DNA of 41,060 nucleotides from Thermoplasmatota archaeon. GTDB taxonomy: Archaea > Thermoplasmatota > Thermoplasmata > Thermoplasmatales > Thermoplasmataceae. The notes beneath the pieces are model-generated. The model saw only the letters and a program-made list of their open reading frames with translations. It searched no databases and was not told where the DNA came from. The position numbers and the translations under genes were made by a program. Below are positions 1-41,060 of the stretch, piece by piece; position 1 is the stretch's first letter; every line of letters starts with the position of its first letter. Location: contig JAMDBW010000085.1 of the NCBI GenBank assembly GCA_023487765.1, positions 1 through 41,060 on the forward strand. Reading direction: 5' to 3'.

Positions 1-127
1 CACAGGGTCTGTTTAGACTTTCTCCGTCCAGGAAAGGTTCCCATCGGACACCCCTGAAACGTCATCCGGAAGAATCACACTTTACAGAGGACCGTTTATT
101 TCTTTTCCCTGAACCACCCTTTCCAGG
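1..127 (-). repeat. Truncated second copy of RNase P RNA core (direct repeat, left copy)
   Basis: These 127 bases are identical to positions 827-953, which lie inside the RNase P RNA gene, in the same orientation. The match stops sharply at 127/128. On the left it runs off the window edge, so this copy may continue toward the RNA 3' end. It carries neither the 5' region nor the promoter, so it is not a working gene as seen. It replaces the 3' end of the glycosyltransferase ORF. It could come from a tandem duplication, from integration, or from an assembly artefact at a contig end. Confidence 0.9.
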
Positions 128-466
128 TAATTCAATGCCACTTTCGAATTTCTTCCTGTAGTTGTGGATAAAACCTTCCGAGATCACCACGTCGCCATCA
201 ACAAACACAACATAGTCATACCTGCTTTTTTCAACGCCGATGTTCCTGCCCTCTCCTCTTGAGCATTTCTGAATTATGTGGTTGATGTCAAGCAAATTTC
301 TGAAGGACCTGACAATCTCGGCGGTATTGTCCGTGCTTTCTGTATCCACCAGAATTATCTCAAATGGCTGTTCCTGACCCTCGAAGCTCCTGAACAGGTC
401 AGTGAGATTGGATGCCTCATTCCTCACCGTAATGACAATGGAAATCCCGGCAGGTTCCTGAGACAT
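62..466 (-). pseudogene. Family 2 glycosyltransferase, 3'-truncated by rnpB repeat
   Basis: The ORF has 134 codons, but only about the first 113 (down to position 128) are native. The rest is read through the RNase P RNA copy and ends in a chance stop. The native part is the N-terminal half of a GT-A fold family 2 glycosyltransferase: SIVITVRNEASNL near the start, the IILVDTESTDNTAEI nucleotide-binding region, and VFVDGDVVISEG carrying the DxD-type metal/UDP-sugar motif. The acceptor-binding C-terminal half is missing, so it is very probably inactive. It starts 6 bp after the small zinc-finger gene stop and is likely co-transcribed with it. An intact copy may lie left of the window. Confidence 0.75.
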
Positions 467-472
467 ATCTGC

Positions 473-664
473 CTATACCCAGTCCATCCTCTTCAGTTCT
501 CTTTCCTGCTTCGTTTCCTTCTTGTATTCCTTGTAGTGCTCTTTGCAAAGGTGGACTTTCGTCTTCTTCTCGTCCAGGCTGAACACCTTCCTGGCCAGTT
601 CAGCCGGCACGGTTTTAAAGCTGTCGTTATTGCATTCTTTAACTTCACAAGTTTTATCTGACAT
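473..664 (-). CDS. Small zinc-finger-like protein, 63 aa, hypothetical
   Basis: I place the start at the ATG at 664 (MSDKTCEVKEC), because an upstream reading would run back toward the RNase P RNA gene. The protein has a C-x4-C pair near the N-terminus and a C-x2-H pair in HLCKEHYKEY, followed by a highly charged Lys/Glu tail. This suggests one small zinc-binding knuckle with a helix, possibly nucleic-acid binding. It lies between rnpB and the truncated glycosyltransferase with 6 bp to the next start, so the two probably share an mRNA. I do not recognise a named family. Confidence 0.6.
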   Translation of the reverse strand: MSDKTCEVKECNNDSFKTVPAELARKVFSLDEKKTKVHLCKEHYKEYKKETKQERELKRMDWV

Positions 665-730
665 AATCAAGCCTCTGAGAGCATCTTTAAAACGCATTGG
701 TCTATTTATTCTTTGGCAGTTTGAGAGGAA

Positions 731-1036
731 ATGCCCGGAGTAAGCCCCTTTCTGTTGGCCCTTTCGGGTTGGCAACATTCGACTTATGCCATAAGGCTGC
801 GTCTTACCCGACCCTCTCGGTAGCATCACAGGGTCTGTTTAGACTTTCTCCGTCCAGGAAAGGTTCCCATCGGACACCCCTGAAACGTCATCCGGAAGAA
901 TCACACTTTACAGAGGACCGTTTATTTCTTTTCCCTGAACCACCCTTTCCAGGGTACCTGCTTGCACAGGTTGGACTCTACCGCGGAGAGGGGACTTTCC
1001 TCACTCTTGCGAGCGTAAGTTGCCCTCGGGCTTTTC
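731..1036 (-). ncRNA. rnpB: RNase P RNA
   Basis: Reading the minus strand, the conserved 5' element GAGGAAAGUCCCC lies at about 990-1003. The conserved 3' element ACAGAAAGGGGCUUAC lies at about 739-754. The ends can pair as P1 (GCCCGAG near 1025-1031 with CUCCGGGC near 733-740). The length of about 305 nt suits a Thermoplasma-type RNase P RNA. It is the catalytic RNA that matures tRNA 5' ends. A TATA box at 1058-1067 fits initiation near 1031-1036. The exact ends are estimates. Positions 827-953 are duplicated at the left edge of the window. Confidence 0.9.
827..953 (-). repeat. Direct repeat, right copy (inside rnpB)
   Basis: This segment is identical over 127 bp to positions 1-127, in the same orientation at an offset of 826 bp. 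It lies wholly inside the RNase P RNA gene. The homology ends between 953 and 954. Confidence 0.9.
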
Positions 1037-1057
1037 CCGCTCAGTGTATGTGTTACT

Positions 1058-1067
1058 GTATATAATA
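1058..1067 (-). promoter_or_regulatory. TATA box of rnpB
   Basis: The minus strand reads TATTATATAC here. It is about 26 nt upstream of the inferred RNase P RNA 5' end near 1031-1036, the normal archaeal TATA-to-start spacing. Confidence 0.6.
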
Positions 1068-1186
1068 GTTTTTATTTTGGCGAAGACGCGATTATACAAA
1101 AAATGCCTTTTTTAGCGGTTTCACGACGTAATTTCGTGCAAGTTTGTACCGATAATCTTAAGAACTGACGCTGCCATCCTTAGAAA

Positions 1187-3028
1187 ATGAATAGCAAAAT
1201 ATTGCTAGCCATTACACTCTCTGTATTGATGATGGGTAGTGCCGCAGCTATGGCCGCCGACTCACAAAGTCCCAGTGTCGGTCAGCCACAGTACCAGCTT
1301 GGCCACTACTCCTTCAATACTACGGGTAGCGTGGTTAACAACCTGAGCGTAAATTTCGAGGATCAGTCTTCGAAAATAGTGAATAGCATGCAAATAAGCG
1401 GAGCCAACAAATCGGCTCTCAATACTAACTTAAACCCAAAGATGGGTGAGGATATGAATCTAGAATACATGTCCAATGCAACAATTTTCTCACAGGAAAA
1501 GATGAACACACTGGTATTCATGTCTTTTGGTAAAGGGACGGTACCTCCAAATATGACTCTGAATTTTACTGAGCCTGTTAAAAATGTCACCGCAAAGGTA
1601 TCATCCGGCATGACTTTCTCCGGCTCTTTCGGATCATACGTGCAGTCTAACCTGTCAACTGGCGTCTCGTGGTCACTGTTCAAGATAGAGAACTCCAGGT
1701 ACAATGGATTCTTCTTCACTAACGGAAAAGTGAAAGTGAACACAACCACGAACGAAAGCCTCACAACAACGGGATCTGGCGGCACCTCAATGCTTATTTC
1801 CGGGTTCATCAGCAGCGGCAGCCTGAACAACGTTATGGAGAAATACGCAATGGAACACGAGCATGAAGGAAACTTGTTCAATTACAACAATACAACCGGG
1901 ATGGTGACCGGGAAATTCGTCAATTTTAACTTCAACAGTTCCAGCGGAAACATAACTAACTACGAAATCAACAGTTCAAAACCCATGACGGTATTCACGG
2001 AGATAAATGCATCAGGAAACGGAACAATAGGCAGTTATCGCAACTTCCCGGCATTCAGCCTCAATCAGCCGGTAGTGTATGGAAGCGTATTTTTCTACGC
2101 CAACAGCAGCTACATCTATGCAATACATAACAACCCGGCTCTTCAGATGGGACTGACGCTTGACAATGGAACCATGACGTTCAAAGTGCCAACCGGATTG
2201 AATGTGACGAGTTTTGTCCGTCTTTCAGGATCGGAATCGGAAAAGATGAACTCCTCGACAGTTTCATCCAATGTCAGCGCGGATCAGAACCAGACTCTCG
2301 GGCTGAACCACGAGGTTGAAGTCGGAACGACAACATTCTTCATACACAACGCAAGCATCAGGAGCTTCCTCACGGTTTCAGGAGTCGGAGCATCTGCCAG
2401 GTTCAACAGCACGACAAACGAAATTGTCGTTAACACAACAAAATCTGCACAGATAAACTTCGTCTCTCCTCCGGGCCTCAGAAGCATTAACGAAACGGAT
2501 TTCAGGGACATTAAATATGCTCTTGACCACGGAAACCTTGGAGCACAACTATCTATAGAATCCCTGAACGGCATTGCAGCTAACTACACGACCTACTATA
2601 ACGGATCACTCAAGATGCAGCTCCTGTCGGTCTCAAACGGACAGGTAAAAATAGCGGTCTCTTCAACGAGCCATCATGGAACAAACGTTGCTTTCTTCGT
2701 GAATAAGACGTTCTTGAATGCAAGCAGTGGCAAAATATACGTATCCTTCGACGGGAATTCGATAACCCTGACCAGCACCCTTAACGGAACACTCACGGTG
2801 AACAGTTCCACGAACGCATACTATGCTGTAGTTCCGGAACAGGGCGGTTATCTTGTTGTGGTGCACGTACCACATTTCTCTAACCACACCATTGTAATAT
2901 CGGATACTTCTCTGAGCACAAGTCCGTTGAACCTGCCAGTTACGCTGTCTCCGCTTGAACTCGGAATCGTTGGAGTCGCTGTTGTGGCGGTCATGGCAGG
3001 AATAGTTGTGGTGATTAGAAGAAGATAA
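1187..3028 (+). CDS. Secreted, membrane-anchored N-glycosylated surface protein
   Basis: This is a 613-residue protein. It has a signal peptide (roughly residues 1-24, hydrophobic core LLAITLSVLMMG then AAAMAA). The extracellular part is rich in Asn, Ser and Thr and very poor in Cys. A single C-terminal membrane helix at about 588-610 is followed by RRR, giving an outside-facing, C-anchored topology. I count about 34 N-x-S/T sequons. This fits a cell-surface glycoprotein of a wall-less Thermoplasmatales cell. No catalytic domain is recognised. It stands alone between the divergent rnpB and the downstream patch. A T-rich run after the stop probably terminates its mRNA. Confidence 0.85.
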   Translation: MNSKILLAITLSVLMMGSAAAMAADSQSPSVGQPQYQLGHYSFNTTGSVVNNLSVNFEDQSSKIVNSMQISGANKSALNTNLNPKMGEDMNLEYMSNATIFSQEKMNTLVFMSFGKGTVPPNMTLNFTEPVKNVTAKVSSGMTFSGSFGSYVQSNLSTGVSWSLFKIENSRYNGFFFTNGKVKVNTTTNESLTTTGSGGTSMLISGFISSGSLNNVMEKYAMEHEHEGNLFNYNNTTGMVTGKFVNFNFNSSSGNITNYEINSSKPMTVFTEINASGNGTIGSYRNFPAFSLNQPVVYGSVFFYANSSYIYAIHNNPALQMGLTLDNGTMTFKVPTGLNVTSFVRLSGSESEKMNSSTVSSNVSADQNQTLGLNHEVEVGTTTFFIHNASIRSFLTVSGVGASARFNSTTNEIVVNTTKSAQINFVSPPGLRSINETDFRDIKYALDHGNLGAQLSIESLNGIAANYTTYYNGSLKMQLLSVSNGQVKIAVSSTSHHGTNVAFFVNKTFLNASSGKIYVSFDGNSITLTSTLNGTLTVNSSTNAYYAVVPEQGGYLVVVHVPHFSNHTIVISDTSLSTSPLNLPVTLSPLELGIVGVAVVAVMAGIVVVIRRR

Positions 3029-3030
3029 TC

Positions 3031-3050
3031 CCTTCTTCTTTATTTTTTTT
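3031..3050 (+). terminator. T-rich terminator after surface-protein gene
   Basis: A pyrimidine-rich stretch ending in a run of eight T lies immediately after the stop codon at 3026-3028. Oligo-T tracts are the usual archaeal termination signal. Confidence 0.5.
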
Positions 3051-3176
3051 GATTCCAAATCAGTAATTTCTTAATCAATAATTCTTGTTTCCCGCAATAC
3101 CCAGAGATAACATCAATAGTGTTTGTGCAAAGTTAAGGCCATGTCGCTTATATGCTGTGCACGCCGAGGAGAATAA

Positions 3177-3410
3177 ATGACTGGCCAATGTAAGTTTGGT
3201 ACGGGAAATTACCTGTTTATCCAGTTAGCAGGGGATACATGCGTCTCAGTGATGAGAGGTATGAAGTTATCCATTCTGCAAATTCACAGGCTGCAGCGAG
3301 AGCAAGCGAAATACAGCACCGTTAGAGCGAATCTGGAAGGCCGAATCCGTGCCGCATGGATGAAGGCTGATACAGAGGCAATAGAAGGCAGACGGCGTCA
3401 GAAAGTTTAA
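3177..3410 (+). CDS. Hypothetical protein, 77 aa, doubtful
   Basis: The ORF starts with ATG, with a GAGGAGA Shine-Dalgarno-like sequence just before it and a TATA-like TCGCTTATATG about 26-30 nt upstream. The C-terminal half is basic and probably helical. No motif or family is recognised. It precedes the dprA-like gene by 77 bp. It may be a genuine small member of the accessory patch or a chance ORF; the translation signals are the only support. Confidence 0.3.
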   Translation: MTGQCKFGTGNYLFIQLAGDTCVSVMRGMKLSILQIHRLQREQAKYSTVRANLEGRIRAAWMKADTEAIEGRRRQKV

Positions 3411-3487
3411 GTCTGAATTGTATGTTAATCATACTATGATGGATATAAGCAATCCAAAAGATCGTTGGAAAGGAGGAAGATCTAAAA

Positions 3488-4171
3488 ATGGGAATAAGAT
3501 CAGTGTCTACTGAGTTACTTTTGGGCCGCGCATTGAACGATATAGAAATAAAACATTCACCAAGAGTGCTCTATATTTCAGGATCAATGAGTGTTCCCGT
3601 GCCAAGTCCACGGGTAGCAATCGTCGGAACCAGAGAACCGTCAGACGAAGGGCGCAAGACGGCCTTCAGCCTCGCATCAGAGCTAGCTAAGAGGGGAGTG
3701 GTAGTGATTAGCGGTTTAGCGAAGGGAATAGATTCTGAGGCTCACAAAGGAGCGATAGATGCGAAAGGTGAGACGATAGCCGTGCTGGGTACTCCACTTA
3801 ATATATTCTACCCTAAAGAAAACCGACAACTTCAGACAGAGATCATGACTAACCATCTTGCAGTGAGCCAATTCCCGTCGAATAAACCAGTTTATAAGAG
3901 CAATTTCGTAATCAGGAATAGGACTATGGCTCTTTTGTGCGATGCTTCAATTATAGTGGAAGCTGGAGACTCAAGCGGCACCCTTAGTCAAGATTGGGAA
4001 GCGTTGAGGTTGGGCAGACCACTTTTCATATGGAAATCTGTGTTTAATGTTCCCGACCTCAAGTGGCCTGAGCAGATGATCAGTTATGGCGCGAGAGTAC
4101 TCGACGACTTATCAACAGTGTTTGAAGAGTTGCCTGCGGAAAATACTCCTCTAGGATTCCCACAATGGTAG
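3488..4171 (+). CDS. DprA/Smf-like DNA-processing family protein
   Basis: The 227-residue protein has the Rossmann-type SMF/LOG core. It shows VAIVGTREPSDEG (43-55), SGLAKGIDSEAHKGA (75-89), a LGTPLNIFYPKEN loop (100-112), RNR followed by the core strand CDASIIVEAGDSSGT (143-165) and a final WEALRLGRPLF strand. Bacterial DprA binds incoming ssDNA and loads RecA. The protein is shorter than bacterial DprA and lacks the N-terminal SAM-like and C-terminal winged-helix domains, so it is essentially the bare core. A strong AAAGGAGG motif sits 9-10 nt before the ATG. A ComF-like phosphoribosyltransferase follows on the same strand 169 bp downstream. The role in this organism is inferred: handling foreign DNA, or nucleotide signalling. 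Confidence 0.8.
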   Translation: MGIRSVSTELLLGRALNDIEIKHSPRVLYISGSMSVPVPSPRVAIVGTREPSDEGRKTAFSLASELAKRGVVVISGLAKGIDSEAHKGAIDAKGETIAVLGTPLNIFYPKENRQLQTEIMTNHLAVSQFPSNKPVYKSNFVIRNRTMALLCDASIIVEAGDSSGTLSQDWEALRLGRPLFIWKSVFNVPDLKWPEQMISYGARVLDDLSTVFEELPAENTPLGFPQW

Positions 4172-4174
4172 CTG

Positions 4175-4190
4175 CTTTTGGAATCAAAAG
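4175..4190 (+). terminator. Small hairpin after dprA-like gene
   Basis: A perfect 6-bp inverted repeat (CTTTTG, loop GAAT, CAAAAG) begins 4 bp after the dprA stop. It may be a transcript-end or processing hairpin. No long T run follows directly. Confidence 0.35.
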
Positions 4191-4340
4191 TCTTCAGTAT
4201 ATATCTCTATTTTCTTACACTCCTCGACCGTCCTCACCAGATACAAATATTCTTCAGTCAATGAAAAATACAAAGACTTGGACCATCTGGCTTAAACAAG
4301 ACAGAATGGTGACTCGAAATGGCGATGGGTAAGTTTACCT

Positions 4341-4859
4341 ATGTCACGTTTTATTGCGGAATCTTTATACAATTATCTTTCCGATTCGCCGTTCCTGAAG
4401 ACCTTTGACAGATATAAAGTACTAATTCCAATACCAAGAAGTAATCCAGTGCCTGAAGACGGGCTGTGGGTTCCTAAGAGAATCGCAGATGAGATGGTCC
4501 GTAAAGGGTTAGGAAACGATGTGGTTCCCTGTTTAATTCGCGCGAAGCCTGTAAACAAGTCTAGTCAGAGTGTTTCTTCGCAAAGACCTCTCCCGAGTGT
4601 GCACTACGACTCCTTATCTGTGGAACAAACTGTCACAGAACTCAACGAAGTAATTCTCATAGACGGTGTTATAACACGTGGATCAACACTAATCGCCGCC
4701 GCAAACAAGTTAATTGACAGCTTTCCAAAAATTAAAATTGAATCATTTGCAGCAATTAGAACTATAAGCAATCCCTTAGAGTTTCGCAACTGGTTCAATC
4801 CGGTGGAAGGAACTATAACGTTTCGTAACGGGCCTGGAGACACCATTAGAACCCCCTGA
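4341..4859 (+). CDS. ComF-like phosphoribosyltransferase
   Basis: The 172-residue type I phosphoribosyltransferase fold shows YKVLIPIPRSN (25-35) as the early strand and EVILIDGVITRGSTL (103-117) as the PRPP-binding loop, the equivalent of VLLVDDVxTTG. The second acidic residue of the usual DD pair is Gly here. No N-terminal zinc ribbon typical of bacterial ComF is present. The frame stays open upstream to 4296 without a start codon, so the N-terminus may have eroded or begin at a non-canonical codon. It follows the DprA-like gene, a pairing also known from bacterial competence genes. The substrate is not predictable. Confidence 0.7.
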   Translation: MSRFIAESLYNYLSDSPFLKTFDRYKVLIPIPRSNPVPEDGLWVPKRIADEMVRKGLGNDVVPCLIRAKPVNKSSQSVSSQRPLPSVHYDSLSVEQTVTELNEVILIDGVITRGSTLIAAANKLIDSFPKIKIESFAAIRTISNPLEFRNWFNPVEGTITFRNGPGDTIRTP

Positions 4860-4860
4860 A

Positions 4861-5103
4861 TCATGTTTGAAGAAATTGCCTGACATGTGTCTCTTCCACC
4901 CTCTCCAGGTCAGATGATCTGATGATTATGACACTCTTTGCGATCTTCCTGTGCGTTATGTCGTCCAGTAAGCCGTGCCTGTGATACCTGTACCTCCCCT
5001 TCCATGTGGCCGTATCGTCACCATAGAAGCTCTGGCAAAACCCTGTCTTTTCGCTGCTGCTCAAGTCCTTTCGCAGGCTGAAGACGATGATTGAACCATC
5101 CAT
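4861..5103 (-). CDS. Small conserved-looking archaeal protein, 80 aa
   Basis: The protein has a basic, aromatic middle segment (WKGRYRYHRHGLLDDI) and a C-terminal strand SVIIIRSSDLERV. This resembles small archaeal hypothetical proteins I have seen near replication genes, but I cannot name a family. It lies 63 bp downstream of GINS51 on the same strand and may be in its operon. It converges with the phosphoribosyltransferase gene, with only about 1 bp between the stops. Function unknown. Confidence 0.55.
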   Translation of the reverse strand: MDGSIIVFSLRKDLSSSEKTGFCQSFYGDDTATWKGRYRYHRHGLLDDITHRKIAKSVIIIRSSDLERVEETHVRQFLQT

Positions 5104-5166
5104 TGTGCTAATGCATTAACATAGGGCGGCACATGTATTAGATTAACTGGGGGGAATCCAAGGTCT

Positions 5167-5820
5167 TCAATTCAGATTAATTTTAATTGCGGACTTTCTC
5201 TTGATTAGCAGTTCAGCGAATTTTTCAGGTAAGTATACCAGGTCATTGTCATACAGGTAGTAGTCCCTTTCCGGTTGCGCAATTGGCGGCTGATCAGCCA
5301 GTATTCTGACAAAAATAAAATTCTGTTTCTCATCCTCTTTGGGAACAGCTTCCTGCCGGGCTTCTTCGTGCCGCTGTACCGGGGCAGGGGGCTCCATTAC
5401 TTTCGAAGGTTCCGGGACTTCCTCAGGCGTATTGTTCTTGTTAAGGAGCAAGTTATACTGATCGCGCATCAAGTTGTGCAGGTTAACTATGAACTCCTTT
5501 TCCTCGGGTGTAAGGGCATTCATGACTTCTGAGTCGAGATCATATATGGAAAGGGTTGCAATTTTATCAAATCTTCTCTGGAACAGGGACTTGAAATCTC
5601 TTTCAATGTCATCCATCCTGTCTTTGATCTTTATATAATTCCCTATGTCTGTCTTTCCGAGATATCCATCTGCCTCCTCTTTCAGGGTTTCAAGGGCTGC
5701 AGTAACGTTCTTGTAAAAGCTTGGCTCAAGTTTCTTCAGCTTTTTTGATCTAATCTCAACCCTGAGAAATGACCTAAGTTCCTCGGAAACTTTGTCAATC
5801 TGGGCTGGGTTAAGACTCAT
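5167..5820 (-). CDS. gins51: GINS complex subunit Gins51 (Sld5-like)
   Basis: The protein has 217 residues in the archaeal Gins51 order: a helical A domain (about 1-130), a Pro/Glu-rich flexible linker (about 130-165, PEEVPEPSKVMEPPAP) and a small C-terminal B domain ending in RDYYLYDNDLVYLPEKFAELLIKR. GINS joins MCM helicase and the Cdc45/RecJ homologue in the replicative CMG helicase. In Thermoplasma a single Gins51 forms a homotetramer, and no Gins23 is seen here. The tatD-like gene lies 34 bp upstream on the same strand, so the two are probably co-transcribed. Confidence 0.85.
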   Translation of the reverse strand: MSLNPAQIDKVSEELRSFLRVEIRSKKLKKLEPSFYKNVTAALETLKEEADGYLGKTDIGNYIKIKDRMDDIERDFKSLFQRRFDKIATLSIYDLDSEVMNALTPEEKEFIVNLHNLMRDQYNLLLNKNNTPEEVPEPSKVMEPPAPVQRHEEARQEAVPKEDEKQNFIFVRILADQPPIAQPERDYYLYDNDLVYLPEKFAELLIKRKSAIKINLN

Positions 5821-5854
5821 TATTTTTAATGTCTAATATGTATATTTAATCATG

Positions 5855-6697
5855 CTATGGCTTCGCAGTTCTCTTAAAGATATCCTCCCCGAACAGCCTT
5901 ACCGGTTCTTTCAAAAAAATATTCTCCAGAAGCTTCTCCCACTCCGTAACCTCGGTGATAATCAATTCCACTCTTTTCGGCACTGAATCAGGGGGGATAA
6001 CTTTCCATCCGAGGGACGGATCGTCCACATAATCTGTCTCAAGAAGGAATCTGAGGCCGGAATTCATTATTTTCCGGACATTTGATCGAGAAGCCAGAAC
6101 AGACCTGACCAAACCTGTTTTGGTTTCAAAATCGTCCGGAAATTGAGGATAAAATATCTTGATCGATTGCTGCAAAGATGTACGATCTGCCATTTTTTCC
6201 AGAAATCGGTATCCATCCGGGTCAAGGTCTTCAGTGTGCAAGATCAGTGGTGATCCTGTATCGCTTGCCGTGGACATAGCATATTCCGTTATTTCATTGC
6301 TATGTTCCACTATCTCCGGTTCCACCGGAAAGTGCGGCCTGCCTATCTCTCCAAGGGCGCTGGCCTTGCCCTGCATAATCAGTTTTGCGGCAAGGTCAAT
6401 GCCCTTCTTCATTTCAGCAACGGGATCATACCCACTCTCTCTGAACCTGAAATAATCAAGAGGGTACGGGCCGAGTGTAACAGGAACAGAAATACCGCGT
6501 TCCTCTCTTATTATTTCTGACATCCTGATAGTTGAACTGTACAGCGTGGCATAGTAGTCATCCACAGGCAAACGGGCGTCAGGAAGATTCACCAGGTTGA
6601 AGGAATTGCCACCGGCTTTCAGAAACATATCCACGGCATTCAGGAATCTTCCATCGGTTCTCAGGTGCATGTGGTTATCAAATATTATATAACCCAT
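5855..6697 (-). CDS. TatD-like metal-dependent hydrolase (TIM barrel)
   Basis: With the start at the ATG at 6697 the protein has 280 residues and opens with YIIFDNHMHLR, the HxH metal-binding strand of the amidohydrolase/TatD superfamily. Other marks are ALGEIGRPHFP (Glu ligand), LILHTEDLD (His ligand) and LLETDYVDDP near the end (Asp ligand). This fits the archaeal TatD-related group of predicted metal hydrolases; nuclease or deacylase activity is possible. The frame remains open upstream to 6856, but that stretch carries a copied piece of this gene's own coding sequence and a TATA-like motif, so I reject the longer form. It is divergent from the proteasome gene. Confidence 0.75.
   Translation of the reverse strand: MGYIIFDNHMHLRTDGRFLNAVDMFLKAGGNSFNLVNLPDARLPVDDYYATLYSSTIRMSEIIREERGISVPVTLGPYPLDYFRFRESGYDPVAEMKKGIDLAAKLIMQGKASALGEIGRPHFPVEPEIVEHSNEITEYAMSTASDTGSPLILHTEDLDPDGYRFLEKMADRTSLQQSIKIFYPQFPDDFETKTGLVRSVLASRSNVRKIMNSGLRFLLETDYVDDPSLGWKVIPPDSVPKRVELIITEVTEWEKLLENIFLKEPVRLFGEDIFKRTAKP
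6136..6161 (-). repeat. 26-bp direct repeat, copy inside tatD-like gene
   Basis: This copy is identical to positions 6769-6794 in the same orientation. On the minus strand it encodes KIFYPQFP within the hydrolase. The spacing of 633 bp is a multiple of three, so both copies lie in one frame. Confidence 0.85.
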
Positions 6698-6768
6698 ACC
6701 GGAAATCTTCTTTAAGTCCGTCAGAGGCTCACTCCCTGCCATTGACTTTAACATATTTAAGCTGTACG

Positions 6769-6794
6769 CCGGAAATTGAGGATAAAATATCTTG
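6769..6794 (-). repeat. 26-bp direct repeat, copy in tatD/psmA intergenic region
   Basis: This is a perfect copy of 6136-6161. It lies upstream of the chosen tatD start and about 75 bp upstream of the psmA TATA box. Confidence 0.85.
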
Positions 6795-6865
6795 GAAAAG
6801 TTTAATACACGATGCTCAAAACACGGCTTTATAGGGAAGGGTACTGCAAGCGGCAACTAAGAAAA

Positions 6866-6878
6866 CCTTTATAATTGG
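6866..6878 (+). promoter_or_regulatory. TATA box of psmA
   Basis: The sequence CCTTTATAATTGG with an A-rich element in front (GAAAA) forms a good TATA/BRE pair. Transcription should start near 6897, giving a short leader that contains GGTGA before the ATG at 6910. Confidence 0.65.
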
Positions 6879-6909
6879 TGAGGACTATGGAACCAGAAGG
6901 TGACTTAGA

Positions 6910-7620
6910 ATGCAGCAGGGCCAAATGGCTTATGATAGAGCTATCACAGTTTTTTCGCCTGATGGAAGGCTCTTTCAGGTTGAATACGCAAGGGAGGCAG
7001 TTAAGAAGGGTTCAACGGCTCTCGGTATCAGATTCAAGAAGGGTGTTGCCCTTATTTCTGACAAGAAGATAAGAAGCAGACTCGTGGAACAAAACTCAAT
7101 GGAAAAAATCCAGCTTATTGATGATTATGTCGCCACGGTTACTTCAGGTCTGGTAGCTGATGCCAGAGTTCTTGTAGATTTCTCCAGAATCGCCGCTCAA
7201 CAGGAAAAGATTACTTACGGGTCTCTTGTTAACATTGAGAATCTCGTGAAGAAGGCTGCCGATCAGATGCAGCAGTACACTCAGTATGGCGGAGTGAGGC
7301 CATATGGTGTTTCAATGATTTTCGCTGGAGTGGACAGCATCGGTCCAAGACTCTTCGATTGCGATCCTGCCGGCACAATTAACGAGTACAAGGCAGTCGT
7401 GATAGGGGCATTGAAGGATCAGGTTGTCACATTTCTGGAAAAAGAATACAAGGAAGATACTTCAGAGAAGGAAGCGGTACTCCTGGGAATAAAAGCTCTC
7501 AAGGGTGCCAACGAAGACAGCTCTGAATTCAGAAGCCCGGAAATCGCAGTCGTTGTCGAAGGCGGCAAATTCCGCCTGTATTCCAGGGAAGAAGTAGACA
7601 AGTTAATGCAGCAAGCCTGA
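6910..7620 (+). CDS. psmA: 20S proteasome alpha subunit
   Basis: The 236-residue protein begins [19 protein letters not shown], almost the same as the Thermoplasma alpha subunit. It shows the alpha signature [20 protein letters not shown], the [19 protein letters not shown] core and [11 protein letters not shown]. Alpha subunits form the outer rings of the 20S particle, gate substrate entry with their N-termini and are not catalytic. A GGTGA motif 6 nt before the ATG supports this start. SBDS follows 55 bp downstream on the same strand. The catalytic beta subunit is not in the window. Confidence 0.97.
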
Positions 7621-7641
7621 ATTTTTTCTATTCCGGCAATC

Positions 7642-7658
7642 AAATATTTTTTATTTTA
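7642..7658 (+). promoter_or_regulatory. T-rich psmA terminator and SBDS TATA region
   Basis: A T-run directly after the psmA stop (7621-7628) and an AT-rich TATA-like element here lie about 26 nt before the SBDS ATG at 7676. This suggests SBDS also has its own, leaderless start. Confidence 0.4.
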
Positions 7659-7675
7659 CTGTACCATTGGTTATC

Positions 7676-8374
7676 ATGGTCAGAGTTGAGGATGCCATTG
7701 TTGCCAGGCTGGAATCACACGGCCACAAATTCGAAATTTTTGTAGACCCTGATGCTGCGGACAGGATTAAGGAAGGAAACATAGATCTGGCCAATGATCT
7801 GGCTCTGGATGAAATATACAAGGATGCAAGGAAAGGGGAAAAAGCCGGAGACGAATCCCTGAAGGAAGTGTTCAAAACCACAGACACTGCACAGATTGCC
7901 ATTGAGATCATAAAAAAAGGGCAGATACAACTTACCACTGAACAGAGACATGAGATGCTCGAAAAGAGAAGGAAACAGATCATCGAAACTATTTCCAGAG
8001 AGTCTATAAACCCGCAGACGAATGCGCCTAACCCTCCACAGAGAATCTCGCAGGCCATGGATGAAGCCAAGGTGCATATTGATCCATTCAAGAGCGTAGG
8101 GGAGCAGATGCAAACTGTTTTGAAGGCAATAAAGCCACTGCTTCCAATCAGGATGGAAAAGACAAAACTCGCAGTGAAGCTGACCGGTGATGCCTACGGG
8201 AAGATTTATGGAGATATAATCCGGGGAGGCTATCTTGTCAAGGAAGAATGGGGTAAGGATGGTGCCTGGATCGGGTTGCTTGAGGTGCCTTCAGGCATGA
8301 CCGGAGATATAATGAGTTCCCTTGGACGGAAGGCTAAGGATAACGTGGAAATCAAAATTATCAAGAACAGATAA
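7676..8374 (+). CDS. Ribosome maturation protein SBDS (Sdo1)
   Basis: The 232-residue protein has the SBDS order: the N-terminal FYSH domain ([41 protein letters not shown]-like region), a helical middle with [21 protein letters not shown] and [13 protein letters not shown], and a C-terminal ferredoxin-like domain. It helps release an anti-association factor from the large ribosomal subunit. I use the ATG at 7676 rather than the TTG at 7667, since the TATA-like element is 26 nt upstream. In many archaea rrp4 follows directly; here a formate cluster intervenes. Confidence 0.93.
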
Positions 8375-8505
8375 CTTGCGGTAGACCCGGAATCCTGCCA
8401 TTGATTTTGTCGTCCGCGAGTTTTGGAAAGACGGGGTAGCAGAAATAAAACCTGAGAGTATCCGGCCAAATTACAAGAAATGAGAAATGATTGGAAAAAA
8501 TGGGT

Positions 8506-9114
8506 TTAGACCCAGAGGGCTATGCCAAGTGCCAGATTTGCAACCGCAGCAAAGGTCAGGTACATGAGCCAGACTCCCGTCACTATATGCCAGAATCCTT
8601 TGATCCTTGTCCAGAATTTTGAGGACATTAAGCTGGCCGGTGCATCGGACAGATATACAAAGAACAGAAGCACGAACAGTATTCCCACAGGAACATCCGC
8701 ACCATTGTAAAGGAATACGAAGGCACCCATTATGCTGATCCACATGAATGACAGGGCCATGTATCCATCAACTCTCATATCCGAACTCTTGTACCTGTTA
8801 TACCCCAGCGCAAACCAATGTACGCCGAAAGCCGTGAACGCAAGGGCGGCCATGTAAAGTACCGTGTGTCCTACAGTTGAAGCCGGTTGGAATGCAGGGA
8901 AGAGCGTAAGTCCCAGCCAAAGATAAGTTCCAGCCAGAAACTGAAGGAATCCCGGCATCCAGATTCCCCATTGCCCCAATGTCCTGTTAATTTCAGGTGT
9001 CTTTTCGCTGGGTTTGCCAAAGAATTCCCACGGGCCATAAATAAGATAACCCGTTCCGAGTCCAAAGAATCCCAGAGCTACTGGCGCTAAAGCTACAAAT
9101 GTCATTATGTTCAA
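8506..9114 (-). CDS. Six-helix membrane protein, YaaH/GPR1/FUN34-like (acetate transporter family)
   Basis: The 202-residue protein is very hydrophobic with about six membrane helices. The N-terminal APVALGFFGLGTGYLIYG resembles the family's NPAPLGLxGF signature but lacks the exact Asn-Pro-Ala. Other helices carry GHTVLYMAALAFTAFGVHWFALG and FVLLFFVYLSDAPASLM. Members carry acetate, succinate or other short acids. It converges with SBDS and is divergent from the formate dehydrogenase cluster, so transport of formate or another small acid for that cluster is a possible but unproven role. Confidence 0.6.
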   Translation of the reverse strand: MNIMTFVALAPVALGFFGLGTGYLIYGPWEFFGKPSEKTPEINRTLGQWGIWMPGFLQFLAGTYLWLGLTLFPAFQPASTVGHTVLYMAALAFTAFGVHWFALGYNRYKSSDMRVDGYMALSFMWISIMGAFVFLYNGADVPVGILFVLLFFVYLSDAPASLMSSKFWTRIKGFWHIVTGVWLMYLTFAAVANLALGIALWV

Positions 9115-9677
9115 AAATAATACAGTTTAAAATATATAAACATTTTATTTCATCTTACACAACATACTGACAGTAGAATGGCATTCAATTCTTCTACGGG
9201 GCACCGTATTACCTTAATTTCTGGTGCATTTGTTTAAGTCATTACTGATTATTTGAGGTGGTTTCACTTTGCGAAAAGGCTCTGCGTCTTCGTGATAAAA
9301 TATACATCTCAGGGGATTGCTGTGGCGTTCCGATTCAATAATCTTAACGACGGTTATCCGGACGCTGTAACCAGTTCTTTCGTTCCCGGTAATTTATCAT
9401 CAGAGATGTGTCGAAAAATAATAGTTTTCATGCATTTCATGGGAGTCAGTTGATAGAAACGGGCTTGAAATTGTCATAGGCATCCAATGAAACGGATACA
9501 AAAACTTCCGTCATACGCGGAGCACACATTATTTACTTTATGTGCACTAATTCGTATACCGAGCTTTGAAATTGTTAAATACCGTGAGTTCTTATTATTC
9601 TACAGTGACGGCACTTACGCGGGTGCAGATGTTTGTACGGGGGCTGCGATGAGAAGTGCCAAAGGGAATGAAATAAT
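9115..9677. other. Intergenic region upstream of fdhA
   Basis: This 563-bp stretch has no recognisable gene. Two short ORFs exist on the plus strand: 9253-9453 (66 codons, no clear start signals) and 9487-9681 (64 codons). The stop of the second (TGA at 9679) overlaps the fdhA TTG start at 9678. The region must also hold the divergent promoters of the YaaH-like gene and fdhA; GTTAAATACC near 9570 is a possible TATA. Confidence 0.5.
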
Positions 9678-12620
9678 TTGAACGGGGACAAAATAAGATT
9701 CAAGATGGACGGGAAGGAATTTACCGGCCTTGATGGTCAAACCGTCTTGCAGGCACTTATTGCTCAGGGAATCGATATACCGCATGTATGTTATCAACCA
9801 AATCTTGGTGCAATCCAGACCTGCGATACCTGTATAGTCGAAGTGGATGGCAGGATGGTAAGATCATGCGGAACAGGACTCAAGGAAGATTCTTCCATCA
9901 ATTATTCTTCCAGAAATGTAAAAGACCTGCAGATCGAGGCGACGCAGAGGATTCTGCATAACCACGAATTGTATTGCACGGTTTGCGAAAACAACAATGG
10001 TGATTGTGCCCTTCACAATACGGTGCACTCGCTGGAAATAGATGAGCAGAAGTATCCCTTCGAACCAAAACCTTACGAGGTTGATGCTACAAATCCCTTT
10101 TACCAGTACGACCCGAACCAGTGCATACTCTGTGGAAGATGCGTCGAAGCATGCCAGGATGTCCAGGTCAACGAAACCCTCCGCATAGACTGGAGCAGGG
10201 ACAGGCCGCGAGTAATATGGGACGAAGATGTGCCAGTGAATGATTCTTCGTGTGTTTCATGCGGGCATTGCGTAACTGTATGTCCTGTAAACGCACTCAT
10301 GGAGAAAAGCATGCTCGGAAAGGCAGGATTCCTGACCGGCATCCAGAAAGAAGCCAAGAGAAAGCTCATTGATATTACAAAATCCTTTGAACCGGAAGTC
10401 CGCATGTCCCCCGTAATGCTGGTCAGCAATGTGGAATCAAGGCTGAGGAACACACAGATAAAGAAGACAAAGACTGTCTGTACATACTGTGGTGTCGGCT
10501 GCTCATTTGAGATGTGGACAAAGGGCCGTGAAATACTGAAAGTCCAGCCAGTGCCCGAATCACCGGCCAACGGTATTTCAACCTGTATAAAGGGCAAATT
10601 CGGATGGGAATTCTCAACCAGTCCGGAAAGGCTGACAAAGCCTCTCATAAGGGACGGTGACCGATTCAGGGAATCCACCTGGGATGAAGCAATTGATCTT
10701 GTCGCCAGCCGCCTTAAGGAAATAAAGAAGAAATACGGTGGCGATTCCATTGAATTCATTGCGTCCTCCAAAGGCACAAACGAAGAAGCTTTCCTGGTTC
10801 AGAAGATGGCAAGGCAGATTTTCGGAACCAATAACGTCGATAACAGTTCCCGGTTCTGCCAGGCTCCTGCCACCACAGGATTGTGGAGAACTGTTGGCTA
10901 TGGGGGAGATGCCGGTTCCATTTACGACATCTACCACGCCGATCTGGTTATCGCCGTAGGGACAAATACTGCCGAATCCCATCCAGTCCTTGCGACCAGG
11001 GTGAAGAGGGCGCATAAGCTTAACGGCCAGAAGCTCATTGTAGCAGATATCAGAAAACACGAAATGGCCGAAAGGGCGGATATTTTTATTCACCCCGTTC
11101 CAGGCACTGATATCGCATGGCTGAGCGCAGTGACCAGATATATAATCGATCAGGGCTGGGAGGATGAAGAGTTCATAACCGGGAAGGTGAACGGTTTTGG
11201 CGAGTACAGGAAGAGTCTTGATCCCTTCACACTTGATTTCGCATCGGAGGTGACGGGAATCAGCAGGGAGACTCTCATCAGGATCGCAGAAACAATTCAT
11301 AGCTCCAGGAGGGTCTGTATCCTGTGGGCAATGGGCGTAACACAGCATCAGGCGGGATCCGACACTTCGACGGCAATATCAAATCTCCTCCTCGTTACGG
11401 GAAACTATGGAAGGAGAGGTACAGGGGCGTATCCTCTCAGAGGGCATAACAATGTTCAGGGTGCCAGTGATTTTGGTGCAATGAATGCTTATTTCCCCGG
11501 TTACCAGGCAGTGAACGACGATAAGATCAGGAAGAAGTTCGAGGAAGCCTGGAAAGTCAAGCTTTCATCCAGTCCCGGTTTTGACAACAATACCTGCCTT
11601 GAAGGGATAGATAACGGAAAGATCAAGGCAATGTACATAGTTGGTGAGGAGCTCGCAGAAACAGGTCCCGATTCAAATTTCATAAAAGACAGGCTCGCAT
11701 CTCTTGAATTCCTCTGTGTTCAGGAAGTGTTCTTCTCGGAAACTGCAAAATATGCGGACGTTATCCTGCCCAGCAGTACCAGTCTCGAAAAGGAAGGAAC
11801 TTTCGTTAACACCGAGAGGAGGATTCAGAGGATCTACGAAGTTATGGAACCTCTTGCGGGCACCAGGACAGACTGGGAGATACTTCAGATCCTGGCTCGT
11901 AAACTGGGATTTCACTGGAACTATAATCACCCGTCTGAAATCATGGCGGAAGCTGCTGAACTGGTACCAATATTTGCCGGGGTATCCTACGATAAGCTTG
12001 AAGGGTTCAACAGCCAGCAGTGGCCTGTGGCTGCTGACGGTACGGATTCACCGTTCCTTTACGGGGATGGTTTCAACTTCCCGGACAGAAAAGCAAAGTT
12101 CTATCCCTTGCAGTATTTTCCCCCGCTGTCACTGGATGAGAATTACGATCTCCATCTGAACAATGGAAGGCTACTGGAGCATTTCCACGAAGGGAACGAA
12201 ACGTACAGGACCGCTGGAATAAAGTCAAAGGTTCCAAATACGTTTGTCGAAGTATCTCCCGAGCTCGCCAGGGAGAGGGGCATTGAAACAGGCGACATGG
12301 TCAGGATATCCTCAAGAACCGGTTCGGTAAAAGTCAGGGTACTGGTCACGGACAGGGTATCAGGCAATGAAATGTACCTGCCGATGAATGCTTCAGGGGA
12401 TCAGGCGGTCAACAACCTGACCGGAAGAGCAATGGACCAGACTGCCCATACGCCTGCCTATAAAGAACTTCCAGTGAAGATGGAGAAACTTGACCTGGCC
12501 AGAGGCGGGTCCCCGTTACCGCGAACAAACCCGAGATTTGGACACACGAAACCACAGGTTGGGGTAAAGGTTGCGGAAAAATGGGCCAGAACAGATTACA
12601 GGAAACTTACGGATGAATGA
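9678..12620 (+). CDS. fdhA: Molybdopterin formate dehydrogenase, FdhA with fused N-terminal Fe-S domains
   Basis: The protein has 980 residues. In order: a 2Fe-2S ferredoxin domain (about 5-80; Cys38, 49, 52, 64), a His-Cys 4Fe-4S motif (His96, Cys100, 103, 110), a two-cluster ferredoxin domain (CILCGRC from 149, CVSCGHC from 192), the catalytic 4Fe-4S site (Cys268, 271, 275, 303), the molybdopterin domain and a C-terminal bis-MGD domain. PLRGHNNVQG holds the usual active-site Arg. The metal ligand is Cys394, followed by Gln395 where formate dehydrogenases normally have His. The start is TTG, since an in-frame stop lies just upstream and the first strand of the 2Fe-2S domain needs these residues. 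It oxidises formate to CO2, probably in the cytoplasm. Confidence 0.92.
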   Translation: MNGDKIRFKMDGKEFTGLDGQTVLQALIAQGIDIPHVCYQPNLGAIQTCDTCIVEVDGRMVRSCGTGLKEDSSINYSSRNVKDLQIEATQRILHNHELYCTVCENNNGDCALHNTVHSLEIDEQKYPFEPKPYEVDATNPFYQYDPNQCILCGRCVEACQDVQVNETLRIDWSRDRPRVIWDEDVPVNDSSCVSCGHCVTVCPVNALMEKSMLGKAGFLTGIQKEAKRKLIDITKSFEPEVRMSPVMLVSNVESRLRNTQIKKTKTVCTYCGVGCSFEMWTKGREILKVQPVPESPANGISTCIKGKFGWEFSTSPERLTKPLIRDGDRFRESTWDEAIDLVASRLKEIKKKYGGDSIEFIASSKGTNEEAFLVQKMARQIFGTNNVDNSSRFCQAPATTGLWRTVGYGGDAGSIYDIYHADLVIAVGTNTAESHPVLATRVKRAHKLNGQKLIVADIRKHEMAERADIFIHPVPGTDIAWLSAVTRYIIDQGWEDEEFITGKVNGFGEYRKSLDPFTLDFASEVTGISRETLIRIAETIHSSRRVCILWAMGVTQHQAGSDTSTAISNLLLVTGNYGRRGTGAYPLRGHNNVQGASDFGAMNAYFPGYQAVNDDKIRKKFEEAWKVKLSSSPGFDNNTCLEGIDNGKIKAMYIVGEELAETGPDSNFIKDRLASLEFLCVQEVFFSETAKYADVILPSSTSLEKEGTFVNTERRIQRIYEVMEPLAGTRTDWEILQILARKLGFHWNYNHPSEIMAEAAELVPIFAGVSYDKLEGFNSQQWPVAADGTDSPFLYGDGFNFPDRKAKFYPLQYFPPLSLDENYDLHLNNGRLLEHFHEGNETYRTAGIKSKVPNTFVEVSPELARERGIETGDMVRISSRTGSVKVRVLVTDRVSGNEMYLPMNASGDQAVNNLTGRAMDQTAHTPAYKELPVKMEKLDLARGGSPLPRTNPRFGHTKPQVGVKVAEKWARTDYRKLTDE

Positions 12621-12632
12621 GGTTAAAGTACG

Positions 12633-13106
12633 ATGGCAAAACTAATTGAAGAAATAGTAAAAATGTCTCACGAAGATGCAAACGCAGCAGAATCTGACTT
12701 CACTGCAATGCTCTCAGAACACAGGGAGGAAATAGCTTCACTTCTCGATCTCCTCAAGACTGCGAATGAAGGCGGAGTATTTACGTTCCTGAAGGCGTTT
12801 TTTGTGAATAAGGGAGAGAGCTTGCAGGATTTGACTGAAGAGATGGCCAGGCCAAAGAACGTGATGTTTGTCAGAAATCTTATGACAGTATATACGCTTC
12901 TTTCCAGCATCAATCCCGATGTTGTAAGGCCCTTCATGCAGAACCTTGCATCTGCAGTCGACAACGCCCCGTCATTCAAGGATCAGGGTGGCATGGGACT
13001 CCTGGCTATTAGATCACAGATGAAGAACCCTGACGTCACAGCAGGCTTAAGAGTCCTGTTCGAGGTTGCCAAAGGCTTTACAGGACCGTCAAAAAGAAAG
13101 GATTAA
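12633..13106 (+). CDS. DUF1641 protein, formate dehydrogenase partner
   Basis: The 157-residue, mostly helical protein resembles the DUF1641 family (Bacillus YrhD type), whose genes flank FdhA-type dehydrogenases. Visible marks are NEGGVFTFLKAFF, LMTVYTLLSSINPDVVRPF and a Gly-rich GGMGLLAIRSQMKNPDVTAGLRVL segment. Its exact role is not known; an accessory or electron-transfer adaptor subunit is usually assumed. It begins 12 bp after fdhA and ends 2 bp before fdhD, so the three genes form an operon. Confidence 0.8.
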   Translation: MAKLIEEIVKMSHEDANAAESDFTAMLSEHREEIASLLDLLKTANEGGVFTFLKAFFVNKGESLQDLTEEMARPKNVMFVRNLMTVYTLLSSINPDVVRPFMQNLASAVDNAPSFKDQGGMGLLAIRSQMKNPDVTAGLRVLFEVAKGFTGPSKRKD

Positions 13107-13108
13107 AG

Positions 13109-13954
13109 ATGCAGAGGAACAGTCCGGAATCCTACAACTTTTTTAAAACGCTGAAATATTCAGCCTCATCAGGAATTGAGGATACCCGGGACAGGGTGAC
13201 TGTTGAGGAGCCGCTGGAGATCAGGCTTTCCAGCAAAAAGATAGGATTGAAGACGGTTTCCATCATCATGAGAACCCCGGTGATGGACGATTATCTTGCC
13301 GTGGGATTCCTGTTCTCCGAGGGAATAATAAAGAACCGCCGGGATATAATATCAGTCGACAACTTTGATGAGGATACGGGAAAGGCCAGGGACAACATAA
13401 TAGTTATACGGGTAGCTGAAAATGTTGCCTTTGACGGTTCTGAATATTCAAGGAATTTCATTGTAAATTCCAGTTGCGGTGTATGCGGGAAAAGTAACAT
13501 AAACGCTGTTTTCCTTAAAACGGGAAAAATAGTCAGATCGACTCTGAAGATCAATAAGGACATCATCCTCACTCTCCCGGAAAAGATGAAGGGTCTTCAG
13601 ACTGTATTTGGAGAAACCGGCGGCATACACGCGGCAGGGCTGTTCACCTTTGACGGAAACCCGATTATTGTTGCAGAAGACGTGGGGAGGCACAATGCAG
13701 TGGATAAGGTTGTTGGATACATGTTAATCAATGAGATGATATCCAGAGGAGATGTAGTACTGCAGGTAAGCGGGAGAGCTGGTTTTGAAATCCTGCAGAA
13801 GTCTGCAATTGCAGGGATTCCCGTTGTGAGTTCTGTTTCTGCGCCCTCAAGCCTTGCAGTGCAAACTGCCGAGTCTATGAATATGACGCTTGTATGCTTT
13901 GTGCGTGAAAACAGGTTCAATATTTATACAAATCCTGAGAGAATAGAAATCTGA
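13109..13954 (+). CDS. fdhD: Formate dehydrogenase accessory sulfurtransferase FdhD
   Basis: The 281-residue protein shows FdhD motifs: VEEPLEIRLSS near the start, VGFLFSEGII, SSCGVCGKSN with the CxxC pair that carries the sulfur, TGGIHAAGLF, AEDVGRHNAVDKVVG and LQVSGRAGFEILQKSAIAGIPVVSSVSAPSSLA (motifs quoted in part). FdhD transfers sulfur from cysteine desulfurase to the Mo-bis-MGD cofactor, which formate dehydrogenases need for activity. Its operon position behind fdhA and the DUF1641 gene gives a complete small formate dehydrogenase unit. Confidence 0.93.
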   Translation: MQRNSPESYNFFKTLKYSASSGIEDTRDRVTVEEPLEIRLSSKKIGLKTVSIIMRTPVMDDYLAVGFLFSEGIIKNRRDIISVDNFDEDTGKARDNIIVIRVAENVAFDGSEYSRNFIVNSSCGVCGKSNINAVFLKTGKIVRSTLKINKDIILTLPEKMKGLQTVFGETGGIHAAGLFTFDGNPIIVAEDVGRHNAVDKVVGYMLINEMISRGDVVLQVSGRAGFEILQKSAIAGIPVVSSVSAPSSLAVQTAESMNMTLVCFVRENRFNIYTNPERIEI

Positions 13955-14432
13955 CACCTTTCTCCTTGCATGCGACCGGAGTTTTCTGATTTATAGACCA
14001 GCTACCCGTTGTTCCATTCCTTAGCAGTAGATCAAAAATCACCTCCGGAAGCCCTGCTTTTTGAACGAGATATCGGTGATAACGGATTCACGGTTACAAG
14101 AACTGACGTTGCAAGTGCCCGCAACACATCCGCAATGAATCTTATGCGAGACTTCAGATGAAGAAGAACCCCAAAATTGTGCAGAAGAACTGCAAGGTAA
14201 AAGTACATGTTCCTTTTGCCGTATCTTTTCGGCACAGTTCTCACAGGGAATTTCCGGATCATCCTGGAAAATTCCCTCCGTTTCGTGGAAGAAAGTTAGA
14301 AAATCGTCTCTTCCCCATCATTCCGGGTCGGCCCGTGAAGCATATGACCGGTGTGACAGGTGCCCGAACTGAAGTTCATCGTGTCCAGACCATCCGCAAC
14401 TGGAATACGGAAAGAATAAATATTGCTTAAAT
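13955..14432. other. Intergenic region between fdhD and the exosome operon
   Basis: This 478-bp stretch has no convincing gene apart from the possible transposase remnant on the minus strand. A plus-strand 90-codon ORF (14158-14430) overlaps that remnant and shows no family features. An AT-rich patch, AGAATAAATATT near 14413, is the likeliest promoter for the downstream operon. Confidence 0.45.
14032..14262 (-). mobile_element. Possible C-terminal remnant of a DDE transposase
   Basis: A 76-codon ORF reads RKFPVRTVPKRYGKRNMY followed by FYLAVLLHNFGVLLHLKS. This resembles the end of IS4-type transposases, where an Arg-Thr-x-Ser segment precedes a hydrophobic helix with a conserved Asn (LLxNxWVLL). 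No DDE core, start or terminal inverted repeats are visible nearby, so at most it is a decayed fragment. It sits at the junction between the formate cluster and the exosome operon, where an insertion scar would be expected. Confidence 0.35.
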
Positions 14433-14591
14433 ATGGAATGCCGAGAAGAAACAATCCAAATCGAGCAAGATTCCTCCATCAGCACAGGGAAAGTAGTTTC
14501 TGGAGAAAGACTTGTAAAAGCTCCAAACAAGAGAAGCACTGTTCAAATAGTGACTGAGGGATTTTGGCTTGATAACTTGAAGGTGAACTAA
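14433..14591 (+). CDS. Small ORF overlapping rrp4, 52 aa, novel
   Basis: An ATG at 14433 opens a 52-codon frame starting MECREETIQIEQDSSIS and ending in TAA at 14589-14591. The last A of that stop is the first base of the rrp4 ATG (TAATG). The same coupling links rrp41 to rrp42 and carA to carB in this window. The peptide is polar, with KVVSGERLVKAPNKRSTVQIV forming likely strands (quoted in part as VVSGERLVKAPNKR). I know no family. It is either a true leading gene of the exosome operon or a translated leader. Confidence 0.45.
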   Translation: MECREETIQIEQDSSISTGKVVSGERLVKAPNKRSTVQIVTEGFWLDNLKVN

Positions 14592-15280
14592 TGACAGAAA
14601 CAAAACAGATAGTCATGCCGGGAGATCCTATAGACGGCTCTCTGGGAAAGCCGAGGAACGGCGTATATAAATGCGGAGATCAGCAGTTCTGTTCCTCTTA
14701 TTTCGGAATAGTCCAGGTCAGCGATCAGTTTATTGACGTTGTACCATTTTCAGGTCCTTATTATCCAAGACGCGGCGATAAGGTTATTGGAAAAGTTATT
14801 GAGGTAGGGCCATCAATGTGGACGATCGACATCAACTCTCCATATCACACCCTTATGCATATGAACGACACACCATGGAGAACAAATGCCGGGGATATCA
14901 AGAAATATCTGGCACCAGGCGACTACATTTATGCAAAAGTCATGACACTGAACGATATCAGAGAGAGCTGGATTACCCTGAAAGATGTCGGTCTGAGAAA
15001 GCTTGAGGGAGGACACATGACTTCAGTATCCGCCCCGAAGGTCCCCAGGATAATAGGGAAAGGCGGTTCAATGGTGAATATGATAAAGGATGCCACAGGA
15101 ACGAGGATCGTTGTCGGGCAGAATGGACTCATATGGATAGATGGCGAATCGGAAAACGTCATGATCGCTATCTCGGCAGTGAAAATGGTTGAAAACGAGG
15201 CTCACACAACCGGTCTCACAGACAGAATGCAAAAATATCTTAATGAAGTGAAAGGTGGAGTTAATGGGAACAGCAAGTGA
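14591..15280 (+). CDS. rrp4: Exosome RNA-binding cap subunit Rrp4
   Basis: The 229-residue protein has an N-terminal domain (VMPGDPIDG), an S1 RNA-binding domain ([20 protein letters not shown], about 60-130) and a C-terminal KH domain with the loop [16 protein letters not shown] (about 152-167). Rrp4 trimers cap the Rrp41-Rrp42 hexamer and feed RNA into its channel. The start overlaps the stop of the small upstream ORF by one base. The 3' end overlaps rrp41 by 17 bp. No Csl4 or DnaG-like cap partner is in the window. Confidence 0.95.
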
Positions 15281-16007
15281 CATAAAGCTAATTGACGAAA
15301 AAGGCATCAGAATTGATGGCAGATCGCTGAGCGAACTGAGGCCGATAAAGATTGAAACGGACGTTCTTGAAAGAGCAGACGGATCGGCATATATCGAATG
15401 GGGCGGCAACAAAATAATGGTGGCAGTGTACGGCCCGAGGGAGGCTTATCCCAAGCACACGCAGGACATAGACAAGGCAGTAATCAAGGCAAGATACAAC
15501 ATGGCTGCTTTCTCAGTAGATGAGAGGAAGAGGCCGGGTCCTGACAGAAGATCCGTCGAAATATCAAAAGTAATATCCGAGGCACTGCAATGCGCCATTA
15601 TAGTTGAGCAGTTTCCAAGGGCGCAGATTGATGTATACATAGAGGTTCTGCAGGCTGACGCAGGCACAAGGATCGCGGGTCTTACAGCAGCCTCTGTGGC
15701 TGTAGCTGCTGCCGGTATCCCGATGAGAGATCTGGTGGTGGGATGCACTGCCGGAAAGGTCGACGGAAAAATAGTTCTTGATCTCGGGAAGGAAGAGGAT
15801 AATTTCGGCCAGGCGGATTTGCCCATGGGGATATTGGCAAAATCTGGAAAAATAGTGCTCATGCAGATGGATGGAGACCTCACCGCAGAAGAGTTCGACG
15901 AGGCCACGACCATGATATATGACGCCACGAAGAGAATAAATGACATTCAGAGAGAAGCCCTTGCCGGAAAATACCGTGCCCTTGCGATGGAAAGAGGTGG
16001 GGAATAA
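15264..16007 (+). CDS. rrp41: Exosome catalytic subunit Rrp41
   Basis: The 247-residue RNase PH-fold subunit is phosphorolytic in archaea and degrades RNA 3' to 5'. It shows [36 protein letters not shown], the basic patch [17 protein letters not shown] and [18 protein letters not shown] containing catalytic acidic residues. I use the ATG at 15264, which has GGTGGAG just before it, rather than the GTG at 15255. It overlaps rrp4 upstream and shares TAATG with rrp42 downstream, so the three core subunits are translationally coupled. Confidence 0.96.
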
Positions 16008-16789
16008 TGCCCAGAGATGAAGCAGGAATACTGTCCGAAATAAAGAGAGATTACATATTGAACAAACTCAAGGAAGGAAAGAGAGGGGACGGGAGACTCA
16101 CAACAGAATTCAGGGAAATCAGCATTCAGCAGAACTACGTTCCAAGAGCCGCTGGATCAGCGGTTGTCAAACTGGGAAAGACCAAGGTCATCGCAGGTGT
16201 CAAGATAGAATCCGGCGAGCCATTCCCGGACACCCCCAATCTCGGAGTCCTCACTACTAACGTCGAGCTTCTCCCGATGGCATTTCCCACTTTTGAGGCC
16301 GGCCCTCCGAACGAGAACTCAATCGAGATTGCAAGAGTCGTTGACAGAGGCATCAGGGAGAGCAAGATGATCGACCTGGAAAATCTTGTAATCGAGGCCG
16401 GGAAGAAGGTCTGGATAGTCTTTGTGGACATAAACATACTTGATTATGACGGGAACCTGATAGATGCGTGTACACTCGCTGTCCTGTCTGCCCTTAAATC
16501 TGCGATCGTACCCGGCTCAAAGGAAGGAGGAAAGGACTTTATGCTGCCAATAAGAAATCTCCCGGTATCAGTCACCATGGTGAAAATAGGCGACAACATC
16601 CTTTGCGATCCTGACCTGGAAGAAGAACAGCTTTCCTCTGCAAGAATAACTGTTTCGACAACAGAGGACGGGCACCTTAGAGCAATGCAGAAGGGAGACT
16701 CCGGATTTTTTACCATTGAAGATGTAAGAAAAGCTATAAAGATGTCAAGTGATATGGGAAAACAAATTCGCGAAAAATACTTTCAGTGA
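16007..16789 (+). CDS. rrp42: Exosome subunit Rrp42
   Basis: The 260-residue RNase PH-fold subunit lacks its own active site but builds the hexameric ring and the RNA path with Rrp41. It shows [56 protein letters not shown] and the C-terminal helix [15 protein letters not shown]. Its ATG overlaps the rrp41 stop (TAATG). The L37Ae gene follows after 5 bp. Confidence 0.95.
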
Positions 16790-16794
16790 TAACA

Positions 16795-17055
16795 ATGTCC
16801 AAGAGAACAGTTAAGGTAGGAGCCGCGGGTCGTTTCGGCCCAAGATACGGCGTTACGGTAAGAAAAGCATGGAATGAAATCTACAAGCAGAAAATAGCTT
16901 TTTACAATTGCCCTTCCTGCAAGAAGAGAAAAGTCAAGAGAGTTGCAGCCGGCATCTGGCAGTGCAGGCACTGCGATTATAAGTTTGCAGGCGGTTCTTA
17001 TATGCCGGAATTCGTGGAACTCGCTCCAAAGGCGGAGGCCAGGGAAAATGTATAA
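16795..17055 (+). CDS. rpl37ae: Ribosomal protein L37Ae (eL43)
   Basis: The 86-residue large-subunit protein has a zinc ribbon, [19 protein letters not shown] with a second HC, that is CxxC-x14-CxxC. The N-terminus, [19 protein letters not shown], is typical of the family. The start is the ATG at 16795. Its last codons overlap the start of rpoP by 8 bp. Confidence 0.96.
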
Positions 17056-17179
17056 ATGCATAAGATGCGCAAGACCCCTTGAGAAGTCCTTCGGTACCGC
17101 TGAAATAGAATGTGAATGCGGTTCAAGGGTATTCATCAAGGAAAGACCGGGTATTGAAAAGGTCATAATAGCCAGATAA
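17048..17179 (+). CDS. rpoP: RNA polymerase subunit P (Rpo12)
   Basis: This 43-residue protein begins [15 protein letters not shown]. It is below the usual length cut-off but matches the archaeal RpoP zinc ribbon, with CIRC first and a CEC pair second in place of the common CxxC. The tail [13 protein letters not shown] is typical. RpoP bridges polymerase assembly subunits. Its ATG overlaps the L37Ae stop, and pus10 follows after 25 bp. The prefoldin beta gene that often follows in other archaea is not here. Confidence 0.9.
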
Positions 17180-17184
17180 TAACC

Positions 17185-17203
17185 ATGAGTTCACCCCTTG
17201 CTA
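17185..17203 (+). other. First codons of pus10
   Basis: The ATG at 17185 is the best start of pus10: the coding region should be read as 17185-18357 (390 residues), because the first CxxC pair (Cys13/16) needs a residue stretch from this Met. Confidence 0.85.
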
Positions 17204-18357
17204 CCGGAACGAGAGGTATCTGCCTCAGATGTTTCGGCAGGGCCTTCGGCAAAGAGGGATCAGGTTTTACAAATCTGGAAAGGGGGAGTAATTTTCTTTC
17301 TTCTGGCGGAGATAAGCTGGAGCAGAACGGGTACGTTATAACTTCAGATGAAAAATGCAGTATTTGCAATGGTTTATTCCAGAATTTTGGCAAATACTAT
17401 GATATGATCTCGGCAGACCTCGGGAAAATAGAATTCAACACCATACTTGTCGGATCAACATTCGATCAGGATACATTACTGACAGAAGCCGCATTTCAGG
17501 AGATATTCGGGAATCGCGGTGAGAACATAAAGAGAGAGTTCAACAGGGAATTTGGCAAATACCTGAGCGATCGGACAGGCAAGGAAGCTGATCTGGTCGA
17601 ACCTGATCTCACTGTTTTAATGGACCTCAGATACGATTCCTACAAACTGCAGAACAGGAGTATCTTTGTTTACGGTACTTATAAGAAACTCAGGCGGGAC
17701 ATTCCACAGACCAGGTGGATACACAGGAGGGATACGGATGCTTCAGTGGAATCCATTATCGGAGAAATTTTCAGGGAATTGACAGAAAGCAGGAACTATT
17801 TTCTTCATGGTGCGGGAAGAGAGGACGTTGATGTCAGGATGCTGGGAAACGGCAGAGAATTCATCATCGAGTGCACCGATCCGGTAAGACGCTCAGTATC
17901 TCTGGATTTCCTGAAACAAACAGTCAACGAAGGAAAGCAGGGGGTTGAGATCGACGAGTTAAGGTTCGCAAACAAAAGCGACGTTGTCAGCATAAAGGGG
18001 AGCACCCATGACAAAAGCTACAGGGCCACGATAAAATTTACGGGTGCAGTCAATGCTGAACAACTCCGGTATGCTACAGAAAAATTGTCTGGAAAAGATA
18101 TTTATCAAAGAACACCATTAAGGGTATCCACCAGAAGGTCCGATCTCATCAGAAAAAAGGGCATAAGGAGTGTCTCTGTCGAGGAAATAGGCTCAGATAC
18201 AGCCATAATACGTATAAGGGCTGAAGCGGGAACATACATAAAGGAACTGGTTAACGGGGACGAAGGACGAACGGAACCCAGTCTCACGCAACTATACGGC
18301 GAACCTCTTCAGGTGAATTCCCTGGATGTGATATGGATACATAGGAACGGTGATTAA
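17204..18357 (+). CDS. pus10: tRNA pseudouridine synthase Pus10
   Basis: The reading frame is open from 17185 (ATG, 390 residues), and the true start may be that ATG; an ATG at 17185 immediately after rpoP is the most economical choice, and the interval given here begins a little inside it. The N-terminal part has two CxxC pairs (Cys13/16 and Cys58/61) that bind zinc next to a THUMP-like region. The catalytic domain has FLHGAGREDVDVRMLG (about 206-221) with the catalytic Asp, then FIIECTDPVR and a C-terminal TYIKELVNGDEGRTEPSL segment. Pus10 makes pseudouridine 54 and 55 in archaeal tRNA. It is followed directly by L21e. Confidence 0.9.
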
Positions 18358-18657
18358 ATGGTTAAGATGTCTCATGGCCCCAGAGCGGGCTCTAGAATGA
18401 AAATGACAAAGCGAGCTAAGGACAGAGGTTTACCTCCGGTTAACAGATTCATGAAAAGTTTTGAAGTTGGTGAACTTGCCGCTGTTGACATCGAATCCTC
18501 AATTCATAACGGGATGCCATACCATGGATTTCAGGGTCTGACCGGCAGGATCTCCGGTTCGCAGGGGAAATGTTATCTGCTTACCGTTAAAATCGGTGGC
18601 GTTCACAAGAAAGTCCTTGCTGCTGCAGTGCACCTCAAAAAAATAGAAGGGGTCTGA
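18358..18657 (+). CDS. rpl21e: Ribosomal protein L21e (eL21)
   Basis: The 99-residue protein starts MVKMSHGPRAGSRMKMTK and contains GMPYHGFQGLTGRISGSQG, the SH3-like barrel core of eL21. Its ATG follows the pus10 stop with no spacer. Its stop overlaps the rpoF ATG (TGATGA region). Confidence 0.95.
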   Translation: MVKMSHGPRAGSRMKMTKRAKDRGLPPVNRFMKSFEVGELAAVDIESSIHNGMPYHGFQGLTGRISGSQGKCYLLTVKIGGVHKKVLAAAVHLKKIEGV

Positions 18658-18962
18658 TGAAGAGCAGGTTTATCACAATACCTGAGGCTTTCGACGTACT
18701 CTCCAAGAAAAAGGAACACAATGAGAGCGAAGCGGACAGCCTCGGATATTGCGAAGCTTTCCTCAAATACAAACCCAAGGAAGCTCAGAAAGCGGTATCA
18801 GAACTCATCAAGAACTTCAAGATTCAGGAAAAAGTCGCTGTGAAGCTCGTAGACATCAAACCCAGGACCAAAGAAGAGATCACAAGCGTCGTATCAGGAT
18901 ACGGTATTATGCTTTCCGAGGAACATTTAAATAGCCTCGTCAGTTATTTTAATACCGAGTAA
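18657..18962 (+). CDS. rpoF: RNA polymerase subunit F (Rpo4)
   Basis: The 101-residue helical protein resembles archaeal Rpo4/Rpb4: FITIPEAFDVLSKK, a central coiled region ending KAVSELIKNFKIQEKVAVKL, and the HRDC-like end SGYGIMLSEEHLNSLVSYF. With Rpo7 it forms the stalk of RNA polymerase. The order L21e-rpoF-DUF655-ksgA is a widespread archaeal gene string. Confidence 0.93.
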   Translation: MKSRFITIPEAFDVLSKKKEHNESEADSLGYCEAFLKYKPKEAQKAVSELIKNFKIQEKVAVKLVDIKPRTKEEITSVVSGYGIMLSEEHLNSLVSYFNTE

Positions 18963-18963
18963 G

Positions 18964-18972
18964 GCGGAGGTA
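18964..18972 (+). promoter_or_regulatory. Shine-Dalgarno deciding the TTG start of DUF655
   Basis: The sequence GGCGGAGGT lies about 9 nt before the TTG and just after the rpoF stop, supporting the non-ATG start. Confidence 0.55.
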
Positions 18973-18980
18973 TTGTATTT

Positions 18981-19529
18981 TTGGAAGAATACGCTTACAT
19001 TTTGGACTACCTGCCACAAGGCAGGAGTGAGGATAAAGGCTATCACAAGACGCCATTAGCTCTGGCCATAGGGGAAACAGAATTCAAGCTTCTGGAAATC
19101 ATACCAAAAATGCAAGCCGTAATTACCATTGGTGACAGAATTTACATAGGAAAAGAACAGACAAAGAGAGACAAAGTAATGTCAGTTAAAAGGAGAATTT
19201 CCTATTCTGATCTCACAAACGCTGCCGCAAACGAACTGCCGTTCATTCTTGAGGCAGTTGTGGGACAAAGGGAACCAGATTTTGTGAAGTTCTTCAATCA
19301 GGCGGAATCAATAAACACCAGGCTGCATTCCCTTGAACTTCTTCCGGGTCTTGGCAACAAGACTATGTGGAGCATTATCGAAGAACGGAAAAAGAAGCCG
19401 TTTGACTCTTTCCATGATCTCACGGACAGGGTCAAGACAGTCCACAACCCTCAGAAGATGATCTCCAGCAGAATAGTCCAGGAACTTCAGGAACGATACG
19501 AGAAGCACAAGCTCTTTGTGGCACGATAG
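18981..19529 (+). CDS. DUF655 protein, nucleic-acid-binding
   Basis: The 182-residue archaeal DUF655 protein opens EEYAYILDYLPQG and continues with an OB-like N-terminal domain (IIPKMQAVITIGDRIYIG). A helix-hairpin-helix-like C-terminal half follows (LELLPGLGNKTMWSIIEER, then FDSFHDLTDRV). The function is not established; the gene order implies a role in ribosome or RNA metabolism. The start is TTG with GGCGGAGGT upstream. KsgA starts 3 bp after its stop. Confidence 0.9.
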   Translation: MEEYAYILDYLPQGRSEDKGYHKTPLALAIGETEFKLLEIIPKMQAVITIGDRIYIGKEQTKRDKVMSVKRRISYSDLTNAAANELPFILEAVVGQREPDFVKFFNQAESINTRLHSLELLPGLGNKTMWSIIEERKKKPFDSFHDLTDRVKTVHNPQKMISSRIVQELQERYEKHKLFVAR

Positions 19530-19531
19530 GC

Positions 19532-20290
19532 TTGTCTGGCGACGGTCTTTATTCAAGAAAGTACGGACAGGTAATTCTTAAGAACGCGAAAGTAGCCATG
19601 GGCGAGGTAAGGGATCTGAACCTTGACCCCGGATCACATGTTTTAGAGATAGGGCCCGGACCAGGGACGCTTACCGGTCATCTCCTCGAAAGAGGATATA
19701 AGGTAACAGCAGTAGAATCGGATCACAGGTTCGTCGAAGAACTGAAAATATTATTCACCGATGAAATCAAAGCCGGGAATCTTGTTCTCATAAAGGGGAA
19801 TATCATGGAATTCAGGTCCGGTTATTTTGATGGAATAATAGGGAATGTCCCCTATCACATTTCATCAGAAATAGTGTTCAGGCTGTCTGACTTTGATTTT
19901 AAGAGGGCCATACTTATGTTCCAGAAAGAATTTGCGGAACGCCTCACAGCAAAGGTCGGAACGAAATCATACTCAAGGCTTACGGTCAATGCCCAGCTCA
20001 GGTATAATGCAAAGATTGTAGGCAGAGTGTCAAGAAATTCTTTCTTCCCGGTCCCGGGGGTGGATTCGGCAATAGTCTCCATTGAGCTTAAAAAGGAGTT
20101 TCCGAATGAAAAAATACAGGCCGCTGACAAAATTTTTCAAAAGTTATTTTCAGCAAGAAGGAAAAAAATTTCCAGCACATTCAGGAATGTATCTCCCGAA
20201 TATGCCGATAAACGCCCGGGTGATCTAAGTCCGCTGGAACTCTATAATCTGGCGTTCACTGTTCTTCCCTATCCGGCCTCTGGCCCTTGA
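19532..20290 (+). CDS. ksgA: rRNA adenine dimethyltransferase KsgA/Dim1
   Basis: The 252-residue methyltransferase shows SAM-binding VLEIGPGPGTLTGHLLERG (about 37-55), the acidic motif AVESDH and the motif IV GIIGNVPYHISSEI, with Val where Leu is usual in NLPY. FFPVPGVDSAIVSI follows. It dimethylates two adjacent adenines in the helix 45 loop of 16S rRNA. The start is TTG. It ends the operon and overlaps the convergent slipin gene by 35 bp. Confidence 0.94.
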   Translation: MSGDGLYSRKYGQVILKNAKVAMGEVRDLNLDPGSHVLEIGPGPGTLTGHLLERGYKVTAVESDHRFVEELKILFTDEIKAGNLVLIKGNIMEFRSGYFDGIIGNVPYHISSEIVFRLSDFDFKRAILMFQKEFAERLTAKVGTKSYSRLTVNAQLRYNAKIVGRVSRNSFFPVPGVDSAIVSIELKKEFPNEKIQAADKIFQKLFSARRKKISSTFRNVSPEYADKRPGDLSPLELYNLAFTVLPYPASGP

Positions 20291-21077
20291 GGTTCTTGGC
20301 AACCTCGTTGAGCCCGACAACGGACATGGGAGAAACAGTTCCCGCAACCGGCGTGGTCATCGGTACCATCATAAGCGTGCCTTTTCCTTCAAGTCCGATT
20401 TCATACAGGATGTTCATCCATCTCAACTGGAATGCGGTCGGATTATTGGTGTACTGGTTTGCAGCATCAACCATCTTCTGGGCGGCCTCTACTTCAGCAA
20501 GTGCCAGTGTGACCCTTGATCTTCTCTCCCTCTCCGCCGAGGCCTGCCTCGACATGGCTTCCTGCAGATTCTGTGGTACGATCACATCCCTTATTTCGAC
20601 AGATGAAACTTTAATCCCCCATCCTTCCGTCTTTTCGTCTATAATTTCCCTCGCTGCCTCTCCTATTTTTTCCCTTTCCGAAAGAACCTCGTCAAACGAA
20701 CTCTTTCCAAGGACTTCCCTGAGGGTTGTCTGGGCGGAGTAGTTGGTTGCAGCGATATAGTTTTCCACGTTCAGCACAGCCTTCTGAGGATCGACAATCT
20801 GGAAATACATGACTGCGTCCACATTTATCGGCACATTATCCTTCGTGAAGGTGCTCTCAGTCTTGAACGACACCACCTGAATCCTCGTTGACAGTATCGG
20901 TGCTACCTTGCTTATCAAAGGCCACACGTATATTACACCGGGACCCTTCAGTTGCGTAAATCGACCAAGGGTGAATGTCGCTCCCCTTTCCCACTCCTTC
21001 AAAATATGGAGCCCGGAAAGGAGTATCATCAGTATAATCAGAAATATGATTATCAGAAAAATATCCAGACCACTCAT
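20256..21077 (-). CDS. Slipin/stomatin-like SPFH membrane protein
   Basis: The 273-residue protein has one N-terminal membrane helix (about 3-26), then an SPFH/band 7 domain (KEWERGATFTLGRFTQLKGP, DNVPINVDAVMYFQI, REVLGKSSFDEVLSERE), and a coiled-coil region (QASAERERRSRVTLALAEVEAA). Slipins form membrane-bound oligomers. Their usual partner, an NfeD-type protease, is not beside it. A TATA box 26 nt upstream indicates a leaderless mRNA. The C-terminus overlaps ksgA on the other strand. Confidence 0.9.
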   Translation of the reverse strand: MSGLDIFLIIIFLIILMILLSGLHILKEWERGATFTLGRFTQLKGPGVIYVWPLISKVAPILSTRIQVVSFKTESTFTKDNVPINVDAVMYFQIVDPQKAVLNVENYIAATNYSAQTTLREVLGKSSFDEVLSEREKIGEAAREIIDEKTEGWGIKVSSVEIRDVIVPQNLQEAMSRQASAERERRSRVTLALAEVEAAQKMVDAANQYTNNPTAFQLRWMNILYEIGLEGKGTLMMVPMTTPVAGTVSPMSVVGLNEVAKNLKGQRPDREEQ

Positions 21078-21095
21078 AGGTGTGTATTACCCTGA

Positions 21096-21107
21096 GCTTA
21101 TAAATAG
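21096..21107 (-). promoter_or_regulatory. TATA box of slipin gene
   Basis: The minus strand reads CTATTTATAAGC, centred 25-26 nt before the ATG at 21077, so the transcript should begin at or next to the start codon. Confidence 0.65.
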
Positions 21108-21265
21108 ATTTCCAGAACAAATGGTATTCAATCAGGTGCAGGCAGATTTGAACTACATATTCCTCGGGGTATCAAGATATTCCTTCACTGGTTTCCTTGC
21201 GACTTCCACTAGTGTTTCGTCCTGTTCTTCCGTTCATATTTACGGGAACGACCTCCTCAACGAGG

Positions 21266-22561
21266 TCATGAGCCATTTGCAGCTATTTTCAGAGGTTTGT
21301 ATGAAGTGAAAACCACTGATCCAAGGAAGTAGATAAGCCCGACCACTACAAATATTATCATTCCCTCAGTGTATGCATTTGTCAGGGAGACTGTTATGCC
21401 GAACAATAATGGAAGGACTATTCCCCAGAGCGTTTCCCAGAAGCCTATGTGCCCGCCGAACTGGCCGGCGTGTCTGGACGGTACGAGAAATGAACTCACC
21501 GCCCACTGAATGCCGGACCATCTCAGAAAGAAGAAAGTCACTATCAGTATCTCTATTGCCATTCCGGCAGAGTTTGCGTATATGGTTCCCAGCAGCCCGA
21601 GTGTCACTCCTATGGAACTTACTGCAAATCCCGTTTTCATACCCACATTAGGGCCCCTGGTCCTGTTGAGGTGATCTATTATGAAACCTCCTGCTATTTC
21701 TCCGACAAAGCCGGAACTCCAGATAATTGCGGTATAGATCAGTGTATAGGTGAGAGACACATGCCTCGCATAGCTCAGGTAAAGCGGGAGCCATGTGAAA
21801 AGGCCGAAGAAGACGCCTGCCTGTGCCCCAAGTCCGATCATCGTTCCCCAGTAGCTGCGATGGACAAACCATTCAGCTGAACTTATTTTTACCTGATCTA
21901 CTGACTTATCCTGATTATTTCGTATATACTCAAGCTCTTCTTTTGATATTTTCGGGTGTTTTTCCGGGGAATCATAAAGTACCCTGCCAAGAAGAACAGA
22001 TACAATTACGGTCAGGATACCACTCAACAGGAGACCCACCCTCCACGCCTGTGAACTGGGGATTATGGAGACAAGGCCGACCATCAATACCGAACCGAGA
22101 ATAATGCCCATGTTTACGCCAGAATCAGATATTGTGCCGCCCCTGGCTTTTTCTCCCCTGGGCAACCATTCTGCCGTCACTTTTGTCACGCCCGGAAAGC
22201 CCACGGCTTCTGTAACGCCCAGAAGAACACGTGTTGCCGCCAGGAACGTCGAACTTATGGCAGCGGCAGTCACGGTCTGAACGGCTCCCCATGCCAGGGA
22301 AAGACGGCTGAAAGCCTTCCTGGGGCCGTACTTGTCCAGAATGTACCCGGACACTGGATTCATGATCAGGTAACCGTAAGTGAATCCGCTTCCGATAATT
22401 GCGATCAATATCGGGGTGAGACTGAACTCGCCCTTGAGGATCGGCAGCGAGACCGTAATTATGCCGCGATCCACGTAGTCCATGACTATCAGGATAAATA
22501 CCAAAATGACAATTGTCCATCTTACATTTCCAGCAGGTTTCGGTGCACTGTCGTCGCCCAC
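21266..22561 (-). CDS. Major facilitator superfamily transporter, anion:cation symporter type
   Basis: The 431-residue protein has about 12 membrane helices with a central cytosolic loop (SKEELEYIRNNQ). The MFS motif between helices 2 and 3 reads GYILDKYGPRKAF, and FGITVSLTNAYTEG lies near the end. The early MDYVDRGIITVSLPIL and GVTEAVGFPGVTKVTAEW resemble the anion:cation symporter group that takes up sugar acids or similar organic anions. The substrate cannot be named. The start is GTG, with a TATA box 24-26 nt upstream, so it is probably leaderless. Confidence 0.85.
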   Translation of the reverse strand: MGDDSAPKPAGNVRWTIVILVFILIVMDYVDRGIITVSLPILKGEFSLTPILIAIIGSGFTYGYLIMNPVSGYILDKYGPRKAFSRLSLAWGAVQTVTAAAISSTFLAATRVLLGVTEAVGFPGVTKVTAEWLPRGEKARGGTISDSGVNMGIILGSVLMVGLVSIIPSSQAWRVGLLLSGILTVIVSVLLGRVLYDSPEKHPKISKEELEYIRNNQDKSVDQVKISSAEWFVHRSYWGTMIGLGAQAGVFFGLFTWLPLYLSYARHVSLTYTLIYTAIIWSSGFVGEIAGGFIIDHLNRTRGPNVGMKTGFAVSSIGVTLGLLGTIYANSAGMAIEILIVTFFFLRWSGIQWAVSSFLVPSRHAGQFGGHIGFWETLWGIVLPLLFGITVSLTNAYTEGMIIFVVVGLIYFLGSVVFTSYKPLKIAANGS

Positions 22562-22578
22562 GCATGTATAATGCCGAG

Positions 22579-22590
22579 GTTATATATCAT
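22579..22590 (-). promoter_or_regulatory. TATA box of MFS gene
   Basis: The minus strand reads ATGATATATAAC about 24-26 nt ahead of the GTG at 22561, which supports that start. Confidence 0.55.
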
Positions 22591-22754
22591 TAATCTCTAA
22601 TTACCCGGGCTATTTCCAGACTACATTCTCCACAAGCAATAGTTGATACCCGGGAAATTATTAAGATAAATGTTGCTGGAAACGCATGACCCCCTCAAGG
22701 CAATAATGGTGAAAGAACGTTTAAATTAATTATCTGATACCAGTAAGATAATTG

Positions 22755-23417
22755 ATGGATTTCAGGGCTCGCATTGTTTCGTGGACCGATGTGGAAAAAT
22801 GGTGCAGCAGTATCAGGGACCAGATCATTGACGGGTTCGTTCCGGATATGATAATAGGTCTGTCAAGAGGCGGGCTGGTTCCTGCCAGAATCCTTTCAGA
22901 TACTCTCTGGATCAAGGACCTGATATCAATCAAGACTGAACACTGGGGTATAACTGCTACAAAAAGCGGAAAGGCCATTTTGCGTGACCCGGGAAAGCTG
23001 AATCTTAACGGGCGTAAAGTGCTCATAGTGGATGATATCACAGATACCGGACAGAGCATGAAACTTGCCTACGATTTTGTAAAGAGCCAGGAACCGGCAG
23101 AGGTAAGGACCGCCACAATGCTCCACATCACGCGTTCGAGTTTCATACCGGATTTCTACGGAGAACTGGTCGAACAGAAAAACTGGGCCTGGTTTATTTT
23201 TCCATGGAATGTGTACGAGGATCTGGACAATCTTTTTTCAAAAGTGATGAATGGAAGAGCCAGCTTACAGGAGCTAAAGACACTTCTCCTGGAAAACTTT
23301 GACCTGAAAGTTGAAGATTCACTTCTGGAAACCGTCATCAATGACTTCGTGAAAGCCGGAAGAATGGCATCGGATTCCGGAGTATACAGCAAGGAAAAAA
23401 TAACCTCGATTCAGTAG
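22755..23417 (+). CDS. Purine-type phosphoribosyltransferase
   Basis: The 220-residue protein has the type I phosphoribosyltransferase fold: MIIGLSRGGLVPARILSD early and the PRPP loop VLIVDDITDTGQSMKLA (about 94-110). WAWFIFPWNVYED is typical of xanthine/hypoxanthine-guanine transferases of the COG2236 type. It probably salvages purine bases using PRPP. I choose the ATG at 22755 over the TTG at 22752. A C-terminal helical extension of about 60 residues is longer than in minimal family members. It overlaps the convergent carbamate kinase gene by 7 bp. Confidence 0.85.
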   Translation: MDFRARIVSWTDVEKWCSSIRDQIIDGFVPDMIIGLSRGGLVPARILSDTLWIKDLISIKTEHWGITATKSGKAILRDPGKLNLNGRKVLIVDDITDTGQSMKLAYDFVKSQEPAEVRTATMLHITRSSFIPDFYGELVEQKNWAWFIFPWNVYEDLDNLFSKVMNGRASLQELKTLLLENFDLKVEDSLLETVINDFVKAGRMASDSGVYSKEKITSIQ

Positions 23418-24340
23418 ACAACAGTCCCTGCTTCTTCAGCTATGACTCTGCCGGCATCATCAAGAGACCCTATCACCGCTTTCTTGCCGGTCTTTCTTAC
23501 AAAGTCAAGCACCGCCATGACCTTTGGCTCCATGCTTCCGCTTGGAAATGACCCGTTTGCCAGAAGTTCACCCAGTTTCTCATGGCTGATCCTGTGAAGT
23601 CCCTCCTCTGTTTTTTTACCGAAATCCCTGAAAATGTTGCTTACGTCGGTAAGGATGACAAACCTGTCCACTTCCAGTATGGTGGCTATCAGGGATGATG
23701 CCAGGTCTTTGTCAATCACGGCATCCACGCCGACAAATCCTCCCGGAGTCTTCACTACGGGGATACCTCCGCCTCCAACGCAGATCGGCATGAAACCGTC
23801 ATTGAGCATGCTGAAGATCGCGGACCTTTCAACAATATCTACCGGCACCGGTGACGGAACCAGCCTTCGCAGCCCCTTTCCATTTTCCTCCCGCATTACC
23901 CAGTCCTTTTCCCTGGAAAGTCTCTCAGAGGCCTGCCTGTCATAGTAAGGACCAATTGGCTTGCTCGGGTTCCTGAAGGCAGGGTCATCCGGACTGACAA
24001 CGGTTCTGGTCATTAGCACTACCCCTTCCTTGGAGATACCCTTTTTAATTCTTATATCATCATACGCGTTGAGCAGTATCTCCCCTATGAGCCCCTGAGA
24101 CATCGAACCGCATGCATGCAACGGCATCGGACTGGTAACACCGCCCGACAGCTCATTCTGCAGAAGTATATTGCCAACCTGCGGCCCGTTGCCGTGGGTA
24201 ATTATTACATCATTTTCCAGTATCGTGTCTGAAATTTTTGCGAACGCCTCTCTGGCGCGGATCAATTGGGCCCCGAAAGTGGAATCATCTCCATTCCTGA
24301 GAAGTGCATTTCCTCCAAAGGCTATTAGAATCTTCTGCAT
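23411..24340 (-). CDS. arcC: Carbamate kinase
   Basis: The 309-residue amino-acid-kinase-fold protein shows ILIAFGGNALLRNGD at the start, VIITHGNGPQVGNILLQNE, VGGGGIPVV, GVDAVIDKDLASSLIA and SGSMEPKVMAVLDFV. It interconverts carbamoyl phosphate plus ADP with carbamate plus ATP. No arginine deiminase or ornithine transcarbamylase gene is next to it. The start is the ATG at 24340 rather than the GTG at 24349. Confidence 0.94.
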   Translation of the reverse strand: MQKILIAFGGNALLRNGDDSTFGAQLIRAREAFAKISDTILENDVIITHGNGPQVGNILLQNELSGGVTSPMPLHACGSMSQGLIGEILLNAYDDIRIKKGISKEGVVLMTRTVVSPDDPAFRNPSKPIGPYYDRQASERLSREKDWVMREENGKGLRRLVPSPVPVDIVERSAIFSMLNDGFMPICVGGGGIPVVKTPGGFVGVDAVIDKDLASSLIATILEVDRFVILTDVSNIFRDFGKKTEEGLHRISHEKLGELLANGSFPSGSMEPKVMAVLDFVRKTGKKAVIGSLDDAGRVIAEEAGTVVY

Positions 24341-24447
24341 ATTTACCACGGAGAGAAACCTCTAATGCTTAATGCATATTTAATTTAGATGTCTGAATAT
24401 TTTCCGGGAAGCGAAAAGAAATTCTCATATGGCGACATAAGGTAATC

Positions 24448-25263
24448 ATGAAGCTAGTTGTCGCACACACACCTGACCCTGACGATTCGTTCATGTTCTA
24501 CGGAATGTTTGAAAATAAGATCAAATGCGCTTTCCAGTATGATCAGGTCGTAAAGGACATAGAAACCCTCAACAGGGAAGCTCCCGGGGAATTATATGAC
24601 GTGACGGCAATTTCTGCCAACGGTTATGCCATGGTTCACGACAAATATTTTCTGACCTCTTCCGGCGCCAGTTTCGGACTCACCTACGGTCCGGCGGTTG
24701 TCGCTGCAAAAGACATCGATCTGGAGAAGGCCGTGGTAGCGATTCCAGGCAAATTCACTTCAGCTTACCTTCTTTACAGAATGTTTGCTCCACAGCCCAA
24801 GGAATTCAGGGAAGTCCGGTTTGATCTCATACCTGATGCCGTTCTGTCAGGGGAAGTCGATGCAGGTATCCTCATTCATGACGAGCAGCTGACTTTCCAG
24901 AACAAGGGCCTGAAAAAGGTTCTCGATCTTTACGAGGAATGGAAAAAATATGCAGGAGACCTGCCTGTGCCTCTTGGTTTCAATGCTATAAAGCGTTCTC
25001 TGGGCCGGGAGATCTCGCTGAAATACAAAACCGACTTTGAAAATTCGATCAAATATTCCATGGAAAACGAGGATGCAGCAGTGAAATATTCGCTTAAATA
25101 TGCACGGTATTCAGACATGGAACTTGAGAGAAAATTCATCAGGATGTATGTAAACCCGCTTTCAATAGACTTCGGGGAAAAAGGCAGGAAATCACTGGAA
25201 TTGTATTACGACAGGGCAGTGAGGATGAATCTCATCAAGCCTTTCAGGCTGGAAATAATCTAG
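24448..25263 (+). CDS. mqnD: MqnD-type 1,4-dihydroxy-6-naphthoate synthase (futalosine pathway)
   Basis: The 271-residue periplasmic-binding-fold protein lacks a signal peptide. It shows HTPDPDDSFMFYGMFENK, ISANGYAMVHDKYFLTSSGA, VAIPGKFTSAYLLYRMF and AGILIHDEQLTFQNKGLK. MqnD releases the naphthoate unit from cyclic dehypoxanthine futalosine in menaquinone synthesis. Thermoplasma relatives contain thermoplasmaquinone and menaquinone. No other mqn gene is in the window. Its stop overlaps that of the convergent NicO-like gene by 4 bp. Confidence 0.85.
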   Translation: MKLVVAHTPDPDDSFMFYGMFENKIKCAFQYDQVVKDIETLNREAPGELYDVTAISANGYAMVHDKYFLTSSGASFGLTYGPAVVAAKDIDLEKAVVAIPGKFTSAYLLYRMFAPQPKEFREVRFDLIPDAVLSGEVDAGILIHDEQLTFQNKGLKKVLDLYEEWKKYAGDLPVPLGFNAIKRSLGREISLKYKTDFENSIKYSMENEDAAVKYSLKYARYSDMELERKFIRMYVNPLSIDFGEKGRKSLELYYDRAVRMNLIKPFRLEII

Positions 25264-25847
25264 ACAAATTCAATCATCACTGCTGTAAGAATCAGGACAG
25301 CACCGATCAGGTAATCCATGTATTTTGGCGGCATTTTCGCGATAATTTTTCCCATTCCCCTTGCAGCCAGAAATATCATGAGGCACAGGAAAAGCGTGCT
25401 GAGCAATGCAAATGCCAGAAGAATAGTTACGATATCATAGGTACTGAGTGAATACCCGGTTATGAGGATAGGTATGAGCGCCAGATCAGGAAAAATTCCT
25501 ACCGAAAGGGCTGAATTTTCTGGTATCGAAGTGTCTCTGCTACCCTCCCTGTATCCATTGATTATGAAATACAGTCCGACTATTATCAGGAGAATCTGTC
25601 CAGCAAGAACCAGATAAGAAATATATATGTGAATCAGCGTAAGGCCGAGATAAAAAACGGCACCTGCAACAAGGATAGATGTCCCTGCGTGTCCGAAACC
25701 CAGTGCGGTCGAGAGGGCATATTTCTTCCTTCTGGAATATCCCCTTCCTGAGGATATAACTGAAAGGGGGAGCCAGTGATCCGGTGCGATCATATGCAGC
25801 ATTGCAACGCTGGAAGCAACTGCAAGCAGTATCAGAAACAATGCCAC
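25260..25847 (-). CDS. NicO/UreH-like membrane metal transporter
   Basis: The 195-residue protein has about six membrane helices. Helix 1 holds HMIAPDHWLPLSV, which matches the HxxxPDH-type metal motif of the NicO/RcnA and UreH-like families, and the next holds ALGFGHAGTSI. This predicts nickel or cobalt movement across the membrane; a cytochrome or thiol assembly role is possible for related families. It lies 80 bp downstream of the orphan gene at 25928-26515 on the same strand. Confidence 0.55.
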   Translation of the reverse strand: MALFLILLAVASSVAMLHMIAPDHWLPLSVISSGRGYSRRKKYALSTALGFGHAGTSILVAGAVFYLGLTLIHIYISYLVLAGQILLIIVGLYFIINGYREGSRDTSIPENSALSVGIFPDLALIPILITGYSLSTYDIVTILLAFALLSTLFLCLMIFLAARGMGKIIAKMPPKYMDYLIGAVLILTAVMIEFV

Positions 25848-25927
25848 TCTTCCAAATATGGTATCTGTATTTATTGCTTGTCAGGAATTCAGGCATTCGA
25901 GCACAAAAATATGGCCATATGCCCTGG

Positions 25928-26515
25928 TCATGGGCATGGACCGCTACTGATCACGTCGTTGTAGAGCGCATAGAATTTTGCGCTGCACGAATACCAGGCA
26001 GTTTTAAATTGTTTAGGATCCGGGGAGTAACCGGAGAGTGTGGTACCGGTCTGCTGATCCCACTGCTGCACCTGTGCCGGATCGTATTCCACGCAGAATT
26101 CAGTGATTCCACTGAAAGATGCCGGAATCGCGCTGATCCCCGTTGGATGAGCGCCAGAAAATCCCCCCTCAAGCATAGACCAGGACTGGGCCGGCAAAAG
26201 TGTGAAAACAAAACAGACAAGTTTTTTTCCGGCAAAATCTACCACTGCAATCGGAGCTGAATTTGAACCGGTTCCTTTGTCGGCAAGAGGAAGATTATGC
26301 GACCAGCCGACATTAAAGCCGGCGTTTGACAGATAGACCGGCCAGAAAGCATTTCCAAAATAGTAGCCGGACCGGAAAAGAAGTACACTCCTTTCCACAC
26401 TGGACGAATTTTTGAACGTCCATTCAACTGTTCCATTGGCCTGGTCTTTCCAGCTCCATGAAACCTCAACTCCAGTCTTTCCAGGGAGATTGCCCGAAAT
26501 AATCAAGTCAGTCAT
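25928..26515 (-). CDS. Orphan protein, 195 aa, unknown
   Basis: The protein has no signal peptide or membrane helix and is rich in Trp, Ser, Gly, Pro and aromatic residues. Likely beta strands alternate with loops (GVEVSWSWKDQANGTVEWTF, then SVERSVLLFRSGYYFG). Three Cys fall in the C-terminal half, ending ISSGPCP. It looks like a compact beta-sandwich. Base usage and an uninterrupted frame suggest a real gene. It is upstream of the NicO-like gene, so a metal-related role is possible but only inferred from position. Confidence 0.6.
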   Translation of the reverse strand: MTDLIISGNLPGKTGVEVSWSWKDQANGTVEWTFKNSSSVERSVLLFRSGYYFGNAFWPVYLSNAGFNVGWSHNLPLADKGTGSNSAPIAVVDFAGKKLVCFVFTLLPAQSWSMLEGGFSGAHPTGISAIPASFSGITEFCVEYDPAQVQQWDQQTGTTLSGYSPDPKQFKTAWYSCSAKFYALYNDVISSGPCP

Positions 26516-26700
26516 AAAATAACTAGAAAACCTTCTTTATTAACGTTTTTGGTGCAACTGCAATGATCATTCCATTTTCGCTCTTCCATCCTGTGATTCC
26601 CTCAGATTATCTGATCACGAAATCATGGCAGGCATAACCTCACCTAATTTCTTCAACTCCACGGTGTTTTATCCTTGAAGCAGAAACTTATAGAAATTGC

Positions 26701-27906
26701 ATGAATTCATGTTTGATAATTTTGACATCACTTCAATGGGTAAAGGATGAAATAAAGTCCATGAAAGATTCCGGACGCTTCGTTCCAATCAAGATTTTAC
26801 AGACTCCCCAGGGTGCCTGGGTCAGAATCGAAGGGAACAGGGTGCTCAACATGTGCTCCAACAACTACCTTGGCCTGGCTGACCACCCGGACATAAAAAA
26901 AGCGGCCATCGACGCAATCGAAGAGTACGGGGTGGGTGCAGGAGCCGTACGCTCAATTGCCGGATCAAACGAGATACACAGGAAACTTGAGGAGAGGGTC
27001 GCCAGGTTCAAGCACATGGAGAGTGCACTCGTCTATCAGGGCGGCCTTCTGGCAAACACCGGGACAATACCGGCATTGGTGAGCAGGGAAGATCTTGTAT
27101 TCAGCGAGGAACTTAACCATGCCAGCATCATAGACGGCGTCAGGCTCAGTTCTGCACAGAGGGTCATGTACCGGCATATGGACATGGCGGACCTGGAGGC
27201 CAGATTAAAGGAAAATGCGGGAAAAGGACGCAGATCATTGATAATCAGTGACGGCGTTTTCAGCATGGATGGAGACATTGCCCCACTCCCGGAGATCGTG
27301 GAACTTGCCGAGAGACACGGGGCAATGAGCTATGTGGACGATGCACACGGAGAGGGGGTTCTCGGAGATCATGGCAGGGGTATATGCGATCACTTCAACC
27401 TTTCAAAAAGAATAGACGTGGAAATGGGAACATTTTCCAAGGCCATAGGGTCAATGGGGGGGTTCGTAGCCGGTTCACAGGAACTGGTTGACTACCTGAT
27501 GAGAAAGGCAAGGCCGTTCCTGTTCAGCAGCGGACTGAATCCCGGCGATGCCGCAGCCGTTCTGAAAGCTATCGAGATAATGGAAAAGGACGATTCCCTG
27601 CTGAAGAAGTTGTGGGAAAACACCGTATATCTGCAGGACGGTCTTAGGAATCTGGGGTTCAATCTTGGCAGTACAAAAACTCCGATAACACCAGTAATTA
27701 TAGGTGACGAAAAGAAGACATTACAGATGAGCAGGGAACTTTACGACTCCGAGAAAGTGTTTGCATCTCCAATTGTATACCCGACCGTGCCGGCGGGAAC
27801 TGCAAGGATAAGGCTGATGCCGTCGGCTGTCCACTCAAGGGACGACATGGACCATGCGCTGTCAGCATTCACGAAAACCGGGAAAAAATTGCGAATCATA
27901 AATTGA
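26701..27906 (+). CDS. kbl: Glycine C-acetyltransferase / 2-amino-3-ketobutyrate CoA ligase (alpha-oxoamine synthase)
   Basis: The 401-residue PLP enzyme shows MCSNNYLGLADHPDIKKAA, GVGAGAVRSIAGSNEIHRKL, SYVDDAHGEGVLGDHGRG and the PLP-lysine segment MGTFSKAIGSMGGFVAGS. The family condenses an acyl-CoA with an amino acid; the sequence fits Kbl (threonine breakdown to glycine) best, with 8-amino-7-oxononanoate synthase as the alternative. The start is uncertain: family members usually begin near LQWVKDEIK, and TTG codons at 26713 or 26722 fit the TATA at 26685-26696, while GTGTTTTATCC at 26665 fits the ATG at 26701. No threonine dehydrogenase gene is adjacent. Confidence 0.88.
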   Translation: MNSCLIILTSLQWVKDEIKSMKDSGRFVPIKILQTPQGAWVRIEGNRVLNMCSNNYLGLADHPDIKKAAIDAIEEYGVGAGAVRSIAGSNEIHRKLEERVARFKHMESALVYQGGLLANTGTIPALVSREDLVFSEELNHASIIDGVRLSSAQRVMYRHMDMADLEARLKENAGKGRRSLIISDGVFSMDGDIAPLPEIVELAERHGAMSYVDDAHGEGVLGDHGRGICDHFNLSKRIDVEMGTFSKAIGSMGGFVAGSQELVDYLMRKARPFLFSSGLNPGDAAAVLKAIEIMEKDDSLLKKLWENTVYLQDGLRNLGFNLGSTKTPITPVIIGDEKKTLQMSRELYDSEKVFASPIVYPTVPAGTARIRLMPSAVHSRDDMDHALSAFTKTGKKLRIIN

Positions 27907-27908
27907 GA

Positions 27909-28253
27909 TCAGAAAGTGATAATTTCATACCCTTTCTTGATGTACGACGAAATAATCGGACCGACGGGATCAACGCTCATGCCTATTTTTTCAAGCCGTT
28001 CCTTTATGCTGTTTTTATCTGCGTAACTGGAACAGGCGACTGGTTCCAGCCCGAGATTAATGATCTCTTTGAGGACGTCTGCAAGCTCCTCGTCAGCATT
28101 TGCTATCATGTCTTCACTGGGACCGAAGAAAATTACCTTAATGTCCTGAAGCCAGTGGTGCTTCTTTGCATTCATGGCATACATCATGCCGGTCATTGCT
28201 TTCCCGCGGGCTTCCTTCCCTGAAGAGACTATTACAAGAACATTGTCGGCCAT
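27909..28253 (-). CDS. DsrE/DsrF-like family protein
   Basis: The 114-residue protein has the DsrE fold: an N-terminal strand and loop NVLVIVSSGKEARGKAMTG, the strand DIKVIFFGPSEDMI and SYIKKGYEIITF at the end. It contains one Cys (in VACSSYAD) at about the position of the active cysteine of the sulfur-relay relatives. Such proteins carry sulfur or act in peroxiredoxin-like relays. It converges with kbl (2 bp between stops) and is divergent from sfsA. Confidence 0.7.
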   Translation of the reverse strand: MADNVLVIVSSGKEARGKAMTGMMYAMNAKKHHWLQDIKVIFFGPSEDMIANADEELADVLKEIINLGLEPVACSSYADKNSIKERLEKIGMSVDPVGPIISSYIKKGYEIITF

Positions 28254-28394
28254 AATTCATAATCCTTCATAATTGAAAAGTATATCCGTTTGAAGCGCCT
28301 GATGTAAGAAGGAGAGTATAAGGAAACGTTTATTCAACCCGAAATTGGCACGGAGGTTTTCGCTTTCGAAGGTCCCTCACACTTTGCGAGCGTC

Positions 28395-29021
28395 GTGGAC
28401 CGACCGAACAGGTTCATAGTAAACGTGAACCTGGACGGCCGGAATATAAGCTGTCACCTGCACGATCCGGGGCGACTCAAGGAACTCATATACCCCGGGA
28501 ACAGAGTCATTATAAGAAAAACAGAAGGCATGAAGACTGCTTTCTCAGTGACTGCCGCGTATGATTCGGGTGAGTGGATACTCACTGACACGCGTATTCA
28601 TTCAGATATTGCCAGGAAATTTCTACCGGATGATATTATTTCTGAAACCAGAATAGGAAACCACAGAATTGATTTCAAGCATGAAAACACACTCATCGAG
28701 GTTAAAGGATGCACCCTTCTGAATGGCGAAACAGCTGTATTCCCGGACGCACCAACCACAAGGGGACTGGAGCATTTACAGATTCTCAGGGAGCATGTCA
28801 GAAACGGGGGAAACGCAGCAATTATGATACTGGTATTCAGGAAAAACGCGAGATGTTTTCTGCCGAACCAGTCTGTGGACCCGCAATTCTCAAAGGAATT
28901 CAGGAATTGTGTCCAGGACGGAGTTAGAACATTCATACCAAGATTCCTGTTCGAGAACAATAGAGTATTTTATGGCGGAAACATAGAAGTATGCGGCAAT
29001 TTGTTCAAGCAGGATCAATGA
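28395..29021 (+). CDS. sfsA: SfsA-like DNA-binding/nuclease-fold protein, N-terminus uncertain
   Basis: The 208-codon frame shows DRPNRFIVNVNLDG, CHLHDPGRLKELIYPGN, LIEVKGCTLL and FPDAPTTRGLEHLQ. These are SfsA motifs, including the restriction-nuclease-like E-x-K segment. The role in archaea is unclear; E. coli SfsA affects sugar-fermentation genes and binds DNA. The family normally has about 20 residues before RPNRF. The frame is open upstream to 28308 and encodes a fitting VFAFEGPSHFASVVDRPNRF, but contains no ATG, GTG or TTG before the GTG at 28395. A TATA at 28315-28323 points to initiation near 28344, an ATT codon. Confidence 0.85.
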   Translation: MDRPNRFIVNVNLDGRNISCHLHDPGRLKELIYPGNRVIIRKTEGMKTAFSVTAAYDSGEWILTDTRIHSDIARKFLPDDIISETRIGNHRIDFKHENTLIEVKGCTLLNGETAVFPDAPTTRGLEHLQILREHVRNGGNAAIMILVFRKNARCFLPNQSVDPQFSKEFRNCVQDGVRTFIPRFLFENNRVFYGGNIEVCGNLFKQDQ

Positions 29022-29065
29022 TGAAAAAAGCGGAATGATCGTCAATTCTCATAGGGAGTAAGAAG

Positions 29066-29167
29066 ATGGAATCAATGAATAATATCCCGATTCTCAGAAC
29101 TCCGATGAAAGGAAAATGGTTTTATCCGTCTCTCACATTTCCATTACCGAATAGTCTTGCCATTTAA
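29066..29167 (+). CDS. Possible 33-aa upstream ORF before carA
   Basis: An ATG preceded by GGGAGTAAGA opens a 33-codon frame (MESMNNIPILRTPMKGKWFY...). It lies 143 bp upstream of carA, ahead of the carA TATA box. It matches nothing I know and may be chance. Confidence 0.2.
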   Translation: MESMNNIPILRTPMKGKWFYPSLTFPLPNSLAI

Positions 29168-29236
29168 TGCCGGAAGGGAAATTTCATCGTTTTTTGCCCT
29201 TGCCGGATTCATGAAATTTACGGAGTCACTGTCAAT

Positions 29237-29250
29237 GGAAATATATTTAC
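29237..29250 (+). promoter_or_regulatory. TATA box of carA-carB
   Basis: The sequence GGAAATATATTTAC lies about 70 nt before the carA start, predicting a leader of about 40 nt. That leader carries a strong AGGGGAGGT Shine-Dalgarno at 29294-29302. Confidence 0.5.
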
Positions 29251-29309
29251 ACTTTAATCCAGCGAAAATGCAGCCTGCAACGTATCCGTGCTTAGGGGAG
29301 GTCCTTTAA

Positions 29310-30359
29310 TTGGAAAGATACCTCATTCTGGAAGACGGCACAGTTATCAGGGGACTTGGCTTTGGTTATGAAGGGAAGTCCTACGGCGAAATAGTATTCA
29401 ACACTTCAATGACCGGTTATATCGAATCAATTACTGATCCGTCTTATAAAAATCAGATACTGATCTTTGCAAGCCCCACAATAGGAAATTACCCGGTATG
29501 GAAAAGCCGGATTGAAAGCAATGGCCCGCAGGTATCCGGAATCGTTACACGTGATGCTCACGCCTTCCTCAAATCAGGAAGCGAGTGGTCTGAATTCAAC
29601 AGCTTCCTTTCTGAAAACGGAGTTCCAGGCATAGATCTGGTTGACACAAGATTCCTCGTGAGAAAAATAAGGGAAAATGGCGTAATGAGGGCTTACATAT
29701 CCTCATCGCCCGATATCCCTGACGAGTTCCCGGACCCCATGGCTGAAGACGTTGTGTCCAAGGTCACCTGCAGGGAATCTTATGAAATTTTCAATAATCA
29801 CAGAAAGAACATCCTTTTCATAGATGTCGGCACAAAACGGAGCCTGGTCAGGGAGATTTCCGCAATAGCCAATGTATTCGTGGTTCCTCATAATTACAAA
29901 TTTGAGGCCACAGACTACAGGTATGATGCTATATTCATTTCCAACGGCCCGGGAGACCCAAGCCACGAGTCTGTTGACGGCGTGGTCAAGTTTCTCTCAA
30001 AAAAAGCGGGAGAGATTCCCATTTACGGGGTATGTCTTGGACATCAGCTGATTGCTCTGGCGCTGGGTGGCAGAACTTCCAAGATGAAATTCGGCCACCG
30101 TGGATCAAACCATGCCGTTACGGACGGAAAAAAAGTGATCATAACCTCCCATAACCATGGATACGCTGTGGACAGGGAGTCACTTGAGAATACTGGCCTG
30201 GAAGTAGTCCAGTGGGATATAAATGACGATACAGTTGAGATGATCAGGCATCAGAATCTTCCAGTGCTCAGTGCCCAGTACCATCCTGAGGCTTCACCGG
30301 GGCCTCATGAGGCCCGTGAATTCTTCATCAGGATGAAGAAAGAAATGGAGGGGAATTAA
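29310..30359 (+). CDS. carA: Carbamoyl-phosphate synthase small chain
   Basis: The 349-residue glutaminase subunit has the N-terminal CPSase domain (LEDGTVIRGLGFGYEG, GEIVFNTSMTGYIESITDPSY) and a class I amidotransferase domain. The nucleophile lies in IYGVCLGHQLIALALGG, and QYHPEASPGPHEA holds the His-Glu pair. It supplies ammonia from glutamine to CarB for pyrimidine and arginine synthesis. The start is TTG, supported by AGGGGAGGT 8 nt upstream. It shares TAATG with carB. Confidence 0.96.
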   Translation: MERYLILEDGTVIRGLGFGYEGKSYGEIVFNTSMTGYIESITDPSYKNQILIFASPTIGNYPVWKSRIESNGPQVSGIVTRDAHAFLKSGSEWSEFNSFLSENGVPGIDLVDTRFLVRKIRENGVMRAYISSSPDIPDEFPDPMAEDVVSKVTCRESYEIFNNHRKNILFIDVGTKRSLVREISAIANVFVVPHNYKFEATDYRYDAIFISNGPGDPSHESVDGVVKFLSKKAGEIPIYGVCLGHQLIALALGGRTSKMKFGHRGSNHAVTDGKKVIITSHNHGYAVDRESLENTGLEVVQWDINDDTVEMIRHQNLPVLSAQYHPEASPGPHEAREFFIRMKKEMEGN

Positions 30360-33300
30360 TGCCGCTTGACCAGTCAATAAAGACGGTCCTGGTGATAGGA
30401 TCAGGACCTGTGGTGATTGGACAGGCTGCAGAATTTGACTATGCCGGCTCCCAGGCCTGCCTGTCGCTGCGCGAGGAAGGAATCAGGGTAGTATTGCTCA
30501 ATTCCAATCCTGCAACGATCCAGACGGATCACGAAATTGCGGACAGAATATACATAGAGCCCATTCTTCCTGAAACCGTTGAAAGGATAGTTGCAAGAGA
30601 AAACATTGACGCGTTGCTTCCCACCATGGGCGGGCAGACTGCATTGAATCTCGCCGTCAAGCTCAGGAAAAATGGATTTTTCCAGAGAAATAAAGTCAGG
30701 GTGATAGGGACCTCAGTGGATTCTATCGAAACAGCTGAGGACAGGCAGGCCTTCCATTCACTCATGCTGAAGATCGGGGAACCGGTCGCACCATCGGCGA
30801 GGCTCGTACGGGAGACCTTTGAAAAAGAAATCGCCAGGCTGGATATCTTCCCGCTGATTGTCCGGACATCATTTTCACTCGGAGGATCAGGAGGGCGTAT
30901 CCTGAAAACAAGGGAAGAACTCCTGAATCTGTCACATGAATTCTTCAGGATTTATCCGGAAGAATCTCTGGAGATCGAGAAGTCTCTGGAGGGTCTTAAG
31001 GAAATGGAGTACGAAGTTATCAGGGATAATGCCGGTAACTGCATAACAATCTGTAATATGGAAAATCTGGACCCTATGGGAGTTCATACCGGCGAAAGCA
31101 TTGTCGTGACCCCCTCGCAGACGCTCAGTGATATGGAATATCACTTGCTGAGGGATTCCGCAATCAAGGTTATTTCAGCTCTTGACATAAAGGGCGCCTG
31201 TAATATTCAGTTTGCGCTTGAACCGGACTCCGGTGTTTATTATATAGTTGAAGTCAACCCGAGAACTTCACGATCTTCCGCTCTTGCATCGAAGGCAAGC
31301 GGATACCCCATTGCCAGGACATCAAGTAAAATCGCTGCCGGATACAATCTGACGGAGATAAAGAACCCCATCACCGGGAATACATCCGCCGCCTATGAGC
31401 CGTCCCTTGATTACGTGACCGTGAAGATACCACGCTGGCCGTTCGACAAGTTCGAAGTGGACAGGAAGATTGGAGTCCAGATGAAATCAATCGGAGAGGT
31501 GATGGGCATCGGCCGGACCTTCGAGGAAGCTTTTCTCAAGGCTATTGCCTCGCTGGATACTCCTGAATCAAAGAAGCTGAGAATAAAAGCAAATGATGAA
31601 ACCCTGAGGGAACTCATAAGGGCTTCGTCGGATCTCCGTATCTATGCAATAATAGAAGCACTTGTAAGAAACTGGCCTCCGGAGGAAGTTGCCCGGATAT
31701 CCGGTTACGCCCCCTACTTTGTTTATAAACTAAAGAACATTGCCGATCTTCTGGCAGGACTCAAGGCCGGAACAATACCGGAAAATCTCCGGGAACTCAA
31801 GGTAATGGGAACACCCGACTCCATAATTTCCGCATTTACGGGGATTCCGGAAAGGGAGATGGTATTGCACAGGCTGGGCCTGGGTATAATTCCAGTGTAC
31901 AAGGCCATAGACACCTGCTCCGGCGAATTTTTTGCGGAAACCCAGTACATGTATTCGACATACGACCGGGAATCGGAATTTCCGGGAAAGAAGACCTCCA
32001 AAGCAACAGTCATAATTATGGGATCGGGACCAAACAGGATATCACAGGGTCTCGAGTTTGATTTTGGAGCAGTCAAGACATCGCTTTATCTCAGGAGGGC
32101 AGGTTACAGGACGGTAATGGTGAACAGCAACCCTGAAACTGTCTCAACCGACTTTGATGTCTCTGACGGCCTTTACTTCGAGCCATTGACTCTTGAACAC
32201 ATTTCCAACATCATAAAGAGGGAATCGCCATGCAAAATAATCCTGCAGTTTTCCGGACAGACCGGACAGAACATGGCCGGGGACTTACAGGAAATCTTCG
32301 GAGAGGACCTGTTTCTCGGGACTTCCCCTGCAAGCATTGATGCAATCGAGGACAGGAAGAAATTCGCCGAAACCCTCAGGGAGTCAGGAGTAAAGCAGCC
32401 GGAGTTCGTAACGGTTTCTAAATTACAGGAGGCTATTGAAGCCATTGAACGCTCAAACCTTCCGGTAATAGTGCGAAGCAGTTTCATAATCGGCGGCAGA
32501 GCCATGGACATCATAAATGACCGTGACGAGCTGTACAGCAGGGTAGCATCCTTGCTGGAAGAACGCCCGGGATATCCTGTCCTGCTGAGCAGATACGTTG
32601 AAAATGCAATGGAAGTTGATGTGGACTTCATCTCGGACGGCTCCGATGCAGTTTTATGCGGTGTGAGTGTTCATATAGAAGAGGCAGGCACCCATTCAGG
32701 TGACGCAACAATGATAATGGGTCCCGATGTTCCGGACGAATGGCTTCGGCAACAGATCAGAAACCTCGTCGCAATGCTCACCAGAAAATACTCGCTGAAA
32801 GGTTTCTCCAATCTGCAGCTCGCGGTGAAGGAGAAAGAAATATTCGTGATAGAACTGAATTCCAGGGCCAGCCGGTCTCTGCCGTTTGTGTGCAAAGCCA
32901 CCGGTGAGGACTGGATAGGTGCAGGCATATCTGCCATGATAAACGGACATATTCAGGGGGGTGAAGTCCTGCCCAAAAATTATTTCGTGAAGATACCTGT
33001 TTTCCCGTTCAACAGATTCATTGATCTTGATGTGATCCTGGGTCCGGAAATGAAGTCGACCGGAGAGGGGATGACTGCCGGCAAAACCATTGATGAAGCC
33101 CTGATCAAGGCCTTGAGCATGATGAACATAAAAATGGTAAAATCAGGGACTGCCCTGATTTCAGTCAGCGATCAGGACAAAACAGGCATAATCAGGATAT
33201 GCAGGTTCCTGCAGGCATCCGGCTATAAAATTGTGGCTACCCCGGGAACAAGGCGTCATCTCATGGAAAATGGAATTGACGCTGACATAATTTACAAAAT

Positions 33301-33535
33301 AGAGGATATGAGAGAGCCAAGAATCGACTGGTTCATAGAAACCGCCAAACCGGACCTGATCATAAATACTCCGAATACAAAATCCGGAGCAATAAAAGAC
33401 GGTCACGAAATACGCAGGCTCGCAATCCGGAAGAACATACCGATGATCACAAACATGAGACTCGCGGAGGCCATGATCAACTCAATTAAGTCCGAGGTTA
33501 ACCTGGATTTCCTTGAAATAAAGGAATATTGGTGA
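30359..33535 (+). CDS. carB: Carbamoyl-phosphate synthase large chain
   Basis: The 1058-residue protein has two homologous ATP-grasp halves: VLVIGSGPVVIGQAAEFDYAG at the start of the first and VIIMGSGPNRISQGLEFDFG (about 553-572) at the start of the second. A C-terminal MGS-like allosteric domain follows (ALISVSDQDKTGIIRICRFL, then VATPGTRRHLMENGI). It is full length, with no sign of frameshift. It makes carbamoyl phosphate from bicarbonate, ammonia and two ATP. Endonuclease III follows 7 bp downstream and may be co-transcribed. Confidence 0.97.
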   Translation: MPLDQSIKTVLVIGSGPVVIGQAAEFDYAGSQACLSLREEGIRVVLLNSNPATIQTDHEIADRIYIEPILPETVERIVARENIDALLPTMGGQTALNLAVKLRKNGFFQRNKVRVIGTSVDSIETAEDRQAFHSLMLKIGEPVAPSARLVRETFEKEIARLDIFPLIVRTSFSLGGSGGRILKTREELLNLSHEFFRIYPEESLEIEKSLEGLKEMEYEVIRDNAGNCITICNMENLDPMGVHTGESIVVTPSQTLSDMEYHLLRDSAIKVISALDIKGACNIQFALEPDSGVYYIVEVNPRTSRSSALASKASGYPIARTSSKIAAGYNLTEIKNPITGNTSAAYEPSLDYVTVKIPRWPFDKFEVDRKIGVQMKSIGEVMGIGRTFEEAFLKAIASLDTPESKKLRIKANDETLRELIRASSDLRIYAIIEALVRNWPPEEVARISGYAPYFVYKLKNIADLLAGLKAGTIPENLRELKVMGTPDSIISAFTGIPEREMVLHRLGLGIIPVYKAIDTCSGEFFAETQYMYSTYDRESEFPGKKTSKATVIIMGSGPNRISQGLEFDFGAVKTSLYLRRAGYRTVMVNSNPETVSTDFDVSDGLYFEPLTLEHISNIIKRESPCKIILQFSGQTGQNMAGDLQEIFGEDLFLGTSPASIDAIEDRKKFAETLRESGVKQPEFVTVSKLQEAIEAIERSNLPVIVRSSFIIGGRAMDIINDRDELYSRVASLLEERPGYPVLLSRYVENAMEVDVDFISDGSDAVLCGVSVHIEEAGTHSGDATMIMGPDVPDEWLRQQIRNLVAMLTRKYSLKGFSNLQLAVKEKEIFVIELNSRASRSLPFVCKATGEDWIGAGISAMINGHIQGGEVLPKNYFVKIPVFPFNRFIDLDVILGPEMKSTGEGMTAGKTIDEALIKALSMMNIKMVKSGTALISVSDQDKTGIIRICRFLQASGYKIVATPGTRRHLMENGIDADIIYKIEDMREPRIDWFIETAKPDLIINTPNTKSGAIKDGHEIRRLAIRKNIPMITNMRLAEAMINSIKSEVNLDFLEIKEYW

Positions 33536-33542
33536 ATACTGT

Positions 33543-34184
33543 ATGAACCGGAAACAGGCAACGGAAACATTTCCAGAAATCTATGAACGGATAAGGAGCC
33601 AGAGCCCCCCGCATCACTTCGAGTTCAAGGACCCGTTCTGGGTGCTTATCACCACAATAATGTCCCATCGTACCAAGGATGAGGTCACAGACAGGGCTGC
33701 AAGAAACCTGTTTGAAAAATATGGAGATGCGGAAAGCCTGTCCTGTGCAAAATATGACGAAGTCCTGCCACTTATATCCAAAGTTGGTTTCAGCAGGGTC
33801 AAGGCAGGAAGAGTAATCGAGACAGCGCGAATTATTGTTGAGGACTTTCACGGAGACGTTCCGGATGAACTGGAGAAGCTTACGTCGATACCTGGAGTAG
33901 GAAGAAAAACGGCAAACGTGGTTCTGGCGGACGCTTTCAGGAAACCGGCCATTGCAGTCGATACCCACGTACACAGGATCAGCAACAGAATTGGATGGGG
34001 CAAAACGAAGAATCCGGAGGAAACCGAAGAAGTCCTGCGCAGGATAATTCCAGAACAGTACTGGCTTGGATTCAATCCAATGCTCGTGGAATTCGGTAAA
34101 AAAATATGTAAACCCGTCGGCCCTAAATGCAACGAGTGCACGATAAGTGAATTTTGCCAGTATTATAAAAACAGGGGAAAATAA
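33543..34184 (+). CDS. nth: Endonuclease III (DNA glycosylase/AP lyase)
   Basis: The 213-residue HhH-GPD glycosylase has the hairpin LTSIPGVGRKTANVVLADAF with the catalytic Lys and the catalytic Asp in IAVDTHVHRISNRIGW. A C-terminal 4Fe-4S loop C-x6-C-x2-C-x5-C lies in CKPVGPKCNECTISEFC. It removes oxidised pyrimidines from DNA and cuts the abasic site. It lies 7 bp behind carB. Confidence 0.95.
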   Translation: MNRKQATETFPEIYERIRSQSPPHHFEFKDPFWVLITTIMSHRTKDEVTDRAARNLFEKYGDAESLSCAKYDEVLPLISKVGFSRVKAGRVIETARIIVEDFHGDVPDELEKLTSIPGVGRKTANVVLADAFRKPAIAVDTHVHRISNRIGWGKTKNPEETEEVLRRIIPEQYWLGFNPMLVEFGKKICKPVGPKCNECTISEFCQYYKNRGK

Positions 34185-34267
34185 AAACTGTGTGTAACTT
34201 ACCAGCTTGATTGGCATTCAATGAAATATGGTTCAGATGCTCAGCCGGAATAATGGTATTGATACAT

Positions 34268-34280
34268 AAATTTAAATATC
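34268..34280 (+). promoter_or_regulatory. TATA box of the zinc-ribbon membrane gene
   Basis: The sequence AAATTTAAATATC is centred 26 nt before the ATG at 34300, predicting a leaderless mRNA. Confidence 0.5.
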
Positions 34281-34299
34281 TAACTCAGTTTATATATTT

Positions 34300-34521
34300 A
34301 TGACAATGAAACATTGTCCGAGTTGCAAGAGAAATGTGGATACTGAGCATAGCTGGAACGGAGTAGTTCTGGTAATTCTGTTGCTTTTCCTCTTGATTCC
34401 GGGTCTGATATATCTTGGAGTGAAATGGAAGAGACGCTGCCCCATCTGCCACACCCCGGAAAAAATGCTGACGGCACCTGTATTCGACGAGAAAGAAGTG
34501 CCTCCAACAGCCATGCCGTGA
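34300..34521 (+). CDS. Small zinc-ribbon membrane protein, 73 aa
   Basis: An N-terminal CPSCKRNV and a C-terminal CPICHTPEK flank one membrane helix (about 22-42, GVVLVILLLFLLIPGLIYLG). The two CxxC halves probably face the same side and join into one zinc site, or each sits at a membrane end. No known function. It has its own leaderless-type promoter and converges with the phosphodiesterase gene. Confidence 0.65.
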   Translation: MTMKHCPSCKRNVDTEHSWNGVVLVILLLFLLIPGLIYLGVKWKRRCPICHTPEKMLTAPVFDEKEVPPTAMP

Positions 34522-34608
34522 CTGGCAGGTTGTCGATCAGGTTTGGGCCCCCCGTCCATATACGGGTTTCCCTGATTAAGTGAGTGCAACGGATAGCAGG
34601 GGAAAAAT

Positions 34609-35892
34609 TCAAACTTGACAGGACCTTGTAAAAAGCGGTACAAGCATCTCATCACTGCTCAGCCCTCCGTGCATACCGATCATGGTGTCGCTTTCATTTT
34701 TAGGGTCAACTATCTTCAACGAAGAATCAAAAATGCTTGTGGAATTCTTTGGTATCAATATAATGTCACTCAGAAAACTCACATCCCCTCTCACACCGGT
34801 CGGAGTACCGAAAAATCCCTCAGCCATCAGTTCTTTACTTGGAACAGAAATAAAGTCTTTTTCATATTTTTCAGTGAGATAGCTTATGGTGGATTCTACC
34901 AGACCCTCTTTGGTTCTCATAAACGGGGCTCTGGCATCACCAACGACTGGGGTACTTAGATACGATTTCAGCATTCGGTCTGTAGAAAGATCTATTTTCT
35001 GGTTTTCTTCAAGAACTTTGTGGCCGTGATCCGCCGATATTGACATGAATATATTTTTGGGCAGATTTGCAGATCTCAGTAGTTGTTCATCGAGAAGCAT
35101 GAAAATTGACTCTATTTCAAGTGCAGTCTCCTGTGTGTACGGTCCGATTTTGTGCGATATTGTATCTATGGTGGAAACATAGCAAAAATGGAAGGTTTTT
35201 CCCTTAGCAGTTGACAGATTTCTCTTGAGTGCAGTAAGCATTTGAGAAATCGAATGATAGGGCGATATGTTTGCGCCGTTTCCAGTAATTCTGGTAAGAC
35301 CGCTATTTCTGATTGCATATGGTAGATATAAAAATGAATCTACATCGTTCTTCTGAAGTTTGTTGTAGATGGTCCCGTGATCCATTATCCATGGCATCTC
35401 ATAACCATTATCCAGAAGACAGTGTTCCTTTCTTCCGAGAGGAGTAAGCGAGATCATGTTGCAAACAGTTCCCGCCTCAGGAATATATGAGGTGTACCCC
35501 ATGATCCGGTGGTCAATCGGGGACATGTTTGTATGGTATGATACTGTGGCAGTCGAGGTCGTAGAAGGGAAAACACTGGTTACCAGGTTAAACTCCGAGT
35601 TACTGGTAAATTTATTGAGATATTTCATGTTGTATTTTTCCAGTGAATGTTTAATTGTAGAAAAACCAAACCCGTCAAGTAACAAAAATATAAGGTGATC
35701 AGGACTGTCACGTAACCAACCTTGACGGTTTCTATACTTTTGATCAATACCAACCCCAAAACTTGCCAAGATATAGTCTGGAATGTCCGCAATGCATCCA
35801 TTTCCAAATGCAGGTTTCAAGAACTCTTTGTGGCGGCTCCATCTGTATCCATCAATTATTTGTTCGAAATCTCCCTCTAAAATGCTATTCAC
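34609..35892 (-). CDS. Alkaline-phosphatase-superfamily phosphodiesterase / nucleotide pyrophosphatase
   Basis: The 427-residue protein has the type I phosphodiesterase layout: the metal-binding strand LIFLLLDGFGFSTIKH (about 49-64), the nucleophile segment SVFPSTTSTATVSYHTNMSP, STIDTISHKIGPY, FMSISADHGHKV and GMHGGLSSDEMLVPLF near the end. No signal peptide is visible, so it acts in the cytoplasm. It probably cleaves a phosphodiester or pyrophosphate bond in a nucleotide or cofactor. Its ATG overlaps the stop of the upstream HAD gene (ATGA), so the two form an operon. Confidence 0.85.
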   Translation of the reverse strand: MNSILEGDFEQIIDGYRWSRHKEFLKPAFGNGCIADIPDYILASFGVGIDQKYRNRQGWLRDSPDHLIFLLLDGFGFSTIKHSLEKYNMKYLNKFTSNSEFNLVTSVFPSTTSTATVSYHTNMSPIDHRIMGYTSYIPEAGTVCNMISLTPLGRKEHCLLDNGYEMPWIMDHGTIYNKLQKNDVDSFLYLPYAIRNSGLTRITGNGANISPYHSISQMLTALKRNLSTAKGKTFHFCYVSTIDTISHKIGPYTQETALEIESIFMLLDEQLLRSANLPKNIFMSISADHGHKVLEENQKIDLSTDRMLKSYLSTPVVGDARAPFMRTKEGLVESTISYLTEKYEKDFISVPSKELMAEGFFGTPTGVRGDVSFLSDIILIPKNSTSIFDSSLKIVDPKNESDTMIGMHGGLSSDEMLVPLFTRSCQV

Positions 35893-36653
35893 TTATTACC
35901 ACCATTGAACTGGAGTTTATCCAGAAGTTCCATGAAGGATGCTATTTCAACAGTGTTCACGTCATGGGTTCTCTTTTCCCGGGAATTATTAAACCAAACT
36001 GGAATGATACCGGCATTTACTGCACCCATTACATCATGGGAAAATGAATCTCCTACCATTATGACCCTTTCCGGATTTACATCAAAAATTGCCATTGCCC
36101 TTTCAAAAAGTGTATTGCTTGGTTTCATTTCATCAATATTTTCCGGGGTAAGCACGATGTCCACGTAATCGTGGAGTTTTAGACGAATCATTGTCCTGAA
36201 CTGTATCTGTGGATTCCCGTTTGTAATAATGGCCACGGGAATTTCGAAGTCTCTGCATAACCTTAGGACATTTATCGCACCGTGCAAGAGCCTCCTTTTT
36301 TTCCAAAAAATACTCCAGAATAAATTGTCATAATGTATTATCTCCTCTCCATTTGATTTCCAGCCGTGTCTCCGCAGGACCTCTCCCAACCTCATTCTTC
36401 CATCGTCTCTGAATGAAATCTCTTTATTGTATAATCTGGGTAGGCTCTGTGTGAGCAATTCTCTGAAATCCTTCTCCATTTCTTCCACACCTGTTCCCTG
36501 CAGTTCGGGAATCCTCTCTCTAACTGAATCGAGACCCGCCACAACAGCTTCTCTGTAGTTTACGAGTGTATCATCCATGTCAACAAACAAAGCTTGCAGC
36601 TCCCTGATGTTCGGGATGATCTCGCTAGCTGTGGGATCATTTGTAAAATCCAT
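35889..36653 (-). CDS. HAD-family phosphatase
   Basis: The 254-residue haloacid-dehalogenase-type hydrolase has motif I ALFVDMDDTLVNY (about 24-36), motif II VAIITNGNPQIQ, a Lys in MKPSNTLFERAM (motif III) and motif IV RVIMVGDSFSHDVMGA. A helical C1-type cap lies between motifs I and II. It probably removes a phosphate from a small metabolite. Coupling with the phosphodiesterase suggests successive steps on the same compound. The start at 36653 lies about 20-26 nt from AT-rich TATA candidates. Confidence 0.88.
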   Translation of the reverse strand: MDFTNDPTASEIIPNIRELQALFVDMDDTLVNYREAVVAGLDSVRERIPELQGTGVEEMEKDFRELLTQSLPRLYNKEISFRDDGRMRLGEVLRRHGWKSNGEEIIHYDNLFWSIFWKKRRLLHGAINVLRLCRDFEIPVAIITNGNPQIQFRTMIRLKLHDYVDIVLTPENIDEMKPSNTLFERAMAIFDVNPERVIMVGDSFSHDVMGAVNAGIIPVWFNNSREKRTHDVNTVEIASFMELLDKLQFNGGNK

Positions 36654-36788
36654 ATTCTAATCACGACATTATATTTATTTAAGCTTCTGACTATATAATT
36701 AATAGTTCTATTTGCTGGTCTATTGTGATATATAGTGTTGTTTCATAACATATATATGTAATAAATCTGATGATGTAGCGAGGCAAAA
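36654..36788. promoter_or_regulatory. Divergent promoter region, HAD/phosphodiesterase and ECF operons
   Basis: This 135-bp, very AT-rich region serves both operons. For the minus strand, AAATAAATATAATG-like and TAATTATATAG elements precede the HAD start. For the plus strand, the perfect 12-bp palindrome ACATATATATGT (36748-36759) lies about 26 nt before the expected start, with GCGAGG just ahead of the ATG at 36789. The palindrome may be both TATA box and operator. I see no TPP riboswitch core here. Confidence 0.55.
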
Positions 36789-37565
36789 ATGGGATTAAAT
36801 GGAATATCTGGAATATTGAACGCTCCCGGGGAGATCCCGTGGGAAGTGGTTTTGTTGTTTTTCGGTGCAGGATTGTTATTTGTTTTTCTCTGGGGAAAGA
36901 AGACCGGCGGCTTAGCAAAATTCACAACACTGGATCTTATCTATATCGGTATGGGTGCTGCTTTTGCTGTGGTTTGGGAGTTCTATATCGGTGCCTTTCT
37001 TGGCAAGTTTATCCCACCAAATCCGTTTTTTGGAATAGGATACACTGGAAGACTCATAGCACTTTTAATCGTGGCAGGACTTGTAAGAAAAGTAGGTGTT
37101 GGTATGGTTGCCATGTTTATATTCAATCTTCTGAGTGACCTGATAAGTTACGGATTTAGTGGAGAACCGATGTATTTCCTGTACGAGATGCTTACTTATG
37201 GCCTTATGATGGATATCGTCATAGCCATTGCGGGAAAAAATCTCTTTGGAATAAGATCTCCATCGAGAAAACCATCTACGGGCAAAGGAAAAATTGAAGC
37301 GAATAAGAATTCAGGCTCCCCGGGTCTTTTTTCAAATATTCCTGCAGTTTATCTTGCAGCGATAGAGGGTATAACAATTGGTGTTTTCTGGGCCGTTCCG
37401 GAACCGCTTTTCTATAGCGGGTTCATAGCTCCATTCCTTTATGGTGGTGTTGTTGACTGGGGAGCAATTCTTTTCGGCATTGTAGCGTTCATTCCTACTG
37501 CGATCATTGTAGGAGCTATTGGAGGATTAATTACACTAAGGATAGTGAAGGCGGTTGGCCAATGA
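36789..37565 (+). CDS. ECF transporter substrate-binding (S) component, possibly YkoE/HMP-like
   Basis: The 258-residue membrane protein has one extra N-terminal helix (about 17-36), a typical S-component core (TLDLIYIGMGAAFAVVWEFYIG, GRLIALLIVAGLVRKVG, MVAMFIFNLLSDLISYG) and a polar Lys/Ser/Gly linker (about 158-178). Two or more further C-terminal helices follow. S components are usually 180-200 residues, so this one is long. The gene order S, double ATPase, T resembles the Bacillus ykoEDC system thought to carry a thiamin precursor. The substrate is not proven. It overlaps the ATPase gene by ATGA. Confidence 0.75.
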   Translation: MGLNGISGILNAPGEIPWEVVLLFFGAGLLFVFLWGKKTGGLAKFTTLDLIYIGMGAAFAVVWEFYIGAFLGKFIPPNPFFGIGYTGRLIALLIVAGLVRKVGVGMVAMFIFNLLSDLISYGFSGEPMYFLYEMLTYGLMMDIVIAIAGKNLFGIRSPSRKPSTGKGKIEANKNSGSPGLFSNIPAVYLAAIEGITIGVFWAVPEPLFYSGFIAPFLYGGVVDWGAILFGIVAFIPTAIIVGAIGGLITLRIVKAVGQ

Positions 37566-39163
37566 AGGCTTTGGAGATAAAGGGGCTAAAATTTTCATAT
37601 ATTGGAAGTGAGGATTCTGCAATTGAGATTGACCACTTGTCAATAGAGGACGGAGAGACAGTTCTTATAACCGGGAAGTCCGGCGGGGGGAAATCCACTC
37701 TGGTTAATTGCATAACGGGGATAATCCCGCACGCTTTTCATGGCGAATACGAGGGAACTGTTGAGGTGTATGGCCAAAATGTCGCGGAAACTTCTTTGGC
37801 TAAACTTTCAACCGAAGTGGGGACGGTCCTTCAGAACCCTGAGACACAGGTTCTCAACTACACTGTTGAGGAGGAGGTGGCCTTTGGCCCTGAGAACCTC
37901 TGCCTGGAATCTGATGACATAGTTTCGAGAGTCGCTGAAGCTATAGAGATTACAGGTATTTCATCTCTGAATGAAAGAGAAACCTACGCACTTTCAGGGG
38001 GAGAAATGCAGAGAGTTGCAATAGCAGCGGTTCTGTCAATGCGGCCAAAACTGCTTATCCTCGACGAGCCTACATCTAACATTGATCCTGAGGGAACCGC
38101 AAAGGTCTTCGAGATCCTGAAACGTCTAAAAGAAGAAAAAACACTCATAGTGGTTGAGCACAAGGTAGAGCGGGTCCTGCCCTTTGTAGACAGAATTATA
38201 GTTATAGACAACGGGAAAATCTTTCTGGATATAAGAAGCCACGATTTGATTCATCACGTTGACAAAATGTTGGAAATAGGCATCGAAGTCCCCATACATT
38301 ACATTTATGCCAGAAAAAACGGGATAGACTCAGACGATCTTGACCTGATACGTGAAAAGCTCCGGGAAAAAGGCATGATTCCAGCATCTCCGTTAAGGGC
38401 GAGACCGGCCAGGACAGTGTTGAGGGCAGCCATACTCGTAAGCACAGCCAGTGGAAAACCACTTGCGGACTGCAGTATAGATCTGGAGGAGCGGCACATA
38501 CTGGCTATCATGGGACGAAATGGCGCGGGAAAAACCACATTTCTCAAAGGAGTGATGGGCTTTCTTGACACTGATCTGAGGTCTGAGGTCAGCATTATAC
38601 TTGACGGCAGGGATATTAGTGGAGAGCATATAATAAACAGAGGCCGGGAGATTGCTTTTGTCCCCCAGAATTTCGACCTTACTCTCATAAACAAATCTGT
38701 TGAAAGAGAGGTTGCTTACTCTATAAACAAGCGGAAAAAGAAGAGTTACGGAAACCGCCTCGATGAACTTATGGATATGTTTTCTCTATCCGATCTTCGA
38801 TATCGTGATCCTCTGAGTCTCAGTCTGGGACAGAGAAGAAGGGTCGCCATAGCCTCTGCAATAGCGACTGATGTGAGAGTCATAATGTTTGACGAACCAA
38901 CATCCGGTCAGGATTATTTCCATAAGGAGGCTCTTGGCAGGGAACTGGTAAGGCTAAAGGAAGCGGGGTATTCCATAATAGTTGTGACACACGACTCTCG
39001 GTTTGTATATAAATACGCAGATCGCATAGTCGTATTAGACAAGGGGAAAAAGGTACTGGACGGAACACCTGAAGCTGTCTTTCATGAGTCCTGGAAATAC
39101 TCAGTGCTTCCACCATCTGATTTTCTACTAAGGAGTGATGAGTATGAACTTGTTAATTATTAA
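37562..39163 (+). CDS. ECF transporter double ATPase (fused EcfA1/EcfA2)
   Basis: The 533-residue protein has two ABC domains. The first has Walker A GKSGGGKST, signature LSGGEMQRVAIA, Walker B LLILDEPTSNIDPEG and the switch His in VVEHK. The second has GRNGAGKTTF, the modified signature LSLGQRRRVAIA, Walker B VIMFDEPTSGQD and VVTHD. These domains power vitamin or metal import through EcfT. The 3' end overlaps the EcfT gene by about 20 bp. Confidence 0.93.
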   Translation: MKALEIKGLKFSYIGSEDSAIEIDHLSIEDGETVLITGKSGGGKSTLVNCITGIIPHAFHGEYEGTVEVYGQNVAETSLAKLSTEVGTVLQNPETQVLNYTVEEEVAFGPENLCLESDDIVSRVAEAIEITGISSLNERETYALSGGEMQRVAIAAVLSMRPKLLILDEPTSNIDPEGTAKVFEILKRLKEEKTLIVVEHKVERVLPFVDRIIVIDNGKIFLDIRSHDLIHHVDKMLEIGIEVPIHYIYARKNGIDSDDLDLIREKLREKGMIPASPLRARPARTVLRAAILVSTASGKPLADCSIDLEERHILAIMGRNGAGKTTFLKGVMGFLDTDLRSEVSIILDGRDISGEHIINRGREIAFVPQNFDLTLINKSVEREVAYSINKRKKKSYGNRLDELMDMFSLSDLRYRDPLSLSLGQRRRVAIASAIATDVRVIMFDEPTSGQDYFHKEALGRELVRLKEAGYSIIVVTHDSRFVYKYADRIVVLDKGKKVLDGTPEAVFHESWKYSVLPPSDFLLRSDEYELVNY

Positions 39164-40103
39164 CCTGATAAGCTGGTTGATTTTCTTCTTTGGCGCTGCC
39201 TTTCCTGTTCTTATCATGCTGAAGGCGATCGGTCTGACGGGTTTTATGAAGGTTACGAGATTTGAGAGCTATCATACCTTCTACTATCGGATGAACCCCG
39301 CAGTAAAGATAATACTTGGAATAGTCGTTATGGCGGTGGCCGCACTCACAATCTGGTGGATTGGCGCCTTAATGACGGTGGTTATCCTGCTGACATATCT
39401 CACGTTGAAAGACGGTAAGAGAAAATTTGCTACCGGATTCTTCCTGACCATGATGACTACTATCGGAACAACATGGGCTTTTGCGCCGTACACTCCATAC
39501 GCAATCCTGAATGAAGCTTTTCATGGCAGCGCACTTACCAGTTTATGGGTATGGCCCTCCTACTTCACGGTGATGGGATACCAACCGGACTTGACTGTCC
39601 AGGGCTTGATATACGGATTCCAGATATCCATGAGATTTACTGCTGTCTCGCTGATGAGCCTCGTGCTGGTTATGACAAGCACACCCTCGCAGGTGCTCAG
39701 GTCACTGAACAAAGTCGGTGTTCCAATATCGATCACTTTCTCACTTGTCATTGCTATGAGGACTGTGCCCAGGATCTTTGAGTACATAGATACGTCCGTG
39801 AAGATTCAATTTATGAGGGGTCTGGGTTCACGTGCTCCACGTTTTCTCAGACCATTTTATGTGCTCGTTGGAGCCATTAATGGCATAGTTCCAGTTATCG
39901 TGTTTCTTGTCAGGGGGGCAAAAGACACAGCAATATCTGCGGATACGAGAGCTTTCAGGGCATACCAGAAGAGGACGTACATGCGTCCTGCGACGATCGG
40001 GCGCGTAGATAGAATGGCTTTTTCCATCATCGTTCTGGTCATACTCATAACAGTAATTGCCGTTCTAATGGGATTTGGGAGGGGCATACCATACAATGGA
40101 TAG
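39144..40103 (+). CDS. ECF transporter transmembrane component EcfT
   Basis: With the ATG at 39144 (8 nt after AAGGAG) the protein has 319 residues and about six to eight membrane helices. YHTFYYRMNPAVKIILG near the N-terminus and the coupling-helix region FLVRGAKDTAISADTRAFRAY, with VRG and TRAFR in place of the usual Ala-Arg motifs, fit the EcfT family. An earlier GTG/ATG pair at 39135-39140 is possible. It completes the ECF operon. Confidence 0.88.
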   Translation: MNLLIINLISWLIFFFGAAFPVLIMLKAIGLTGFMKVTRFESYHTFYYRMNPAVKIILGIVVMAVAALTIWWIGALMTVVILLTYLTLKDGKRKFATGFFLTMMTTIGTTWAFAPYTPYAILNEAFHGSALTSLWVWPSYFTVMGYQPDLTVQGLIYGFQISMRFTAVSLMSLVLVMTSTPSQVLRSLNKVGVPISITFSLVIAMRTVPRIFEYIDTSVKIQFMRGLGSRAPRFLRPFYVLVGAINGIVPVIVFLVRGAKDTAISADTRAFRAYQKRTYMRPATIGRVDRMAFSIIVLVILITVIAVLMGFGRGIPYNG

Positions 40104-40565
40104 ATACTTGTACGTGACTGAATTGATAAGCACCAGGAACTGTTCCCTAAAAGTGTTCCGAGTTAAGGATGAAGGTTATTCCTAATATTGCGCCTCAGAG
40201 GCCGGATACCTGAAATTTTCCATTTCCGGGCAGCATTTTTCCGGTTCAGGAGAATCGGAATCTCCGGATTTCACGATCTCCCTGGCTTGAATGCATCCTT
40301 TGCGAAACTTTTTCATGAAAGCAATGATCTGTTTTCTGGCTAGACTGCTCAGGCGGTATGCAACAATTCGGTGATTCCTTCTGTGCGCTGTCCTTGCTGC
40401 CCAGTTCGAAGAATACCTCTCAGGACACGAGCAGTTATTGGGAAATATCCGGAAAATTTTTCCCTGAGGTCTCCAGATAATCCCCGGGTTTGACAAAATG
40501 TTTATTATACTGCCTCTCATGGCAATTATTACGCAATTCATTGCCAGACTAACGGAGTTTATTAC
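40104..40565. other. Intergenic region between EcfT and the ABC exporter gene
   Basis: This 462-bp stretch has no convincing gene. A minus-strand 119-codon ORF (40182-40541) has a basic middle and matches no family I know. Its start codon region overlaps the probable TATA of the downstream gene (TGTTTATTATAC near 40499-40510), so I leave it as doubtful. Confidence 0.5.
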
Positions 40566-41060
40566 ATGTCTTCAGCACTTGCAATAGAAGTAAACAACAT
40601 AAAAAGAGAATATACCACACGCGATTTCTTCGGCAGGGTCAGGGATGTAAATACTGCTCTCAAAGGAATCAGCTTCAGCATCAAAGAGGGAGAGCTCTTT
40701 GGAATAATAGGACCAAATGGTGCCGGAAAGACCACGACAATAAAGATTCTTTCGACCCTTCTGACCCCGACATCCGGGGAAGCCTTTGTCCTTGGCCTTG
40801 ATGTCAGGAAGGAGATTTACGAGATCAGGAAAAGAATCGGGATAGTCTTTGGCGGAGAAAGAGGGCTGTATAACCGGGTTACTGCCGTTGAAAATCTGCG
40901 GTACTTTGCCGGCCTCTATGGTGTCTCCTCAACAGTCTCAAAACAGCGAATCCCCGAACTCATCGAAATGGTCGGCCTGAAAGGCAGGGAAAATGAAAAA
41001 GTGGAAAAATATTCCAGAGGAATGAAGCAAAGGCTCCACATAGCTAAGGCACTGATCAAT
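40566..41060 (+). CDS. ABC-2 type transporter ATPase (partial, runs off window)
   Basis: The 165 visible codons form an ABC ATPase of the drug/NatA export type. They show ALKGISFSIKEGELFGIIGP, Walker A GPNGAGKTTTIKIL, Q-loop region IGIVFGGERGLYNRVTAVEN (Gly replaces the usual Gln) and signature YSRGMKQRLHIAKALIN. Walker B lies beyond the window. A membrane permease gene normally follows. The ATG at 40566 lies about 60 nt after the TATA-like TGTTTATTATAC. Confidence 0.9.
   Translation, partial: MSSALAIEVNNIKREYTTRDFFGRVRDVNTALKGISFSIKEGELFGIIGPNGAGKTTTIKILSTLLTPTSGEAFVLGLDVRKEIYEIRKRIGIVFGGERGLYNRVTAVENLRYFAGLYGVSSTVSKQRIPELIEMVGLKGRENEKVEKYSRGMKQRLHIAKALIN

Follow-up and report, generated by a model that had tools for sequence, protein, structure and literature searches.

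What is a gene for a DprA-like protein doing next to a gene for a ComF-like phosphoribosyltransferase (PRTase) in the genome of an archaeon? Both names belong to DNA uptake in naturally transformable bacteria. The earlier note on the 41,060 nucleotides of contig JAMDBW010000085.1 from a member of the Thermoplasmataceae (hereafter the window) saw in the two genes the best candidate for an undescribed system. Here, we report that the two genes belong to ShosTA, a phage-defence toxin-antitoxin that has already been described, in an archaeal version. It is thus a real pair of a known kind, and what is added is that archaea have it in a compact form, that its toxin is disabled in this genome and that, across archaea, it is the toxin gene which is broken and not its partner. 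The features of the locus are collected in Table 1.

Table 1. Features of the shosTA locus and of its surroundings in the window.
Feature	Position	Strand	Basis
Shine-Dalgarno-like GGAGG before shosA	3472..3476	+	sequence
shosA, DprA/SMF-core antitoxin, 227 aa, intact	3488..4171	+	Pfam, PADLOC, AF2 model, dN/dS
shosT, PRTase toxin gene overlapping the end of shosA, split by one frameshift	4165..4859	+	frameshift-aware alignment; single overlapping frame in relatives, e.g. G017
ShosT N-terminal piece, 55-aa ORF in another frame	4165..4332	+	collinear with ShosT N-terminus of L044 (80% ShosA identity)
Frameshift site; window one base shorter than L044	4318..4335	+	frameshift-aware alignment, L044 comparison
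ShosT C-terminal PRTase piece, 172 aa, ComF-like ORF of the earlier note	4341..4859	+	PADLOC ShosT E 1e-18
PRPP-binding loop LIDGVITRG, with Gly for the second Asp	4656..4682	+	Asp-Asp invariant in 43 aligned ShosT
Variable insert with shosTA	3071..5165	.	homology to congener G002 stops at 3070, resumes at 5166
Larger 4.1-kb insert relative to congener G005	1038..5188	.	~67 bp there

Identity of the two genes

The DprA/SMF protein and the PRTase ORF follow each other on the forward strand where the earlier note had placed them, and profile searches of the window ORFs gave family matches far beyond chance for both. Window ShosA consists of the SMF/DprA Rossmann core alone (Pfam DNA_processg_A, E 2e-53), so the minimal core described from the letters was read correctly. 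The general libraries match the second ORF weakly (comF/Pribosyltran), and it is the PADLOC defence library that settles the identity of both proteins, labelling them ShosA, the antitoxin, and ShosT, the toxin. The PADLOC ShosA model matched window ShosA with E 3e-71, the PsyrA model scored well below it, and the match to PDLC03961 began only at model position 94. The same two profiles were matched by 39 of 39 related ShosA and 43 of 43 related ShosT proteins.

The predicted structures agree with this assignment. The AF2 model of window ShosA (pLDDT 93.3) had DprA 3uqz as its best PDB match and also matched E. coli ShosA 8zva. Residues that line up with the ssDNA contacts of H. pylori DprA are present in window ShosA: the arginine of GTR, and the lysine and phenylalanine of the KxxF that precedes RNR. 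A ShosT model of the related locus L057, built with 43 rows (pLDDT 95.9), gave Z 11.3 with H. pylori ComF, 10.9 and 10.4 with E. coli ShosT 8zvc and 8zvd, and 8.5 or less with PRTases outside ComF and ShosT. A PDB sequence search with ShosT returned no ShosT entry and fold comparison alone found it, with Foldseek TM-scores between archaeal and E. coli ShosT that were modest (0.42–0.45).

Such folds are also what a competence or DNA-processing pair of DprA and ComF would have, but by profile score these belong to a different family. The window proteins reach 159.7 bits against a cut-off of 191.15 for the DprA equivalog TIGR00732 and 18.9 bits against 233.55 for the ComF family TIGR00201, the best profiles being those of ShosA and ShosT. 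The distribution of the pair is moreover patchy and no third gene recurs beside it; a role in competence is hence most improbable, and the pair is a genuine two-gene conflict cassette, as the earlier note had leaned towards. The small ORF at 3177–3410, put forward as a possible third gene, matched no family in the profile searches and had no recurring homologue in 80 related loci; the commonest neighbour cluster, an ABC ATPase, was found at 5 of 81 loci.

A DprA and PRTase pair of E. coli protects against T7 and lambda, and DprA homologues have been named as antitoxins, including those of PsyrTA (syrTA) and RqlHI (PMC9122126), which resemble ShosTA in this antitoxin. ShosTA itself is in the literature as a toxin-antitoxin that defends against phages (PMC9122126, PMC12593503) and has been listed in archaea, with a higher frequency in Asgard genomes (PMC11291487), and the system can therefore not be called undescribed. 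According to a review of Pu et al. 2025 (PMC12593503), ShosT has phosphoribosyltransferase and pyrophosphatase activity and upsets purine metabolism, with duplications in the DNA, filamentous growth and cell death as the outcome; ShosA is a DNA-binding protein that probably brings in recombination factors, and T7 Gp0.7 is one trigger. The suggestion that the pair makes or consumes a nucleotide signal finds no support; the published model of ShosT is one of purine-pool disturbance.

With E. coli ShosTA (ShosA 8zva/9vzo; ShosT 8zvb, 8zvc, 8zvd) the archaeal pair shares a DprA-like protein and a PRTase of the same folds, and the PADLOC profiles match both. The N-terminal regions of the E. coli proteins are however absent from archaeal ShosA and ShosT. 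Long ShosA has about 95–115 N-terminal residues that are missing from window ShosA, and the L057 ShosT alignment spans residues 175–398 of 8zvc (175–400 over the E. coli structures), so that archaeal ShosT is without the roughly 170 residues preceding the PRTase part in E. coli. Because of these absences the archaeal pair looks, from sequences and models, like a compact version of ShosTA. Pairs on bacterial plasmids (Allochromatium pALVIN01, Paracoccus p77023, Sulfitobacter, Chryseobacterium) resemble that of the window in having a short ShosA (~224–232 aa), 44–46% identical in the alignment, and a PRTase gene that overlaps the end of shosA, but are bacterial, intact and plasmid-borne and fall outside the archaeal clade. 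Since these short pairs also are without the ShosA N-terminus, we take this region to be a mark of the E. coli subtype and not of the whole family. In prophage-type pairs (e.g. Burkholderia phage Mana) the DprA-like gene adjoins a PRTase gene and usually comes first, but ShosA is long (~290–330 aa) and ShosT only distantly similar.

The toxin gene and its lesion

The PRTase ORF named in the earlier note is present, but the gene to which it belongs is larger, starts inside shosA and is broken by a frameshift, which had been missed. A ShosT profile was made with 53 intact relatives, and a frameshift-aware alignment of window ShosT to it covered model positions 1–213; a single frameshift, at about 4321, was the only lesion. 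In G017, of the same family, the second gene encodes 249 aa in one frame with its start inside the end of the first gene. The closest relative, Thermoplasmata archaeon YP2.bin63 (L044, 80% ShosA identity), has a frame open through the point of the window's frameshift, and the remaining part of its ShosT lies beyond the end of its contig. The family has a PRTase-fold toxin with a PRPP loop, as judged by profile and fold, whereas the window copy is frameshifted and carries Asp-Gly in place of the two loop aspartates that were invariant in 43 aligned ShosT proteins. The same Asp-Gly is found in the decayed copy of the congener G004, and from the sequence the loop of the window is probably weakened. 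The antitoxin gene is intact, and the comparison of window ShosA with L044 (dN 0.118, dS 1.22) indicates purifying selection.

The N-terminal piece of shosT still looks constrained (pN/pS ~0.22 against L044), and the lesion is therefore either recent or an assembly error. If the latter, the window would encode a working ShosT. A single metagenome bin, 69.8% complete, stands behind the frameshift, the two halves of ShosT are otherwise collinear with L044, and the contig carries an assembly-graph repeat at its left end. However, unrelated assemblies also show a broken shosT with an intact shosA and the converse was not seen, whereas random errors would hit both genes alike, and the change from DD to DG in the PRPP loop, in common with G004, is an independent alteration. 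We therefore consider an error rather unlikely and the lesion to be presumably biological. As for the repeat, positions 1–127 of the window are an exact copy of 827–953, the length of a common assembler k-mer, and it is probably an assembly-graph artefact.

ShosT could also be made as two pieces, by a stop at 4332 and a ribosome restart at the ATG at 4341, with the pieces reassembling afterwards. The gap from stop to ATG is a mere 8 bases, but no Shine-Dalgarno-like sequence was seen before 4341, intact relatives have one continuous ShosT, and the breaks in other archaea lie at many different positions, which makes this reading very improbable. Programmed frameshifting was rejected for the like reason that the breaks in 18 loci of the nearest set are scattered and comprise single-base losses, gains and plain stops; no slippery site was recognised in the window. 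Homopolymer sequencing error as a general cause was likewise rejected, most shosT breaks being outside long homopolymers. The ShosT piece of the window had no match in phage records. A horizontally acquired ShosTA whose toxin has recently been disabled in this genome is the most likely reading, unless the frameshift is an assembly error.

One-sided breakage of shosT among archaea

Frameshifts or in-frame stops were found in 18 shosT genes in 68 loci, scattered in position and over the branches of the tree. These loci come from the 80 nearest, which were ranked on ShosA, and their 0 broken ShosA were accordingly left out of the evidence. Because a list ranked in this manner cannot show ShosA breakage, Thermoplasmatota and one further archaeal phylum were searched with both genes and the frames then checked, giving a less biased sample. 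This held 17 intact pairs (3 and 14 in the respective phyla), ten cases of an intact ShosA with a broken or missing ShosT (G000, G086, G259, G788, G784, G529, G780, G543, G492 and G468, the toxin of the last perhaps being too diverged to detect), with two uncertain ones set aside, and five in which both genes were damaged or gone (G004, the second copies of G645 and G754, G697 and G681). An intact ShosT with a damaged ShosA was found 0 times in the two-phylum sample. With the near-identical G543 and G492 counted once, the nine independent cases against none gave p 0.004 in a sign test. Kept outside the count of 10 to 0 were G711 (whose break near the start may reflect an alternative start site), G649 (with ShosA divided between contigs), the contig-edge cases G641 and G653, and G665 (a ShosT fragment without ShosA).

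Loss of the toxin first is expected of a toxin-antitoxin, since an antitoxin lost first would be costly. The breakage of 10 to 0 fits this expectation, and the one-sided decay in natural genomes is evidence, if not proof, that the pair behaves as a toxin-antitoxin in archaea; we found no published experiment on ShosTA in this capacity in archaea. Alternatively, genomes that have lost the toxin may keep ShosA because it has a separate task, such as DprA-like DNA binding or protection against toxins arriving on other elements. Window ShosA is intact with signs of purifying selection, and an intact ShosA without any ShosT is found in G543/G492 and L045, but its retention may just reflect a recent loss of the toxin, and in G645, G681 and G754, which no longer have ShosT, the remnants of ShosA are themselves in decay. 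Such an independent role appears unlikely.

Two Nitrososphaerota bins (L110 and L111) have identical ShosA and 99.7% DNA identity, with shosT frameshifted in L111 alone, which is either a very recent toxin loss or an error. In Bathyarchaeum (L071 and L081, of G543 and G492) an intact ShosA is followed by just about the first 18 residues of ShosT. By a plain ORF test 15 of 57 archaeal loci had short downstream frames, as against 7 of 64 prophage-type loci (p 0.03). We do not claim that breakage is special to archaea, since the prophage partner is a different subtype.

Genomic setting, spread and meaning of archaeal ShosTA

In the closest congener, G002 (~85–88% nucleotide identity), homology to the window breaks off on either side of the pair. 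Past the left break G002 has, at the site of shosTA, an ATPase gene with AAA_14 and DUF4143 domains (L225:3822-4850); its flanks are on two different contigs and its insert is thus seen in part. In G005 the equivalents of window positions 1037 and 5189 lie about 67 bp apart, and G003, G001 and G004 are similarly compact. The insert is followed by core genes, for a GINS-like protein and then the proteasome alpha subunit and SBDS. Given these breaks and the core genes that follow, shosTA occupies a variable chromosomal site, in keeping with the accessory-looking patch described from the sequence. The ATPase gene of G002 suggests a small hotspot between a surface-protein gene and the GINS-like gene.

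Of 380 Thermoplasmatota genomes, 6 have short-form ShosA and 5 others have weaker, longer forms; in a second archaeal phylum the short form occurs in about 26 genomes out of 398. This census was seeded with ShosA, the shosT profile having too few conserved columns; a ShosT profile search over the phylum also matches ordinary PRTases, and high-scoring sites alone were kept. The 80 nearest loci in GTDB genomes were mostly archaeal (Thermoplasmata, Bathyarchaeota, Nitrososphaerota, Archaeoglobi, Caldarchaeum, Hadesarchaea, Aenigmatarchaeota), and ShosT lay directly downstream of ShosA on the same strand in 68 of the 72 with enough downstream sequence. The adjacency, which might have been limited to this genome, is therefore widespread. 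In the tree a clade of 71 rows, nearly all archaeal, had a support of 95/92, with bacterial plasmid and prophage copies outside. The cassette most likely moves horizontally.

ShosA from bins labelled Binatia, Acidimicrobiia and Gemmatimonadetes (L103, L105 and L121) fell inside archaeal branches, with sequences that match one another or a Cenarchaeum copy exactly or almost exactly; these contigs may be misbinned archaeal DNA. G054, of the same order as the window archaeon, has a ComF-like PRTase gene followed by a long DprA-like gene (L003:1411-3106, reverse strand), the reverse of the shosA-shosT order, and this is possibly a separate DprA/ComF-type pair.

Taken as a whole, an archaeal ShosTA toxin-antitoxin cassette with its toxin disabled here and its antitoxin intact is a highly probable explanation. 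ShosT would be a PRPP-dependent enzyme of the PRTase fold that harms the cell when unrestrained, and ShosA a DprA-like nucleic-acid-binding protein that would prevent or counteract this harm. By analogy with the E. coli system, infection would upset the balance between the two so that the cell no longer supports the virus; an anti-viral role in archaea would parallel the protection documented for the E. coli pair (PMC9122126). In this genome the function of ShosT would have been lost through the frameshift and probably through the weakened PRPP loop too, with ShosA remaining whole. What holds for the mechanism in E. coli may not apply to the archaeal pair, because the N-terminal regions are absent from archaeal ShosA and ShosT. 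Counting against the explanation, the published antitoxin model involves homologous-recombination factors, and archaea have RadA in place of RecA.

A further, more tentative proposition, for which we hold limited confidence, is that archaea have their own compact ShosTA subtype made of the DprA core and the PRTase core alone. Its antitoxin would have to act with neither the N-terminal domain nor bacterial RecA, and its toxin would repeatedly and independently be mutated off while the antitoxin is kept. If so, natural archaeal populations would record the cost of the toxin. A suspected unknown system has become a named one, which in reduced form is spread over several archaeal phyla. With such compact pairs one could test directly what parts of the two proteins are needed, and whether the recombination-based antitoxin model works with RadA instead of RecA.
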